From Acidobacteriota bacterium (GTDB taxonomy: Bacteria; Acidobacteriota; Holophagae; Thermotomaculales; Thermotomaculaceae), in contig JAADGL010000041.1 in NCBI GenBank assembly GCA_013152385.1, forward strand, positions 1-62,374: 62,374 nt of DNA. Reading direction: 5' to 3'. Below the pieces are notes generated by a model. The model was not told where the DNA came from. It saw nothing but the letters and a program-made list of their open reading frames with translations, and did no database searches. The position numbers were made by a program, and so were the translations under genes. Shown piece after piece: positions 1-62,374 of the stretch (positions are counted from its first letter, which is position 1; every line of letters begins with the position of its first letter).

Positions 1-138
1 CTCATTCAGTAAACCGTCAACCTTTATTGTCGTGTCAATAAAGGGAATTTTCCATTGCGGGACCGCTTCTTTTCCATACACGCTCACACAATTGAGTATT
101 ACCCATCCGATAACGACGACAAACAAACGGTGTTTCAC
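1..138 (-). CDS. Exported CBM9-like protein, N-terminal fragment
   Basis: Only the first 46 codons are in the window; the gene runs off the left edge. It starts at a GTG (138-136) preceded by a strong ribosome-binding site (GGAGGAAGGA). The first 22 residues form a signal peptide: basic MKHR, then a hydrophobic run ending near VYG. The mature start contains the pattern VDGLLNE, close to the I-D-G-x-L-x-E signature at the beginning of CBM9-type carbohydrate-binding domains, which are often fused to outer-membrane or surface proteins (DUF5916 group). The CBM9 call rests on this short motif only, so it is tentative. Export is well supported. Confidence 0.55.
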   Translation of the reverse strand, partial: MKHRLFVVVIGWVILNCVSVYGKEAVPQWKIPFIDTTIKVDGLLNE

Positions 139-273
139 TGTATCCTTCCTCCCCCGATTTCTCCTGAACCCATTGCCGCATCAATATAACCGCTTCCCAT
201 CAATCCGGGAAAATCTTATAACATCAAACATAGCAGCTTGTCCTGAATTTAAAAAGGGGTAATTTTGTTCGAT

Positions 274-285
274 TTTCAGCTGAAA
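274..285. promoter_or_regulatory. 12-bp perfect palindrome between araC-type gene and CBM9-like gene
   Basis: The site TTTCAGCTGAAA reads the same on both strands. It lies just after the AraC-type regulator gene and about 135 bases upstream of the start of the CBM9-like gene, in the promoter region of the latter. A possible extended -10 (TG-T-TATAAG on the minus strand, about 209-216) sits between the palindrome and the start codon. An operator is possible, but a 12-bp palindrome can also arise by chance. Confidence 0.25.
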
Positions 286-303
286 GTTATTGAGGCTTCC
301 TTA

Positions 304-999
304 CTATCGTAGATTATTGATTTCAGATGCATCAAGACGGGGAATTTTGGTCCGGCAGCGGAATCCGGAAGGACAGAAGCCGAATGCTTCCCTAAAAACT
401 CTGCGAAAATATTTCGGGCTGGAAAAACCAAGGTGTTGAGAAATATCCGTAACCGTCATATTTCCGTTCTTACCGGCAAGACACAGCATTGCCCGGCAAA
501 GTTTTTCGCTCATAATCAACTGATGGGGTGTTTTCCCCGTTTCCTTTCTCACACGGACCGTAAAATAACTCCGGCTGTATCCCATACTCCCGGCAAAATC
601 ATCAACACGAATGTTCCGCAGCTGACTGTCATGAAGTTGTTTTAGTTTTTCTCTCACCTGCTCACGAAAGCTCTTTCCGTTTTCTGCCGCGGTTTCTGTT
701 TCAGTGAATATTTCAATGATTTTTTCAACAGCCGATTCAATTGCTTCGGATGCTGTACACACAGACTCCGAAAGGTTCAAAACAGAATAATTGAAATTCG
801 GCGTTTGACGCAGGCCATGCTTTCTGCCGGTTTCAACAAGTATTCGTGCCGTTAATTTCTCATTATCCTTTATCCCGTTATTGCCACCGTAAAATCGTGT
901 CAAAATATTCCGGATTTCGGTTTTCAGTATGCCCGGAGAATTTTCTTCAAAACGAATACAAAGGTACATCGCAAACGCGTCCACCGCCATAGCGTTCAA
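304..999 (-). CDS. AraC-family transcriptional regulator
   Basis: The C-terminal part (about residues 125-215) is an AraC/XylS double helix-turn-helix domain. The second helix-turn-helix carries the family pattern VTDISQHLGFSSPKYFRRVF, followed by FGFCPSGFR. The first 120 residues match no ligand-binding fold I recognise. The TTG start at 999 is chosen because GGAGG lies seven bases upstream; an ATG at 990 is the alternative. The frame stays open upstream of the TTG into the preceding gene, so a longer ancestral N-terminus cannot be excluded. The regulator lies just upstream of, and on the same strand as, the CBM9-like gene, which may be its target. Confidence 0.85.
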   Translation of the reverse strand: MNAMAVDAFAMYLCIRFEENSPGILKTEIRNILTRFYGGNNGIKDNEKLTARILVETGRKHGLRQTPNFNYSVLNLSESVCTASEAIESAVEKIIEIFTETETAAENGKSFREQVREKLKQLHDSQLRNIRVDDFAGSMGYSRSYFTVRVRKETGKTPHQLIMSEKLCRAMLCLAGKNGNMTVTDISQHLGFSSPKYFRRVFREAFGFCPSGFRCRTKIPRLDASEINNLR

Positions 1000-1090
1000 T
1001 TTGATGCCTCCAAAACAGATTGCCGTATCGGCCTTTTTTCTCTCAATTCGATTCCTCCCGAATCTGCCCTGCCAGAAGACAGCAGCGCCA

Positions 1091-1387
1091 TCAATCCATT
1101 GGCCTGCGGATCAGGCGGTGCAGCAGAGAAAACGCCATATCATCCGGAAGCTGATAGCCGCAGATGGCACATTCACGGTTTTCATTTCGAATAAGTTCAC
1201 CGCAAATCGGGCAACTCCGGCCGCACAGGTGCCTCAGCAGGATAAGTGAACCGGAAAGAAGTATCCCCGCACCGGTAAGAATTCCGATGACAAGAAAGAG
1301 GGGCATCATGTTAAGAAAAGACGATAAGATAATGATTAAAATGCCGATTAAAATTGAAAAAGAACCAAAAACTTTTGCGTCTTCCAT
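1091..1387 (-). CDS. Small membrane protein with C-terminal zinc ribbon
   Basis: A 98-residue protein with two predicted membrane helices (about residues 8-24 and 28-51). A zinc-ribbon-like knuckle pair follows: C59-x2-C62 and C73-x2-C76, both followed by Gly. The ATG at 1387 is preferred over an in-frame start at 1423 because GGGAGGGAAAG sits directly before it. The gene precedes the AraC-type regulator on the same strand, 91 bases apart. Zinc ribbons fused to short membrane anchors are common in small uncharacterised bacterial proteins. No specific function can be assigned. Confidence 0.7.
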   Translation of the reverse strand: MEDAKVFGSFSILIGILIIILSSFLNMMPLFLVIGILTGAGILLSGSLILLRHLCGRSCPICGELIRNENRECAICGYQLPDDMAFSLLHRLIRRPMD

Positions 1388-1575
1388 CTTTCCCTCCCTT
1401 GCAATACACTTCACACATAACATAAAGCAAGGTTAATGCCAGATTTTTACCGGAACTGAAAATAATTTCTACTGAAGAATCAGTATGTTAGAAAAACACC
1501 GGCAACAAATTTTGTTTTTTGAGGGAAAATGGCGGCAAAAGTGTAAAAAAAAGTTTACGCCGGGAGTGGCAGAGA

Positions 1576-2310
1576 TTAACTCTCCTGATGCTTTTTGGCA
1601 ATGAAAGTAGATAAAATCGCATAAATTTCTTCATATTCAGGGAAATTTTGCTTCAGCCAGTGGGCCTGCAGCCGAACTGTTTCCACATCTCCGCGGGCGG
1701 CAGGGCCGGTAGTCCTGCTCAATATTCGCCCTTTTTCAAACTGGCTGATATGCGGAATGAATAAAGAATTCAACAAATCACGGAAAGGAATGCCGGTCTG
1801 CCGACAGATTGCCTCAGCCGCAGCAACAGGAATATCCGTCAGATTCCCCATGAAGACACAAGCAATATGGTAGGCAATTTTCTGTTCCGATGAAATTTCC
1901 GCCCATTTTCCCTTCCATGCACGAACTTGCTTAATCAATATTTTTCTCAGGCTTTCGTCGCCCTCAAAGACCCAGAGGATGTCCCCGGGCATTTCGGTAA
2001 GCGGAACCGGAAAGGAATGGGCCGGGTGAAGTGACGCCACCGGGATTTCGGGGCGCACGGCAATGTTTTTCGAAGGCAATAATCCGCTGGTATGGATAAA
2101 TCCGGTGCAGCACGGGGCTTGCACTGCGATTCTTACCGCCGTTTCTTTCAGAACTTTTTCCGGCACTGCAAACCAGATTAGATCAGCGTGTTCAGGGGTA
2201 TCTGCGACAAAAACCCCGCTTTTTATCAATCCGTTGACAATTGTCTGTCCCAAACGGCCCCGGCCGACCACACAGTGGGTTAAAGCCGCCTCCGGTTTTT
2301 CCATATTCAT
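1576..2310 (-). CDS. Rossmann-like protein with DUF2520
   Basis: The 244-residue product begins with a beta strand and a G-x-G-x-x-G dinucleotide loop (GRGRLG, residues 16-21). Its C-terminal half has the pattern of DUF2520, the helical domain related to those of ProC/PanE-type dehydrogenases. Motifs such as HTSG and SLHPAHSF are typical of this family. The function of the family is not established; NAD(P)-dependent reduction is an inference. The start at 2310 overlaps the truB stop (ATGA), with GGAAAAGGTG upstream. It is the last gene of the rimP-truB operon. Confidence 0.75.
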   Translation of the reverse strand: MNMEKPEAALTHCVVGRGRLGQTIVNGLIKSGVFVADTPEHADLIWFAVPEKVLKETAVRIAVQAPCCTGFIHTSGLLPSKNIAVRPEIPVASLHPAHSFPVPLTEMPGDILWVFEGDESLRKILIKQVRAWKGKWAEISSEQKIAYHIACVFMGNLTDIPVAAAEAICRQTGIPFRDLLNSLFIPHISQFEKGRILSRTTGPAARGDVETVRLQAHWLKQNFPEYEEIYAILSTFIAKKHQES

Positions 2311-3176
2311 ATCCGAAACACCTTTTCCGGCTGAATCCGGCTTCCGGCACTGCCGTTCAGGGTAACACGGCAGAGGGCACAAAGGGTTTCAAAGTAATCG
2401 TTGAAAACCCGTATCAGCTGTCCATCTTCCAGAAATACTCCCCTGAGAAGCAGCGATCTCCCCGAAACAAGCGCGTCAATGGAAGATACGTCCAGTGAAA
2501 ACGATTCAATTTCCGGAAGTATCAAATGGTGAGGAATGGGAGACAGCTGCTCAACCGGACAGCTGTCTGCCAGTTTATAGGGGCCGATTCCGGTACGACA
2601 AAGGGTTTTGACCGCCGCTCCGACTCCGAGAAATTCCCCGAGGTCCCGGGCAATGGAACGGATATAGGTTCCGGTGCCGCATTCAACTTCCAGTGTAACA
2701 AAGGGAATGTCAACGCGAATATTCCGTATATCATGAACCACAACTTCAACCGCTTTTGCTTCCAGTTTCACGCCGTTGCGATTCATTTTGTAGAGACGTT
2801 TCCCATTTACCTGTTTGGCGGATATTGCGGGTGGTTTCTGTACAATTGTTCCTTTAAACCGCTCCAGCCCGCCCAGAATATCCGTTTCCCGGATACCGTC
2901 CACTGCCGTTTCCTTCAATACGGCACCGGTCATGTCATCCGTGTCGGTTGTTACTCCCAGCCGGAATGTGGCAAGGTAGGTTTTGCCGTAACGGTGAAAA
3001 TAATCTGCCAGCCGTGTATAGGAACCTGTGGCAACGATCAACAGGCCGGTTGCGAAAGGGTCAAGGGTCCCGGCATGGCCGACTCGGCGGATTCCCGTTG
3101 TCTTGCGTACCTCCCGGACCACATCGAAGGATGTTATGCCATCCGCTTTATCAATCAGATAAATTTGATTCTTCAT
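2307..3176 (-). CDS. truB: tRNA pseudouridine(55) synthase TruB
   Basis: TruB converts U55 of the tRNA T-loop to pseudouridine. The protein (289 residues from the ATG at 3176) opens with the usual IDKADGITSFDVV segment and has the catalytic motif GHAGTLDPFATG, with Asp39 as nucleophile. The C-terminal part (from about residue 220) looks like the short PUA-like TruB C-terminal domain. An in-frame extension to 3344 has no family match, and 3176 gives the canonical N-terminus. The start lies inside the end of nrnA (26-base overlap), suggesting coupled translation. Confidence 0.95.
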   Translation of the reverse strand: MKNQIYLIDKADGITSFDVVREVRKTTGIRRVGHAGTLDPFATGLLIVATGSYTRLADYFHRYGKTYLATFRLGVTTDTDDMTGAVLKETAVDGIRETDILGGLERFKGTIVQKPPAISAKQVNGKRLYKMNRNGVKLEAKAVEVVVHDIRNIRVDIPFVTLEVECGTGTYIRSIARDLGEFLGVGAAVKTLCRTGIGPYKLADSCPVEQLSPIPHHLILPEIESFSLDVSSIDALVSGRSLLLRGVFLEDGQLIRVFNDYFETLCALCRVTLNGSAGSRIQPEKVFRI

Positions 3177-4167
3177 TTTCTTCCCTGATGAACCGGACAA
3201 TTTCGGAAAGCAGGCAACCCGCCTCCCCTTTCCGGACAAAACCGGCCGCAGCACGGTGCCCACCGCCGCCCATTTTTGTTGCGGTTTTGTTGATAGACCA
3301 CTCCCCTTTACTCCGGAGAGAGACTTTGTAGACCGACGGAGCAATTTCCATCATGAACACAGCGGCTTTCACGCCCCGGATTCCACGGGGATAACCGGAA
3401 AAATTATCTGTATCTTCCGGAGAACAATTGTAAGATTTCAAATCATTCAGCCGGATTAAGCCGCTGGCAATCCTGCCGCTTTCATGCAACCGGATCCCGG
3501 AAAGAAAATGTCCGAGAAGCCGATAACGTTCCAGACGGTTTTCCTGATAAACCGCCTCACAAATCCGGCCGGCTTCTGCCCCCTTTCCCACAAGAAACGC
3601 AGCCGCAAAGAGGGCGGTTTCCGTAGTGTTTCCGTATGAAAATCCTCCGGTATCCGTATGGATTGCGGTGAAGAGGGCAGCGGCGATTTCCGGTGAAATT
3701 TCCTCTGAAAAGCGGCACCGCAGAAAAGCGGTGATAATTTCTCCGATACTGGAAGCCGTATTGTCCACGATATTGACGGTACCGTAAAAGCTGTTTCCGG
3801 GATGATGATCCAGATTAACCGTTTCTGCATAGTTCGACAATTGTATCCCGGACCGTTCCGGTGTTCCACATTCCAGAAGCAGCAGCGGCCGGCCGGCGCA
3901 ATCAAAACTATCACAAACCCGAACACTGTCCATACCGGGGAGAAAAGCGAAATTCGAAGGAACCGGATCAGCAGTCAACAGGGTTGACTCAAAATGCATT
4001 TTTCGGCGCAGTGAATAAAACGCCGACATGCTGCCGAGGCAATCGCCGTCCGCATTTCGATGGCCGGCAATGATCAGTTCCCGCCTATCTCGAAGAAGTT
4101 CGGCCAGAAAGTCAAAACCATGCTGTTCTCCCGTTATTTCATCACTGTTCACGGGGAGGCTGTCCAT
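3151..4167 (-). CDS. nrnA: DHH/DHHA1 phosphoesterase, NrnA type
   Basis: A 338-residue DHH-superfamily protein with the two-domain layout of NrnA, which degrades short oligoribonucleotides (nanoRNA) or pAp and, in some members, cyclic dinucleotides. Visible motifs are the metal-binding HRNADGD (residues 36-42), the signature DHH at 120-122 and the C-terminal DHHA1 glycine motif GGGGHRAAAG near residue 305. It lies between rbfA and truB, the usual position in this operon. The start overlaps the rbfA stop by 26 bases. Whether it acts on nanoRNA, pAp or c-di-AMP products cannot be told from sequence alone. Confidence 0.9.
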   Translation of the reverse strand: MDSLPVNSDEITGEQHGFDFLAELLRDRRELIIAGHRNADGDCLGSMSAFYSLRRKMHFESTLLTADPVPSNFAFLPGMDSVRVCDSFDCAGRPLLLLECGTPERSGIQLSNYAETVNLDHHPGNSFYGTVNIVDNTASSIGEIITAFLRCRFSEEISPEIAAALFTAIHTDTGGFSYGNTTETALFAAAFLVGKGAEAGRICEAVYQENRLERYRLLGHFLSGIRLHESGRIASGLIRLNDLKSYNCSPEDTDNFSGYPRGIRGVKAAVFMMEIAPSVYKVSLRSKGEWSINKTATKMGGGGHRAAAGFVRKGEAGCLLSEIVRFIREENEESNLSD

Positions 4168-4477
4168 AACTCATTTCCAGCATCTCATCATAAACAAAAC
4201 GTAATTCAGGTACATTTCTCAGATGGAGATGGCGGCCGACTTCTTTTCTCAGGGAACCTTTCAATTCTTCCAGCAGTTCTGCCGTTTCATCGCGGCTCCC
4301 TTCATCACCGAGCCGTGTGTAATAAACCGTCGCCACTCTGAAATCCGGATTCAACTCCACATGGGTAATGGTAATAAACCCCAGCCGCGGGTCTTTTACA
4401 CTGCGAAGAAGTTTCATTGAAATCAGAAAACGAATCTGATCCGCAATTCTATGCGCTGTTTTATCATGTCTCTTCAT
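4142..4477 (-). CDS. rbfA: 30S ribosome-binding factor RbfA
   Basis: RbfA assists late maturation of the 30S subunit and 16S rRNA 5'-end processing. The 111-residue length is normal, and the core DPRLGFITITHVELNPDF and the C-terminal RHLHLRNVPELRFVYD segment are family hallmarks. It follows infB by 68 bases on the same strand. Within those 68 bases I see no gene and no clear terminator, so it probably belongs to the rimP-nusA-infB transcript. Confidence 0.95.
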   Translation of the reverse strand: MKRHDKTAHRIADQIRFLISMKLLRSVKDPRLGFITITHVELNPDFRVATVYYTRLGDEGSRDETAELLEELKGSLRKEVGRHLHLRNVPELRFVYDEMLEMSYGQPPREQ

Positions 4478-4545
4478 GTCAATTCTTCCTGTTTATACAG
4501 CTTTCCAAAATCCGTGCCGTACCGGCGGCATCTACCGGGCAACTG

Positions 4546-6768
4546 TCACTCCAGGGTGGCGGCAGTTTCCTTTTTTACATACATCTCAATTTCATCGCCT
4601 TCCCGGATATCTTTCAGGTTTTCAATGCCGATTCCGCATTCAAATCCCTGTTTTACCTCCGATGCGTCGTCTTTGAAACGTTTCAAAGAACTGAGGCGGC
4701 CGTCATGAATCATGACATTATCCCGGTACACCCGGACCAGCCCCTTTCGCGTAATTACGCCGTCCGTCACATAACAACCGGCAATAAAGCCGATTTTCGG
4801 CACTTTAAAAACCTGCCGGACTTCCGCGTGTCCGATGACCTCTTCGGTAATATCCGGTTCCAGCATTCCCAGCATGGCGGCACGAATTTCATTGGTCAAT
4901 TCATAAATAATGTTGTGAATCCGGATTTCAACACCTTCCTGTTCCGCCAAACGGACAGTTTTCTTGTCCGCTCTGACATGGAATCCGAGAACAATTGCAT
5001 TGGATGCGGATGCCAGAAGTACATCGTTTTCGCTGATTGCTCCGACACCTTTGTGAATCACGTTCAATTTCACTTTCCGGGTTGTCAGTTTATTCAGCAT
5101 TGCCTCAATGGTCTCCACAGAGCCCTGAACATCGCATTTGAGGATAATCGGCAGTTCTTTTACACCTTCGTCCTCCACCCTCCGGAACAGCTCATCCAGG
5201 CTCAGCTTTTTGGCAGGTTCGGATCTGTTTAACTCGTCATAACGCATCTTCTTCGCCTGCGCAATCTCACGGGCCAGAGACTCATTCGGCACCACATAAA
5301 ATTTGTCGCCCGCCATGGGAACATCGTTAAAACCCAGAATTTCAACCGGATCCGACGGAGCCGCTTCTTTCAGCTGTTTTCCGTGTTCATTGAACATTGC
5401 CCGCACTTTACCGAAAGTAACGCCGCAGGTAAAGATGTCTCCGACACGCAATGTGCCGTTTTGAACCAGCACGGTCGCCACCGGGCCTTTTCCTTTATCC
5501 ACTTTCGCTTCAATGATGGAACCTTTCGCGCTGGCGGTCGGATCTGCCCTCAAATCCAGCATTTCTGCCACAAGGGAAATGTATTCGATCAGTTCATCAA
5601 TCCCCTTCCCTGTTTTTGCGGAAACTTCAACCGCAATAATATCTCCGCCGTAATCTTCCACAACCAAATCGTGTTCCAGCAGCTGCTGTTTTACCCGATC
5701 CGGGTTTGCCTCCGGTTTATCCACCTTGTTAATCGCAACAATGATTGCAACCCCGGCAGCCTGGGAATGGTTGATTGCTTCAATGGTCTGAGGCTTCAAC
5801 CCCTCTTCAGCAGCAACCACCAGAATGACGATATCTGTCACATCCGCGCCCCGTGCCCGCATCAGGGTAAAAGCTTCATGGCCCGGCGTATCAAGAAACG
5901 TAATCCGTTTTCCGTCAGCTTCAATTTGATAAGCGCCGATATGCTGTGTAATGCCTCCGGCCTCCCGGTCGGTAATATGGCTGGAACGAATCTTGTCAAG
6001 AAGAGATGTTTTCCCGTGATCCACATGCCCCATCAGGGTAACAACAGGAATTCTCGGTTTCAGAGAATCCGGATTGTCCGGTTTTTCAAGTTCTGCCAAC
6101 GCTTCATGCTCATGCTCAATGAATTCCACAAGGTAACCGAATTCTCCGGCAATTTCCTCCACAAGTTCGGAATCCACAATCTGATTGGCGCCGGCACTGA
6201 TACCTCTTTTACGAAGCTCTAACATTACATCCTTGGTTTTGCATTCCATCCGTGACGCCAACTGTCGAACCGTCACATAGCGGGACAGGGCCAAAACGCC
6301 TTTATCTCCGGGTTCCGGCTTCTTCCCAGCTTTCTTCGCTTCTGATTTTGCCTTCTTTTTTCCCCTTTCCGTTTCAGGTTCAGATTTTTTACCGATCTCA
6401 GCCTTTGCTTTCTCAGCTTCCGATTTTTTCGGTTTCGATTTTTCACCGGTGGATTTTTTCGATTTCGGCGTTTTGTCCTTCTCCGGGGACGTTTCTTTGG
6501 GTTCCGCTTTTTTTCCGCTTTTTTTCTCTGTTCCGCCTTTCTTCTCTTTCGATGCTGACTTTTTGCCGGAAGCCGGCTGTTTTTCCGCGGAAGTTTTCTT
6601 CTTTTTCTCTTCCGCAGCCAGTTTCTTCTTTGCGGCAGACAACATGTCTTCTGTCAAAACACTCATATGGGATTTAACTTCAAATCCGTTTTCCTTAAAG
6701 AAAGAAATGAGCTCCCGGCTGGTCAGCTTCAATTCCTTTGCCAACTCATGAACCCGTTTTCCAGTCAT
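4546..6768 (-). CDS. infB: Translation initiation factor IF-2
   Basis: IF-2 is the GTPase that delivers initiator fMet-tRNA to the ribosome. The 740-residue protein has an N-terminal IF2_N segment (residues 1-50). A long Lys/Glu/Ser-rich low-complexity linker (about 45-155) and a second IF2_N-like segment (160-215) follow. The G domain has GHVDHGKT (247-254), DTPGH (293-297) and a NKVD motif, and domains II-IV complete the protein. The start codon overlaps the nusA stop (TAATG). The basic linker is variable between species and is presumably flexible. Confidence 0.97.
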
Positions 6769-8087
6769 TACTTCGCCTCCTCTTCCAGAAACTTCTTCGC
6801 TTTGAGGAGAAGTTTTTCGGCAGATTTACGGCCAAAACCCGACACATCACTTAACTCTTCCACAGTTGAACCCGCAATTGTCTCAACCGAAGTGAAGCCG
6901 GAAGCAGCCAGTTTTGCCTCTGTTTTTACCCCGACACCGGGCATATCGCTGATGGGTGTTCCGTCAGCGGGGTCGCGGGGCGGGCCGGCAAGATCACTCT
7001 CATGCCCCCCCATCTGCGCCATAATCTCAATTTTTTTATCCGCTTCTTTTTTAACATCAATGGTCCAGCCCACCAGCTTGCTGGCCAGGCGTACATTCTG
7101 CCCGTGCGTCCCGATTGCCAGACTATACTGCTCCTCGGAAACAATAGCTTCGAGGCGTTTCTCTTCCCTGTCCACAATGCTCATCCGGAGCACCTTCGAC
7201 GGGCTCATGGCATTGGCGGCAAAATGTTCAATATCATCTTCATATTTGATTACGTCGATTTTTTCACCCCGAAGTTCTTTTAAAACCGCTTTAATCCGGG
7301 AACCGCCGACGCCAACGCATGCCCCGATGGGGTCCACGTCGTTCTCATTGGAAAAAACCGCGATTTTTGAACGGTCTCCCGGTTCTCTGACAATATTCCG
7401 AATCAATACCGTACCGTCATAGACTTCCGGCACTTCCATCTCAAATAATTTGATCAGAAGTTTGGGATCGGTTCGGGACAGCTCAACCTGAACATCACCG
7501 GTTTTGTGGATTTCAAGAATCACCGCGCGAATCCGGTCACCGACGTTGTAGCGTTCCCGGGGAAGCATATTTTCCCGGCGGATTACACCTTCCGTCTTTC
7601 CCATATCCACGATAATACTGCCTCTCTCAAAACGCCGGACCGTTACGTTGACAACCTCTCCGACTCTATCCTCAAACTCTTTGTAAATATTGTAGCGCTC
7701 AAATTCCTTTACTTTCTGGACAATCACCTGCTTTGCCGCATTGGCGGCAATCCGACCCATCTCGGATTTGTCTTTTAAAAAACGCATCCTGTCACCGACT
7801 GAAACGGATTCATCCAACTCTTTTGCCTCCGCCAAAGCAATTTCCGCCGAAGGATCTTCAACTTCCTCCACAACGGTTTTAACCGCCGCGATTTCAATAT
7901 CCCCGGTTTCTTCATTGATGTTTACTTCAAATTCGCTTTCATTCCGGTAGAACTTCGATGCCGCATTGACCATGGCATCCTTCAGCATCTCCAGAATAAT
8001 TTCCTCGTCAATGTTCTTTTCATGCGCCAGCTGATGAATCGCACTCAAAAGAACTTTGGCTGACGGTTGTGTCTTACTCTTCGCCAT
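6768..8087 (-). CDS. nusA: Transcription termination/antitermination factor NusA
   Basis: NusA binds RNA polymerase and modulates pausing, termination and antitermination. The 439-residue product shows the N-terminal polymerase-binding domain (about 1-130), an S1 domain (DRVGEVVNVTVRRFERG onward) and tandem KH domains (around PIGACVGVGGSRIKAV and YSLAIGTHGQNVRLA). A C-terminal helix-hairpin-helix region (MPGVGVKTEAKL, VSGFGRKSAEKL) resembles acidic-repeat modules. It is preceded by rimP with a 29-base gap and is fused by a one-base overlap to infB. As in other bacteria it may autoregulate this operon through the leader hairpin at 8605-8627. Confidence 0.97.
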   Translation of the reverse strand: MAKSKTQPSAKVLLSAIHQLAHEKNIDEEIILEMLKDAMVNAASKFYRNESEFEVNINEETGDIEIAAVKTVVEEVEDPSAEIALAEAKELDESVSVGDRMRFLKDKSEMGRIAANAAKQVIVQKVKEFERYNIYKEFEDRVGEVVNVTVRRFERGSIIVDMGKTEGVIRRENMLPRERYNVGDRIRAVILEIHKTGDVQVELSRTDPKLLIKLFEMEVPEVYDGTVLIRNIVREPGDRSKIAVFSNENDVDPIGACVGVGGSRIKAVLKELRGEKIDVIKYEDDIEHFAANAMSPSKVLRMSIVDREEKRLEAIVSEEQYSLAIGTHGQNVRLASKLVGWTIDVKKEADKKIEIMAQMGGHESDLAGPPRDPADGTPISDMPGVGVKTEAKLAASGFTSVETIAGSTVEELSDVSGFGRKSAEKLLLKAKKFLEEEAK

Positions 8088-8116
8088 AATCCACCCTCTC
8101 TCTTTATTTTTAATCG

Positions 8117-8581
8117 TTACAAATCAATATCACGAATCAGGTTTGCCCGGACAATATCGGAAAACGGCACAGTAAATAATTCTTTGTCACACATAACCTG
8201 CACCTGCCCGCTGCTCTTATCCGCGCCCTGCAAAATTCCGGTCAACTTCCGGCGGCCTTCAACCGGCCGGCGGAGTTTCATCCGAATCTGTTCGCCGGCA
8301 AACTTTTCATAATCCTGTATCTTTCCCATAACCCGATTTATACCGGGAGAGGACACTTCGAGAACATAGGCATGGGGAATCACATCTTCCACATCCAGTT
8401 CAACCGCAAGCTGACGGCTCAGTTTTGTGCAGTCGGAAATTGTCACGCCGCCGTCCCTGTCAATGTAAAGACGCAGAAACCACTTTTTTCCCTCGGAAAC
8501 CAACTCGGCATGCACCAGTTCCAAACCTTCTGAAACCGCGATTTCTTCTGCCATTTCCATGACTTTTTCAAGGATTCCCAC
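8117..8581 (-). CDS. rimP: Ribosome maturation factor RimP
   Basis: RimP is needed for 30S subunit maturation. Family features include the EGLELVHAELVSEG segment, LYIDRDGGVTISDC and LEVSSPGINR. I prefer the GTG at 8581: the sequence GGAGGAG (8591-8597) lies nine bases before it and the resulting 154-residue protein has a normal N-terminus. An in-frame ATG at 8599 would be only five bases after a U-tract and would have no ribosome-binding site. The gene heads the rimP-nusA-infB-rbfA-nrnA-truB run and sits directly behind a terminator-like hairpin. Confidence 0.93.
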   Translation of the reverse strand: MGILEKVMEMAEEIAVSEGLELVHAELVSEGKKWFLRLYIDRDGGVTISDCTKLSRQLAVELDVEDVIPHAYVLEVSSPGINRVMGKIQDYEKFAGEQIRMKLRRPVEGRRKLTGILQGADKSSGQVQVMCDKELFTVPFSDIVRANLIRDIDL

Positions 8582-8604
8582 CGTACTGTACTCCTCCATT
8601 AAGC

Positions 8605-8627
8605 AAAAAAAAGTGGGCTATGCCCAC
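8605..8627 (-). terminator. Hairpin plus U-tract in the rimP leader (candidate attenuator)
   Basis: Read on the minus strand, a perfect six-pair stem (GTGGGC/GCCCAC, three-base loop) is followed at once by eight T residues. This is the form of a Rho-independent terminator. It points toward rimP, and no minus-strand gene lies upstream, because the next gene (8780) is on the plus strand. It therefore sits between a candidate promoter (8660-8688) and the rimP ribosome-binding site. Premature termination that is relieved under some condition is the simplest reading. NusA-dependent autoregulation is an inference from known nusA operons. Confidence 0.7.
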
Positions 8628-8659
8628 CTTTCTCAAATTTCGCTCTTTCAGGCAGCCAT

Positions 8660-8688
8660 AGTATTTCACTTTTCCCCGAAAGGTTCAA
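8660..8688 (-). promoter_or_regulatory. Candidate sigma-70 promoter of the rimP operon
   Basis: On the minus strand, TTGAAC (8688-8683) and AATACT (8665-8660) are separated by 17 bases. This would start transcription about 25 bases before the leader hairpin. An overlapping alternative -10, TACTAT, would give a 19-base spacer. A CATAAT at 8700-8705 on the plus strand may serve the divergent HD-domain gene. Confidence 0.5.
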
Positions 8689-8779
8689 GGTTTTTCTGGC
8701 ATAATCGCTCAGATTCCGCTATCTATGGGCCTCTCTTTACGATAAAATCAAAAAGAAAAAGGATAAGGAGAGATGTCTG

Positions 8780-9439
8780 ATGGATTGGGAACTTCAGCTT
8801 CAGGAACTGGTTCAAAGCGAAACGGAAATTGATGCAAGGAACATCTGGGCAACCTGCTCGGACTACATCCCCTTCAATTATCGGTTTGAACACACCCGCA
8901 GTGTCGTCAACACCGCCCGCTACCTCCACGGAAAAGAAGGGGGAAACTACCGCGTTATCATCGCATCAGCCTGGCTTCATGACATTGCCAAACATTTCGG
9001 CATGAAGGATGAACCCGGTCCTCACCACGGCATTCTCAGTGCGGCCCGGGCAGCTGAAATCCTTGCAACGCTGGACTTTTCCGAAAACGAAATCAGACAG
9101 GTTCACGAAGCAATCGAACACCACGTAGGCCTTTTTGCCGACAATGTCAAACGCTCCCTTGAAGCGGACATCATCTGGGATGCGGATAAACTGACAAAAG
9201 TCGGAGCGGTTTCCATCGGACATGCCTTTTCCATCGCTCCCGCTTTCGGCCAGGTGACAACAGAAGGAATGATTCAGAGGGGCCGGAACTGGCTCCAGGT
9301 CATCGGAAAAACCGTTTCCGCCTTCAAAACGGAAACCGCAAGGCAAATCGGCCGGGATCGGCTTGACTTTCTGACCCGTTTCTATGACAGGCTGGAAAGT
9401 GAATACGAAATGGAGGAAGACTATGCTTCTGGCAATTGA
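8780..9439 (+). CDS. HD-domain phosphohydrolase, uncharacterised
   Basis: A 219-residue protein with an HD metal-dependent hydrolase core. It has an H near residue 37 (RFEHTRSV), the HD doublet in AWLHDIAKHFG, histidines in the EAIEHHVG segment, and a late Asp in IIWDADKLTKVG. The order matches YqeK/YfbR-like HD proteins that act on nucleotides, but I cannot name the substrate. The ATG at 8780 has AAGGAG nine bases upstream. The 3' end overlaps coaX by 17 bases, so the two genes are probably translated together. Confidence 0.8.
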   Translation: MDWELQLQELVQSETEIDARNIWATCSDYIPFNYRFEHTRSVVNTARYLHGKEGGNYRVIIASAWLHDIAKHFGMKDEPGPHHGILSAARAAEILATLDFSENEIRQVHEAIEHHVGLFADNVKRSLEADIIWDADKLTKVGAVSIGHAFSIAPAFGQVTTEGMIQRGRNWLQVIGKTVSAFKTETARQIGRDRLDFLTRFYDRLESEYEMEEDYASGN

Positions 9440-10196
9440 TATCGGCAACAGCAACACCACACTGGGGGTTTTCAGAAATCACACTCTTGTTTTCAATTTC
9501 CGCCTGACAACCCGGATCGGCCAGACCATGGACGAATATGGGATCTTTGTCCGGAACCTCCTTTCGCTGGCCGGCATCGAACGGGAAACCCTGGAGGGAA
9601 TGGTTGTGGCCAGCGTGGTACCTCCCCTGGATGATGTCATCGAAACCATGGCAAAAAAATATTTAAACCTGAGCCCTCTTTTTATCCGCCCAGGCGTGAA
9701 GACCGGCCTTGCCCTCAATGTGGAAAGCCCGTCCGACGTTGGTGCCGACCGTATTGTGGACTGCGTCGGCGCACTGTCCCGCCATAAACCTCCGTTCATC
9801 GTTGTGGACTTCGGAACCGCCACAACCTTTGACGCAGTGAGTGAAAAACATGAATTTCTGGGGGGAGCCATCGCCCCGGGCCTGAAAATCTCAGCCGAAT
9901 CCCTTTTTCAAAAAGCCGCCAAACTTCCGGAAGTTCCATTTCAGAAACCGGACATGGCAATCGGACGCAATACCGTAACCAACATTCAATCCGGCCTCTT
10001 TTTCGGTTATGTCGGGCTGGTCAATGAAATTCTGTCCAGAATGAAACGGGAACTCGGTTCGGAATCAAAGGTAATTGCCACGGGCGGGCTGGCATCCGTC
10101 ATCGTTCCGGAATCCGGGCTTATTGATTTTCTTGACGAAAACCTGACACTGGAGGGACTCCGGGTCCTTTTTGAAAAAAACCATGAGCGACACTGA
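9423..10196 (+). CDS. coaX: Type III pantothenate kinase
   Basis: CoaX phosphorylates pantothenate, the first step of coenzyme A synthesis. The ASKHA-fold motifs are clear: DIGNSNTTLG near residues 5-14 (phosphate 1), GADRIVD, and DFGTATTFD (phosphate 2). The 257-residue length is normal. The ATG at 9423, inside the end of the HD gene, has GGAGGAAG directly upstream, and the N-terminus MLLAIDIGNS is canonical. Confidence 0.95.
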   Translation: MLLAIDIGNSNTTLGVFRNHTLVFNFRLTTRIGQTMDEYGIFVRNLLSLAGIERETLEGMVVASVVPPLDDVIETMAKKYLNLSPLFIRPGVKTGLALNVESPSDVGADRIVDCVGALSRHKPPFIVVDFGTATTFDAVSEKHEFLGGAIAPGLKISAESLFQKAAKLPEVPFQKPDMAIGRNTVTNIQSGLFFGYVGLVNEILSRMKRELGSESKVIATGGLASVIVPESGLIDFLDENLTLEGLRVLFEKNHERH

Positions 10197-10836
10197 ATTT
10201 CGGGAATACTTCACCCGGATTGAAAGTTATTTTGCGCTGAAACGGGAACAGCTCCTGCTCTTGTCTCCCGAAGAATTCCGGATTGTCGAAGATTTTTTCC
10301 AACAGGGCGTACCGGTGGAACTGATTCTGAGGGGAATCGACCGTTTCTTTGAGAAAAAAAAGAAACGCCGGCGAAAATCCCGAAGAACCGTGTTTCTCAC
10401 CCACATTCAGCAGGACATTGAGGAAATTGCCGGTGATTACAAACGGAAAGGCATCGGCTCCCATCTCGTTTCCGGCCCCACAGAAACAGAATTTGTGCTT
10501 GAAAAACTCAATGGCATTCTGGAAAAACTGAAAAATACCGGCGAAAAAACAAAACCTGCCGCAGAACATGCCGAAACAAAAATCCGGCCGCTGCTGGACA
10601 GGGCCCGGCAAGAAACCATGGAGGAAATTGAAAAGGAATTGGAAAGCATCTATTCAGTTGCAAAGAATGAGATATTTGCTACACTTGACCCTGAAATCGA
10701 ACAGAAGGTCGAAGAAAGGATTCGGACAATTCTGGAGCAGACGGGACATAATATTTCACCGGAAATCCGGGAACGTTTCAAAACCGAAACAACCTTGGAA
10801 ATGCTGGGCTTTCCAGTCATTTCCATTTACACCTGA
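10183..10836 (+). CDS. Uncharacterised helical, charged protein
   Basis: A 217-residue protein I do not recognise. It has no signal peptide or membrane segment. Residues 1-75 are helical with a strongly basic patch (EKKKKRRRKSRR, about 57-68), which could bind nucleic acid. The second half is highly charged and probably coiled-coil (KLNGILEKLKN; ETMEEIEKELESIY). The ATG at 10183 overlaps the coaX stop by 14 bases; a TTG at 10171 is possible. It lies between coaX and a peptidoglycan amidase. Co-transcription with these genes is likely, but gives no clear functional hint. Confidence 0.7.
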   Translation: MSDTEFREYFTRIESYFALKREQLLLLSPEEFRIVEDFFQQGVPVELILRGIDRFFEKKKKRRRKSRRTVFLTHIQQDIEEIAGDYKRKGIGSHLVSGPTETEFVLEKLNGILEKLKNTGEKTKPAAEHAETKIRPLLDRARQETMEEIEKELESIYSVAKNEIFATLDPEIEQKVEERIRTILEQTGHNISPEIRERFKTETTLEMLGFPVISIYT

Positions 10837-10848
10837 CCGGGAGGAAAC

Positions 10849-12441
10849 ATGGTCTCAGTGAAAAAACTTCTTTTGACAGCCGCGCTGGTTATCCTTACAA
10901 TCCCCGGTATTTCCCAGACAGACACACCTACCCCCCCTGCGGCCGCAGCAGCAGAAGAGACGGAAACGGCACCGCTGAACTTCTCCATCATTATCAACAG
11001 CCGCGTTCTGCCTCTGACCACCACCATGGAAGAAAGTGTTCCCTATTTTCTTCTTTCATCCGTCTTCAAAGCCCTGTCTCCCAATGTCATCACCATCAGC
11101 ATGACAGACAGTACCCACGCGGAACTGATTGTCAGTGAAGACGAAACATTTGACTTCGACCTGAAAAGCGGCGTAATTAAAGAGAAAAACGGAGACAAAA
11201 CCCTTTCGGCCGATGTTCTGTGGAAAAACAAACAGCCATACATCCGTTTTGATTTTCTGACCCGGGCGCTTCCGGTCATTCTCGGGAAAGAAGTCTCCTT
11301 TGACTCCACCACCAATACCTTCTTCCTTGGAAAACACGCGGAAATCCGGCTAAACTACAAAGTAAAAGTTGTTCCCCAGTATGCCGTACTTTCCCTGCTC
11401 TTCCCGGCACGGGCCCGGTACCGCATGGAGGAAAACAAAGATACAAAAACCGTCCGAATCATCATAGATTCTCAATTCAGAAAACCAGACGCGGATTTCA
11501 TGGCCATATCCAACGAATTTTTCTCGGTCCTGAACTATAAAATGGAACCGTCCCGGACCACCATCACACTTTCCGTCACAGACAAAGTGCAAACCGTGTC
11601 CAAATCTTTTGACCGTAATTTTAACCGTCTCAGAATCTACTTTTACTCCCCGGAATTCTACAACCCCATCACCGATACCCTGAATCAGGCACTGCCCATC
11701 TACAAACCCACCGCAGCCAACGTCCGTAAAGTCATCATTGACCCGGGTCACGGCGGCGAAGACGAAGGCGCCATCGGGCCCAAAGGAATTATGGAAAAAG
11801 ATGTCACGCTTTCCATCGCATACAAACTGGCCACAATATTGAAAAACCGGGGATACGAAGTTGTCATGACCCGCTATTCCGATGTCTTTGTCCCGTTGAG
11901 CGACCGGACCGGAATTGCAAATACCAACGACGGCGATATCTTCATCTCCATCCATGCCAACGCATCCACCAGAAAAGCATCCGGGGCGGAAACCTACTAC
12001 CTCAGCCTGAAAGGAACCCAAACCGTTTCCGATACTGTCGCTTTTGAAAACCGGCAGCTGAACAAAGAAAAAAAAGTGAACCCGAAAAAGAAAAACGACC
12101 TGCTCTTCATCCTCTGGGATATGGCGCAAACCGAATACCTGAAAGACAGTGCCCTGCTGGCCGAGCAGATTCAAAACGCCATGAACAACCTGACCGGCAT
12201 CCGCAACCGCGGTGTCAAACAGGCCAACCTCGTTGTCCTCCGTGGGTTAAACATGCCCGGAGTACTCGTTGAAGTCGCCTTCATTTCCAACCCCGCCGAA
12301 GAAGCACGTCTGATACAGGATGACTTTCAGAGACGGGCTGCCACCGCCATCGCAGACAGCATTGACCGGTACAAAAAACTCCAGGAAGAACGAATGAAAC
12401 CGGTACTGAAACAGCCGGCACCGTCAGAGGCGGCACAATGA
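10849..12441 (+). CDS. N-acetylmuramoyl-L-alanine amidase (Amidase_3)
   Basis: This exported enzyme cuts the amide bond between muramic acid and the stem peptide. It has a signal peptide (about residues 1-22), then a Pro/Ala-rich stretch. Next come a copper-amine-oxidase-N-like domain (about 45-160) and an AMIN-type beta domain (about 165-260) that would bind peptidoglycan. The C-terminal Amidase_3 domain has zinc ligands H301 (DPGHGG), E316 and H369 (SIHAN), and the catalytic E475 (VEVAFISN). A short insertion rich in Lys lies in the catalytic domain near residue 405. GGGAGG precedes the ATG. The GerMN lipoprotein gene overlaps its stop by four bases. Confidence 0.93.
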   Translation: MVSVKKLLLTAALVILTIPGISQTDTPTPPAAAAAEETETAPLNFSIIINSRVLPLTTTMEESVPYFLLSSVFKALSPNVITISMTDSTHAELIVSEDETFDFDLKSGVIKEKNGDKTLSADVLWKNKQPYIRFDFLTRALPVILGKEVSFDSTTNTFFLGKHAEIRLNYKVKVVPQYAVLSLLFPARARYRMEENKDTKTVRIIIDSQFRKPDADFMAISNEFFSVLNYKMEPSRTTITLSVTDKVQTVSKSFDRNFNRLRIYFYSPEFYNPITDTLNQALPIYKPTAANVRKVIIDPGHGGEDEGAIGPKGIMEKDVTLSIAYKLATILKNRGYEVVMTRYSDVFVPLSDRTGIANTNDGDIFISIHANASTRKASGAETYYLSLKGTQTVSDTVAFENRQLNKEKKVNPKKKNDLLFILWDMAQTEYLKDSALLAEQIQNAMNNLTGIRNRGVKQANLVVLRGLNMPGVLVEVAFISNPAEEARLIQDDFQRRAATAIADSIDRYKKLQEERMKPVLKQPAPSEAAQ

Positions 12442-13010
12442 AACACAGTTTATACGGTATCAGTATCATCTTTTTCCTCCTGACTGCCGGATGCGGGAAA
12501 TCCCACCCCGTACCGGATACGGCAGCTACAAAAAAAACGGAAAAAAAGAAAATTATTGTCCCCCCGCAGGCTCAACTCCTGAAACAAACCCGAATCGTTA
12601 ACCTTTACTTCGCAAACCCGAAAAACTACGGACTCTCCGTCGAAAGACGGAAAGTATTCAACATTCCGGACAAACCGTCCATGATTTTGCAGGTACTGTC
12701 CTCGCTGGAATTCGGGCCGAGAAGCAGGCTCGCCCCCACCATTCCCGCAAACCTCAGCGTCCGGAACGTATTCACAGACGGAAAAACCATCTTTATTGAC
12801 CTCAAACGGGAAAAAAACCATGCCAGAATCGGCGGAATCGAAGGAGAATCTCTTCTGATACATTCCCTCGTCAACACCGCCCTTGCGATCTATCCCGAAT
12901 TCAAACGTGTCCGCTTTCTGGTCAACGGTGCCGAAACCGATAGCCTTCTGGGACACATTGACGCCACCCAGTCTTTCATTTACGATCGGACCATCGTCAT
13001 CCCCAAATAA
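12438..13010 (+). CDS. GerMN-domain lipoprotein
   Basis: The first 19 residues end in a lipobox (LLTAGC, Cys19), so the protein should be lipid-anchored in the cell envelope. From about residue 55 it matches the GerMN (sporulation/germination) beta-alpha domain, with the pattern RVRFLVNGAETDSLLGHID near the end. GerMN domains also occur in non-spore-formers beside peptidoglycan amidases, exactly as here. The start overlaps the amidase stop (ATGA), which implies coupled translation and a shared role in wall processing. No other sporulation gene is seen in the window. Confidence 0.85.
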   Translation: MKHSLYGISIIFFLLTAGCGKSHPVPDTAATKKTEKKKIIVPPQAQLLKQTRIVNLYFANPKNYGLSVERRKVFNIPDKPSMILQVLSSLEFGPRSRLAPTIPANLSVRNVFTDGKTIFIDLKREKNHARIGGIEGESLLIHSLVNTALAIYPEFKRVRFLVNGAETDSLLGHIDATQSFIYDRTIVIPK

Positions 13011-13036
13011 TAAAAACAGAAGTCGCGTAGATTCTG

Positions 13037-13747
13037 CTACCGCTTCCGGCGTAAAATTGTCAGGCCGCTGCAGGTGGGAATGTGCCGGACAATGAAACCA
13101 TTGTGATTTCCCCGGTACGGCTTATTTTCATCCCAACGGACTTCCAGAAACTCCTGCACCGCCCGGATAACCCCCCGCCGGTTATTCCAGCCACCGCCGA
13201 GAGACCCGTCTTTACGCCTGAAAATCAATTTCATATTGGTATCGTGAAAAATCATTGTTCCGGCCGGGGAAAGAAACGGCACCCACGCATCAATTTCACT
13301 CCGGGTGTGCGTATAGGTATGGCTTGTGTCAATAAAAAGAAAATCAATTTTCGGTTCAAAGCCGGCTTCTTCGGCAAATTCGGGAAAAGCCGCCGCAAAT
13401 TCAACATCATCCCCTTGAACAAACCGCCATTTTTCATAATCCGAACGAAAGAGAGTCGGCTCAATATCCAGGCTGATAAGCCATGCTCCGGACTTTTCCG
13501 CCGCACGGGACAATGCAAAACCGGATGCTCCGGTGCGCACCCCCAATTCCAGAAGCAATTTCGGCTGAACCGACAAAGCTTCCCTGTACAGGGTTTCCAG
13601 ATGATCACTGATATCTGTCCGTTTCCGGGCAAAACGGCGGATTTCTTCCAATGCGGCATCATCGCTTACAGCATGCTTCTCTCTTGGAATAAATGAATTG
13701 TACACTGCGAGAATTCCTTTTGCAGTTTGAGTCAGCACACTATTCAT
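13037..13747 (-). CDS. SAM-dependent methyltransferase-like protein
   Basis: A 236-residue class I methyltransferase-like protein. The SAM loop is LLELGVRTGASG, the acidic end of strand two is SLDIEPT, and the later FLFIDTSHTYTHTRSEIDAW pattern is typical of Methyltransf_24/cephalosporin-hydroxylase-like members that act on sugars or small molecules. The substrate is unknown. The ATG start overlaps the SuhB-like gene by eight bases. It converges with the GerMN gene, 26 bases apart. An imperfect hairpin in between lacks a T-run. Confidence 0.8.
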   Translation of the reverse strand: MNSVLTQTAKGILAVYNSFIPREKHAVSDDAALEEIRRFARKRTDISDHLETLYREALSVQPKLLLELGVRTGASGFALSRAAEKSGAWLISLDIEPTLFRSDYEKWRFVQGDDVEFAAAFPEFAEEAGFEPKIDFLFIDTSHTYTHTRSEIDAWVPFLSPAGTMIFHDTNMKLIFRRKDGSLGGGWNNRRGVIRAVQEFLEVRWDENKPYRGNHNGFIVRHIPTCSGLTILRRKR

Positions 13748-14561
13748 CCGAGTTCAAAACCTCTTCAATCAGCTCATTATGAATCAGAGTGTTGCTGGCC
13801 ACCAGTTCCTCACCGAAGATGGTAAAAGGATTTCCGCGGTAATCCGATAACTGCCCTCCGGCCTCCCGGACAATCAGCTCACCTGCCGCCATATCCCAGG
13901 GCTTCAAGCCGATTTCAAAATAACCGTCCAGACGCCCGCAGGCGACATAACACAAATCCACAGATGCCGCGCCGCCCCTGCGGAGCCCCTGTCCTTTCAA
14001 CGCCACCCGGCGCATGGGCCTAAAAAGCTCGTCCATCACCTTTGCCCTGAAATACGGCAGGCCTGTTACCAGCAACGCATGCCGCAGGCGATTAACAGCG
14101 GAAACACGAATCGGTTTTTCATTCAGAAACGCGCCGCCGCACTTTACCGCAAAAAAGGTCTCGCCCATCACAGGAATTTCCACCAGGCCCGCCTTTGTGT
14201 CATCATCATGGCGCAACCCGCATGAAAACGCAAAGAACGGATACCCGTGGGCAAAATTCGTGGTTCCGTCCAGCGGGTCAATTACCCAGTTCCAGGTATT
14301 CTTCCCCCGGTGGCCACCGCCCTCCTCGGCGAGGATTCCATCATCCGGGAAAAGCGTGACAATCCGTTCCACAACAGCATCTTCAACCGACTTGTCCGCC
14401 ACAGTAACAATATCCACTTCCCCTTTGAACTCATAGTGTTCAATGCGGCCCCAATGGTTCATCAGCAGACGATGCGCCAGGTGCCCGAGTTCCCTCAAAA
14501 GTCCCAGCCTCTCCCGTAAATCAGCAGATTCAAACTGTTTGTCCACATCCCGCCTGTTCAA
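13740..14561 (-). CDS. suhB: Inositol monophosphatase family protein (SuhB-like)
   Basis: A Mg-dependent phosphatase of the IMPase family. Metal ligands are visible in ILAEEGGG (Glu79/80) and in WVIDPLDGTTNF (Asp95, Asp98), and the C-terminal motif WDMAAGELIVREAGG completes the site. Family members hydrolyse inositol phosphates, and SuhB of enterobacteria also binds NusA and ribosomal antitermination complexes. Which applies here is unknown. The start is a TTG at 14561 preceded by AAAGGAG, and it overlaps the stop of the HAD gene by four bases. Confidence 0.9.
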   Translation of the reverse strand: MNRRDVDKQFESADLRERLGLLRELGHLAHRLLMNHWGRIEHYEFKGEVDIVTVADKSVEDAVVERIVTLFPDDGILAEEGGGHRGKNTWNWVIDPLDGTTNFAHGYPFFAFSCGLRHDDDTKAGLVEIPVMGETFFAVKCGGAFLNEKPIRVSAVNRLRHALLVTGLPYFRAKVMDELFRPMRRVALKGQGLRRGGAASVDLCYVACGRLDGYFEIGLKPWDMAAGELIVREAGGQLSDYRGNPFTIFGEELVASNTLIHNELIEEVLNSDE

Positions 14562-15247
14562 AATATCTCCTTTAACTGCCGGAAATCCGTAATTTGATAA
14601 AACCTTCCATTGTGCTTCAAAGGAACTTCCTCAAAATCCCATGCCCGTTCCTTCTTAATCAATACCGTTCCCATCCCGATCTCAGCCGGGGGATTGATAT
14701 CGGAACGGGGGCTGTTGCCAATCATCCACGATTCCCCGGCGCTTACCTTCAAATCACCGGCCAATCCCCTGTACAAAGCCGGTGTTTTATCCGGCAACAC
14801 AAAAACATCCCGGAAAAACCGGGCCACACCGGCCCGCTCCACCTTCCCCAGCTGCTCATCTTCAACACCTTTCGTAACAAGAAAAAGCGGATACTTCTCC
14901 CGTAAATACGCAAGGGTTTCCGCGACACCGGGATAAAGTGCCACCGAATGTAAGTGAACACTCTTTTGAACCTCATCCAGCAATGCCGTGTCCGCCGCTG
15001 ACATCCTTCTGCCGGTTTTTCCATAAAAAAACATCATCGTCCGGCGCATTGCTTCCCGGTATCCCATGGAACCGAAGCCGATTTCATGTGTACGTTCCGA
15101 ATCAATCCGCTTCAAAACGGAATCCACCTCGTTTCGCACAAAACCGGCCTTCTCCATCCAGCCCAGAAACCTGTCCCGGGCTTTTTCAAAAAAAGCGAAA
15201 TTTTCCCACAGCGTATCATCCGCATCAATAAAAAGTGTCCATCTCAT
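14558..15247 (-). CDS. HAD-superfamily hydrolase
   Basis: A HAD phosphatase of about 229 residues. Motif I is DADDTLWEN (nucleophile Asp8, acid Asp10), motif II is LVTKG, and the C-terminal motif is MIGNSPRSDINPP. Helical cap residues lie between motifs I and II (about 15-85). The substrate cannot be predicted. The ATG at 15247 gives the canonical N-terminus. There is no ribosome-binding site, and a TATACT -10-like element (15264-15259) would start the message only five to six bases before the ATG, so the transcript may be nearly leaderless. Confidence 0.85.
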   Translation of the reverse strand: MRWTLFIDADDTLWENFAFFEKARDRFLGWMEKAGFVRNEVDSVLKRIDSERTHEIGFGSMGYREAMRRTMMFFYGKTGRRMSAADTALLDEVQKSVHLHSVALYPGVAETLAYLREKYPLFLVTKGVEDEQLGKVERAGVARFFRDVFVLPDKTPALYRGLAGDLKVSAGESWMIGNSPRSDINPPAEIGMGTVLIKKERAWDFEEVPLKHNGRFYQITDFRQLKEIF

Positions 15248-15336
15248 AACAGTAAAAGAGTATAGCACAAACATTCGGCGCAAAGCGATGCTTCACACCG
15301 AATGTTGCATACGGGCCGCCGAATGACGGACAGCAG

Positions 15337-15363
15337 CTAAAAAAGGGAAACAAACAGTTCCCC
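15337..15363 (-). terminator. Rho-independent terminator after msrBA
   Basis: On the minus strand, GGGGAAC and GTTTCCC form a short stem with one bulge, followed by six T residues. It lies about 50 bases after the msrBA stop and before the HAD gene, so it would separate the two units. Confidence 0.55.
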
Positions 15364-15410
15364 ACCTCTCGCCGATTCCGGGTTGTCGCCTGTCACGGCG
15401 CCGGAGAGGA

Positions 15411-16355
15411 CTAAAAACGTTTTGTAAAGAAATGACAATACGGCGTTTTTCCGGTTTTTCCGTAATAATCCTGATGATACGCTTCCGCTTCCCAGAAAGT
15501 CCCGGCCTTGTGAACACCGGTGACAACATCATAGCCTTTTTTCTTCAACTCAGCGATTATTTCTTCCGCAACTCTCCTCTGCTCATCACCGATGTAAAAA
15601 ATTTCAGAACGGTACTGCGTCCCCGCATCCGGGCCCTGGCGGTTCCATTGGGTGGGGTCATGAATCTCAAAAAAATACCGGCACAATTCCCGGTAAGAAA
15701 GCACATCAGGGTCAAATACAACCTTTACCGCTTCCGCGTGGCCGGTATGTGCGTAACAAACATCCTGATAAGTGGGACGGGATTTACTGCCTCCGGTATA
15801 ACCCACCGTCGTCGCCACCACCCCCTTCTTCCCCTTCAACAGCGCCTCAACCCCCCAGAAACAGCCCCCGGCAAAGATTGCCACCTCTTTGCGAACCTTC
15901 CTTTCTTTCACCACCGGCGGAAACGGCTGCCCCAACGGAACAAACAGAAGCGAAACAGAATTCACACAGTGACGGGTATTTTTCACCGTAAACCTCTCGC
16001 CGAAAAACACATGCCCGAGATGGGCACCGCAATTGGCACAGACAATCTCTGTCCGGCGGCCGTCCGGATCCGGAATTCGTTTCACCGCACCCATAATTTC
16101 ATCATCAAAACCGGGCCATCCGCAATGGGCATCAAACTTACTTTCGGATTTGTAAAGAGGCGCACCGCAGCGCTTGCAGACATACGTCCCCTTTTCATTA
16201 AACTTCTCAAATTTCCCGCTGAACGGAGGCTCCGTCCCCTTCTTAATTATTACCCGTGCCTCTTCGGGCGTCAAAGCACGATATTTCACCATATCTTCTC
16301 CCTTCGCAAACAAACCGGCCAACAGTAATAAAGCAAATAATAAAAATTGTTTCAA
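15411..16355 (-). CDS. msrBA: Exported bifunctional methionine sulfoxide reductase MsrB-MsrA
   Basis: The protein repairs oxidised methionine. It begins with a signal peptide (about residues 1-18, ending near LFAKG). An MsrB domain follows (about 25-140) with zinc cysteines C60/C63 and C106/C109 and catalytic C130 (RHCVNS). The MsrA domain (about 155-310) has catalytic C165 (GGCFWG). MsrB handles the R-sulfoxide and MsrA the S-sulfoxide. The signal peptide suggests repair of envelope proteins. The TTG start at 16355 has GGGAGG six bases upstream. Its promoter overlaps a Fur-like box. Confidence 0.93.
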   Translation of the reverse strand: MKQFLLFALLLLAGLFAKGEDMVKYRALTPEEARVIIKKGTEPPFSGKFEKFNEKGTYVCKRCGAPLYKSESKFDAHCGWPGFDDEIMGAVKRIPDPDGRRTEIVCANCGAHLGHVFFGERFTVKNTRHCVNSVSLLFVPLGQPFPPVVKERKVRKEVAIFAGGCFWGVEALLKGKKGVVATTVGYTGGSKSRPTYQDVCYAHTGHAEAVKVVFDPDVLSYRELCRYFFEIHDPTQWNRQGPDAGTQYRSEIFYIGDEQRRVAEEIIAELKKKGYDVVTGVHKAGTFWEAEAYHQDYYGKTGKTPYCHFFTKRF

Positions 16356-16389
16356 TCAAATCCTCCCTGAACAACATCAGCATCTTATT

Positions 16390-16422
16390 GATAATGATAC
16401 TTAATATTAAGCCAAAGTTCAA
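16390..16422 (-). promoter_or_regulatory. msrBA promoter overlapped by Fur-like operator
   Basis: On the minus strand, TTGAAC (16422-16417) and TATCAT (16399-16394) are 17 bases apart, a near-ideal sigma-70 promoter. The plus-strand sequence GATAATGATACTTAATATT (16390-16408) agrees with the Fur consensus GATAATGATAATCATTATC at 15 of 19 positions and covers the -10. A Fur-family repressor (Fur or PerR) could therefore link this repair enzyme to iron or peroxide. No fur gene is in the window. Confidence 0.55.
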
Positions 16423-16456
16423 GGAAAATGAAGAATGCACCGGAAAAAGGTGAAAA

Positions 16457-17134
16457 TCAGTGAAACAGCCAGGAAAGAACCCCTGCGACCGGTAGAGCCG
16501 GAATCATATTCAACACCTGAATCTTACGTATATCCAGAATATTAATCCCCAACCCGATGAGAAGCAGGCCGCCGGTTGCCGTAATCTCGTTCACAACAGG
16601 GGGGGACAGTACCGCTCCCAACTGCCCCGCCAGAAGGGTCAATCCACCCTGATAAATGAGAAGCGGCACCGCAGCAAACAGCACCCCCGCCCCCAGCGAA
16701 GCGGAAAGCGCAATAGAAGAAAATCCGTCCAGAACCGACTTTGCCAGTAACAAATCCGGTTTACCGCCCATGCCCTCCTCAATTGCACCGAGAATCGTCA
16801 TTGACCCCATACAAAACAACAGAAAAGCGGTAATCAAGCCCTCGGTAAACTTTTCATTCTGCGAATGTACCTTACGCTTCATCCAGTTGCCCATACGCTC
16901 AATCCCCTTCTCCAGGCCGAGAAGTTCTCCCACGATGGCGCCAATCAAAATTGAAAAAATCATAATAAGAAGATTTTGTGTTTTCATTGCCATCTGCATA
17001 CCGATAAACAATGTGAACAAACCGATTCCCTGAAAAGCAATACGGGTAATTCTCGGAGGAAAACGCGAATGAATCAACAAGCCCGCGACACTTCCCGCAA
17101 CAACCGCCGCCACATTTACCAGAGTCCCTGTCAT
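16457..17134 (-). CDS. DUF554 membrane protein
   Basis: A 225-residue integral membrane protein with about seven hydrophobic segments. The N-terminus TGTLVNVAAVVAGSVAGLL and the internal GIERMGNWMKRK loop match DUF554 (YdfK-type) proteins, whose function is unknown but which look like transporters. The ATG at 17134 gives the usual family start with GGGAGG close by; a GTG at 17161 is less likely. A perfect TATAAT (17181-17176, minus) lies about 40 bases upstream. A hairpin with a T-run at about 17201-17226 may end the preceding transcript. Confidence 0.85.
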   Translation of the reverse strand: MTGTLVNVAAVVAGSVAGLLIHSRFPPRITRIAFQGIGLFTLFIGMQMAMKTQNLLIMIFSILIGAIVGELLGLEKGIERMGNWMKRKVHSQNEKFTEGLITAFLLFCMGSMTILGAIEEGMGGKPDLLLAKSVLDGFSSIALSASLGAGVLFAAVPLLIYQGGLTLLAGQLGAVLSPPVVNEITATGGLLLIGLGINILDIRKIQVLNMIPALPVAGVLSWLFH

Positions 17135-17273
17135 TTCTCCTCCCGCCAATCTTGCAGTCACACCTGTTCCATTGCATTATATATTGAAAAAACAGAAAAT
17201 CGAAAAACCGTTTCCCGAAAGGGAACAGAAATTAACGGAACAAAAACCGGAGAAACGGAAAGTCCGGCAGGAT

Positions 17274-18161
17274 TTACAGTGACTGATTCAAATCACTTAA
17301 TATGTCAGCGTATGCTTTTGCCAGTTCCCTGCCGCCTTCATGAATCCGGCGCATGGAGAATTCAAACAGGTAGATATCGGTATCGTCCATCCCGTTCTGT
17401 TTTAGCAGCCGGTATTTTTTGTCCAGAATTCCGGTGAGTTTATGGATTGCTTCTTTTGAATATTTACGTTTCTGAATCTCCCGCTCCAGCTTGGCATCGG
17501 TGTTGTAGTAGTTGTTCAGTTGAACAAAACGGCTGTGGGGCAATTCACCTGAAAAATACGGAATCGCCCGCCTACACAGGGATCTTACCTGAGCGGATTT
17601 ACCGGAAGCTTTCACCGCCTGTACGACAATTCGGCCGTATCGGGCCCACAATCTTTTCAGAAACAGGGGATCCGCAAGTTCTTTCCGTGCCAGTTTCCGA
17701 ATCCTTTCCCGCTCTTTTTCCCATTTGTTCCATGTCATACCCGGACGGTTTCCAATAAACTGCGCGTTCATTGCGATGCGAATCATGTTCCGGAACATGG
17801 CAAGATCAAAACTTTTCCCGGCATTTGAAAGGGCATCCCGCAATAAAGTTTCATTGAAAATATCACTGAATTTGCGTTGTCCTTCTGTCAAAGCGGCCGG
17901 TTCCTGAATTTTTTGCGCCGGCTTCGATTCCGGTTCCGGTGCAGCAGCAGCCGCATGTTTAATCGGCGGGTTCTCTTCCGCAGGCGCCTGGGGCCAATAG
18001 TGCCACGCAGCCAGCCCTGCCGCAATTACCAACAGTATAATGCCGATAATGACATAGAGTTTTTTTGATTTCCCGGCCGGGTCTTTTATTTCAGAATCCG
18101 GGCTGATCTGAGAGACTGCAAATGCTTCTTCATCCCGGCTTATTTGTTTTTTCTCTGCCAT
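17274..18161 (-). CDS. Uncharacterised single-pass membrane protein
   Basis: A 295-residue protein with a cytoplasmic acidic N-terminus (1-33) and one membrane helix (about 35-54). An Ala/Pro/Glu-rich linker (58-92) precedes a helical, basic C-terminal domain. No catalytic motif is recognisable. The topology (short inside tail, proline-rich spacer, periplasmic domain) resembles envelope scaffolds but gives no function. The start overlaps the end of the MEMO gene by 22 bases, so it is likely in the same operon. Confidence 0.65.
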   Translation of the reverse strand: MAEKKQISRDEEAFAVSQISPDSEIKDPAGKSKKLYVIIGIILLVIAAGLAAWHYWPQAPAEENPPIKHAAAAAPEPESKPAQKIQEPAALTEGQRKFSDIFNETLLRDALSNAGKSFDLAMFRNMIRIAMNAQFIGNRPGMTWNKWEKERERIRKLARKELADPLFLKRLWARYGRIVVQAVKASGKSAQVRSLCRRAIPYFSGELPHSRFVQLNNYYNTDAKLEREIQKRKYSKEAIHKLTGILDKKYRLLKQNGMDDTDIYLFEFSMRRIHEGGRELAKAYADILSDLNQSL

Positions 18162-18943
18162 ATTCTCACCCCCAGATAGGCAACAACATCCGTTTCGTCT
18201 CCGGTTACTTTTCCGGAGTGTGTGTATTCAATTATATCACTGTTTGATGCGCCGTTTTCCACGCAGGCTGTCATCATAACGTAAACGGGATAAATCCCGC
18301 ACATGGAGATCTTTTTTTTAAGTACGATATCCATCGTCCCATCCGCGTCCAGCTCACGGATGCGGTCCATAACCGCACCGTCCGCCTGTTTTGCCGTCTC
18401 CGCCGGGACAAAATGGCTCATATCGGAACTGGCAAGAATCAGCGTATCCGTACCGTTAAGTAAACCGGCAATGTGGGTGGAAAATTCATGAAGTAATTTC
18501 CGTTGTCCGGTTCCAACGGATACCGCGGCAATTTTTACATCAGGGTTCAGGATTTTCAGCAGAGGCAACTGAACTTCAATGGAATGCTCCAGTTTGTGGG
18601 CCGTGCTGTCAAAAACGGCGCCGGAAAATGATGCAATATTTTCAGACAGTTCCATATCCACGGGAACCGGGCCAAGGGGCGTGTCCCACGCGTCTGCGGG
18701 GCTGACAGCCAGCGGCTGCCCCGTCCCCCGGTGGTTGGGGCAGAGAAGAAGCACACGGGCCGGTATTTTTACAGACAACAGAGTATTGAATGCCGTCTTT
18801 CCGGAATAAATGTATCCGGCATGCGGACAAATTACGCCGCATGCCCGAACCGGTGAAAACGGCGGTGCCACATCCCTGAAAAACCTTAATATTTCCGCAC
18901 CGTCAGCGGGATAAAAACTTCCGGCAAATACAGCCTGTCTCAT
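18140..18943 (-). CDS. MEMO1 family protein (AmmeMemoRadiSam system protein B)
   Basis: The 267-residue product matches the MEMO family. It has CPHAGYIYSG near the N-terminus, LLCPNHRGTG, HSIEVQLPLLK and LASSDMSHF, which carry the conserved metal-binding His/Asp residues related to class III extradiol dioxygenases. In bacteria it is often paired with an AMMECR1 protein and a radical SAM enzyme. Neither partner is in this window. The biochemical role is not known. GGAGG lies five bases before the ATG. ftsY ends 42 bases upstream. Confidence 0.9.
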   Translation of the reverse strand: MRQAVFAGSFYPADGAEILRFFRDVAPPFSPVRACGVICPHAGYIYSGKTAFNTLLSVKIPARVLLLCPNHRGTGQPLAVSPADAWDTPLGPVPVDMELSENIASFSGAVFDSTAHKLEHSIEVQLPLLKILNPDVKIAAVSVGTGQRKLLHEFSTHIAGLLNGTDTLILASSDMSHFVPAETAKQADGAVMDRIRELDADGTMDIVLKKKISMCGIYPVYVMMTACVENGASNSDIIEYTHSGKVTGDETDVVAYLGVRIWQRKNK

Positions 18944-18985
18944 TTCCGCCTCCCGAAAACAGCAAATCGGATACCACCCGCCTTT

Positions 18986-19903
18986 TTAATCGGCAAACAG
19001 CAGTTCCGCGAATTCTTCCGCGTCAAAGGGGATAAGGTCATCTTCCTGCTCTCCCACTCCCACAAAACCGATGGGAATCTGAAATTCCCGGATAATGGGG
19101 ATAATCGCCCCGCCTTTTGCCGTCCCGTCCAGTTTAGTGATAATAAGGTCGGTAACCCCGGTGGTTTTCATGAATTCCCTGGCCTGACTCAAAGCGTTCT
19201 GACCATTTGTACCGTCCAGAATCAACAGGATGCGGTGAGGCGCATCCTGAATTACCTTGGCAATCACCCGTTTCATTTTTTCCAGCTGGGCCATGAGATT
19301 GTCTTTTGTGTGCAGCCTGCCCGCCGTATCAATCAATACAACGTCCAGGCCTCTGTTTACAGCCGCCTGGACACTGTCAAATGCCACTGCTGAAGGATCC
19401 GCACCGGGTTTATGCCGGACCAGGTCCGCGCCGATCCGGTCCGCCCAGATTCCCAACTGGTCAATGGCTGCGGCCCGAAAGGTGTCCGCAGCACTGAAAA
19501 GTACCGTTTTACCTTGGTCTCTGAATATTTTACCCAGTTTTCCGATGGTTGTGGTTTTGCCGACACCGTTTACCCCGACAATCAGAACAACCAGCGGTTT
19601 TTCGGAAGCTTCCAGCAGAGAAGTCCGGTCCGGAATTTCCACCATTTCCCGAACTTTCTCTTTCAGCGCAGCTATTAATGATTTTTTGTCTTTCAGTTCT
19701 CTGCGGGAAACCCCCTCGGCAACCATTTCAAGGATTTCTTCAGTGGCACGGATACCAATATCCGCTTCAATCAGTACCTCTTCCAGATCCTCCCCGATAT
19801 TTTCATCAATTTCCTTTTTTCCGAGGAAGATCCGCCCCAGCCCCTCGGAAAGGCGGCCGCTGGTACGGGTCAGCCCCTTTTTCAGCTTTCCGACAAATCC
19901 CAT
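18986..19903 (-). CDS. ftsY: Signal recognition particle receptor FtsY
   Basis: FtsY docks SRP-ribosome complexes at the membrane. The 305-residue protein has the N domain (about 1-95) and the SRP GTPase G domain with GVNGVGKTTT (110-119), DTAGRLHTKDNL and TKLDGTAKGG. The long acidic A domain seen in some bacteria is missing. The start is fused to the Roadblock-like gene stop (TGATG), giving tight coupling. Confidence 0.95.
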   Translation of the reverse strand: MGFVGKLKKGLTRTSGRLSEGLGRIFLGKKEIDENIGEDLEEVLIEADIGIRATEEILEMVAEGVSRRELKDKKSLIAALKEKVREMVEIPDRTSLLEASEKPLVVLIVGVNGVGKTTTIGKLGKIFRDQGKTVLFSAADTFRAAAIDQLGIWADRIGADLVRHKPGADPSAVAFDSVQAAVNRGLDVVLIDTAGRLHTKDNLMAQLEKMKRVIAKVIQDAPHRILLILDGTNGQNALSQAREFMKTTGVTDLIITKLDGTAKGGAIIPIIREFQIPIGFVGVGEQEDDLIPFDAEEFAELLFAD

Positions 19904-20250
19904 CAGAAAAACTCCCTGTTCACGTGGACGGCAAGTTCCTCCATCCATTTCTCAGCGTAGCCGGCAAAGGAGCGTTCGGTAAAATACATGGTCAGGAAAT
20001 AACGCTGTTCAAGGAGCAATGTAGCTGCGGAACCGCCCTCTCCTTTCAGAAACATAAAATTCATTTTCTGGCCTTCAACTTCTTTGGCCAGAAGAACTGC
20101 CATCTGGGCGCCGAAAAGCTCCACATCGTAAAGATCAAGCTCCGGTTTTTTTGCCGAGAGAATAATTTCCCCCTCTTTGTCCAGCAGCATGACGGCACCG
20201 AGGCCTTTTGTTTTGTCCAGGACTTCCCGGAAACGTTCCTCAATTTTCAT
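19903..20250 (-). CDS. Roadblock/LC7-like small protein
   Basis: A 115-residue protein. Its size and strand-helix order (GLGAVMLLDKEGEIILSAK, then a long helix with FGAQMAVLLAKEVEG, then FMFLKGEGGSAATLLLEQRYFLTMYF) fit the Roadblock/LC7 (MglB-like) fold. Such proteins modulate small GTPases or act as scaffolds. Here it directly precedes ftsY with a one-base overlap and follows a TPR lipoprotein. A regulatory link to the FtsY GTPase is speculative. No MglA-type GTPase is present in the window. Confidence 0.6.
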   Translation of the reverse strand: MKIEERFREVLDKTKGLGAVMLLDKEGEIILSAKKPELDLYDVELFGAQMAVLLAKEVEGQKMNFMFLKGEGGSAATLLLEQRYFLTMYFTERSFAGYAEKWMEELAVHVNREFF

Positions 20251-20251
20251 G

Positions 20252-21058
20252 TCACTCTCCCAGAATCATCTTTTTTGTCAACTCTTTCTTTAACTTGTCC
20301 ATTCCTTCTCTGATTCTCTGATCCGGGTAAAGTAAAGAAAGTTTCGTAAGAATCCGGCGGGAATCGTTGTAGTTTTTCAAATGGTACTGACACTGCGCTT
20401 CCAGTAGAAGAAGCCCCGGCTCATCCGTATACTGTTTTTCCGCCTTTTTTACGGCATTGTAGGCGTCTCCGTACTGCCCCTTGGCCGCGTAGAGCGCCGC
20501 AAGTTCCGCGTATGCCCGGTAGAAATCCGGTTTCAGTTTAATTGCCTGTTCAAATGCCATTTCCGCCGCATCTTTCTGCCCCTGTTTCAATTTCAGAAGC
20601 CCGATATTGAAATAAGGGAAATACGGTGTCGGATAGGTTTTATCCTGAATCACCTTTCCGTATTCTTCAAGGGCTTTGTCCAGTTTTCCTTCCTCTGTGT
20701 AAACCATCCCGAGGTTGTTGTGGGCATCCGTCAATTCGGGATGGAGTTTCAGCGCTTTTTGGAATGCCTGCTCCGCGGCATCAAATTCGCCCATGAAACT
20801 CATGGCAAGGCCGAAATCATTCCAGTAGGCGGCGTTATCCGGTTCTTCCTCCGCCGCGCGTTTGAGGTATCCCGCCGCGCTGCTGTATTCTTTCTGATGC
20901 AGCAGCATCACCCCCCGGGTATGGTTCACAAAAGGGTCATCCTGCTCCGACTGCAGGGTTGTTTTCAGCTTTTTCGGCGACGGAGAAGGGCCGCAGGCAA
21001 AGCTTCCCGTCAGTAAAATGCCGCCGATGAACATTCCCCAGAATAATTTCCAATTCAT
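20252..21058 (-). CDS. TPR-repeat lipoprotein
   Basis: The N-terminus is a lipoprotein signal (GSFAC, Cys22). About five tetratricopeptide repeats follow from residue 45 to 240, with typical W/Y-N-D-F-G-x-A and A-H-N-N-L-G-x-V patterns. The arrangement is like PilF/PilW-type or NlpI-like TPR lipoproteins that assemble envelope complexes. GGAGG lies before the ATG. The stop is adjacent to the Roadblock-like gene. Its partner is unknown. Confidence 0.85.
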   Translation of the reverse strand: MNWKLFWGMFIGGILLTGSFACGPSPSPKKLKTTLQSEQDDPFVNHTRGVMLLHQKEYSSAAGYLKRAAEEEPDNAAYWNDFGLAMSFMGEFDAAEQAFQKALKLHPELTDAHNNLGMVYTEEGKLDKALEEYGKVIQDKTYPTPYFPYFNIGLLKLKQGQKDAAEMAFEQAIKLKPDFYRAYAELAALYAAKGQYGDAYNAVKKAEKQYTDEPGLLLLEAQCQYHLKNYNDSRRILTKLSLLYPDQRIREGMDKLKKELTKKMILGE

Positions 21059-21086
21059 TTATGCCTCCATAATCTTTTCACCAGGT

Positions 21087-22775
21087 TCACTGCGCCCGGG
21101 GATCCATCCGGCCGTCTTCATAAGCTTTCAAAAACGCATTCACAACTTTTCTGTCATAACGGATTCCGGCGAAACCCCGAATCTTCTCTTTTACATAGTC
21201 CGGTTTCATCGCGTTCTGATACGGGCGGTTGGTGGTCATGGCATCATAGGTGTCCGCCACCGCGATAATCCGGGCAATCAGCGGAATATCCTCTCCTTTG
21301 AGCCCATCGGGATAACCGGAGCCGTCCCATTTCTCATGATGAAATTTTACACCATTTACCACTTCTTTCAGCTCTTTAATCGGTTCCAGAATTTTAAATC
21401 CTATGGCGGGATGAAGTTTCATGTGCTCAAACTCCGCCTCTGTGAGAATACCCGGTTTCCGCAGCACTTTGTCGTCAATTCCGATTTTTCCGATATCATG
21501 CAGCAGGCCCGCCAGACGCAGCCGCTCCATTTCAACGCTGTTTAAGCCCATACTCCGGCCAATCTCAATGGCATAGTGGGTAACCCGTTCCGAATGGCCC
21601 CGGGTATATTCATCTTTCGCATCAATCGCGGCGGCGAGAGCGCGAATGGTGGAAATGAACATTTCCTTGTTATACCGGATCAGGTATTCCAGGCGCTTCA
21701 CATAACGCTCAATTTCACTGAGCATGAAGTTGGTCCGTTTTGCAAGCAAGGTAATTTCATTGTTCCCTTCGGCATCCACCCGGAGGGCAAAGTTCCGCTT
21801 GGCAATCTGTTCCGTCGCCTCGATGAGCACTGTCAACGGCTCGTGAATGGCGGAAGAAAATACAATACTGACCAGAATGGCCAGCAGAATAGCCAGCACT
21901 CCGAAACCGATTGTTTTTACTTTCATGTTGTGAATATGACTGTACGCAATCTTCGTTGGAATGAATGTGACGACAATGGTGTGAAAATCAGGTATCAATG
22001 TCCCGGACACAATTACTTTCTGCCGGTTGAATTCAATTAAATCCACCCGCTGATTCAAAATGTCATCCATGTTCCTGTAAAAGGGAAACCCCACCATCGG
22101 CTTCTGCCTGGAACCAAGGATTGTGCCGTCGGTTCCCACCATGTAATAGTTGTAGCCCGGGGGAAGTTCGACTTCAATTGAATTGAACAGGTGCTCCATG
22201 TTCACCGCAACCGCAATTACTCCCCGTTCGTTGGCAGTTTCCACCGGATAAAGAAAAAAGATATAAATCTTGAAAATAGAACGCAGCATAATCGGCCTGG
22301 AGCGGATCTCCCGGTTTTCCTGAATGCAGGTGGTAATCAGAGGGGCCAGATTCCGGTCCAGTACTTTCTGGTCGTTATAATCCGTATTCAGAGCAAATGT
22401 ACGGACCCCGGTATCGTTCTGAATCAGCACATAGTCAATTTCAGGGGCATTGTCAAGAAAGGAAACCAGCGTTTTCCGTTGTTCCAGAAGGGGAATAATC
22501 TCGCTCAATTCATGGTTCAGTGAATTGAATAAAATGGCGGTTTTTACCGAATCCACTTTACTGTCCACCACTTTCATGAATTGCTTTGCCTGCGCCGCAA
22601 TTAAAGCGGAAATGGTTTTATGCGTCTGCTTCTGGCTTTTCAGCAGATTCCGCTGGGTAATCCCGATGAGAATAAAATCCGAAAAAATCAGAGGGACAAT
22701 CGCCAGAAAGATGGTGACAAACATAAGGGAATGCCGGATATAAAAGCGATTGATAAATCGTTTTAAAAACCGCAT
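21087..22775 (-). CDS. Membrane HD-GYP domain phosphodiesterase
   Basis: A 562-residue protein with an N-terminal membrane helix (about 16-38), a periplasmic sensor region (about 40-275), a second helix (about 280-300), a HAMP-like segment (about 300-355) and a C-terminal HD-GYP domain. The catalytic motifs are intact: HDIGKIG and HHEKWDGSGYPDGL. Such enzymes hydrolyse cyclic di-GMP (or cGAMP). The start at 22775 has GAGG six bases upstream and lies one base past the cyclase stop, so the sensor cyclase and the phosphodiesterase should be made together. Confidence 0.92.
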   Translation of the reverse strand: MRFLKRFINRFYIRHSLMFVTIFLAIVPLIFSDFILIGITQRNLLKSQKQTHKTISALIAAQAKQFMKVVDSKVDSVKTAILFNSLNHELSEIIPLLEQRKTLVSFLDNAPEIDYVLIQNDTGVRTFALNTDYNDQKVLDRNLAPLITTCIQENREIRSRPIMLRSIFKIYIFFLYPVETANERGVIAVAVNMEHLFNSIEVELPPGYNYYMVGTDGTILGSRQKPMVGFPFYRNMDDILNQRVDLIEFNRQKVIVSGTLIPDFHTIVVTFIPTKIAYSHIHNMKVKTIGFGVLAILLAILVSIVFSSAIHEPLTVLIEATEQIAKRNFALRVDAEGNNEITLLAKRTNFMLSEIERYVKRLEYLIRYNKEMFISTIRALAAAIDAKDEYTRGHSERVTHYAIEIGRSMGLNSVEMERLRLAGLLHDIGKIGIDDKVLRKPGILTEAEFEHMKLHPAIGFKILEPIKELKEVVNGVKFHHEKWDGSGYPDGLKGEDIPLIARIIAVADTYDAMTTNRPYQNAMKPDYVKEKIRGFAGIRYDRKVVNAFLKAYEDGRMDPRAQ

Positions 22776-22776
22776 A

Positions 22777-24285
22777 TCAAACCTCAATTTCCTTCCAGTT
22801 GACTTCATAAACCGAAATGGGCTTCGGAACGCCCTTCACCGTGGATTTGCCGATTTCCACACAGCCGGTTTTATCTTTCAACAGCTCCCATGTCCGTTTT
22901 CCAATCACAATTCCTCCCGGTTTGCAGACAGCGGATTCAATTCTGGATGCGACGTTCACTGTATCGCCAAGGACTGTATATTCCATACGTTTCTCAGAGC
23001 CGATATCCCCGGCCACCACCATGCCGGAATTGATTCCAATCCGGATTTCCAGCTGACGGTCATCCCGCAGTTTCCGGTTCAGCGCCTGCAGCCGGTGATG
23101 AATCTCAACCGCACAGCGGACGGTGTTATCCGCATGATCAGGCATATGGTTCGGTGCCCCGAATACGCCCATGATCGCATCACCGATGAACTTATCAAGT
23201 GTACCATGATATTTAAAAATCAGATCTGTCATCTCGGAGAAAAAGAAGTTGAGCAACGACGCCACTTCCGCAGGTGCCAGCCGCCTTGAAAGGGGCGTAA
23301 ACCCGACAATATCACAAAACATCACCGAAACCTCGGCCTCTTCCACTTTCAGCTGCAATTCGGTCGTTCCCTCGGTAATAAGCCGGCTGACAACTGCAGG
23401 GGAGTGGTATCTGGAAAGCCACTGCCGCAATTTAACTTCCTGACGCATTTTGGCCGCAAGGCGAATCTGACTGATTCCGATTGCGGCAAAAGAAGCCAAT
23501 ACCGAAAGAATTTTCAGGTCCTCCGAAGAATACACACAGTCTTTTATCAGTGAATCCAGATAAATCACGCCAATTGTGTTTTCCTTGTCCCACATGGGTA
23601 CACACATTGCGGAACGAATTCCCTGAATCATAATGCTTTCTTTGCCGCTGAACCGGGGATCCATCATGGCATTGGAAGTAAGAATCCCCACTCGTTCTTC
23701 AAATGCTTTTTTTGAAATTGTGGAAGAAAACTGTTTTTCCATACCGGAATCCGCCTGATCCGAACGGATTGCGGCCGGAATCAGTTCTTTCTCTTCCGGA
23801 CTCCACAGCATCATGATGGCACGGTTGAAACTGATTCTGTCCCCGATAGCATCCAGCAGCTGCCCGGCAACAGCGTTCAGGTCCTGTTCTCCGGTGAGCA
23901 GGTTGGCAATCTTCATAAAAATATCTATTAAATCCTCTTTCGCGTGGGTCAGCTCACCGATGTCCCGGACAAATGTGCTCTCATCCAGAAAGGGGTTCCG
24001 AATCTCAGGACGCAGGCGCAGGCTAACCGGACCAATCTCCAGCAGATCTCCCGGATGAATCTCTGTTTCCGCAATTCGTTTCTGATTTACATAGGTTCCG
24101 TTCTTACTGTCCAAATCGCGGACAAAAATCCGCTTATCCGACTGATAAACAACCGCGTGCCTTCTTGAGATTCCCATCCCCCGCAACGTAAGGACGTTCT
24201 CTTTTGACCGCCCGATCGTGACCCGGTCTTCCTTATAGGATTTTGAAACCCATTTTTTGCCGTCCAGAATTTCTATTTCTATCAT
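22777..24285 (-). CDS. FHA-GAF-class III adenylate/guanylate cyclase
   Basis: The 502-residue protein combines an FHA phosphothreonine-binding domain (about 1-95: TIGRSKENVL, ISRRHA, KNGTYVN), a GAF sensory domain (about 120-265) and a class III cyclase domain (about 315-495). The two metal Asp residues lie in FCDIVGFT and FIGDAIMG, and TLDKFIGD carries the Lys typical of adenylate cyclases. cAMP is therefore the more likely product. It is followed directly by the HD-GYP gene. Confidence 0.9.
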   Translation of the reverse strand: MIEIEILDGKKWVSKSYKEDRVTIGRSKENVLTLRGMGISRRHAVVYQSDKRIFVRDLDSKNGTYVNQKRIAETEIHPGDLLEIGPVSLRLRPEIRNPFLDESTFVRDIGELTHAKEDLIDIFMKIANLLTGEQDLNAVAGQLLDAIGDRISFNRAIMMLWSPEEKELIPAAIRSDQADSGMEKQFSSTISKKAFEERVGILTSNAMMDPRFSGKESIMIQGIRSAMCVPMWDKENTIGVIYLDSLIKDCVYSSEDLKILSVLASFAAIGISQIRLAAKMRQEVKLRQWLSRYHSPAVVSRLITEGTTELQLKVEEAEVSVMFCDIVGFTPLSRRLAPAEVASLLNFFFSEMTDLIFKYHGTLDKFIGDAIMGVFGAPNHMPDHADNTVRCAVEIHHRLQALNRKLRDDRQLEIRIGINSGMVVAGDIGSEKRMEYTVLGDTVNVASRIESAVCKPGGIVIGKRTWELLKDKTGCVEIGKSTVKGVPKPISVYEVNWKEIEV

Positions 24286-24422
24286 ATTGCCTAAATTTTA
24301 ACATACTTTACCGGAAAAGAAAAACCTGTTTAAGTTTAATTTTGAGTTTGAGTTAACTTATGGAAACAGACAAAGGCAGCACCCCGTTATCTGCATTATT
24401 TCCACCGGCATTACCGTATCCT

Positions 24423-26498
24423 TTAAACCAGTGATTTCCCGAAACGGTCTCTCCACTCTTCCGGGGTCAGAAAGTCCGTAAGGCCCCGGTTTATCGCATC
24501 TTGAGCATCTTTTCTCGCCATCTGCACCACATCCCTGTCCCGCATGATATCCGCCACCCGGAATGCCGGCATTCCAGACTGCCGGGTTCCGAGAAACTCG
24601 CCCGGACCGCGGATTTTCAAATCTTCTTCCGCAATCATAAAACCGTCACTGCTCCTTGCCATCATCCGTACCCGGCGATATGCGGTATCTCCTTTTAATT
24701 CTTTTACCACGAGAAAACAGTATGCATTCTCCCCGCCCCTGCCAATCCGCCCCCGAAGCTGGTGGAGCTGAGAGAGCCCGAACCGTTCGGAGTTGTGAAT
24801 CACCATGATATTGGCATTGGCCACATCCACACCCACTTCAATGACAGTGGTGGCAAAAAGAATATCAATTTCTCCCTCTTTGAAGGCATCCATTACCCGC
24901 CTCCTCTCCTCGTTTTTTACCCTGCCATGGACCAAGGCGGTGCGAAATCCCGTGAAAAACCCGTTTTTCAGTTCTTCATAAACGGTTTCTGCACTTTTTA
25001 AATCCATTTTTTCAGATTCTTCAATCAAGGGAAATACAAAATAAGCCTGTAAGCCTTTTGCGCGAATCATTTTTCTGACAAACTCATAGACTTCATAAAT
25101 ATTTTCTTCTTTTTTTACCACGGTCCGAACCGGCTTCCGCCCCGCCGGCAACCCCCGGATGGCATCGTAATCATACTGGCCGTACAGGGTCATGGCAAGG
25201 GTCCGGGGAATGGGGGTGGCGGTCAGCGACAGGATATGCGGAGCTTCACCTTTCCGGACCAGCTCTTCCCGGTGCGCCACCCCGAAGCGGTGCTGTTCAT
25301 CAATAATGACAAACTCCAACTTCCGGAATATGATTTCCGGCTGTATCAGCGCATGCGTACCCACCACAAGCAAAACCGTTCCGTCCCGGAGCCCTTTCCG
25401 GATTTCCCGCGCCGCCTTCGTCCCGATGGAACCGGTCAAAAGCCGGACTTCAATTCCGGTTCCGGACAGAAGGGCATTCAGGGTGTTGTAGTGCTGCTCC
25501 GCCAGAAGCTCCGTCGGTGCCATAAACGCCGCCTGGCCGCCACGGGTCAGGAAAGGCATGGCGGAAAGCAGGGCGACAACAGTCTTCCCGGACCCTACGT
25601 CTCCCTGCACCAGCCGGACCAGCCGCCGTCCGGCCTCAAATTCACGGTAAATTCCGTCTATTACCCGCTGCTGTTCTCCGGTCAACTGAAACGGGAGCAA
25701 TTCCAGCATGTTCTGTTTTTCCGCCGGCCGAACCACCACCGGGTCCTTCTTTGTTGCCGTTAGTTTCCGCCGAACAGCAAGAATCCCCGCAAAGAAAAGA
25801 AATAATTCCTCATAAACCAGCGCCAGCTGGTAGGGTGAATTGAAAGATTCCAAATCCCGGACCGAAGAGCTGTCTTCGGGGAAATGAATCCGATTGAAAC
25901 AGGTACGTTTGTCAGGAAAACCACGGGCGGCAATCAAGTTTTCCGGAACCTGAAAATTGCAGGGAAGTACCCCCTCGATACAGGTCCGTGCCAAGCCCTG
26001 AAGGAATCGGTTGGACACCCGTTCCACCGCACTGTACACCGGCTCAATTACCGGTTTTGCGGAAAGCATGGTTTTCGGGTCCAGAATCCGAAAGGTGGGG
26101 TTGATGATACCGGGGCCGTTCCGCCCTGTTTCCAGCTTTCCGTAAATAAGGAGTTCCATGCCTGTTTTAAGTGTATTTGCAAGATAAGGCTGATTAAACC
26201 AGGTTATCCGGATGGAACCGGTTTCATCGGACACAAGGGCTTCGGTGATGGCGAGACGGCGGTTTTTTGCCATCCGGTGCTGCCTGCTGTTAATCCGGAC
26301 ATGAAGCGTAGCCGTCTCTCCCGGAATCAATTCATTAATCTGTTTTTGCACCGTCAGGTCATTGTAATGGATGGGGAAAAAGTACAGCACATCTTCCACA
26401 CGGTGAAGCCCCTTTGCCGCAAGCCGCTTCACCGTTACCGGGCCCAGGCCCCGGAATTTCAAGTCTTCCAGTTTCAGATAGGGACTGATTCCTTCCAT
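24423..26498 (-). CDS. recG: ATP-dependent DNA helicase RecG
   Basis: RecG remodels stalled replication forks and branched DNA. The 691-residue protein has the N-terminal wedge/OB region, Walker A GDVGSGKTVV, the DEQH box and the C-terminal motif SQLHQLRGRIGRG. The ATG at 26498 gives the standard length and leaves 19 bases after the DUF2752 gene; a TTG at 26537 would overlap that gene. Confidence 0.95.
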   Translation of the reverse strand: MEGISPYLKLEDLKFRGLGPVTVKRLAAKGLHRVEDVLYFFPIHYNDLTVQKQINELIPGETATLHVRINSRQHRMAKNRRLAITEALVSDETGSIRITWFNQPYLANTLKTGMELLIYGKLETGRNGPGIINPTFRILDPKTMLSAKPVIEPVYSAVERVSNRFLQGLARTCIEGVLPCNFQVPENLIAARGFPDKRTCFNRIHFPEDSSSVRDLESFNSPYQLALVYEELFLFFAGILAVRRKLTATKKDPVVVRPAEKQNMLELLPFQLTGEQQRVIDGIYREFEAGRRLVRLVQGDVGSGKTVVALLSAMPFLTRGGQAAFMAPTELLAEQHYNTLNALLSGTGIEVRLLTGSIGTKAAREIRKGLRDGTVLLVVGTHALIQPEIIFRKLEFVIIDEQHRFGVAHREELVRKGEAPHILSLTATPIPRTLAMTLYGQYDYDAIRGLPAGRKPVRTVVKKEENIYEVYEFVRKMIRAKGLQAYFVFPLIEESEKMDLKSAETVYEELKNGFFTGFRTALVHGRVKNEERRRVMDAFKEGEIDILFATTVIEVGVDVANANIMVIHNSERFGLSQLHQLRGRIGRGGENAYCFLVVKELKGDTAYRRVRMMARSSDGFMIAEEDLKIRGPGEFLGTRQSGMPAFRVADIMRDRDVVQMARKDAQDAINRGLTDFLTPEEWRDRFGKSLV

Positions 26499-26517
26499 GG
26501 TTTCTTCTCTCTCCCCG

Positions 26518-26931
26518 TCAGATACCGGCAATGACAAGATAAAGCCAATTTAAGAAAAACAGCGCCAGCAGCACCAGCTTTAACCGGAACCATTCCCTTT
26601 TTGAAAGGGATATACAAAGTTTTTTTCCGGAAAACTGACTGATTACCCCGTATCCGTACCAGAAAACAGCCGCGATTCCCAGCATAAACAGGCCGGGATT
26701 CCATAAAAAAGCCTGAATCAATTGAACGTGAAACAGGCTCAACACCAGACGGGTGGAACCGCAGGTGGGGCAGGGATATCCGGTCATCTCCTTAAACGGG
26801 CAGGGGATCATCGGAACAGCGTGGAGGTAATACAGCCCGTAAGCCGCACCGGCAAGGATTAAGGTAATAATCAGGTATATCAGCGGAAGATTCAATTCTC
26901 CCTTTTTTCTCGGAACAATCTGTATTTCCAT
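26518..26931 (-). CDS. DUF2752 membrane protein
   Basis: A 137-residue membrane protein with about four helices. The hallmark CPFKEMTGYPCPTCGSTR lies after the first helix, as in DUF2752. The function of the family is unknown; the Cys cluster may bind metal or form disulfides. It follows the Yip1-like gene by 14 bases and precedes recG, and GGAGCTGA stands before its ATG. Confidence 0.85.
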   Translation of the reverse strand: MEIQIVPRKKGELNLPLIYLIITLILAGAAYGLYYLHAVPMIPCPFKEMTGYPCPTCGSTRLVLSLFHVQLIQAFLWNPGLFMLGIAAVFWYGYGVISQFSGKKLCISLSKREWFRLKLVLLALFFLNWLYLVIAGI

Positions 26932-26945
26932 TCAGCTCCGAATTC

Positions 26946-27788
26946 CTAATGCTGGGCAGCCAACCCCGCAATTGCAGCTCCGAAAAACATAATGAACAGC
27001 AACGTAAGACAACAGCACAGGACAAAAGGCATTAAAACGGCAAAGGCACCTTTCCAGCCGTCTGTTTCATGGGCACCGGATATCCCGATAATTGAAATCA
27101 CCAGACTGTAAATCCATGCCACCGTCCCCCCGCAAAACGGAATAATCATAAACAACTTGGCGGATGTCGAATAACAGACAACATTGAAAGTAGTTTCAAA
27201 TCCCCGTTTTGCCCCGTTTACCATCATCAGAAACAAGTGATAAAGCCCGGCCATAATAAACAGGGCCAGAATAATAATAATGGGCGCCAGCACAAGGGAA
27301 ACCATACTGCCAATTGAAGAAAACATAAACTGGGAACCGAAACGGTTCATGGAAGCCTGTTCGGCATTGGGAACATAGCGGCTGATAACAGACATAATGG
27401 ATGCGTTGAAAATCAAACTCCACAAAACACCGACAGCCATCGAAAACCACCCCACAATCAATGCAAACACCATGGGCCGGCCGATACTTCCCTCAAAACG
27501 ATAAGTATTGAAAAAAGAACTTGGCTGAAAAAGAGAGAGTTTAATGGTTTCGAACATCCCGTTGAAAAATCCGGCGTTCGGATCCTCAAACGGCACGGTA
27601 ATCCGGGAGTTTTTTTCTCCGGGACCCGATACCTGCGGCACATCATGACTTGAACCGGCAGGCGGTGGAGGCGGCGCCATCTGTCCACCGGCACCTTCCG
27701 CCGTATTGGGGTGAATCACCTGCCCGCAATGGGGACACACTGCAGGATCGCCGTCAAAATTTTTTCCGCAGAAAGGACAACTGGACAT
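26946..27788 (-). CDS. Zinc-ribbon plus Yip1-domain membrane protein
   Basis: The first 25 residues are a zinc ribbon (CPFCG and CPHCG). A Pro/Gly-rich linker follows (about 30-60), then a five-helix Yip1-type membrane domain (about 95-280) with the glycine- and phenylalanine-rich pattern of that family. Bacterial Yip1 proteins are uncharacterised. Its neighbour also couples Cys motifs with membrane helices, so the two may work together. GGAGG precedes the ATG. Confidence 0.8.
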   Translation of the reverse strand: MSSCPFCGKNFDGDPAVCPHCGQVIHPNTAEGAGGQMAPPPPPAGSSHDVPQVSGPGEKNSRITVPFEDPNAGFFNGMFETIKLSLFQPSSFFNTYRFEGSIGRPMVFALIVGWFSMAVGVLWSLIFNASIMSVISRYVPNAEQASMNRFGSQFMFSSIGSMVSLVLAPIIIILALFIMAGLYHLFLMMVNGAKRGFETTFNVVCYSTSAKLFMIIPFCGGTVAWIYSLVISIIGISGAHETDGWKGAFAVLMPFVLCCCLTLLFIMFFGAAIAGLAAQH

Positions 27789-27811
27789 TTTATCTCCTCC
27801 GTTTTAAATAG

Positions 27812-29131
<1,320 letters not shown>

Positions 29132-29137
29132 TCAAAT

Positions 29138-29166
29138 TTTATACGTTCAGACTTGTGATATGTTAG
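29138..29166 (-). promoter_or_regulatory. Candidate purA promoter
   Basis: On the minus strand, CTAACA (29166-29161) and TATAAA (29143-29138) are 17 bases apart, four and five matches to consensus. It lies 37 bases before the purA ATG. The leader contains a GCGCATTGCGC inverted repeat of unknown use. Confidence 0.5.
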
Positions 29167-29272
29167 CATAATTCCGGAAAAATGTGTTCAGTGTTTCATG
29201 TTCGGTTCTTCCGTCTGAAAAAACCGGGAGCAGAATCCTTTCAGCGGCAAAAGAAAATTCAAACCATGCTGC

Positions 29273-29737
29273 TTATTCTTCGAAAAAAGTGTGAAGTTCC
29301 AGAATTTCAAAGTTTTTGGTACCGGACGGGATTCGGATTGTCACTTCATCCCCTTCCCGCTTCCCCAAAAGGGATTTTCCAATGGGAGAACTGATGGAGA
29401 TACAATTGTCACAGTCGGTTTCCTCACCCATTACCAGAGTATATGAAACTTCCTTATCCTCATCCAGATCATAGAGGACAACCTTGCTTCCGTACCCCAC
29501 TCTGTCCTTCGGCAACCTGGAAAAATCAATCTGGGAAAGCTCAACTCTCCGTTTTTTCAATTTCAGCAGTTTTGCCTGTAACATCCGTTGTTTTTCAAGG
29601 GCAGCCTCATACTCCGCATTTTCGGATAAATCTCCCATGGCAGCCGCCCGCTGAATTTCCTTGGGGAGCTCCTGCGTCAATTCGTATTCCATCTCTTTCA
29701 GTTCACGGTCAATTTTCTTGATGAGTTCTTTCGGCAT
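29273..29737 (-). CDS. greA: Transcription elongation factor GreA
   Basis: GreA rescues backtracked RNA polymerase by stimulating transcript cleavage. The 154-residue protein has the coiled-coil N-terminus with the DLSENAEYEAA tip motif and the C-terminal FKBP-like domain (ISSPIGKSLLGKREGDEV). The ATG has GGAGAAATGCA upstream and lies inside the end of lpxK (29-base overlap), so it is translated from the lipid A/menaquinone transcript. Confidence 0.95.
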   Translation of the reverse strand: MPKELIKKIDRELKEMEYELTQELPKEIQRAAAMGDLSENAEYEAALEKQRMLQAKLLKLKKRRVELSQIDFSRLPKDRVGYGSKVVLYDLDEDKEVSYTLVMGEETDCDNCISISSPIGKSLLGKREGDEVTIRIPSGTKNFEILELHTFFEE

Positions 29738-30776
29738 TGCATTTCTCCTTGATCATGGCGGACAGTGTATCCATGCCTTCAATCCGCATATCCACACGGC
29801 AAACAAGCAGGGGCAACCGGAGAGTTTCAATAGACTCTTTCGCCAGCTTGACCCAGTCTTTTTCCGTTGTAACAATATACGCCACTTTTTCTTCCATGGC
29901 AACCGCATTCACTTTCGAGAGCCTTGCAGGAGACGGCACCGCGTGATCCGGAAACCCGAAAGCGCGGGGGATTTCAATTCCGGCAGTTACCAGCTCCGCT
30001 TTGAATGAAAGGGGATTGCCGATACCGGAAAATGCCACCATCCGCTTTCCTTTCAGGCTGTCAGAAGCAATCATTTCCCCCCTCGACACATCCAGGAATC
30101 CGGAAATGTTCAAATCCGCCGTTGTCAGGAACGCATCGGGATTTATCTTCACAATTTCATTTTTCAACAGCTCCAAATTTTTCAGGAACCTGCTTCTTGT
30201 CAATACGACAATATCGGCCCGGGCAATTCCCCGGAAAGGCTCCCGGAGGATTCCATAGGGAATTAACCGGCTTCTCAGAGCCGGCGCGGTACAATCCACC
30301 AGCACAATATCCAGATCCCGGTGCAGTTTCCGGTGCTGAAAACCGTCATCGAGAAGAACAACATCCCCCTCCTCCCGATTCAACGCGAACATTCCCGTTT
30401 CAAAACGGTTTTTCCCCACCCACACACTGGCACGATTTTCAAGGCGCCGGGCAATCAGCACCGGCTCATCACCGCAAAGCTCCGGGTCCGAATCCTCCGT
30501 CACCTGCAAAATTTTCTTTTCATCCTTCCGGCGGTATCCCCGGCTCAACACACAACTTTTCAGCCCATCTTCTGCCAGTTTTTCTCCAATAGCAATGACG
30601 GCGGGGGTTTTACCCGTACCGCCGACAGTAACATTCCCCACCGACACCACTACAACCGGCAATGTGCGTATTTTCAGCCGGCCCCGGTCATACAAATGGT
30701 TCCGGACATTCACAACCAGCCGGTAGAGCAGATAAAATGGAAACAGAATCACTTTCAAAAATCGGTTTTTTATCAC
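29709..30776 (-). CDS. lpxK: Tetraacyldisaccharide 4'-kinase
   Basis: LpxK phosphorylates the lipid A disaccharide at the inner membrane. The 355-residue product has an N-terminal membrane-associated helix (about 5-22) and the Walker A GNVTVGGTGKTP. LSRGYRRK, LLDDGFQHRKL and the FSGIGNP motif follow; all are diagnostic. The start is a GTG at 30776 that overlaps the waaA stop by four bases (GTGA). Confidence 0.95.
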   Translation of the reverse strand: MIKNRFLKVILFPFYLLYRLVVNVRNHLYDRGRLKIRTLPVVVVSVGNVTVGGTGKTPAVIAIGEKLAEDGLKSCVLSRGYRRKDEKKILQVTEDSDPELCGDEPVLIARRLENRASVWVGKNRFETGMFALNREEGDVVLLDDGFQHRKLHRDLDIVLVDCTAPALRSRLIPYGILREPFRGIARADIVVLTRSRFLKNLELLKNEIVKINPDAFLTTADLNISGFLDVSRGEMIASDSLKGKRMVAFSGIGNPLSFKAELVTAGIEIPRAFGFPDHAVPSPARLSKVNAVAMEEKVAYIVTTEKDWVKLAKESIETLRLPLLVCRVDMRIEGMDTLSAMIKEKCNAERTHQEN

Positions 30777-31984
30777 GTCAATGCCTCCATCACACAGGGC
30801 AGTGCGTTCTTTTCCCTTTCCAGAATCCGGCGCCCTTCCGCCGCCTTCCGCTCAAACTCCTCCCTGGCCGACCAGAAAGCTTCAACAGCAAATGCCAGCT
30901 CGCCGGGGGACTCCACAATGGTCATAAAAGGCTCGAAAACCGGCAGAACATCAAGAAAATTAGACAGATTATTGCCGGTTATCACCGGTTTCGCAAAGAA
31001 AAACGGCTCCACAAAATTCTGCCCCCCCTTCGCCACAAGGGAACCGCCGACAAAACACACATCACACGCGGCGTAAAAAGACATCAAGCGGCCGGTTTCA
31101 TTGACCAGCAGAGCCTGGCCGGGATTCAGGCCGAATGATTCAATTCCTTTGGACCGAACCACTTCAAATCCGGTATCCACCAGCAGTTTTTCCACCTCAT
31201 CCGCCCGTTCCACGTGCCGGGGGGCAAAAACCGGAATCGGCCGCCCCTTTTTCATGGCACCCGACATTTTATCAAGAATCATTTCCTCTTCGCCTTCCCT
31301 TGTGGAACCAAACACCATCACCGGACAGTCACCTGTTTCAATCGGAACCGGAGAAACTTCCGGCCAAGAAGAAAGCTTCAGGTTCCCGCACTGCAAAATC
31401 CGCTCCGGCGTCACCCCCAAAGCCTGAAAACGGTCTCCATCCACCGGATAACGGACCACACAAATATCAATAGCATCCAGAGTTTCTTTCAGGAAACGGG
31501 AAAACCGCATATAATTCCGGAACGCGCTGTCTGAAATCCGGCCGTTGATAAGGATTACCTCCGCCCCGGCAGCCTTTGCCGACAAAATAAGCCGGGGCCA
31601 CAACTCCGTTTCCACCAATACCAGCCTGTCCGCCTGCACCGCCTTGAAAAACCGCTTTACCGGGCCGGGCAAATCAAAGGGAAGATAAGAAATCACTACG
31701 TTTTCGTTGTTGCCGTGGTGTTTTTCCGCCTGGGCCAGCCCGGTGTCCGTCGCTGCCGTCAACAGCACACGGAACCCCTTTTGGGAAAGCGCTGCTACCA
31801 CTTGCGCCGCAACATTCTGCTCCCCCACCGATGCTCCGTGAATCAAATAATCAAACCGACCTTCCGCAGCGGGAACCCGCCACATTCTCTCCCGAATGTA
31901 ACTGTCGCCGAAACGTTTCCTCAGTTTCTTTTTCAAAAACGGAAATGTCAGTATGGACAAAACGGCATAAAGCTTCGGCATCAT
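30773..31984 (-). CDS. waaA: Kdo transferase WaaA (KdtA)
   Basis: WaaA attaches 3-deoxy-D-manno-octulosonic acid to lipid IVA, a step in lipopolysaccharide core synthesis. The 403-residue length, the N-terminal membrane anchor, IHGASVGEQNVA, VETELWP, INGRISD and the late GGSLVAKGGQNFVEP motif are characteristic. Whether it adds one or two Kdo units is not visible. The gene begins eight bases after mqnE. Confidence 0.95.
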   Translation of the reverse strand: MMPKLYAVLSILTFPFLKKKLRKRFGDSYIRERMWRVPAAEGRFDYLIHGASVGEQNVAAQVVAALSQKGFRVLLTAATDTGLAQAEKHHGNNENVVISYLPFDLPGPVKRFFKAVQADRLVLVETELWPRLILSAKAAGAEVILINGRISDSAFRNYMRFSRFLKETLDAIDICVVRYPVDGDRFQALGVTPERILQCGNLKLSSWPEVSPVPIETGDCPVMVFGSTREGEEEMILDKMSGAMKKGRPIPVFAPRHVERADEVEKLLVDTGFEVVRSKGIESFGLNPGQALLVNETGRLMSFYAACDVCFVGGSLVAKGGQNFVEPFFFAKPVITGNNLSNFLDVLPVFEPFMTIVESPGELAFAVEAFWSAREEFERKAAEGRRILEREKNALPCVMEALT

Positions 31985-31991
31985 TCAATTC

Positions 31992-33092
31992 TCAACAAAT
32001 TTTCAACGGCTCATACAGCGTGTTCCGCTCCACCGGCACTTTTCCGGCAGAACGAATCAAGTGAATAATCTCGTCAATAGTGGCAAAACGGTCGGTTTTC
32101 CCTCCCGCCATGAACGTGACCCGCTCATCCGCCACCGTTCCATCCAAATCATCGGCACCGAACCACAGAGCAGTCTGGGCCAATTTCTTTCCCAGCATTA
32201 CCCAGTACGCCTTGATATGGTCAAAATTATCCAGAAAAATCCTGGATACCGCAATCATTTTCAAATCCTCCAGGCCGGTGGCACCGGGGATATTGAGAAC
32301 CCGTTCCAGTTCCGTCCCCTCTTTGTGCCAGCTCAGGGGTATAAATGCCTGAAATCCACCTGTTTCATCCTGCAATTGCCGTAATTTTGACAAATGGTCA
32401 ATCCGTTCCTCCACCGTCTCAATATGGCCGTACAGCAAAGTGGCATTGGACTTCAACCCCGAATGATGGGCAGCTCTTGCCACTTCCAGCCAGCGTTCAC
32501 CGGAAATCTTCTTCGCGCAGAGTTTTTTCCGAACCCTCGGGCTGAAAACTTCCGCTCCGCCGCCGGGCATGGACCCCAGCCCCGCATCCTTCAAAATTTC
32601 AAACACTTCCGTCAGTGATTTTCCCGAAATCCCGGCAAAATGGTCAATCTCCACACAGGTAAACGCCTTGATGTGAAGAGCGGGGTAATGCCGGTGAATC
32701 TCCCGGACAATCTCCACATACTCCTCAAACCGCCATGTGGGGTGCAGGCCACCGACAATATGAACCTCTGTTGCTCCCGCCGCCACATCGCCTTTCAATT
32801 TTTCCAGAATCCCGGGAACTGTCTGCTCATACGCCCCCGGCTCATCCGCGCTTTTCCGGTAAAAAGCGCAGAACTGGCAATGGTTGGTGCATAAATTGCT
32901 GGGATTTACATGCCGGTTGATGTTAAAAAATACACGATCGCCGTTTTTCATGGAATTGGCCCGGCCCGCCACCCGGCCAAGCCCGGTCAAATCGTTTGTT
33001 TCAAAAAGCCGGAGCGCCTCGGATTTTGAAATCCGCTCCCCTTTTCCCACTTTGTTATCAATTTCAATCAGAAAATCATCCGCAAACTTCAT
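31992..33092 (-). CDS. mqnE: Aminofutalosine synthase MqnE
   Basis: MqnE is the radical SAM enzyme of the futalosine menaquinone pathway. It joins 3-[(1-carboxyvinyl)oxy]benzoate to SAM-derived adenosyl radical, giving aminofutalosine. The cluster ligands are in CTNHCQFC (CxxxCxxC), preceded by INRHVNPSN, and GGLHPTW is typical of this MqnE/MqnC family. The ATG at 33092 has GAGGGG upstream. It clusters with mqnP and ubiX. MqnA, MqnB, MqnC and MqnD are not in the window. Confidence 0.93.
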   Translation of the reverse strand: MKFADDFLIEIDNKVGKGERISKSEALRLFETNDLTGLGRVAGRANSMKNGDRVFFNINRHVNPSNLCTNHCQFCAFYRKSADEPGAYEQTVPGILEKLKGDVAAGATEVHIVGGLHPTWRFEEYVEIVREIHRHYPALHIKAFTCVEIDHFAGISGKSLTEVFEILKDAGLGSMPGGGAEVFSPRVRKKLCAKKISGERWLEVARAAHHSGLKSNATLLYGHIETVEERIDHLSKLRQLQDETGGFQAFIPLSWHKEGTELERVLNIPGATGLEDLKMIAVSRIFLDNFDHIKAYWVMLGKKLAQTALWFGADDLDGTVADERVTFMAGGKTDRFATIDEIIHLIRSAGKVPVERNTLYEPLKIC

Positions 33093-33100
33093 TTCACCCC

Positions 33101-33949
33101 TCAAACCGAATATTTCAAAACCGTACAGACCAGCAACAGAATGGAAACAAAACTGTTTACCGTAAAAAAAGCCGCATTCAGCCGGCTCAAATCATCTTCC
33201 GATACCAGGCGGTGTTCATATACCAGCAACAGAGCGGAAATCCCGACCCCGATGTTAAACCACACCCCCGCATTTACGGCGAGAGAAAAAACAGCCAGCA
33301 GAATAAAAGTCAAAAGATGAAAACTCCTCGCCAGAAGCAGTGACCGGCCCGTACCCATCCGCGCAGGAATGGAATGCAGGCCTTTTACCCGGTCAAACTC
33401 AACATCCTGAAGGGAATACATCACATCAAACCCCGCCACCCAGAACAATACCGCCCCGGACAGCAGAAGCGGCGGTACCGCGAAATTTCCCGTCACCGCA
33501 ATCCAGCCGCCGGTGGGAGCGATTGCAAGGCCCAGGCCCAGAACAAGATGCGAAAATGAGGTAAACCGCTTGGTATAAGAATAAAACAGCACAAGCCCAA
33601 GGGCAAGAGGAGACAGAAAAAATGCCAGCGGATTGATAAACCCGCAAACCGCAATAAAAGCAATGCTGTTCAGAATGACATAAACCGCAACAAAGCGGGT
33701 ACTGAGGCGGCCTGCAGGCAACGACCTGTCCTTTGTCCGGGGATTTTCCCCGTCCACATCCACATCCACCAGCCGGTTAAACGCCATGGCCGCACTTCTG
33801 GCAAACACCATCGCCAGTGTGACCAGCAGAAACAGGCGCCATCCCGGCCACCCGCCGGCAGCAAACATCATCCCCATAAACGCGAACGGAAGGGCAAACA
33901 GCGTATGCTCAAACTTTATCATCCGAAGAACTTCAATCAATCGTTTCAA
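33101..33949 (-). CDS. mqnP: UbiA-family prenyltransferase, probably MqnP
   Basis: A 282-residue integral membrane prenyltransferase with the two Asp motifs of the UbiA family: NRLVDVDVDGENPRT and YSLQDVEFDR. Next to mqnE it most likely prenylates 1,4-dihydroxy-6-naphthoate (MqnP) rather than 4-hydroxybenzoate. The start is a TTG at 33949, preceded by GAGAG and directly after the ubiX stop. Confidence 0.9.
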   Translation of the reverse strand: MKRLIEVLRMIKFEHTLFALPFAFMGMMFAAGGWPGWRLFLLVTLAMVFARSAAMAFNRLVDVDVDGENPRTKDRSLPAGRLSTRFVAVYVILNSIAFIAVCGFINPLAFFLSPLALGLVLFYSYTKRFTSFSHLVLGLGLAIAPTGGWIAVTGNFAVPPLLLSGAVLFWVAGFDVMYSLQDVEFDRVKGLHSIPARMGTGRSLLLARSFHLLTFILLAVFSLAVNAGVWFNIGVGISALLLVYEHRLVSEDDLSRLNAAFFTVNSFVSILLLVCTVLKYSV

Positions 33950-34519
33950 TTATCTCTCTCCCCAACGGCGCTTATCCGCCTGATGAATCCCCATCACATC
34001 CAGTATCCGAAGCGCAAAAAACCGGAGCATCTCCTCAACAGACGCCGGCTGATTGTAAAAAGACGGAATAAAGGGCACAATATCCGCCCCGGCCCGCTTC
34101 AATTTTGTCATATTTTCCAGATGAATCAGTGAAAACGGCGTCTCCCGGGGCACCAGAATCAGACGGCGCCCCTCCTTCATGCACACATCCCCGCAACGGT
34201 GTATCAGGTTTGTGCCGAATCCGGATGCCAGTGCCCCCAATGTGCTCATGGAAGCCGGAATCACCACCATTCCGTCAAAGAGAAACGAACCGCTGGCAAC
34301 GGGCGCTGAAAAATCATCCGGAGAAATCAGCTCAAAAGTACCACCGTAATCCGCCGGGTCAAAATCAGAGCCCTCCGCCGCAGCCACTTTCCCGGCATTC
34401 TCCGACACCACGAGAAACAGCCGCTCGAAAATTCTCCCCGGATTCTCACTTAATACTTGTAAAAACATATGGGCAAGCCGCAAACCGCTTGCCCCTGTCA
34501 CGCCCACAACCCATTTCAT
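33950..34519 (-). CDS. ubiX: UbiX-family flavin prenyltransferase
   Basis: UbiX makes the prenylated FMN cofactor used by UbiD-type decarboxylases. The 189-residue product has the FMN-binding GVTGASG start, the PASMSTLGALASG segment and the VPRETPFSLIHLENM motif. Beside mqnE and mqnP it would supply the cofactor for the MqnL-type decarboxylase of the futalosine route, which is not in the window. It heads the run that ends in greA. A TTAAAAT -10-like sequence lies just upstream (about 34530). Confidence 0.92.
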   Translation of the reverse strand: MKWVVGVTGASGLRLAHMFLQVLSENPGRIFERLFLVVSENAGKVAAAEGSDFDPADYGGTFELISPDDFSAPVASGSFLFDGMVVIPASMSTLGALASGFGTNLIHRCGDVCMKEGRRLILVPRETPFSLIHLENMTKLKRAGADIVPFIPSFYNQPASVEEMLRFFALRILDVMGIHQADKRRWGER

Positions 34520-34753
34520 AACCCGCCCATTTTAACACACCACGGGAAAATATCAGGAACATGAATTCCATACCGTAGCCGCCGCGCCTCCGCCTTCACA
34601 TCCGGTTCCACCCGCCTCAGAAAAACCGGAAGAAACCGGAAAAGCACCGTCAGGGCTCATTGCCCCGGAACCGGCACCTTTCGGCATGTAAAACACAGTT
34701 AATTTGAATTTGATTTTTTTGTGATACCATCAAAAAAAACAGGAGGAGAGAGA

Positions 34754-36142
34754 ATGCTCCTGATAAAAAACGGAACCATCGTCACATCAACCGGTACCTT
34801 CCGGGGCAATGTATATGTTGAAAACGGCCGGATACACAGCGTGGGAGAAACACCGGATTGCCCCGGCAGCATTGAAACAGTGGATGCCGCCGGAAAACTG
34901 ATTCTCCCCGGGGCAATTGACGGACACACCCACATTGACATGCCGCTGGGAAAGATTCATTCCAGCGACAGTTATCTGACCGGCACCCGGGCCGCACTCT
35001 TCGGCGGTACCACAACAATCGTGGATTACGCCAATCAGAACAAAGGGGAATCGCTGCTGAAAACACTGGATGACTGGAAAAAACGGGCTGAAAACGAGGC
35101 AGTCTGTGATTACGGCTTCCACATGACCATTTCAGATCCGGAAGAACGGTTTCTTGACGAAATTCCGGCACTGCTGGATGCCGGTGTGAGCAGTCTGAAA
35201 TGTTTTTTTGCCTACAGGGGACGGCTGATGATCAGCGATGACACCTTCATCCGGCTGATGGAACTTTCCCGGAAACACGGCTTTCTGGTAAACCTCCACG
35301 CGGAAAACGGAGACATGGTGGAAGATGCCACGCGCAGACTCCTTTCCGAAGGAAAAACCGGGCCGCAGTTCCATCCCCTGGCCCATCCGAGGGAGGCGGA
35401 GGTGGAAGCTGTGGGCCGTGCCGTCCGCCTGGCCGAAAAAACCGGCGGAAACCTCAACCTTGTACACATTACATGCGAAGAGTCGGTAAAGCTCATCGCG
35501 GAAGGGAAAAAACGCGGTGTTTCCCTATTCGCGGAGACCTGTCCCCAGTACCTGGTGCTGACAGACGCAAAATATGAAATACCGGGGTTTGAAGCGGCAA
35601 AATGGGTACTCTCCCCTCCCCTCCGCAAACGCCATGACCAAAACGCGCTATGGGAAGGCCTCTATGACGGCACACTGGACACGGTTGGAACCGACCACTG
35701 TCCATTCTTCTTTAACAAGCAGAAAACACTTGGAAAAGAAGGGTTTGACCAAATTCCAAACGGTGCGCCGGGAATTGAAGACCGCCTGGAACTTCTCTAC
35801 CATTTCGGCGTGGGAACAGGGAAAATCTCTTTGAGCCAGTGGGTGGACCTCTGTTGTACGGCACCGGCAAAACGCTACGGCCTTTTTCCGGAAAAAGGGG
35901 ATTTGGTTCCCGGAGCAGACGCGGATATTGTAGTTTTCAATCCGGAAAAACAACACACAATCTCCGCGGGAAACCGGCACATGAATGTGGATTACAACGC
36001 CTTTGAGGGAATTTCCGTCACCGGCAGAGTGGAACAGGTTTTCCTGCGCGGCACCCCGATCATCCGGAACGGGAACTGCTCCGCGGAACCGGGCAGCGGA
36101 AACTACCTGCTGCGGCAATACAAGCCGGAAACCGATAAATAA
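34754..36142 (+). CDS. hydA: Dihydropyrimidinase / D-hydantoinase
   Basis: A zinc amidohydrolase that opens dihydropyrimidine or hydantoin rings. The 462-residue protein has the metal pair in DGHTHID, the carboxylated-lysine segment SLKCFFAY, histidines in NLHAENGD and NLVHITC, and the Asp in GTDHCPF. The ATG at 34754 is chosen because AGGAGGAGAG precedes it. It stands alone, with no dihydropyrimidine dehydrogenase or beta-ureidopropionase beside it. A promoter such as TTGAAT-15-TACCAT (34704-34730) is possible but weak. Confidence 0.92.
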   Translation: MLLIKNGTIVTSTGTFRGNVYVENGRIHSVGETPDCPGSIETVDAAGKLILPGAIDGHTHIDMPLGKIHSSDSYLTGTRAALFGGTTTIVDYANQNKGESLLKTLDDWKKRAENEAVCDYGFHMTISDPEERFLDEIPALLDAGVSSLKCFFAYRGRLMISDDTFIRLMELSRKHGFLVNLHAENGDMVEDATRRLLSEGKTGPQFHPLAHPREAEVEAVGRAVRLAEKTGGNLNLVHITCEESVKLIAEGKKRGVSLFAETCPQYLVLTDAKYEIPGFEAAKWVLSPPLRKRHDQNALWEGLYDGTLDTVGTDHCPFFFNKQKTLGKEGFDQIPNGAPGIEDRLELLYHFGVGTGKISLSQWVDLCCTAPAKRYGLFPEKGDLVPGADADIVVFNPEKQHTISAGNRHMNVDYNAFEGISVTGRVEQVFLRGTPIIRNGNCSAEPGSGNYLLRQYKPETDK

Positions 36143-36228
36143 AACCAAAGAACCGGAACCCTCCCGCCGGCACCTGCCGGGCAATAGAATTATCAACGGA
36201 ACGGAAACACCCAATGCCAACCGGGACA

Positions 36229-36257
36229 TTGTATGTAAACCGTAATTCTGCTACATT
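36229..36257 (+). promoter_or_regulatory. Candidate promoter of the haem lipoprotein gene
   Basis: TTGTAT (36229-36234) and TACATT (36252-36257) with a 17-base spacer lie 37 bases before the ATG at 36294. Each box has four or more consensus matches. Confidence 0.5.
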
Positions 36258-36293
36258 AAATTCAGTGACAGAAATGATAGGGAGGCAGATAGA

Positions 36294-36959
36294 ATGAAAA
36301 AACTTTTTATTTTATCGCTTATTCTGGTTGTACTCACCGCCTGCGGCAGACAGGGAAAAACAATAAACCAAAAACAGAATCATCAAAACCGGAAATCACA
36401 TGAAACAGCCGTGTTTATCACAGACGGAATTCCGCAGAAAGTCATCATAAAAGGTTCGGAAGCCTGCACCAGGCTCCAAAACACACTGAAAACCCAGCTG
36501 ATTGCCGCGATGCAGGAACAGGGGTTGAAAGGTGCTGTCGATTTCTGTTCATCCGAAGCCCTGAAACTCACAGAAGATGTGAATCTTTATTACCAGGGAA
36601 TCCTCAACATCAAACGCACATCACTTAAATTCAGAAACCCCGCAAACAAACCGGATAAATTTGAAAAACAGGCACTGCTGCTCCTGCGGAAAAACATGGC
36701 CGCGAGCGGCACGCCGCCTGACCACCTGGTTCAAAAGATAAGCGGAAACGGACAGATAAAATACCGGTACTACAAACCTCTCCTCATTCGCAGCACCTGT
36801 CTCGGCTGCCATGGAAATGAGAAAAAAATCAAACCGGAAATTCTTAAAATGATCAAAGAAAAGTATCCTGAAGGAACCGCAACCGGATATGTCAAAGGAC
36901 AATTGAGGGGGGTCATACGGGTTGAAATGAACGCGTCCGCACTCACCTCCAATCCGTAG
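36294..36959 (+). CDS. DUF3365 (Tll0287-like) c-type haem lipoprotein
   Basis: The N-terminus is a lipoprotein signal (LTAC, Cys17). The body matches the Tll0287-like/DUF3365 domain: an EALKLTEDVNLYYQ helix, IKRTSLKFRNPANKPD, and near residue 170 the sequence TCLGCHG, a CxxCH haem c attachment motif. These proteins are thought to sense or transfer electrons in the periplasm. A strong ribosome-binding site (GGGAGGCAG) precedes the ATG. The gene converges with the receiver gene. Confidence 0.85.
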   Translation: MKKLFILSLILVVLTACGRQGKTINQKQNHQNRKSHETAVFITDGIPQKVIIKGSEACTRLQNTLKTQLIAAMQEQGLKGAVDFCSSEALKLTEDVNLYYQGILNIKRTSLKFRNPANKPDKFEKQALLLLRKNMAASGTPPDHLVQKISGNGQIKYRYYKPLLIRSTCLGCHGNEKKIKPEILKMIKEKYPEGTATGYVKGQLRGVIRVEMNASALTSNP

Positions 36960-37040
36960 CGGAAAAAGTTCCGGAAAAGAAAATAAGCGCTTTAAGATGT
37001 CCCCGGGAGGGCCATGCCTGAATTTTCAGTAAAAAGAAAA

Positions 37041-37649
37041 TTAATGCAGCTGTGTTTCTTTCAGAATTGCTTCCAGTTTTTTCCGGGTGGATTTTCCCTT
37101 TGCGCGCTGCTTCCCCGCCGACGGGAGCTCTGCCTTTCCGCTGCTTGTTTCCACTTTGATTTTTGCTTTTTTACGGGCCTTTTTGCGGAGCTTCGGCTTC
37201 ACGCCGCCCTTACTGTCCTGCAGCAACGCCTCAAAACGTTTTTTTGAAGACAGATGCTTTTTCTTGTTGTCTTCTTTTGCCGGTAAACCGATATACTTCT
37301 CAATGGTGGCCCGCAATTCCTCAACCGATACCGGTTCTTCGAGGTATTCCGTTGCTCCGTATTTGGATAAAGCCTGAGTCCGATACACCATTCCGCGATA
37401 AACAGCTGTCAGCATGATAATGGGCAAATCCGGCATTGCCGAGCGGATTTTCTGGGAAACATCAAAACCCGAAACCTTCGGCAGCATGGGGTCAAGCAAT
37501 ATCATGTCCGGTTGAAACCGATTCAGTTCCGTCAGTGCCATATCCCCGTTTTGAACCGTTTTCAGCTCCACGTCCAGCCCTTCAAAAGCCTTTTTCTGCT
37601 GTTTTAAAACATTGGGGTCATAATTGGCAATCATGACTTTTTTCTTCAA
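37041..37649 (-). CDS. Degenerate response-regulator receiver with basic tail
   Basis: A 202-residue protein. Residues 1-121 form a receiver domain with phospho-acceptor Asp53 (LLDPMLPKVSGFD) and Thr81. The usual acidic pair is replaced by Asn9-Tyr10 (IANYDP) and the conserved switch Lys is Glu105 (EEPV), so the phosphorylation chemistry should be altered or absent. The tail (125-202) is very Lys/Arg-rich and has no helix-turn-helix or enzyme domain. The TTG start at 37649 has GGAGG six bases upstream, and a near-consensus promoter precedes it. No histidine kinase is adjacent. Confidence 0.85.
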   Translation of the reverse strand: MKKKVMIANYDPNVLKQQKKAFEGLDVELKTVQNGDMALTELNRFQPDMILLDPMLPKVSGFDVSQKIRSAMPDLPIIMLTAVYRGMVYRTQALSKYGATEYLEEPVSVEELRATIEKYIGLPAKEDNKKKHLSSKKRFEALLQDSKGGVKPKLRKKARKKAKIKVETSSGKAELPSAGKQRAKGKSTRKKLEAILKETQLH

Positions 37650-37676
37650 AGCCCACCTCCATACGGTTTCATTTTG

Positions 37677-37705
37677 ATAATACCAGTTTTTTTTCATCTT
37701 ATCAA
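37677..37705 (-). promoter_or_regulatory. Strong sigma-70 promoter of the receiver gene
   Basis: On the minus strand TTGATA (37705-37700) and TATTAT (37682-37677) are 17 bases apart, five matches to consensus in each box. It lies 27 bases upstream of the TTG start codon. Confidence 0.7.
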
Positions 37706-37776
37706 AATAAATTCATAACCGTATGAGAATCAGGTGGTTGAAGTTCCGCTGTTTTTATGCCCGGCTGCGGAAAAAA

Positions 37777-38523
37777 TCAGACTGCCAACCCGGCATCTCC
37801 GTTAAAAAAACGTTTCCTGGCAAGAACGATGGTCGTCACCGCCGCGACACTGATTGCGGAAGCAATCATGTACATAATTATCAGCTGATACCTTGCTGCT
37901 TCAATGGGGGTGGCCCCCGCCATAAGCATCCCGGTCATGGCGCCGGGAAGCTGAATGATGCCAACTATTTTCAATGTATTGATAATGGGGGTCATGGATG
38001 CCCGGACCGAACGTTTCAAATAGTCCCGGCTGGCTTCGGCAACGGAAAACCCCAGGGAAAGGGCGAATTCCACCTTGCGGCGGTTTCCGTCAATCTCATG
38101 GTAAAAACGATCCAGTACCAGGGCGGTGGCGGTCATGGTGTTGCCGATTACCATCCCGCCCAGCGGTATCAGGTATCTGGGAACCGGCTGAATGACCCCG
38201 GTGGCAACCAAAACGCCGATGGAAACAACTGTCCCGGCGACAATCCCCACAAAAGACAAACCGAATACACCGGCGACCTCTTTTGCGCGGCCACGGGCTG
38301 TCCATGCGGCAATGACTGTCATTAACAGCAGGAGAAGAAGCTGTGACCACAGGGTATTCAGCGCAAACACGATGTGAAGCACATAACCAACAGCGATCAG
38401 CTGAATCATGGCGCGGATACCGCCCACAATCAAATCTTTTTCCGTGCCCACCCTGTTCCACCAGGCAATGCCAATGGCAATAAAAATTAAAATGGTGGCG
38501 TAAAGAACCTGTTCCACAATCAT
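37777..38523 (-). CDS. fetB: Iron export ABC permease FetB
   Basis: A 248-residue protein with seven or so membrane helices that matches the UPF0014/FetB (YbbM) family. Family features include GGMVIGNTMTATALVLDR and LPGAMTGMLMAGATPIEAARYQ. In E. coli FetAB exports iron and protects against peroxide. The start overlaps the fetA stop by four bases (ATGA), which is the usual pairing. Confidence 0.92.
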   Translation of the reverse strand: MIVEQVLYATILIFIAIGIAWWNRVGTEKDLIVGGIRAMIQLIAVGYVLHIVFALNTLWSQLLLLLLMTVIAAWTARGRAKEVAGVFGLSFVGIVAGTVVSIGVLVATGVIQPVPRYLIPLGGMVIGNTMTATALVLDRFYHEIDGNRRKVEFALSLGFSVAEASRDYLKRSVRASMTPIINTLKIVGIIQLPGAMTGMLMAGATPIEAARYQLIIMYMIASAISVAAVTTIVLARKRFFNGDAGLAV

Positions 38524-39212
38524 TCCCTCCCGAAGGCGGAAATCACTTCCGCCATGCTGCCTGTAACCGCTATCCGTCCCTGCCGGATGAAAATGCCCCG
38601 GTCTGCCAGATTCGCCATTCGGTCAACCTGATGCGTTACCTGAATCAATGTCCGGCCTTCACTGCGCATTTTACAAAGGAGTGTTTCCAGGCGCTCAACC
38701 GCCGTGACGGAAAGAGCTGACGCCGGTTCATCCAGCAGAATGACCTCAAGATTCCGCAGTGCGACAATCCCGATTGAAATCAGCTGGACCTCGCCGCCGG
38801 AAAGATCGGCTGTTTTTCTGTCCAGCGTCTCCACCGGCAATCCGGCCGTTTTCAGCACATCCCGGCTATCCCAGTCCTCCTTCAATACCGTGGAAATCCG
38901 ATTCAGTACATCCCCGAGCCGTCCGTCAAAGAGGACCGGGCCCTGCATCACGATACCCACACGGCGCCTCAATTCTTTTACATCCATTTCACACAACGGA
39001 ACCCCGTGGAAATAAATTGTTCCTTCCGTCGGTTCATCCAGCCGGTTGAACAAGCGAAGAAGAGAGGTTTTGCCGGAACCGTTTTCTCCCGCAAAAATCA
39101 GACATTCCCCTTTTTGCACATCCAGGGAGATGTCAGACAGAATCCGGGTTTTACCTTTCAAAAGCCCGATATTTTCAAGTTGAAAGACAGGTCCGTCTGT
39201 TTCAAATTCCAA
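38520..39212 (-). CDS. fetA: Iron export ABC ATPase FetA
   Basis: The ATPase partner of FetB. It has Walker A GENGSGKTS, the signature LSGGE and Walker B VILLDEPASAL. The TTG start at 39212 is preferred because AAGGGG lies seven bases before it; an in-frame start at 39263 has no such support. The 230-residue length fits FetA. The pair is translationally coupled. Confidence 0.9.
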   Translation of the reverse strand: MEFETDGPVFQLENIGLLKGKTRILSDISLDVQKGECLIFAGENGSGKTSLLRLFNRLDEPTEGTIYFHGVPLCEMDVKELRRRVGIVMQGPVLFDGRLGDVLNRISTVLKEDWDSRDVLKTAGLPVETLDRKTADLSGGEVQLISIGIVALRNLEVILLDEPASALSVTAVERLETLLCKMRSEGRTLIQVTHQVDRMANLADRGIFIRQGRIAVTGSMAEVISAFGRE

Positions 39213-39287
39213 TTGATTTCCCCTTTTTCCGCAAACAGCCGGAGCCGCACATACAGAGGGCAAAACTCCGGTTGCACTTCGGCTGAA

Positions 39288-40280
39288 TTACGGCAGCGGA
39301 ATCTTTTTCAGCCAATCCAGATTCGCTTCGTGCCATTCCACTGTCCGGCGGATTCCTTCTTCGAAGGAAACCTGCGCCTTCCAGGCCAGGAGATTCTCCG
39401 CCTTTTCCACATTCGCCCAGGTGGCCATCATATCAGCTTTGTGGAACGGTTTCCGTTCGATCTCCGCCTTACTCCCGAGATTCTTTTCAATAAGGGAAAT
39501 CGCATGGTTCAGCTCGTAAGGTTTGTTCCCCCCGAGGTTGATAATTTCATAACCGGTGGGGGTATGAACCGCCGTGACCGTACCCCTTGCAATGTCATCC
39601 ACAAAAGAAAAATCACGTTTCTGGGTTCCGTCCCCGAATACTTCCATCGGCACACCGTCCTCAATCCAGCGGATAAACCGGTACACACTCATATCCGGCC
39701 GGCCGGCCGGGCCGTACACTGTAAAATAGCGGAGAATGGTTACGTCAATCCCATGGAGAAAATGGTAGGTATAGGCCATAGCCTCCGCCCCTTTCTTTGA
39801 AGCGGCATAGGGGGAAATCGGTTCATTTACCGGTAATGTCTCCAGAAACGGCATTTTCTGTCCGGCATAGAGGGAAGATGTGGATGCCAGTACAAACTTA
39901 CCGACACCATTTCGATGCATCAGCTCCAGCAGGTTGGTAGTGCCCAGAGTGTTTGTCCTCACATAAACGAACGGGTCTACAAGAGACCACCGTACACCTG
40001 CACGGGCGGCAAGGTTGATAACACCGTCAAATTCGTATTGTTCAAAAAGAGGCGCCAGTTCCTCAAAATTCTCAATATCAACCTGGAAGAACTTGAAATC
40101 ATTGTATGAATGCAGCAAAGAAAGGCGGTATTCCTTGACCCTTGGGTCGTAATAATCGTTCATATTGTCCACACCCACAACACAGACCCCTCTTTTCAGC
40201 AGCAACTCGGCGGTTTTCGCCCCGATAAATCCGGCTGCACCGGTCACAAGAACGGTTTTAATTTTGAGAGGCTCACTCAT
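39288..40280 (-). CDS. NAD-dependent epimerase, UDP-glucuronate 4-epimerase type
   Basis: An extended SDR enzyme of 330 residues with the NAD loop VTGAAGFIGA and the active-site triad in STSSLYA and YAASKKG. The segment NDYYDPRVKEYRL followed by LAARAGVRWSL is typical of UDP-glucuronate 4-epimerases, which make UDP-galacturonate for envelope glycans. No adjacent polysaccharide genes help to confirm the substrate. The start overlaps the end of the preceding membrane-protein gene by eight bases. Confidence 0.85.
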   Translation of the reverse strand: MSEPLKIKTVLVTGAAGFIGAKTAELLLKRGVCVVGVDNMNDYYDPRVKEYRLSLLHSYNDFKFFQVDIENFEELAPLFEQYEFDGVINLAARAGVRWSLVDPFVYVRTNTLGTTNLLELMHRNGVGKFVLASTSSLYAGQKMPFLETLPVNEPISPYAASKKGAEAMAYTYHFLHGIDVTILRYFTVYGPAGRPDMSVYRFIRWIEDGVPMEVFGDGTQKRDFSFVDDIARGTVTAVHTPTGYEIINLGGNKPYELNHAISLIEKNLGSKAEIERKPFHKADMMATWANVEKAENLLAWKAQVSFEEGIRRTVEWHEANLDWLKKIPLP

Positions 40281-41109
40281 CTTTCACCTGCACCTTTTGT
40301 ATTCCGGTCGTCACCTTCCCCTCCTTATAATTGAACTCAGACCCCCAGACACTGTGGGGAACCAGATAAACCAGAAACATGACCAGCACCGCAAAAGCGG
40401 TGGCCCGCCGCTGCCATTTAAGGTTTTTCCGTGTCAGATAAAGTGCCGGAAGCCAGCAGAGAAAGGCAATAAGCGTTTTATTGTCCGTTAAATCCCAGCC
40501 GAAAGGAACACCTGTCCACAGCTGGCCGAAAGCAAACTTCTGAACCAGAGGGCCCAGAATCAGTCCGCCGATTCCCAGAAAAAGCACCGCGATACCCACC
40601 AGTTTCCGGCGGTCCTCATGAACCGTCAGCCCCAGCCCGATTCTCACCGTTAACAACAGCGCTGTGAACATAAACAGAACATGCGGCAACAAAATCCCCA
40701 GCGGAACCGCACCTTTAAACCGGGTGACCACCGGTTTTTCAGGAAGAGACAAAACCCTGTCCCCATCCTTCAACACCACCTGATACTCTAATTTCCCTGC
40801 GGGGGGCTGGTGGGGCAGAAACGCCGTATAATTATCCCCCTGATGCAGCATGGAAATTTCCGTCCACGAATCCCCGCTCCGAAACCGCCTGTACCGCAAT
40901 ATGGCGCCGGCAAGGTGGTCTCCCGGCACATTTACGGCAACTTCCTGATCTCCGGCACCTCCATGACTGGTTTCAAACTCATAACTGACAACATGGTTTC
41001 CAAGTTTTTCAGAACCTGTTACCGGATAAGTGGGCCCGGTTTCCCGCTGATAAATTGCCAAACCAACCGTCAAAAAAAAGGCCAGAATCCAAAGAATTAC
41101 TTTTTGCAT
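40273..41109 (-). CDS. Uncharacterised membrane protein with periplasmic beta domain
   Basis: The 278-residue protein has an N-terminal signal-anchor helix (about 4-20) and a periplasmic Ig/fibronectin-like beta region (about 30-135: FETSHGGAGDQEVAVNVPG, YRRFRSGDSW, VVLKDGD). Four membrane helices follow (about 145-265). I do not recognise the family. The ATG at 41109 has GGAGCG upstream and a promoter lies at 41139-41167. The gene is coupled to the epimerase, suggesting an envelope role. Confidence 0.7.
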   Translation of the reverse strand: MQKVILWILAFFLTVGLAIYQRETGPTYPVTGSEKLGNHVVSYEFETSHGGAGDQEVAVNVPGDHLAGAILRYRRFRSGDSWTEISMLHQGDNYTAFLPHQPPAGKLEYQVVLKDGDRVLSLPEKPVVTRFKGAVPLGILLPHVLFMFTALLLTVRIGLGLTVHEDRRKLVGIAVLFLGIGGLILGPLVQKFAFGQLWTGVPFGWDLTDNKTLIAFLCWLPALYLTRKNLKWQRRATAFAVLVMFLVYLVPHSVWGSEFNYKEGKVTTGIQKVQVKDE

Positions 41110-41138
41110 TGACACGCTCCATCTAAAAAATCAGCTTT

Positions 41139-41167
41139 ATTTTGTCATTAGAAACACTTTTTGTAAA
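41139..41167 (-). promoter_or_regulatory. Candidate promoter of the membrane-protein/epimerase unit
   Basis: On the minus strand TTTACA (41167-41162) and CAAAAT (41144-41139) are separated by 17 bases, about 30 bases before the ATG at 41109. Confidence 0.5.
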
Positions 41168-41265
41168 CGGAAAGCCCCTCTTTTTCTTTTATCCATGCAA
41201 AAAACCACCTGCAAATTCAGAAAATCGTACTATACTTTATATAAGCAACCCGGGGGGAGTGTCGC

Positions 41266-44200
41266 ATGAAAATGACAAAAAACCTGATTCGATATTTTTT
41301 TATCATATTCTTTTTGGCAGCACCCCTCCCCGTGTTTTCACAAAACCCTGCCGCAGAATGGCGGATGGATGAATGCAAATGGACCGGAACCGCAGGCGAA
41401 GTCATAGACAATCAGGGCAACGGGTATGACGGAACCGCCATAAACGGTGCATCAACCGCCGTGGGAAAACTCTGCAACGGCGGTGTGTTTGACGGAAGCA
41501 GCAGCTATGTCAACGTCCCGAACAGCAACTTTAATTTCGGAAATCGGATGTCTGTAGCCGCATGGGTAAAATGGGACATCAACCCCGCAAGCGGGCAGAA
41601 CTACGCCAACATCATCTCCATCAACTCCACCAGCCAGACCGATACCGGCCAATTCTGGCTCCAGCACGACAACAACAATCAACACTTTCAGTTTGCAGTC
41701 ACCACCACAAATGCCCGTTACTTTGTCAACTCCACCACATCTCCGGTTCAGGGAGTCTGGTACCACGTAGTGGGCGTTTACGATCGGAATGTTCTCCGCA
41801 TCTATGTAAACGGACAACAGGAAGCGAGCCGGAACACCGGTTCCAGGGCAAACGTCACCCCATATAATTCCGCTTACCACCTGAATATCGGCAGATGGGC
41901 CTATACCGGGTTTCCCAGAGCATTCTCCGGCCAGCTTGACGAAGTAAAAGTTTACACACGGCGCTTGCGGGACAGTGATGTTTCCCGCCTTTACAACCGG
42001 GAAGACAGCGGGAAAAATTATGACAATTCAACACGAGTCTGCCCCCTTTGCGCCACGACAGCCGAATGGCGGATGGACGAATGCTTCTGGAGCGGAACGG
42101 CAGGGGAAGTAACGGACAGCAGCGGCAACGGATACGACGGAACGGCAGCCGGTACCGCCACCCCCTCAAACACAACGCCATTCCTCTGCCAGTACGGAGA
42201 CCTGACCGGCACCGGTTATATTAACCTGCCGAATCAACCGTCAATCGGAAATGCCTGGTCCCTGACAATGTGGGTCTTGTTTCCTTTGAATTCGACATCC
42301 CACAATGCCCTTTCCGGATACGGTAATTACTACTGCCTCGCATCTGTCAACAACACCGGAGACCTTGCTTACATTGACGATCATAACGGCAGTAATCTCC
42401 GGTGGGGTGTTTACGATAACAGTGGCAATTTCACGGAGAATAACTTCCCCGACTCCCTCACCGGCTGGCATCAATTGACGCTGGTCGCAGATGGGAACGG
42501 ACATACCCGGATGTACATTGACGGTAGTTACCAGAATCGGGTAACCGCTGTCACAAGCGGAGACGTGGGCTACATTGGCACATCTTCCGATGACCTGTCC
42601 GGTGAAACCATCGGTGCCGGAGTAGATGAAGTAAAACTGTTCTCCCAGGCCCTGAGCGATTCCCAGATACAGGATATCTACAACAATGAAGCCGCCGGCA
42701 ACAACTGGGACGGTTCACCGCGAAACTGTCCGTATTGCGGCCCAACGGCAAACTACCGGATGGACGAATGCCGTTGGACCGGCACAGCCGGTGAAGTGAG
42801 GGACAGTTCACCAAACGGATACAACGGCACTCCCTATAATGGAACAACAACAGCAAACGGTGGCATTTTATGCCATGCGGCCACATTCAACCGCAGCAGT
42901 ACTTCGGACTATGTTGTGCTGGATAACCGTGCCATTAACGGAGCCCAGGACTTCACTTTCATGGGATGGTTTCGCTCGCCGAAAGCAGGGAACCAGGTCT
43001 TGATTTCCGGTGCGGCTTCTTCCAATGCCAACAGCTGGCTCCTCTGGCAATCCGGTGCCGGCAGCATCCAGACATATCTGCCCGGCAGCACCATTAGCTA
43101 TTCCCTTCCCTACGCCATCAATGACGACCAATGGCACCACATCGTCTGGGAAAGAAATGGTGGTACCGAATTCCTCTACCTGGACGGCACCCTCGTTTCC
43201 TCCCACAACCAAAGCACAAGCCCCATCACAGTGGATACCGGAGGACTGATTATCGGCCAGGAACAGGATTGTGTGGGCGGATGTTTTGATTCCAGACAAA
43301 TCTTTGTCGGTGAAATTGATGAACTGCTGTTTTACGGCTATGCCCTTCCGGGCTCCAGCATCCAGAATATTTATAACAACCAGCAAAATGGCTTCAATCG
43401 GGACGGTACTTCCCGAACCTGCCCCCTTTGTGATGCCGACCTTGAGTTGCGCATGGACGAATGCATCTGGAACGGCACCACAGGAGAAGCAGTGGACAGC
43501 AGCAATCACGGTCATGACGGAACCGCCGAAGGCGGCGCGGTTACGGATGATGCCGACGCAAAACTCTGCCGGGACGGTGAGCTGATCGGCTCCAGATACC
43601 TTTCCCTGACAAATGGAATCACCCTGGGCGGTTCATGGACTGCAACCATGTGGGTTCGTTTCCCACTGGATCCGAGCGGACACAACACCGTGGGAAGTTA
43701 TGGCAATGTATACATTATCGGTTCAGTCAATGGCACCGGGGACATGGCTCTAATTTACGACAGCGGTGGCACAAACCTCCGCTGGGGCGTGTACGACAAC
43801 TCCGGTGGCATCAGCAGCACTGATTTTCCGGACAATCTCACCGGATGGCACCATCTCACCTTCGTGGGACGTTCCGGCGGCAGCACCGATTTGTTTATTG
43901 ATGGCACATATGACAGCAATGTGCCCAGACGAACCACAGGAAATGTAACCTACATCTGCACCTCCTCCGACGACCCGGCGGGACAAACCATCGGTGCAGC
44001 TGTGGATGAATACAAAATATTCAATACCGAACTGACCAATGCCCAGATTACACAGATTTACAACAACGAAGCCGCCGGAACCAACTGGGACGGCTCGGTG
44101 CGAATCTGCCCATCCTGTACCCCTGTTGCGGATTATCACCTTGATGAATGCTACTGGGACGGCACAAGCGGCCAGGTTGCGGACGCCAGCGGAAACGGCA

Positions 44201-46746
44201 ACAACGGCACAGCCCATGGAAATGCCAACACCAGCCCGGGAGGAATTGTCTGCAGATGCGCCAACTTCAACAGCGGAGGCTCAACCGGACAATATGTCAC
44301 CCTGCCGGCATCCGTTGTGGACGGACTGACGGATTTCAGCTTCAACACATGGGTAAAACCGGAAGACACCGCCACCCACACCCTGCTGTCCGGTGCCGGA
44401 AGTACCAGCGACAACGATATGCTCCTCTACGCAACGAACACCACCACATTGGAAACCTACATTGCCGGTACGTTTCAAAACAGCTACTCCCTCTCCGACC
44501 TTGCGGACGGAAACTGGCACATGATCACCTGGACCCGGAAAAACGGAACCGAAAGCATCTATGAAGACGGCGCACTGGTGGCAAGCAACAGCGTCTCCAC
44601 CGCCACACTCTCGGTGCAATCCCTGATTATCGGACAGGAGCAGGACAGCGTCGGCGGCGGATTCAATAACAACCAGGCCTTCCGCGGACTGCAGGACGAA
44701 GTCACATTCTGGAACCGGGCACTTGTCTCATCCGAAATATCCGCAATCTACAATAACGAAAACAGCGGAATGAACCTTGACGGTACCGCCCGCACCTGCC
44801 CCACATGCGTCCTCATTACATACTATGAGATTCAGCACGACGGCAGCGCCATCGTCTGCTACCCGGAACGGATTCACATCGTTGCACGGGACTCCTCCGG
44901 CGCAGTGGTCACCGGCTTCACCGGCACCATTACATTGACCACCTCCACCGGCAACGGAACCTGGTACACCGCATACAGCGGCCTCACCAACGACGACCCG
45001 CCCCAGGGTACATTTTCCGACCCCACAGCCGACGACGGACAGGCGGCATACACCTTTGTTGCCGGAGACCAGGGCGAAATCACCCTGTTTCTCCGGGACA
45101 CCCACGCCGAAACCCTGCAAATCACCGCGTCGGACGGCACCTACACTTCAGCAGGGCACAACAGCGGCGACCTTGTATTCCGCCCCAGCGGCTTTGCAAT
45201 TAAAGATACCGCCGGAGCCGACATCCCAAACCAAATCAGCGGCCATAACTTCACCGTTACCATCACAGCCATCGGAGAAGACCCCCAGAGCGGCCAATGT
45301 ACAGCACTGGATTACAGCGGAACCAAAACCATTGACGCCACGCTTTTTTATAATGACCCGTCAAGCGGAACCACCCCGCTCATACTGGATGGGAACAATG
45401 TCACATCCTCCGGAACCAGCATACAATTGAACTTCACAAACAGCACCGCAACCGTCTCCGCAGCTTACAACGACGCCGGAAAAATCTGGTTCCGGCTCAC
45501 AGACAGCGCGGAAAACATAACCGGAGACAGTGCCGTTTTTGTGGTCAAACCCTGGGCATACAGCGTCACGGCAGACGGAAACCCCGGTGCCGCGGACGCG
45601 TCCGGAAACGTATTCCGCGCTGCAGGAGACACCTTTACTCTCCGAATCAAAGCTATCTGCTGGAGCAGCGCAGACGATACGGACAACAATCTTGTCCCGG
45701 ATTCCGGAGCAGATCTTTCAGACAACGCCGTCACAACAAACTACAATAGTTCCATAACAGTTACCCACTCTCTCGCCGCACCGTCCGGCGGCGCTGCGGG
45801 AAACCTCACCGGTATTCCCGGAACCGTCTCCGGCGGAGAACTCACCGCTGCCAACACCGTCTATGACGAAGTGGGCATCATTACCGTCACCGTGGACACC
45901 ACCGATTACCTTGGTGCAGGCTCTGTCAATGGAACCAGCGGAAACATCGGTCGTTTCACGCCCAAATACATTGACATCCCGGCTTTTGTTCAAAACCCCG
46001 CCTGCACCGCAGGAGCCCACCCCTTCACCTACGCGGAAGAACCCTTTTCCATTGACACCACCCTCACCGCAAAAGCGGCGGCCGGAACCGTCACAACAAA
46101 CTACACCGGAAACTTCGCGAAACTGACCCCCGGCGATCTCACCATTGCCGTTCAATCCGGTACCGGATCCTTATCCGCCGGAACAATCTCGTTCACATTC
46201 AACAACGGAACCGCCCTGTTCACCATTCCCGGCAACCGTTACGGCTGGGGCTCCGCCCATGACCCGGAAACCGTCACCCTGAACCTCTCCGGTTCTGACA
46301 GCGACTCTGTTCCTGTCGCAACCGACGCAGGCGGAACCGCAGCCATCTCCAACGGTGTCTCCTACCGCTATGGCCGCCTGCAGGTTCTGGACAACTTTTC
46401 TCCTTCCGACCGGGACCTCACCCTGACCATTGCCGCCCAGTATTACAGCGGCGGAGACTACGTTGCCAACACAGACGACAGCTGCACCGGATACACAGAC
46501 AGCAACATCACCCTCCAGAACTGGCAGGGAAACCTGACAGCCGGCGACACCGCCGTTACCGCATACACCACCGTCACCAACGGTACCGGTTCCGTCACCT
46601 TAAGTGCCCCCGGACTAAGCAATGAAGGTTCGGTAGATGTCATTCTCAACGCCCCGGCATGGTTTGTGTTTGACGCCGGCACTGGCACCTTCGGCATCTA
46701 CCGCGGCGACGACCGCTTCATCTCCTGGCAGGAAATCCAGAAATAA
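41266..46746 (+). CDS. Giant secreted protein: five LamG-type units plus MshQ-like C-terminus
   Basis: A 1,826-residue protein with a signal peptide (about 1-25, ending PVFS). Five LamG/concanavalin-type units start near residues 31, 267, 496, 727 and 956. Each opens with a (Y/W/L)RMDEC-like motif, has a Cys near residue 40 of the unit and ends with a CPxC linker, so disulfides are likely. From about residue 1,185 to the end the sequence matches the DUF6701 region of MSHA biogenesis protein MshQ: VTTNYTGNFAKL, NTDDSCTGY and the terminal FGIYRGDDRFISWQE. MshQ lies in type IV pilus clusters of vibrios and relatives; no pilus gene is seen here. GGGGGGAG precedes the ATG. A surface or adhesive role is inferred. 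Confidence 0.88.
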   Translation: MKMTKNLIRYFFIIFFLAAPLPVFSQNPAAEWRMDECKWTGTAGEVIDNQGNGYDGTAINGASTAVGKLCNGGVFDGSSSYVNVPNSNFNFGNRMSVAAWVKWDINPASGQNYANIISINSTSQTDTGQFWLQHDNNNQHFQFAVTTTNARYFVNSTTSPVQGVWYHVVGVYDRNVLRIYVNGQQEASRNTGSRANVTPYNSAYHLNIGRWAYTGFPRAFSGQLDEVKVYTRRLRDSDVSRLYNREDSGKNYDNSTRVCPLCATTAEWRMDECFWSGTAGEVTDSSGNGYDGTAAGTATPSNTTPFLCQYGDLTGTGYINLPNQPSIGNAWSLTMWVLFPLNSTSHNALSGYGNYYCLASVNNTGDLAYIDDHNGSNLRWGVYDNSGNFTENNFPDSLTGWHQLTLVADGNGHTRMYIDGSYQNRVTAVTSGDVGYIGTSSDDLSGETIGAGVDEVKLFSQALSDSQIQDIYNNEAAGNNWDGSPRNCPYCGPTANYRMDECRWTGTAGEVRDSSPNGYNGTPYNGTTTANGGILCHAATFNRSSTSDYVVLDNRAINGAQDFTFMGWFRSPKAGNQVLISGAASSNANSWLLWQSGAGSIQTYLPGSTISYSLPYAINDDQWHHIVWERNGGTEFLYLDGTLVSSHNQSTSPITVDTGGLIIGQEQDCVGGCFDSRQIFVGEIDELLFYGYALPGSSIQNIYNNQQNGFNRDGTSRTCPLCDADLELRMDECIWNGTTGEAVDSSNHGHDGTAEGGAVTDDADAKLCRDGELIGSRYLSLTNGITLGGSWTATMWVRFPLDPSGHNTVGSYGNVYIIGSVNGTGDMALIYDSGGTNLRWGVYDNSGGISSTDFPDNLTGWHHLTFVGRSGGSTDLFIDGTYDSNVPRRTTGNVTYICTSSDDPAGQTIGAAVDEYKIFNTELTNAQITQIYNNEAAGTNWDGSVRICPSCTPVADYHLDECYWDGTSGQVADASGNGNNGTAHGNANTSPGGIVCRCANFNSGGSTGQYVTLPASVVDGLTDFSFNTWVKPEDTATHTLLSGAGSTSDNDMLLYATNTTTLETYIAGTFQNSYSLSDLADGNWHMITWTRKNGTESIYEDGALVASNSVSTATLSVQSLIIGQEQDSVGGGFNNNQAFRGLQDEVTFWNRALVSSEISAIYNNENSGMNLDGTARTCPTCVLITYYEIQHDGSAIVCYPERIHIVARDSSGAVVTGFTGTITLTTSTGNGTWYTAYSGLTNDDPPQGTFSDPTADDGQAAYTFVAGDQGEITLFLRDTHAETLQITASDGTYTSAGHNSGDLVFRPSGFAIKDTAGADIPNQISGHNFTVTITAIGEDPQSGQCTALDYSGTKTIDATLFYNDPSSGTTPLILDGNNVTSSGTSIQLNFTNSTATVSAAYNDAGKIWFRLTDSAENITGDSAVFVVKPWAYSVTADGNPGAADASGNVFRAAGDTFTLRIKAICWSSADDTDNNLVPDSGADLSDNAVTTNYNSSITVTHSLAAPSGGAAGNLTGIPGTVSGGELTAANTVYDEVGIITVTVDTTDYLGAGSVNGTSGNIGRFTPKYIDIPAFVQNPACTAGAHPFTYAEEPFSIDTTLTAKAAAGTVTTNYTGNFAKLTPGDLTIAVQSGTGSLSAGTISFTFNNGTALFTIPGNRYGWGSAHDPETVTLNLSGSDSDSVPVATDAGGTAAISNGVSYRYGRLQVLDNFSPSDRDLTLTIAAQYYSGGDYVANTDDSCTGYTDSNITLQNWQGNLTAGDTAVTAYTTVTNGTGSVTLSAPGLSNEGSVDVILNAPAWFVFDAGTGTFGIYRGDDRFISWQEIQK
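41356..44813 (+). repeat. Five tandem LamG-coding repeats in an A-B-C-B-C order
   Basis: Unit starts are about 41356, 42064, 42751, 43444 and 44131, giving lengths of 708, 687, 693, 687 and about 680 bases. Units two and four share a long common segment (NLRWGVYDNSG, TGWHQLT/TGWHHLT), and units three and five share another (LIIGQEQD, VGG, WHxI/WHMITW). The order therefore looks like one A unit followed by two copies of a B-C pair of about 1,380 bases. This suggests duplication of a two-domain block. Confidence 0.75.
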
Positions 46747-47018
46747 CACCCATCAGCAGGCACAGTGCACATACAAATGTATAAAAAAACAAGGGCCTGT
46801 CCCCCACGGCACGGGTGGAAAAGGACAAATAAAAGAAAAATCAAGACGGAAACGAACTGCCTGTGGGAGGCGGATTTCTCAGGGATGAGGATCATTCCAT
46901 CACTTTGTCAAAGGAATGGAGCCAAACAGCCCCGATGGTTCACTATTTAATTTCTCTTCATCCGGCATCATCTACCACCTAAGATCCTTTATCCCGACGA
47001 AGGGAGTGTACTCGCCCC
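46747..47018. other. Intergenic region after the giant gene
   Basis: This 272-base stretch lies between two convergent genes. I see no protein-like reading frame and no clear Rho-independent terminator. The only short features are an imperfect inverted repeat around a run of A residues (about 46775-46790) and GC-rich stems (about 46800-46820) without a T-run. Confidence 0.4.
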
Positions 47019-47597
47019 TTACTTCTTTCCCACTTTGGGAAAGTGTGTTTTAACAGTGACATCGGAAGGGCTGCCCGGAGAATTCCCCGAAATTCTTTTA
47101 AAAGTTTGAATAAACTTATTCATTGTTATATACATCATAGATAATGAACCCCAATATGTAATCCGGATATGCTGTTGTGGAAACAAGTACATAATTCCCC
47201 CAATATCTTCCCTCCAACTGTAACTGCGGAAAAAAAATTCATGCACCTGATATCCGTGTATTTCGTATGAGCAAACATCTCCGCCAATGGCCTTAATCCG
47301 CTCCGTCATCTTTGGGATTTCCGGTGTCCCAGTCCATGCTTCTATATCGAGTTGCACATTATGGTCATCAATGTCACAAACGGTGTATTCTGCATTATCT
47401 TTGCTGTCAATATAGTAACCTTTGGGAAGTATCACTTCTACGTCTCCTGCCCTTATTTTAGTTCCATTCTTCCATCTGAAAAAATATCCCCGGGCGTCAA
47501 TTGCGAAAGAAAAGCATAACGCAATAAATAAGAATATTGAAAGTGCAATGAATGTCCCCCGTTTTTCTGCAAAACTGTCCGGCTTTTTGTAATTCAT
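47019..47597 (-). CDS. Uncharacterised membrane-anchored protein
   Basis: A 192-residue protein with an N-terminal membrane helix or signal anchor (about 15-33). A soluble domain follows that probably faces the periplasm. It begins IRAGDVEVILPKGYYIDSK and ends in a low-complexity tail. I do not recognise the family. GGAGGAAAAGA precedes the ATG. It is a single gene with no close operon partner, and it is richer in A and T than its neighbours. Confidence 0.65.
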   Translation of the reverse strand: MNYKKPDSFAEKRGTFIALSIFLFIALCFSFAIDARGYFFRWKNGTKIRAGDVEVILPKGYYIDSKDNAEYTVCDIDDHNVQLDIEAWTGTPEIPKMTERIKAIGGDVCSYEIHGYQVHEFFFRSYSWREDIGGIMYLFPQQHIRITYWGSLSMMYITMNKFIQTFKRISGNSPGSPSDVTVKTHFPKVGKK

Positions 47598-47945
47598 TCT
47601 TTTCCTCCCGCCATGATTTATGCAGCCTTTTCCGCCTTATCTCTGTTTTCAGGCAATTTATCAATACCTTCAATATCAGGGAATTCGGGAACATGACCTT
47701 ACCCCATTTTCTGTACCAGTTACTATGAGAGTACCACAGTTGATAACTCAACCCCCGAATCAAACCATCTAAAAAATCTTACCGGAAGATATATCGTCAA
47801 GCCATGAAAACTGGGGGTAAAACGGGATACAGGCACCGCAGACGTTGCCAGTCCCCGTTTTGCGGCACTCTTCACTTCCCCCTCCCCAAGACTTCCTGAA
47901 AATCTGGTACAATCACAGTGCGACTAATTTAAGTACGGAGGAAAA
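47598..47945. other. Intergenic region with possible decayed gene fragment
   Basis: A 348-base gap between divergent genes. Part of the left side (47618-47698, minus strand) is open for 27 codons and reads HVPEFPDIEGIDKLPENRD then KAEKAA and a stop, which looks like a genuine C-terminus. It is cut by stop codons upstream and has no start codon. On the right a TACAAT (47908-47913) may be the -10 of the dehydrogenase gene. Confidence 0.35.
47618..47698 (-). pseudogene. Possible remnant of a gene C-terminus
   Basis: Twenty-seven codons ending in TAA look protein-like (Pro, Glu, Ile and Asp patterned) but have no start codon and are preceded by in-frame stops. I do not know the parent gene. It could also be chance. 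Confidence 0.2.
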
Positions 47946-49274
47946 ATGACGCAGTTTAATCCCAACGCTTCCATTGATGAATTCCTGTCGTTTTTGAAAG
48001 AAAACGGCATTGCGCGGGCCTGGTGGGTATTTGATTACGAAAACAATGAAATTCTCACAAGCCATAAGGTTCTGACAGGATTGAGTAAGCATTTCCGGTC
48101 TGAAATGCCGGATTTTGACCGGCATGAAGGAATTTTTCTCCAAGTCGGCCCCGAAACCGGTACACTGCAAGGCGTATTTGTCCACCATACCAATCGGGGG
48201 CAGGCAGCGGGAGGAACCCGCTTCTGGTTCTACGATAGAATTGAAGATTTCCTTTTTGACGGAATCCGGCTCTCAAAGGGAATGACGTACAAAAACGCGC
48301 TGGCGGACCTCTGGTGGGGCGGCGGAAAAGGCGTCATCGCAGTTCCCTCCGGACAGGACAGAAATGACCCCGTTTTCCGTAAAACCCTCTACACCGAATA
48401 TGCAAAATTTGTTACTTCGCTGAAAGGCTGCTATGTCACTGCCGAAGATGTCGGCACCCTGCCGAAAGATATGGATACCATTTTTTCCGCGACCCGTTTT
48501 ACCACCTGCATCCCGGAAGAAAAGGGCGGCAGCGGCAATCCCTCGAAGCTCACCGGTGTCGGTGTGGCCCGGGCAATGGAAGGCGCCCTGGACGCCCTCG
48601 GCATGAAAGGAATTCCCGGAAAAACCGTATCCGTACAGGGAAGCGGCCACGTTGCCCGGTTTATGACGGAAGAACTGCTGAAAAAAGGTGTGGGAAGAGT
48701 TATTCTGCACGATATTTTTCAATCCTCACTGGACACGGCAAAAGATATGTTCGGCACAGAATCCCGGGTGGAATACAGGCTTATCGAAAAAGGGGATATG
48801 TCTCCGCTGTTTGAAAATGCGGACGTTGTTTCCCCCTGCGCTACCGGCGGTACACTGAATGACAATACAATTCCGAAAATCCGCGCCGCCATCATTGCCG
48901 GAGGTGCCAATAACCAGCTGGAAGACGAAGCCCGCCACGCGAAGATGCTCCAGGAAAGAGAAATTGTATATACACCGGATTTTCTGAATAACCGCATGGG
49001 AATTGTCAACTGTGCCAACGAACAATACGGCTATGTAAACAACGACCCTGCAATTTACCGGCACCTGAATTACGAATGGGAAAACGCAATCTATGTGCTG
49101 ACAAAAAATATTGTCCTGGACTCCAAGAAAAGCGGTATGACCACTTACGAACAGGCGCTTCATATGACCCAGAAAAAAATGCGGGAACCCCATCCCATCT
49201 GGGGGAACCGGAGCCGGCAGATTATTCGATCTCTAATTGAAAAAAACAAAAGTCAACGGGGCAGTACAAAATGA
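47946..49274 (+). CDS. Leucine/glutamate dehydrogenase-family enzyme
   Basis: An NAD(P)-dependent amino acid dehydrogenase of the Glu/Leu/Phe/Val family. KGMTYKNALADLWWGGGKG carries the substrate and catalytic lysines (about K116 and K128), and the cofactor loop is VQGSGHVARF. The best match is leucine dehydrogenase-like, but the protein (442 residues) is about 75 longer than typical leucine dehydrogenases and has Trp-Trp where small residues are usual. Substrate is uncertain. GGAGG precedes the ATG; the ankyrin gene overlaps its stop by four bases. Confidence 0.85.
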   Translation: MTQFNPNASIDEFLSFLKENGIARAWWVFDYENNEILTSHKVLTGLSKHFRSEMPDFDRHEGIFLQVGPETGTLQGVFVHHTNRGQAAGGTRFWFYDRIEDFLFDGIRLSKGMTYKNALADLWWGGGKGVIAVPSGQDRNDPVFRKTLYTEYAKFVTSLKGCYVTAEDVGTLPKDMDTIFSATRFTTCIPEEKGGSGNPSKLTGVGVARAMEGALDALGMKGIPGKTVSVQGSGHVARFMTEELLKKGVGRVILHDIFQSSLDTAKDMFGTESRVEYRLIEKGDMSPLFENADVVSPCATGGTLNDNTIPKIRAAIIAGGANNQLEDEARHAKMLQEREIVYTPDFLNNRMGIVNCANEQYGYVNNDPAIYRHLNYEWENAIYVLTKNIVLDSKKSGMTTYEQALHMTQKKMREPHPIWGNRSRQIIRSLIEKNKSQRGSTK

Positions 49275-50128
49275 ATTTGTTTTTGAAAATAACCGCGTTG
49301 ACTGCAATAGTTTTTATTCCGGGCGCTTGTCTGCAACGGGGGCACAATGCCCCTGAAGCGGACAAAACCAGAATTCAGGCATTGTACAGAGCCTGTGAAA
49401 CCGGCAATGTGAAACTTGCGGAATCTTTTTTGAAAGAGGGTGTGAATCCCAACGGCACTGCCGGACTGAACCCCCTTCTCATTGCCGCTTTGGACGGCCG
49501 CTTGAACATTGTAAAACTGCTGATCCGGTACGGGGCGAATGTGAATTTCAAAAACTATTTTGGTGCATCCCCTCTCCATAATGCCGCATGGAAAAACCGC
49601 AAAGCAGTAGCGGCTTTTCTCCTGTCGCATGGAGCTGAAATTAACGGACGGGACAAAGACGGAGAAACCCCTCTGAATTTTGCCGTCGGATTCGGCCATG
49701 AGGAAATGGCAGAATTATTAATTTCAAACGGAGCAAATGTCCACACCCGTGACAATGCCGGAATGACTCTTTTTCACTGGGCCGCATTCAGGGGCAGAAA
49801 CAATATGCTTGCGTTCTGTATGCAAAAAGGGCTGAACATTAACGGAAGAGACCACGAGGGACGGACCCCGCTTGTCTACGCGGTACTCGGGGGCTATCCC
49901 ACCACAATTTCCCGGCTTGTCCGCCTCGGTGCCAAACCCAACATAAAAGATAAAGAAAACCGGAATGCCATGGACTGGGCCATCATTACAAAACAGAAAA
50001 AGGTCATTGAGGCTCTGAAAAAACTGGGAATGAGGGAACCGGATATCACCGGTTCCGGGGGAAATAATATTGAGGTTCATGTCCGGGAACAAAAAAGGGA
50101 AATACTGAAAGATCAGGAAGAAAAATAA
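49271..50128 (+). CDS. Ankyrin-repeat lipoprotein
   Basis: The N-terminus ends in a lipobox (FIPGAC, Cys20). About six ankyrin repeats follow (about residues 36-255), with the usual G-x-TPL-x-x-A and V-x-x-LL-x-x-GA patterns, such as HGAEINGRDKDGETPLNFA and NGANVHTRDNAG. A charged tail ends the protein. Such lipoproteins face the periplasm and usually mediate protein binding. Translation is coupled to the preceding dehydrogenase, although the two should reach different compartments. Confidence 0.88.
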   Translation: MNLFLKITALTAIVFIPGACLQRGHNAPEADKTRIQALYRACETGNVKLAESFLKEGVNPNGTAGLNPLLIAALDGRLNIVKLLIRYGANVNFKNYFGASPLHNAAWKNRKAVAAFLLSHGAEINGRDKDGETPLNFAVGFGHEEMAELLISNGANVHTRDNAGMTLFHWAAFRGRNNMLAFCMQKGLNINGRDHEGRTPLVYAVLGGYPTTISRLVRLGAKPNIKDKENRNAMDWAIITKQKKVIEALKKLGMREPDITGSGGNNIEVHVREQKREILKDQEEK

Positions 50129-50163
50129 GAAAACCCCTATGCGGCCAGCGGGAAATAATTCTG

Positions 50164-51426
50164 TCAGCTGAAACTGTCAAAATGTTTTTTGACTGTCTTC
50201 TTCACATCGGCAAGAATCTCTTCCTCGCCGGGTACATAACCGTCTTCCATCAATACCTGTCCGTTGCATACAGTGGTGTCCACCAGCGTACCGGAAGCGG
50301 CATACACCAGATTTGAAACCGGATTGTGCAGCGGGGTGATAATCGGATGGGATTTCAGCAGAATCAAATCGGCAGCGTCTCCTTCTTTCAGTTTTCCCAC
50401 CGGAATGCCGAGGATACGGAACCCTTCGGTAGCAATTTGAAGAATCCCATCGGCATCCGGCATGTCTGCCGAATCATTCCGCCATTTCTGCAGTAAAGCG
50501 GCGGTTTTCATCTCATCCACCATGTCCAGATTGTTGTTGGATGCCGCACCGTCGGTACCAAGGGCAATCCGGATTCCCCGTTCCATCAAATCCTTCATGG
50601 GCATCACACCGCCCACAGAAAGTTTCATATTGGAAACCGGAGACGCGACGCCGATACAATTCCGCTCTGCCAGCAAATCCATATCCGCGTAATTCAGCCA
50701 CACAAGATGCGCGAGAAAAGACTTGTCTGTCAGCAGCCCCGCCTCATCCAGGCATTGTGGCGGGCGTTTGCCATACTTCTTCAGTGATTCTTCCACCTCA
50801 TCAAGGGTTTCGGACAGGTGAATGTGAATGTATGTATTGTATTGGGAAGCCATTTCCCCGGCAAACCGCAGCCCGGCCTCCGATACCGTATAAATGGCAT
50901 GGGGGCCCAGTGCCAGCCGTATCCGGCCATTCTTACCGAAATAACGGTCAAAGACAGCTTTTGTCCGCTTTTCATTGGCTTTTTGACGTTCGGCATCAAA
51001 CATGTCAATCATCACCGCGGACAGCACCGCCCGAACCCCCATTTCTTCCACCGCCTGCCAGGCTGCGTCAAAATGCCAGTACATATCGTTGAACAGCGTG
51101 GTTCCGGTTTTAATCATCTCTAAAATAGCAAGGCGCGTCCCGGCATAAACGTCCTCTTCGGTGAAAGTATATTCAATGGGCCAGATTTTCTTTTCCAGCC
51201 ATTCCATCAGCGGCATGTCATCCGCAAATCCGCGGAAAAGCGTCATCCCCGCATGGGTGTGCATATTGGCAAAAGCAGGATAGAGAATTTTTCCGGAGGC
51301 CTGAATCGTTTTGTCCGCTTCCTCTTCAATAGAAGTCGCAATACGTTTAATTTTTCCCGCCTCAATGAAAACGTCGCAGGATTCCCGGGTGAAGCAATGG
51401 ACAGCATTTTTTATCAGCAGAGACAT
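50164..51426 (-). CDS. mtaD: 5'-methylthioadenosine/S-adenosylhomocysteine deaminase
   Basis: An amidohydrolase of the MtaD/DadD type, which removes the 6-amino group of methylthioadenosine, S-adenosylhomocysteine or 5'-deoxyadenosine. The metal ligands are visible in NMHTHAGM (H56, H58), HIHLSET and GTDGAASNN, and the length of 420 residues is normal. The gene overlaps the phosphorylase gene by 13 bases, so its inosine product would be used at once. Some family members deaminate aminofutalosine, so a side role in menaquinone synthesis is possible. Confidence 0.88.
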   Translation of the reverse strand: MSLLIKNAVHCFTRESCDVFIEAGKIKRIATSIEEEADKTIQASGKILYPAFANMHTHAGMTLFRGFADDMPLMEWLEKKIWPIEYTFTEEDVYAGTRLAILEMIKTGTTLFNDMYWHFDAAWQAVEEMGVRAVLSAVMIDMFDAERQKANEKRTKAVFDRYFGKNGRIRLALGPHAIYTVSEAGLRFAGEMASQYNTYIHIHLSETLDEVEESLKKYGKRPPQCLDEAGLLTDKSFLAHLVWLNYADMDLLAERNCIGVASPVSNMKLSVGGVMPMKDLMERGIRIALGTDGAASNNNLDMVDEMKTAALLQKWRNDSADMPDADGILQIATEGFRILGIPVGKLKEGDAADLILLKSHPIITPLHNPVSNLVYAASGTLVDTTVCNGQVLMEDGYVPGEEEILADVKKTVKKHFDSFS

Positions 51427-52103
51427 TGCAGCAGCTCCTCCAAAAAAGCATCCATTTCAGCCTGATTTGCCTCAACAAGCCTTGTGAATGATTCAAAATC
51501 AAGCATATCCGGCGAAATTCCATTTGCATAATTGTCCACCATGCAGACAGACGCATATTCCAGGCCCAACTCGCAGGCTATGGTAGCTTCCGAACCCAGA
51601 GTCATTCCCACGACATCGGCGAAATTTGCCATCAGGCGAATCTCCGCCGGTGTTTCAAACCGGGGGCCGGTCGTCTGCCAGTACACCACATCCGGCAGCG
51701 GACACTTCACACAGCCTTTAATCTCGTTCCCGATATCCTGGGACAAAGACGGTGTAATGTGAATTCTACATTCGGAATCAATGGTCGGAATATTGTAAAA
51801 AGAAATGAAATCCCGAACCATACAGCAGGTACCCGGCGCAATTTCCCTCTTCAATGACCCCACTGAGTTAATTGCCACCACACGGTAAATATTCCGCATT
51901 TTTACCGCCGACAAATTCGCCTTATGATTGATTTTATGGGGCGGATTATTCTGAACGCCATGGCGCTGAATCAGCATTGCCCGGCCGGTATAGTAGGCTG
52001 TAACCGCCCCGTAAGGGGTGCGGATTGTCTCCTCTTTCGCATCCGCCAGCACCCTGGATTCAAACAGGTTGCTGCCGCCGATAATGGCAATTTTCCTATC
52101 CAC
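51414..52103 (-). CDS. MTAP/MTIP-family purine nucleoside phosphorylase
   Basis: A 229-residue member of the methylthioadenosine phosphorylase family. The phosphate/ribose motifs are GGSNLFES, RHGVQNNPPHKINHKANL and NSVGSL, and TTGPRFETPAEI is the purine-site segment. The NNPPHKIN pattern resembles bacterial and archaeal methylthioinosine phosphorylases (MTIP) more than classic MTAP. Its neighbour is a deaminase that makes the inosine form. The start is a GTG at 52103 with GGAG six bases upstream. The exact substrate is inferred from neighbours. Confidence 0.8.
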   Translation of the reverse strand: MDRKIAIIGGSNLFESRVLADAKEETIRTPYGAVTAYYTGRAMLIQRHGVQNNPPHKINHKANLSAVKMRNIYRVVAINSVGSLKREIAPGTCCMVRDFISFYNIPTIDSECRIHITPSLSQDIGNEIKGCVKCPLPDVVYWQTTGPRFETPAEIRLMANFADVVGMTLGSEATIACELGLEYASVCMVDNYANGISPDMLDFESFTRLVEANQAEMDAFLEELLQCLC

Positions 52104-52920
52104 TTACAACTCCTATCATTTCCCGGATCAGCTTCGCTGCGGTAATGGTTGAAATTCCGCTGATATCAATGTGAGGGGCCAGTTCCACAAAATCGGCTGC
52201 AACAACACGTTTCCCCCGGAAGAACGCCAATTCGGAAATCAATTCATCAAAACTCAATCCGCCCGGTTCCGGCGTTCCGGTACCGGGGAAAACCGCCGGG
52301 TCCAGCACATCCATGTCAATAGTCACATAAAGCGGGATGTCGGCGGCAATTCCTTCCAGAACAGCTGTTAAAGAGTCTTTCATAAAGCCATTTTCCCTGG
52401 AAAACCGCCATTCTTCCCGGGTACCCGAACGGATATGAAACTGATGAAAATGCTCTTCTGGCAGAAAATCCAAAATCCGCCGCATCACTGTGGCGTGGGA
52501 AAACCGCTCCCCGAGATAGTCATTCCGGAGATCCATATGCGCGTCAAACTGAAACACACGGAGATCGGGATATTTTCGAAACGCGCTGTGAATCAGCGAA
52601 TACGATACCAGATGTTCACCCCCGATTCCGAAAAGAATCACTCCGGCATCGAAAAACCCGTCCGCATCGGCTTCAATCTCATGAAGTACCCGTTTTTTGG
52701 CCCCGAAGGGCAGGGAAAGATCACCGGTATCTGTAAAGGGAATCTCCTCAATATCAACATCAAACCGGGGGGAATAACTTTCAATCCCCTCCGAATGCGT
52801 CCGGATTTCCATCGGCCCGAAACGGGAACCTGGCTTATACGATGCTGTGCCGTCATACGGATATCCCCGAAGAATAATCCGGGAACCTTCAATTTCTTTC
52901 CGGGAACCCATAAAGCGCAT
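52096..52920 (-). CDS. speB: Agmatinase-family ureohydrolase SpeB
   Basis: Agmatinase converts agmatine to putrescine and urea. The 274-residue protein has all manganese-binding motifs: GGEHLVSY, FDAHMDLRNDY, SHATVMR and TIDMDVLDP. The PGTGTPEPGG substrate loop is typical of agmatinase rather than arginase. It lies upstream of the deaminase-phosphorylase pair and overlaps both neighbours, which suggests that putrescine synthesis and by-product recycling are encoded together. Spermidine synthase is not seen here. Confidence 0.92.
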   Translation of the reverse strand: MRFMGSRKEIEGSRIILRGYPYDGTASYKPGSRFGPMEIRTHSEGIESYSPRFDVDIEEIPFTDTGDLSLPFGAKKRVLHEIEADADGFFDAGVILFGIGGEHLVSYSLIHSAFRKYPDLRVFQFDAHMDLRNDYLGERFSHATVMRRILDFLPEEHFHQFHIRSGTREEWRFSRENGFMKDSLTAVLEGIAADIPLYVTIDMDVLDPAVFPGTGTPEPGGLSFDELISELAFFRGKRVVAADFVELAPHIDISGISTITAAKLIREMIGVVSG

Positions 52921-53348
52921 CAGCGGCGCTCCTGGTGAACAAATTTCCGAACCGCATCTTCCTCATATCCGCTCTCAATGACACACTCCGCGTCAATTCC
53001 GCCCCGGACATTGTACCTTGTGTAAACCCGGAGGAAATGAGGCGCGAGAAGCCCCGCGAGATGATCAAAAATCATGGAAGTCGCATCTTCCTGATAAATT
53101 CCGACATTTCGAAAAGACATAAAATAATATTTCAAGGATTTCAGCTCCACCAGTTTCCGCTGCGGAATATACCGAATCTCCACCCTCGCGATATCAGGAA
53201 GGCCGGAATATGGGCAGACCGCAGAAAACTCATCGGTTGTATAAGAAATTAACTGAGGACGGCCGTCATAATCAATCCCTTCCAGAAGTTCCGGCCGGAT
53301 ACTGGTTGTGGACTCAAACGGCAGTGCCATTCCATCTGCTTTCGCCAT
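52920..53348 (-). CDS. queF: NADPH-dependent 7-cyano-7-deazaguanine reductase QueF
   Basis: QueF reduces preQ0 to preQ1 in queuosine synthesis. The catalytic Cys45 and Asp52 lie in SAVCPYSGLPD, and the later LKSLKYYFMSFRN motif fits the family. The ATG at 53348 gives a 142-residue protein with GGGAGGGG in front. The stop overlaps the speB start by one base (TGATG). The other queuosine genes are not in the window. Confidence 0.93.
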   Translation of the reverse strand: MAKADGMALPFESTTSIRPELLEGIDYDGRPQLISYTTDEFSAVCPYSGLPDIARVEIRYIPQRKLVELKSLKYYFMSFRNVGIYQEDATSMIFDHLAGLLAPHFLRVYTRYNVRGGIDAECVIESGYEEDAVRKFVHQERR

Positions 53349-53379
53349 AATTCCCCTCCCTGCGGATTTCCGCCTCCCC

Positions 53380-53408
53380 ATTTTAGAAGTTCCCCTCTCC
53401 TTTGGCAA
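53380..53408 (-). promoter_or_regulatory. Candidate promoter of queF-speB-MTIP-mtaD
   Basis: On the minus strand TTGCCA (53408-53403) and TAAAAT (53385-53380) are 17 bases apart, five matches to consensus in each box. The short leader contains a GCGGAAATCCGC hairpin just before the ribosome-binding site of queF. No preQ1 riboswitch is evident. Confidence 0.65.
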
Positions 53409-53451
53409 GGAACAATCCCCGAAAGGCAGACCGGCAGATTGACTTGTCCCC

Positions 53452-54054
53452 CTATCCTGCCCGGAGCTCCGTGCCGTTTATCAGACGGCGGATATTCGAA
53501 CGGTGGGAAAAGATAATGAGAATCAAATAAAGGCCTGTAATAGCAACGGTTGAAACCAATCCTCCGAAAAACAGGAAATCAGCAAACGCAATCATAAAAG
53601 CGGCAATGGCCCCGGTGATGGAAGCGGCCGAAACCAACCGGAACCGCCACACAATAAACACAAACGCGCACAGCCCCGCAAAAAAACTCAACAAACTGAG
53701 CGCGGCAACAACCCCGGCCGCGGTACTGACGCCTTTACCACCTGAAAAACCGGCATAAAGGGGGTAAATATGACCGAGAACAACAAAAAATGCCGCAAAA
53801 ACGACCCAGGGAAAACCAAGTTGAAAACTGCGGCAGATCAGAATAACAGCCGTGCCCTTCCCGGCATCAAGGAGAAAAACAGCAATTGCGGGGACAATTC
53901 CGAACACACGGTACATATTGGTTGCCCCGGCGTTTCCACTTCCTTCATCTCGGACATCCTTCCCGTAAAAAACCTGCCCAGTCCAGACGGCAAAAGGAAT
54001 GGAACCAATCAAATACGGAAGCAGAACCGGCAGAAACAAATAATTGAGCATCAT
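53452..54054 (-). CDS. plsY: Glycerol-3-phosphate acyltransferase PlsY
   Basis: PlsY uses acyl-phosphate to acylate glycerol-3-phosphate, the first step in membrane phospholipid synthesis. The 200-residue protein has five or so membrane helices and the conserved SIPFAVW, GSGNAGATN and FSGGKGVSTAAG loops. Two adjacent ATG codons (54054, 54051) are possible starts. It follows the TPR gene by 39 bases. Confidence 0.95.
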   Translation of the reverse strand: MMLNYLFLPVLLPYLIGSIPFAVWTGQVFYGKDVRDEGSGNAGATNMYRVFGIVPAIAVFLLDAGKGTAVILICRSFQLGFPWVVFAAFFVVLGHIYPLYAGFSGGKGVSTAAGVVAALSLLSFFAGLCAFVFIVWRFRLVSAASITGAIAAFMIAFADFLFFGGLVSTVAITGLYLILIIFSHRSNIRRLINGTELRAG

Positions 54055-54093
54055 TGTGAATCGATTAAATCAGATTTCAGTGAAATCGGAATT

Positions 54094-55692
54094 TCAGCCA
54101 AAATTAAAATCCATATCCTTCAACTGCCGGATCAATGGAAGTTCACTGACATCACCGAGGCGAAGGAGCGTGTCAATTTCCTGCTCCTTAATCCCAAAAT
54201 TTCTGAGATGGTTCTGAGCACCCCGGATGGAAGTTCCGGCACTCCGGCAGGCGAGAAGACGAACTTCCCATGCCCCGATCGCCTTTTCCTTCAGTTCCTT
54301 TTTCTCCTGTTCCGACTTCACACGGTTATATTTTTTCTCATAAAGGTAGGCAAGGTTATTCGCGGTTTTCCGGTTATGCGGATCTGCTTTTAAAGAAGCC
54401 AGATAAGCCTGTTCCGCCCGGTGAAAATCCTGGTTACACTGCCAGGCAATTCCCAGATAATTCAACACCTGAGAATTATCCGGGGAAATTTCCCAGGCTT
54501 TTTTAACATAAGCCAACTGTTCCGAATACCGGCGACCGGACCGGCTGCATTCTGAAAGCCCGAGGTAAGCGGAAGTCTCCCCCGGATCCAGCTCCACCGC
54601 AATCTGAAACATCTCCTTTGCCTTTGCCGTCTTCTTCAGATTGAGATAGGCAAAACCTGTCTGGGTAATGGAAGGAATATGATGGGGATCCCGTTTCAGT
54701 GCTTCCCGGTAAAAATGAATGGATTTTTCCAGATTTCCCCGCTCCCGTTCCAGTTCTCCGAGATTGAAATACCCCAAGGCATACGCGGGGTTAAACACAA
54801 TGGCAGTATTAAAATAGTAACTGGCATCATCAAAATTACCCTGGAGAAAATGCGCGTACCCGATAAGGTTCAGAGCTTCCGCACGAATCTCTTTATCATC
54901 TTCAAACAAAAACAGCTTTTTAATTTCCGCAATGGCAATATCATAATCTCCCCGGCTCATAAAGAACTCAGCCATAAGGAAATAGGAACCCCAATCTTTC
55001 GGATTGAGGGAACGGGCCCGGGCAAAACTCTGAATCCCGCCCAGGATATTGTTATGATCCAGGTGATATTCACCGAGAAGGTGCCATGCCGCAACGAAAC
55101 AGGGTTCAATGCGTAATGATTCCGTTATCTTGGCAACCCCCTTGCCGCCTTCTCCGAGATCAAGATAGCACTTTCCGATCATTCGCATGGACCGGCAATT
55201 CCTCGGATTCAACCGGACAGATTCCCCGAAACATTTCAACGCTTCTGAAGTTTTTCCCAACGCGTGGAGAATATATCCCTTCACCTCATGGGCAACATCA
55301 TCGGAACCGTTCGCTTCAATCGCCTGTTCAATCAGGTTGACAGCAAGGACATCTTTTTCAAGAAAATAATTGATCAGCGACAGGTTCCGGACCAGCCCGG
55401 GATCTTCACGTTCCACATCCTCGCAGGATTCCAGAAAAGAGTCCAGCTCTTCTTTTATTCCCTCCAGTTCCCGATAGTTCTTAAACCCGGAAGCCAGAAT
55501 CAGCTCATACCAGCCGGCCCAGTTCAATCGGTCTTTCTCAATGGATTTCCGGGCACTTTCAATCGCGTGATCATAATATGAACGATAATTATATTCCCGC
55601 GCAAGACGGGCCAGGTTCTCAGAAGTAGGATCATTTTCGATATTCGCCAGCAGTTGTCTGAACTGCTCCTGACTGAAAAAAACGTCACTCAT
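54094..55692 (-). CDS. TPR-repeat protein
   Basis: A 532-residue soluble protein built of about 12 tetratricopeptide repeats (clear ones at about 25-410), with no signal peptide. Patterns such as AYALGYFNLGELERERGN and SVRLNPRNCRSMRMIGKCY are typical. The C-terminal 120 residues look helical and charged and are not TPR. Proteins like this are usually scaffolds. GAGGGAAACA precedes the ATG. Its neighbours are plsY and hslV and give no clear role. Confidence 0.88.
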   Translation of the reverse strand: MSDVFFSQEQFRQLLANIENDPTSENLARLAREYNYRSYYDHAIESARKSIEKDRLNWAGWYELILASGFKNYRELEGIKEELDSFLESCEDVEREDPGLVRNLSLINYFLEKDVLAVNLIEQAIEANGSDDVAHEVKGYILHALGKTSEALKCFGESVRLNPRNCRSMRMIGKCYLDLGEGGKGVAKITESLRIEPCFVAAWHLLGEYHLDHNNILGGIQSFARARSLNPKDWGSYFLMAEFFMSRGDYDIAIAEIKKLFLFEDDKEIRAEALNLIGYAHFLQGNFDDASYYFNTAIVFNPAYALGYFNLGELERERGNLEKSIHFYREALKRDPHHIPSITQTGFAYLNLKKTAKAKEMFQIAVELDPGETSAYLGLSECSRSGRRYSEQLAYVKKAWEISPDNSQVLNYLGIAWQCNQDFHRAEQAYLASLKADPHNRKTANNLAYLYEKKYNRVKSEQEKKELKEKAIGAWEVRLLACRSAGTSIRGAQNHLRNFGIKEQEIDTLLRLGDVSELPLIRQLKDMDFNFG

Positions 55693-55739
55693 TGTTTCCC
55701 TCTGACTTCGTTGTGGCCTGCTTAAATGATACCGCTTTT

Positions 55740-56267
55740 CTATATTTTTTCCAATGTAAAATGATTGTTGGTGTAAATGCAGATACCGGAAGCAATCTCC
55801 ATTGCTTTCTTCGCGAGCTCAGCCGGTTCAAGTTCGGTATTCTCTTCCAGCGCTTTGGCAGCAGCAAAGGCATACGGCCCGCCGGAGCCAATGGCCAGCA
55901 CCGGTTCATCCGGCTCAATCACATCACCGGCGCCGGAAACCAGAAAAACCCGGTCTTTATCGGCGGTAATCATCATCGCCTCCAAACGCCTGAGGTATTT
56001 ATCCGTCCGCCAGTCTTTCGCCATTTCCACCACCGCCCGTTCCAGATTTCCCGAATATTTCTCCAGCTTACCTTCAAGGCGGGTAAATAGTGTAAACGCA
56101 TCCGCTGTTGAACCGGCAAAACCGACAATCACCCGATTATTGAAAATCCGACGAACTTTGGACGCCCGGTGTTTCATCACGGTATTTCCCAGCGTCACCT
56201 GCCCGTCACCGATGAGAATGGTTTCGTTTTTACCTTTCACACACAAAATTGTGGTTCCCTTAAACAT
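55740..56267 (-). CDS. hslV: ATP-dependent protease proteolytic subunit HslV
   Basis: HslV (ClpQ) is the proteasome-like peptidase that works with the HslU ATPase. The mature active-site Thr is likely Thr5, after a short propeptide (MFKG), followed by TILCVKGKN and the [11 protein letters not shown] segment. Size (175 residues) is normal. The ATG at 56267 overlaps the Nudix stop (TGATG). hslU usually follows directly, but here the next gene is a TPR gene and no hslU is in the window. Confidence 0.93.
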
Positions 56268-56734
56268 CAATCCTCCTGTTTATACCGAAACAAAAAAGCA
56301 GCAAGTTCCTTCACATTCCGGGGCATTTCCACATCCTTCAATTCATTTACGGAAATCCATGCCACCGATTCGCGGTACGCATCCGGTATCCGGTCCGACC
56401 CCCCTGCCAGCTCGCCAAGCAGAACAAAATCAACGTGTTTGTGATGCCGGTCAATATATTCCACCTGAATCCGGATGGGATCCGGCATCCGAACGGTACG
56501 GCTGTCCAGGACAATGGGTACACCTGCCTTAAAATCCTGAACCTCAATTTCAAAGCCTGTCTCCTCCCTGACCTCGCGTACCGCCGCTTCCAGAGGATTT
56601 TCTCCCTGCTCAATGTGGCCGCCGGGCGGCAGATACTGGCCCGCAAACGGAGGTTTTTCCCGCCTCACAAAAAGCAGAGCGGTATAATCCGAATTAAACA
56701 CAAACACATTAACCGCATATTCATATCGCATCAT
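56267..56734 (-). CDS. Nudix hydrolase
   Basis: A 155-residue Nudix-fold protein. The Nudix box runs [14 protein letters not shown] to [10 protein letters not shown] (about residues 38-62) and has the metal-binding Glu residues. Nudix enzymes cleave nucleoside diphosphate derivatives; the substrate here cannot be predicted. The ATG directly follows the proS stop (TAAATG), so the two are translated together. Confidence 0.9.
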
Positions 56735-58474
56735 TTACCTGCGCTGTTCTTCCTGCTCCTTTAAACTGTTCAGCAGCTCAACTACCTTTCGGGGAACCTC
56801 CGCCGGGGCGACCTTCTCCCGATCACCTGTCCGGCGTACCTTCACTTCCACCACCCCTTCCTTCAGGCCCCGTTTCCCCACAATGACCTGCAACGGAAGC
56901 CCTATTAAATCTGCGTCCTTAAACTTGAAACCCGCCCGAACATCCCGGTCGTCATAAAGAACCTCAAAAGACATCTCCTCCAATTTTTCCTCGATCGTCC
57001 GGGCAGCGATACTGACGTCCTCATCCCGCACATCCAGGTTCAGAATCATCACATCAAAGGGGGCAATGTTCACCGGCCAGATAATGCCGTTTTCATCGTT
57101 GTTCTGCTCAATGGCAGCCGCCGCAGTCCGGCCGACACCAATTCCGTAACACCCCATCACCGCCGGCTTTTCTTTTCCGTTCTCATCAAGGAATCGGCAG
57201 TCCATGGATTCGGAATACTTCGTCCCCAGCCTGAATACCTGGCCGACTTCAATCCCCTTGAACTGCTCATATCTTCCCTCTTCACAGCGGGGGCACTGTT
57301 CCCCCTCTTCAGCCAGACGAAAATCACCGTACTCACTCACCTTGAAATCCCGTTCCGGATTCACATTGAGCCAGTGCATATCCTTCTCATTGGCACCGGT
57401 TACCGCGTTCTCCATTTCCCGCACCGCATAATCGGCCAGAATCCGGATATTGAGCCCCACCGGCCCGGAAAAACCCGAAGGCCCGCCTGTGGCAGCCCGA
57501 ATCGTCTCCTCATCCGCCAGTTCCAGCGCGTTCAACCCCAGAAAATTCCGCACCTTCACCTCATTCACCTCGTGGTCACCCCGCACCAGCACCGCAACAG
57601 GCGTTCCGTCCTCCGCCACAAAAATCATAGTCTTAATGAGATTTTCCGGCTGAACACCGAGGAATTCCGCCACTTCTTCCACACTTTTTTTGCCCGGGGT
57701 CTCCCGTTTCTCCGTTTCGAGAAAATCTCCGTGTTCAACAGATTCCGGTTTGCGGCATTCCGCCTTTTCAATATTCGCCGTGTATTCGCAATGGGTACAG
57801 CTCAAAACCGTGTCCTCGCCCGTATCCGCAAGGACATGGAACTCGTGAGTGTAACTGCCGCCGATCGCCCCGGAATCCGCTTCAACCGCCCTGAATTTCA
57901 GCCCGCAGCGATGAAAAATCCGGGCGTACGCGTGGTACATTGACCAATACGACTTCTCACTTGCCTGGTCATCCACATCAAAAGAATAGGCATCCTTCAT
58001 AATAAACTCACGTCCCCGCATCAATCCGTAGCGGGGGCGAATCTCATCCCTGAACTTGGTCTGAATCTGATAAAGATTCAACGGCAGCTGGCGGTAAGAT
58101 TTCAACTCACGGCGCACCACATCCGTAATCACCTCTTCATGTGTGGGCCCGAGACAAAAATCCGCACCCTTTCTGTCTTTGAACCGCAGCAACTCCTTGC
58201 CGTAAAAATCCCAGCGTTTACTCTCCTGCCAAAGCTCCGCAGGCTGAACCGCCGGCATCAGCAGCTCAATACAGCCCTCACGGTTCAGCTCTTCCCGGAT
58301 AATGGCTTCAATCTTCCGAATCACCCGGTAGCCCATGGGCATATACGTATAAATTCCGGCTGCTACCTTCTTAATCATGCAGGACCGGAGCATCAGCTGG
58401 TGACTCAATGTTTCCGCTTCCCTGGGAACCTCTTTCAACGTATTCAACAGATACTTTGACATTCTCATCTTCAT
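56735..58474 (-). CDS. proS: Prolyl-tRNA synthetase, bacterial type
   Basis: ProS charges tRNA-Pro. The 579-residue protein has the bacterial-type layout: class II motifs (LLMPAVQPAELW, FRDEIRPRYGLMRGREF, GCYGIGVGR), an inserted editing domain (about 220-385) and a C-terminal anticodon-binding domain (LYDDRDVRAGFKFKDADLIG). Several ATGs lie at the start (58474, 58468); GAGG is best spaced for 58468. DnaC-like ATPase gene ends four bases upstream. Confidence 0.96.
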   Translation of the reverse strand: MKMRMSKYLLNTLKEVPREAETLSHQLMLRSCMIKKVAAGIYTYMPMGYRVIRKIEAIIREELNREGCIELLMPAVQPAELWQESKRWDFYGKELLRFKDRKGADFCLGPTHEEVITDVVRRELKSYRQLPLNLYQIQTKFRDEIRPRYGLMRGREFIMKDAYSFDVDDQASEKSYWSMYHAYARIFHRCGLKFRAVEADSGAIGGSYTHEFHVLADTGEDTVLSCTHCEYTANIEKAECRKPESVEHGDFLETEKRETPGKKSVEEVAEFLGVQPENLIKTMIFVAEDGTPVAVLVRGDHEVNEVKVRNFLGLNALELADEETIRAATGGPSGFSGPVGLNIRILADYAVREMENAVTGANEKDMHWLNVNPERDFKVSEYGDFRLAEEGEQCPRCEEGRYEQFKGIEVGQVFRLGTKYSESMDCRFLDENGKEKPAVMGCYGIGVGRTAAAAIEQNNDENGIIWPVNIAPFDVMILNLDVRDEDVSIAARTIEEKLEEMSFEVLYDDRDVRAGFKFKDADLIGLPLQVIVGKRGLKEGVVEVKVRRTGDREKVAPAEVPRKVVELLNSLKEQEEQRR

Positions 58475-58478
58475 TTCC

Positions 58479-59195
58479 TCACTGACCTGTATTTATTTTT
58501 CGATAATCTCCCGCCTCAATGCGAACTTCTCTACACATTTCAAACAGCCGGGAACGCATTCTGACACCCACCCGCTCCGTCAGGGACTCTTCTTCCCCAA
58601 GCCCGCCGCCATCCGGATAATTTGTCGTTATAATCACCGGCAACAGGCGGTTATAACGGTAATTCAGGATATAGGAAAACTGGCTGTCCGCCCATTCGGT
58701 GGGGCGTTCCGCCCCGAGATCGTCAATAATCAGCAGCCTGGCATTCAAAACCGGTGCCAGAACACCAAACTCATTCATCTTTGAATCCGGGCTGTAAGTG
58801 GAACGGATATCCTGGAGCAACTCCCTGAAATCCCGAAACAGTATGCCATGCTCGCCCCGGTTAATCAAGGCATTCAGCACTGCGGCGGAAAGATGCGTCT
58901 TGCCGGTGCCGGCAGGGCCTGAAATCAGAAGTCCCGAGCTTACGGCAGGAAACTTCAGCGTGAAATCCCGAATAATGGTCCGGGCAGCCATTAAAGTCGG
59001 GTTCTTCCTGCCCCCTCCGGGATTAACCTCAAAATTCTCAAAAGAACAGAGATGATATCGCTTGGGTAAACCGCTTTGAATCCGGTTTTCATCAAGAGAA
59101 ACCGTACAGCTGCAGGGACGGACGAAAGAATACTCCCCATCCACCACAACCTGCCAGCCGGTCCCCCCGCATTTCGGGCACTTTTTATCACTCAT
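58479..59195 (-). CDS. DnaC/IstB-like AAA+ ATPase with zinc ribbon
   Basis: A 238-residue ATPase. The N-terminus has a zinc knuckle (C6, C9, C28, C30: CPKCGGTGW and CSC), and the AAA+ core follows with Walker A GPAGTGKT (93-100) and Walker B LLIIDDLGAE. TTNYP is sensor I. This is the architecture of DnaC/DnaI helicase loaders, which place replicative helicase on DNA. Transposon IstB proteins are related, but no transposase is nearby. The ATG at 59195 lies eight bases inside the end of the coiled-coil gene. The cargo is unknown. Confidence 0.85.
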   Translation of the reverse strand: MSDKKCPKCGGTGWQVVVDGEYSFVRPCSCTVSLDENRIQSGLPKRYHLCSFENFEVNPGGGRKNPTLMAARTIIRDFTLKFPAVSSGLLISGPAGTGKTHLSAAVLNALINRGEHGILFRDFRELLQDIRSTYSPDSKMNEFGVLAPVLNARLLIIDDLGAERPTEWADSQFSYILNYRYNRLLPVIITTNYPDGGGLGEEESLTERVGVRMRSRLFEMCREVRIEAGDYRKINTGQ

Positions 59196-60171
59196 CGGAT
59201 TCGGCTGATTCTGTTTCCCCCTGCACCGGAGGATGATTGAGCTTTTCCCCGTTCCAACCCTTCTCAATGGTATCCAGCGTTCGTGTTACCATTGTCAGGA
59301 AAGACAAAAGCCCGTCCGCCACATCCGGAAAAATCTCCACCAGTCCGAGACTGTCATTCAACTCATCAAGGGGCGGCGAATCATTCAGAACCAGGCTCTC
59401 CGCCTGCTCCACCTTCTCATGAAAACCACTGATCTCGGAAATCACCTCATCCAGCTTTTCCAGCCCTTCGTCCCTGTCCAGCTCCCGCATCAAAACCGCG
59501 AACTCCAATGCCGCGGAAGCCAATTGTTCGTTCGGAGCATCCGATTCCAACATCTGATTCAAAGAAGCCGCCATCTCCATCCGGCTCTTTTGAACCCGGC
59601 GTACCCGCTGCAGCGCCGCAAGGGCATCAGCAGAACGTTCCAACAGCCAGCCCCGGCTGTTCTTCACATAATTATTGAGAATCTCCTGCTGCGAGACTAA
59701 CTTCCGCAATCCGTTCACAAGAGCAGAAACCCTTTCCCTGAACTTCCGAACCGTCTCAACGGTTCCGGTTTCCACTGAAAAATTCAAACACTCCGTTTCC
59801 ATCAGCTTCTCACGGACACGAACACTTTCTTTTTTCACCGTATCCAGCTCATAGCGAATCAGTTCCAACTCCCCCTGAACCTTGCCGAACTGCATGATCA
59901 ATTCACGGAAATTCAATTCTCCCAGTAACCTGTCCAACTGTTCCAGGCGGTTAACCGTTTCACCCACATCAACTGTCATGTCAGCCTTCCCGTCTCCTTC
60001 ATTTCCGCCGCCATCTCCGGACAAATCCTCATCCGGACGCCCGGAAAGATCTCCGGTCAAAATAAACTCATCCCCCCTGGCTTCACTATCGGTACCGGAA
60101 CCTGGAGTTCCGGCGGCCTTCTCATCCCCCGGGGGTACAGCGGCACGGGTGCGATCATCCTGATTCATCAT
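59188..60171 (-). CDS. Uncharacterised coiled-coil protein with acidic disordered N-terminus
   Basis: The 327-residue product begins with a Gly/Asp/Glu/Ser-rich segment (about 1-65) that should be disordered. The rest (70-315) is helical, with coiled-coil heptads such as VNRLEQLDRLLGELN and ELIRYELDTVKKE. There is no enzyme motif, membrane helix or signal peptide. GGAGG is next to the first ATG; a second ATG at 60168 is possible. It is coupled to the DnaC-like ATPase and is preceded by the seven-helix membrane protein. Confidence 0.65.
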   Translation of the reverse strand: MMNQDDRTRAAVPPGDEKAAGTPGSGTDSEARGDEFILTGDLSGRPDEDLSGDGGGNEGDGKADMTVDVGETVNRLEQLDRLLGELNFRELIMQFGKVQGELELIRYELDTVKKESVRVREKLMETECLNFSVETGTVETVRKFRERVSALVNGLRKLVSQQEILNNYVKNSRGWLLERSADALAALQRVRRVQKSRMEMAASLNQMLESDAPNEQLASAALEFAVLMRELDRDEGLEKLDEVISEISGFHEKVEQAESLVLNDSPPLDELNDSLGLVEIFPDVADGLLSFLTMVTRTLDTIEKGWNGEKLNHPPVQGETESAESDE

Positions 60172-60223
60172 ACCTCCGAAACAGCACGCCCCGGCTCAAA
60201 CCACACCGGAAAAACACTGTTGA

Positions 60224-60955
60224 TTATGCCTCCTTCTGAATCCACCTTTCGATTCCTTTTGAAGGAAAATAACTTAAATACCCGAACACACAGAAAATCA
60301 TAATTCCGACTCTGACGGCAAAACCGACAAAGGGAGAAGTCCCCAGCAAATCCGCCATCATGAGAAAAGTCGCTCCTGTAATGGAAATGGAAGAAAGAAA
60401 AATCTTATATCGGGTTGCGCGGCTCTTTACCCGGTTTGCCATAAAATTCAGAGACAAAATGGCAATGGCTGTCGGCAGATACATCACATACTTGGCAAAA
60501 TTCGCCACCTTCTCACTTGCCATTTCCCACTCCGAAAGCCAATAGCTGACCTCAATCCGCTTGGCCCCGGCCCGCACATCAAAAATCCACCACACAATAC
60601 ACACAACAAAAAAGATGAAAATAATAATATTTACAACATTCTTATTCTTGATATAGAAATACAGAACAAAAAACATAATGGCCGGTGCCACCATCGCCCC
60701 GAAAAAATTGTCCACAGAAAAAAACAGGCGGTCAATCTGATACGCCCTGAAATAAGCGGCCAAAGTACGAATCGCAACCGCCCCGTACACCCCGCCGAAC
60801 ATAAACCAGATCATTGCGAAAGAAATTGCGGGAGTTCGTGCCTTGCCCTTCGCCTTCTGGCGAATAACCTTTACGCCCACGACAAAGCTGATGAAAAAGA
60901 CAAGAAAACTGATAAAAGCATTCACCAACAAGCCATTGCCCGGATTCAAAGTCAT
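60224..60955 (-). CDS. Seven-helix membrane protein, uncharacterised
   Basis: The 243-residue protein has about seven membrane helices with short loops. The layout resembles the seven-transmembrane sensor modules of histidine kinases and of 7TM-type receptors, but no output domain is attached. I do not recognise a specific family. GGAGG precedes the ATG. It sits between the DUF4388 protein and a coiled-coil protein in one run, so it may act as membrane partner or receptor for them. Confidence 0.65.
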   Translation of the reverse strand: MTLNPGNGLLVNAFISFLVFFISFVVGVKVIRQKAKGKARTPAISFAMIWFMFGGVYGAVAIRTLAAYFRAYQIDRLFFSVDNFFGAMVAPAIMFFVLYFYIKNKNVVNIIIFIFFVVCIVWWIFDVRAGAKRIEVSYWLSEWEMASEKVANFAKYVMYLPTAIAILSLNFMANRVKSRATRYKIFLSSISITGATFLMMADLLGTSPFVGFAVRVGIMIFCVFGYLSYFPSKGIERWIQKEA

Positions 60956-60976
60956 AACTCCCTCCTACGCAAAAAT

Positions 60977-61846
60977 TTAAGCGAAAAAATCGTCCAGCAG
61001 ATCTTCGTCCTTCTTTCCATCCCTGTCCGGAGCTTTGGAAATCGGCTTGCAGATCAGCTGATCGCCCTTCTTAACATGAAGTTTCTTTGCCGCCGCATCG
61101 GTAAAAAGAATCCGATCCCCCAACTCCTTTTTTGTGCCAAGGGACAACACCCCGATTCGGCCCTGCTGCGTTCTCACCTGCACAAACTTGAGTTTCCTTT
61201 CGGCAATCAATTCCGCTTTCCATTCCTCGTAGAGAGTCCGGTCTACATATGCCACATCATCAGCCTTCAAAAAGCCGGTCAACTCTTCATATCTCAACAA
61301 ATGAATAATATTCAAGGGCTGAACAAACCGCTTATCTATCAAATCCGTCAGAATCGTCAACACCTTAAACTCGGAAAATCCGCTGGCATCCACCAGATCA
61401 TCCACATCCCGCGTACCGTCCAGCAAAGTCAGAAGATGTACCGTATCCTCATCAAAAGAATCCTCCATCGTCTCCATCCGGGTATCAATGGTGGCGGAAA
61501 AAATCATATAATTTTTAGGCACAGCCCTTCTGAGATTTTTAATTGTGTCCTTCTGCCTTGCGGATTCCAGAACCAGATCGTGAAGCGTCTGCTTAATCAA
61601 GCGTTTTTTATGCGGCGGCGTGGCAATAAACTCAAACTCGCCTTCCGCCTGCTGAAAAATCTCAAACGCAGCTATCTCTCCCGTATTCTCATTTGATTCA
61701 GCGTTTACAACATCACCCTCATTAAAAAAAAGCATCGCTGAAAAACTGCCTTTCCGAATCTTTAACATCCCCGTCTTCCGGTTCAAGTGAAGAAGATTTG
61801 CGATATCGCTGATACTGATGTTTCCCAATTCCCCTTTAAGTGCCAT
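60977..61846 (-). CDS. DUF4388 (PATAN) domain protein
   Basis: The N-terminal 100 residues (ALKGELGNISISDIANLL, then GMLKIRKGSFSAMLFFNEG) are a DUF4388/PATAN domain, a module linked to two-component and gliding or taxis proteins. A middle winged-helix-like region (about 125-180) and a C-terminal beta domain (about 220-275) follow. The protein probably acts as a signalling scaffold. It heads the run that includes the seven-helix protein, the coiled-coil protein and the DnaC-like ATPase. GGAG precedes the ATG, and an inverted repeat is in its leader. Confidence 0.8.
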   Translation of the reverse strand: MALKGELGNISISDIANLLHLNRKTGMLKIRKGSFSAMLFFNEGDVVNAESNENTGEIAAFEIFQQAEGEFEFIATPPHKKRLIKQTLHDLVLESARQKDTIKNLRRAVPKNYMIFSATIDTRMETMEDSFDEDTVHLLTLLDGTRDVDDLVDASGFSEFKVLTILTDLIDKRFVQPLNIIHLLRYEELTGFLKADDVAYVDRTLYEEWKAELIAERKLKFVQVRTQQGRIGVLSLGTKKELGDRILFTDAAAKKLHVKKGDQLICKPISKAPDRDGKKDEDLLDDFFA

Positions 61847-61859
61847 TCATCTACTCCAT

Positions 61860-61878
61860 AATAAAAGCTTCTTTTATT
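61860..61878. promoter_or_regulatory. Perfect 8-bp inverted repeat before the DUF4388 gene
   Basis: AATAAAAG and CTTTTATT are separated by three bases. The site lies 13 bases upstream of the DUF4388 start codon. A weak promoter (TTGATT-17-TAAAAG on the minus strand, near 61870-61900) overlaps it, so an operator or a translational hairpin are both possible. The repeat is AT-rich and could be chance. Confidence 0.3.
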
Positions 61879-62020
61879 TTAGCACAACATAAAAATCAAC
61901 TCAAAATAAAACATGCCGCGTGGCAAACTTATAAACGCAAACACAGGCACACCCACACGTCTGAGAGAAAAACACCGCCGGCCTGCCAGAGCAAAACCCA
62001 AGGGAAAAATCAAAATCCGC

Positions 62021-62048
62021 TTTACAAAAACCACAAATTCCTTATACT
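62021..62048 (+). promoter_or_regulatory. tRNA-Leu promoter
   Basis: TTTACA (62021-62026) and TATACT (62043-62048) are 16 bases apart and end 10 bases before the tRNA. This is a good sigma-70 promoter at the usual distance for a stable RNA gene. Confidence 0.7.
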
Positions 62049-62058
62049 GTTTCTTGGC

Positions 62059-62146
62059 GCCGGTGTGGCGGAATTGGCAGACGCGCTGGACTCAAAATCC
62101 TGTGGGCTTTACGCCCGTCTCGGTTCGACCCCGAGCACCGGCACCA
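62059..62146 (+). tRNA. tRNA-Leu (anticodon CAA)
   Basis: The 88-base gene folds as a class II tRNA. The acceptor stem pairs GCCGGTG with CACCGGC, and the D-loop contains the AATTGGCAGAC sequence. The anticodon loop is CTCAAAA (anticodon CAA, reading UUG). The long variable arm is TGGGCTTTACGCCCG, and the T-arm contains GGTTCGACCCC. The CCA end is encoded (62144-62146). It has a promoter directly upstream and no neighbour tRNA genes. Confidence 0.97.
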
Positions 62147-62154
62147 AAAAATTC

Positions 62155-62182
62155 TTGACCTCAGCATTTTCCAGCCTATATT
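62155..62182 (+). promoter_or_regulatory. Promoter between tRNA-Leu and tmRNA
   Basis: TTGACC (62155-62160) and TATATT (62177-62182) have a 16-base spacer, five matches to consensus in each box. It would start transcription near 62190, about 105 bases before the mature tmRNA end. A longer precursor is implied if this is the ssrA promoter; a second, weaker TACCAT (62286-62291) sits just before the tmRNA. Confidence 0.6.
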
Positions 62183-62294
62183 GAAAAGTGCACCAACTTT
62201 CCCGGACAAAACCGGGCAAAGCGGAATCTTCTTTGAAAACACCGGAACAGCGGGAACACCTTGAATAAAAGTGTCTTCCACCCGGTACCATTAT

Positions 62295-62374
62295 GGGGGC
62301 GAAAGGGTTCGACGGGCAGAGTTGAGGCTCAGGCCGCATGCCGAGGTTGGTTTTCCTCGTAAATCAAGACCAAA
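62295..62374 (+). ncRNA. ssrA: tmRNA (ssrA), 5' part
   Basis: The sequence GGGGGCGAAAGGGTTCGACG, starting at 62295, is the conserved 5' end of transfer-messenger RNA, which forms one side of the tRNA-like acceptor stem and D-arm. Only the first 80 bases are in the window. The tag reading frame and the 3' end lie beyond the right edge. tmRNA rescues stalled ribosomes together with SmpB. Confidence 0.9.

Follow-up and report, generated by a model that had tools for sequence, protein, structure and literature searches.

The window analyzed here, a stretch of 62,374 nucleotides, is the whole of contig C31 from a genome of 2.57 Mb assembled in 69 contigs and 99% complete. An open reading frame on the plus strand (41266–46746) encodes a MshQ-like protein of 1,826 aa, the coordinates and length given by an earlier sequence-only reading being exact. 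Translation and profile searches show that it consists of a signal peptide, five LamG units and a DUF6701 domain. A ribosome-binding site, GGGGGGAG, precedes the ATG. No riboswitch was found at the gene in an Rfam search, and a promoter and terminator scan gave signals there no more than in shuffled sequence. The GC3 of the gene is 0.64 vs 0.54 ± 0.05 for the genes of the window; the protein is rich in Gly, Ala and Thr and secreted, so composition is a weak sign of foreign origin. The window also contains a tRNA gene (62059–62143) and a tmRNA gene (62295–62374) that is cut by the contig end. The nearest named relatives are the Acidobacteriota metagenome-assembled genomes (MAGs) L063 (88% identity) and L064 (80%); judging by named relatives, the host presumably belongs to the Thermotomaculaceae (class Holophagae) and lives at deep-sea vents.

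All features of the protein are encoded on the plus strand. A predicted Sec signal peptide, MKMTKNLIRYFFIIFFLAAPLPVFS (41266–41340), was read from the translation by eye. The Laminin_G_3 profile of Pfam matches the protein in five stretches (whole-protein E 4.8e-85), and all five domains score above the cut-off, with single E-values from 2.2e-13 to 2.7e-29. Each unit starts near (M/L)DEC and closes with CPxC. U1 (41353–42051, aa 30–262) is of type A and ends with CPLC. The type B units are U2 (42061–42738, aa 266–491, CPYC end) and its sister U4 (43441–44118, aa 726–951, CPSC end), both with a TSSDD motif. The type C units U3 (42748–43431, aa 495–722, CPLC end) and U5 (44128–44808, aa 955–1181, CPTC end) are pentraxin-like, with pentraxin-type Ca2+ loops GQEQDCVGGCFDSRQ (43255–43299) and GQEQDSVGGGFNNNQ (44632–44676), respectively; the loop of U3 has an extra cysteine pair. 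A conserved beta-rich segment (YxIxHDG..C.PE; 44809–45153), recognized by alignment with Neptunomonas proteins and represented by a weak model, leads to DUF6701 (45154–46737), which carries the terminal motif TFGIYRGDDRFISWQE.

The C-terminus had been assigned to the DUF6701 part of MshQ from the letters only, and the Pfam search established the assignment: DUF6701 (PF20419) covers aa 1297–1824 and profile positions 9–577 of 577, i.e. the full length, with E 4.2e-98 and a score of 330 bits against a gathering cut-off of 27. In a BLAST comparison with the operon-encoded MshQ of Pseudoalteromonas the C-termini align with E 1e-33 over 622 columns. A PDB sequence search with DUF6701 gave nothing credible, and its AlphaFold model, built from five sequences, has a pLDDT of 43. 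The PF05567 beta-propeller of PilY1 has no match in the protein by Pfam scan. The NCBIfam model of the fimbrial protein TafC (NF052521) matches the LamG part in three stretches (E 3.5e-28). Together, the signal peptide, the LamG units and DUF6701 support the secreted, surface-adhesin-like architecture that had been proposed. Literature searches found nothing relevant on TafC or on MshQ with LamG or pentraxin domains, and no paper naming DUF6701. MshQ of V. cholerae is called a putative MSHA adhesin (PMC7096442), and mshB–mshQ has been described as a structural operon (PMC4624765).

The sequence-only reading had described the units as ordered A-B-C-B-C, with U2 resembling U4, U3 resembling U5 and CPxC at each end. 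Pairwise identities agree with this: 54% for U2/U4, 46% for U3/U5 and 29–36% for the remaining pairs. Since the first two values exceed those of all other pairs, the order is real. The same reading explained it by recent growth through duplication of one two-domain block. Internal duplication stands, given the unit identities; its recency has to be abandoned, as synonymous sites are near-saturated, long near-identical DNA repeats are absent and two other species have five units. Fourfold-degenerate sites are identical at 21 of 60 positions in U2/U4 and at 21 of 47 in U3/U5, much like in distant unit pairs, and no repeat within the gene is longer than 86 nt, the copies being 67–84% alike. The same five units in the same order are present in the orthologue G003a and in the orthologue from L064; therefore the duplications predate these species. 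The L064 sequence is frameshifted at about 5337–5424, within U2, which could be an assembly error of this 80%-identical MAG.

Duplication of a single block is doubtful as well. In a tree of 40 units U2 and U4 are each other's closest relatives, as expected (support 97/94), and their clade pairs with unit 3 from the sister genus. U3 and U5, for which the same had been expected, are not exclusive sisters: U5 lies outside a clade formed by U3 and two units of the second DUF6701 protein of species G003, hereafter G003b (99/97; 40-unit tree). When units of this second protein are included, a constrained U3+U5 clade is rejected with p-AU 0.028, a modest rejection of a grouping that had been named beforehand. 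U3 and the two G003b units have a cysteine pair in the Ca2+ loop in common (QDCVGGCF), which U5 lacks and which is a derived character. Relative to orthologue divergence, the depth of the split is 4.8 for 3/5 vs 3.3 for 2/4, with a bootstrap interval of the difference of 0.22–2.78, so that the 3/5 split looks the older of the two. A rival that concerns only how the repeats arose, a single tandem duplication of the B-C block followed by unequal rates, would yield the A-B-C-B-C order and make U2/U4 and U3/U5 the best pairs inside the protein, and related proteins have three units; the rejected U3+U5 clade, the cysteines that U3 has in common with G003b and the larger normalized depth of the 3/5 split argue against it, and we rate this course somewhat below an even chance. 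The five-unit head probably arose by old internal duplications and not in one step. An old block duplication with later exchange of units between paralogues is a possible scenario.

U3 and U5 match neuronal pentraxin-1 (NPTX1) by sequence with E 1e-14 and 2e-11, respectively, and also match CRP, including the Ca2+ loop GQEQD..GG.F...Q. In the alignment with CRP, U5 also keeps the Asp-Asn pair; this pair and the loop residues are Ca2+ ligands in CRP. Only U3 and U5 have a pentraxin match that includes the ligand loop, which is absent from the aligned U1, U2 and U4. Units from Neptunomonas, Campylobacterales and the sister genus also retain this loop. A single-sequence PDB search with U2 gave no match. 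The AlphaFold model of the B-C block has a pLDDT of 59, and Foldseek aligned it with laminin LG, neurexin and clostridial receptor-binding jelly rolls at low TM-scores; such matches confirm the jelly-roll class only.

DUF6701 is constant among the homologues while the heads differ (LamG/pentraxin, PA14, H-type lectin). LamG is missing from the operon-encoded Pseudoalteromonas MshQ, whose head is an H-type lectin; the head of G003b comprises PA14 and six LamG units, and that of the sister genus, an additional N-terminal region and three LamG units. G003b itself (L058 284–8584, minus strand, genome G003) is 2,766 aa long and has pentraxin-like units; a counterpart is absent from the genome of the window. 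In a MAG of Campylobacterales, a protein of 2,431 aa combines four LamG units with PARCEL-type repeats (L067 4602–14524); four minor-pilin genes, with pilus-assembly genes after them, run divergently from its gene, and DUF6701 has no match at that locus.

No pilin or pilus-assembly gene had been seen near the mshQ-like gene, and genome-wide profile searches concur: prepilins (PF07963), assembly and retraction ATPases (PF00437) and MshL-type secretins (TIGR02519) have no match anywhere on C31. Thus the mshQ-like gene is not the last gene of an mshB-A-C-D-O-P-Q operon. The search for MSHA-type genes in the rest of the genome, suggested by the sequence-only reading, revealed tip-pilin genes that it had missed, on contig C17. 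At 65–67 kb of this contig there are four consecutive prepilin genes (L043 7178–9370, minus strand), for which the genuine MSHA operon of Pseudoalteromonas (L110) served as the reference. The second product is 33% identical to MshD (E 3e-22) and the third, 30% identical to MshO (E 3e-20), both over the full length and both reciprocal best matches among the prepilins of the same genome that were compared. The first matches MshC one way (E 2e-6); with the MshC profile it reaches 98.1% over the N-terminus vs 92% for GspH, a match specific only at the N-terminus. The fourth matches MshP weakly by BLAST and with a profile probability of 95.6%, vs 11% and 6% for two control prepilins. The gene order C-D-O-P is that of the msh clusters of Pseudoalteromonas and Neptunomonas. 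Hence the minor pilins MshC, MshD, MshO and MshP are all represented, D and O over the full length, P by profile and C by N-terminus and position.

The C17 cluster is more than 50 kb from either contig end, and about 16 kb separate the mshQ-like gene from the closer end of C31; therefore the two are not neighbors. In the complete sister genome they are found at 0.70 and 1.41 Mb, about 700 kb apart. In three species of the genus the mshQ-like gene forms a transcription unit by itself, flanked by unrelated genes, and in the sister genus it occupies a different, equally unrelated locus. The gene is thus detached from its partners, not without them.

DUF6701 is present in seven of the nine Thermotomaculaceae genomes; the other relatives in the sample all lack it. 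In an even sample of 396 genomes from the phylum it scores above the cut-off in five; MshD was found in the same five, all from one family, in a near-identical Acidobacteriota sample of 392. MshO is full-length or nearly so in eight of the nine genomes of the family, one of the matches being truncated where its contig ends, and none of 52 other genomes of the class has it at full length. The co-occurrence may reflect a single evolutionary event: since these genomes form one clade, it is consistent with a functional link and does not prove one. An independent case of the split layout is provided by another phylum. In both Neptunomonas (Gammaproteobacteria) genomes mshP is the last gene of the msh cluster, and the gene after it is convergent and unrelated; the only DUF6701 gene, which encodes LamG units, is on another contig among unrelated genes (L065/L066 with L143/L144).

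An MshL secretin at the curated cut-off was not found in the genome of the window; the best candidate (on C38) scores 142 bits vs 250 and scores higher with the PilQ and GspD models. The products of an adjacent PilB-PilC pair on C55 share 40% identity with MshE and 39% with MshG, respectively, and other pairs score alike. Among open reading frames of the loci fetched from this genome, MshI, MshJ, MshK and MshN have no BLAST matches. A candidate MshM (E 6e-18) was rejected, as it scores with the model of the XrtA-associated ATPase. A PilVWX/PilY1 tip set is encoded at 15–22 kb of C17 (L042) and a type II secretion (T2SS) locus on C44 (L041). The parallel type IV pilus and T2SS sets, with two or three PilMNO-secretin clusters and a Gsp operon, are distributed over C17 (15–22 kb, L042), C34 (L122), C38 (L121), C44 (L041) and C55 (L044, L045). 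Because no secretin reaches the curated MSHA cut-off, and because the genome has several type IV pilus/T2SS sets as well as a tip cluster of the PilY1 type, the pilus carrying the mshQ-like protein may be MSHA-like or another type IV pilus of the genome.

Taken together, these observations suggest that the mshQ-like protein is probably a Ca2+-dependent tip adhesin of the MshQ type with an exchangeable head, carried by an MSHA-like type IV pilus. It would be exported by Sec, and through its constant DUF6701 it would dock on a tip complex that consists of the C17-encoded minor pilins MshC, MshD, MshO and MshP. The N-terminal rod of five LamG units, putatively closed by disulphides, would be the exchangeable ligand-binding head, in which the pentraxin-like U3 and U5 may bind phosphate groups or glycans with Ca2+ and so mediate adhesion.

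Alternatively, the protein may have left the pilus and act by itself as a lectin, secreted or on the cell surface, with no part in pili and with DUF6701 serving as a surface anchor or an aid to T2SS export. The isolation of the gene in three species, its other unrelated locus in the sister genus, the T2SS locus on C44 and the distance of the Neptunomonas copies from pilus genes are all in line with this. However, the same genomes keep the MSHA-type minor pilins, which the other genomes in the class and phylum samples lack, DUF6701 retains its full length and C-terminal motif, and the msh cluster of Neptunomonas has no further DUF6701 protein available to it, which makes a role off the pilus unlikely. 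It is still less probable that the protein is mainly a priming factor that starts pilus assembly together with the minor pilins, the LamG head being secondary: deletion of mshQ in V. cholerae significantly lowers surface MSHA, the remaining pili still retracting (PMC7096442), and the C-terminal DUF6701 alone is common to all homologues, but every DUF6701 homologue scanned has a lectin-like head and the pentraxin Ca2+ loop is conserved from phylum to phylum, a pattern indicative of selection for binding. Priming and adhesin roles are compatible, not mutually exclusive.

For the tip adhesin, comparison of heads and loci across phyla turns the role of DUF6701 into a testable proposal, namely a constant mount with exchangeable adhesin heads on MshC/D/O/P tips, and extends MSHA-type tip genes to Acidobacteriota. 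An orphan mshQ gene need not mean an orphan protein. Tentatively, and with rather less confidence than in the tip adhesin itself, DUF6701 could serve pili in general as a tip mount, with LamG/pentraxin, H-type lectin and PA14 as unrelated lectin heads that replace one another on it; the adhesin gene lies off the msh operon in at least two phyla, so head and pilus would evolve separately, and one vent family of Acidobacteriota would have gained the set together with mshC-D-O-P.

Among known systems, the protein has in common with MshQ of the MSHA pilus (Vibrio, Shewanella, Aeromonas, Pseudoalteromonas) a signal peptide, a variable N-terminal head, a full DUF6701 and a C-terminal FGxxRGxDRxIxW-like motif, and both kinds of genome have mshC-D-O-P; the differences are that the gene studied here is outside any msh operon, that the host is an acidobacteriote and that five LamG/pentraxin units replace the H-type lectin head of the Pseudoalteromonas operon protein. 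The LamG-type MshQ of Neptunomonas (L065, L066) likewise combines LamG units bearing QEQD pentraxin loops with DUF6701, and its gene is detached from an msh cluster ending at mshP; unlike the protein described here, to which it is about 29% identical, it has three units, and its MSHA cluster includes an MshL above the curated cut-off. TafC (NF052521) has only the LamG domain in common with the protein, which scores 99 bits vs a cut-off of 410. With pentraxins (CRP, SAP, neuronal pentraxins) U3 and U5 share the jelly roll with the Ca2+ loop; here, however, the units are covalently joined in tandem in a single chain with no sign of a pentameric ring, and the cysteine of the pentraxin signature, which sits in HxCxSW, is replaced. 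PilY1 tip adhesins, which are carried by minor pilins, also have a large variable head on a constant C-terminal module and likely the same role, whereas their C-terminal beta-propeller (PF05567) is absent here and the genome has a separate PilY1 at 17–21 kb of C17.
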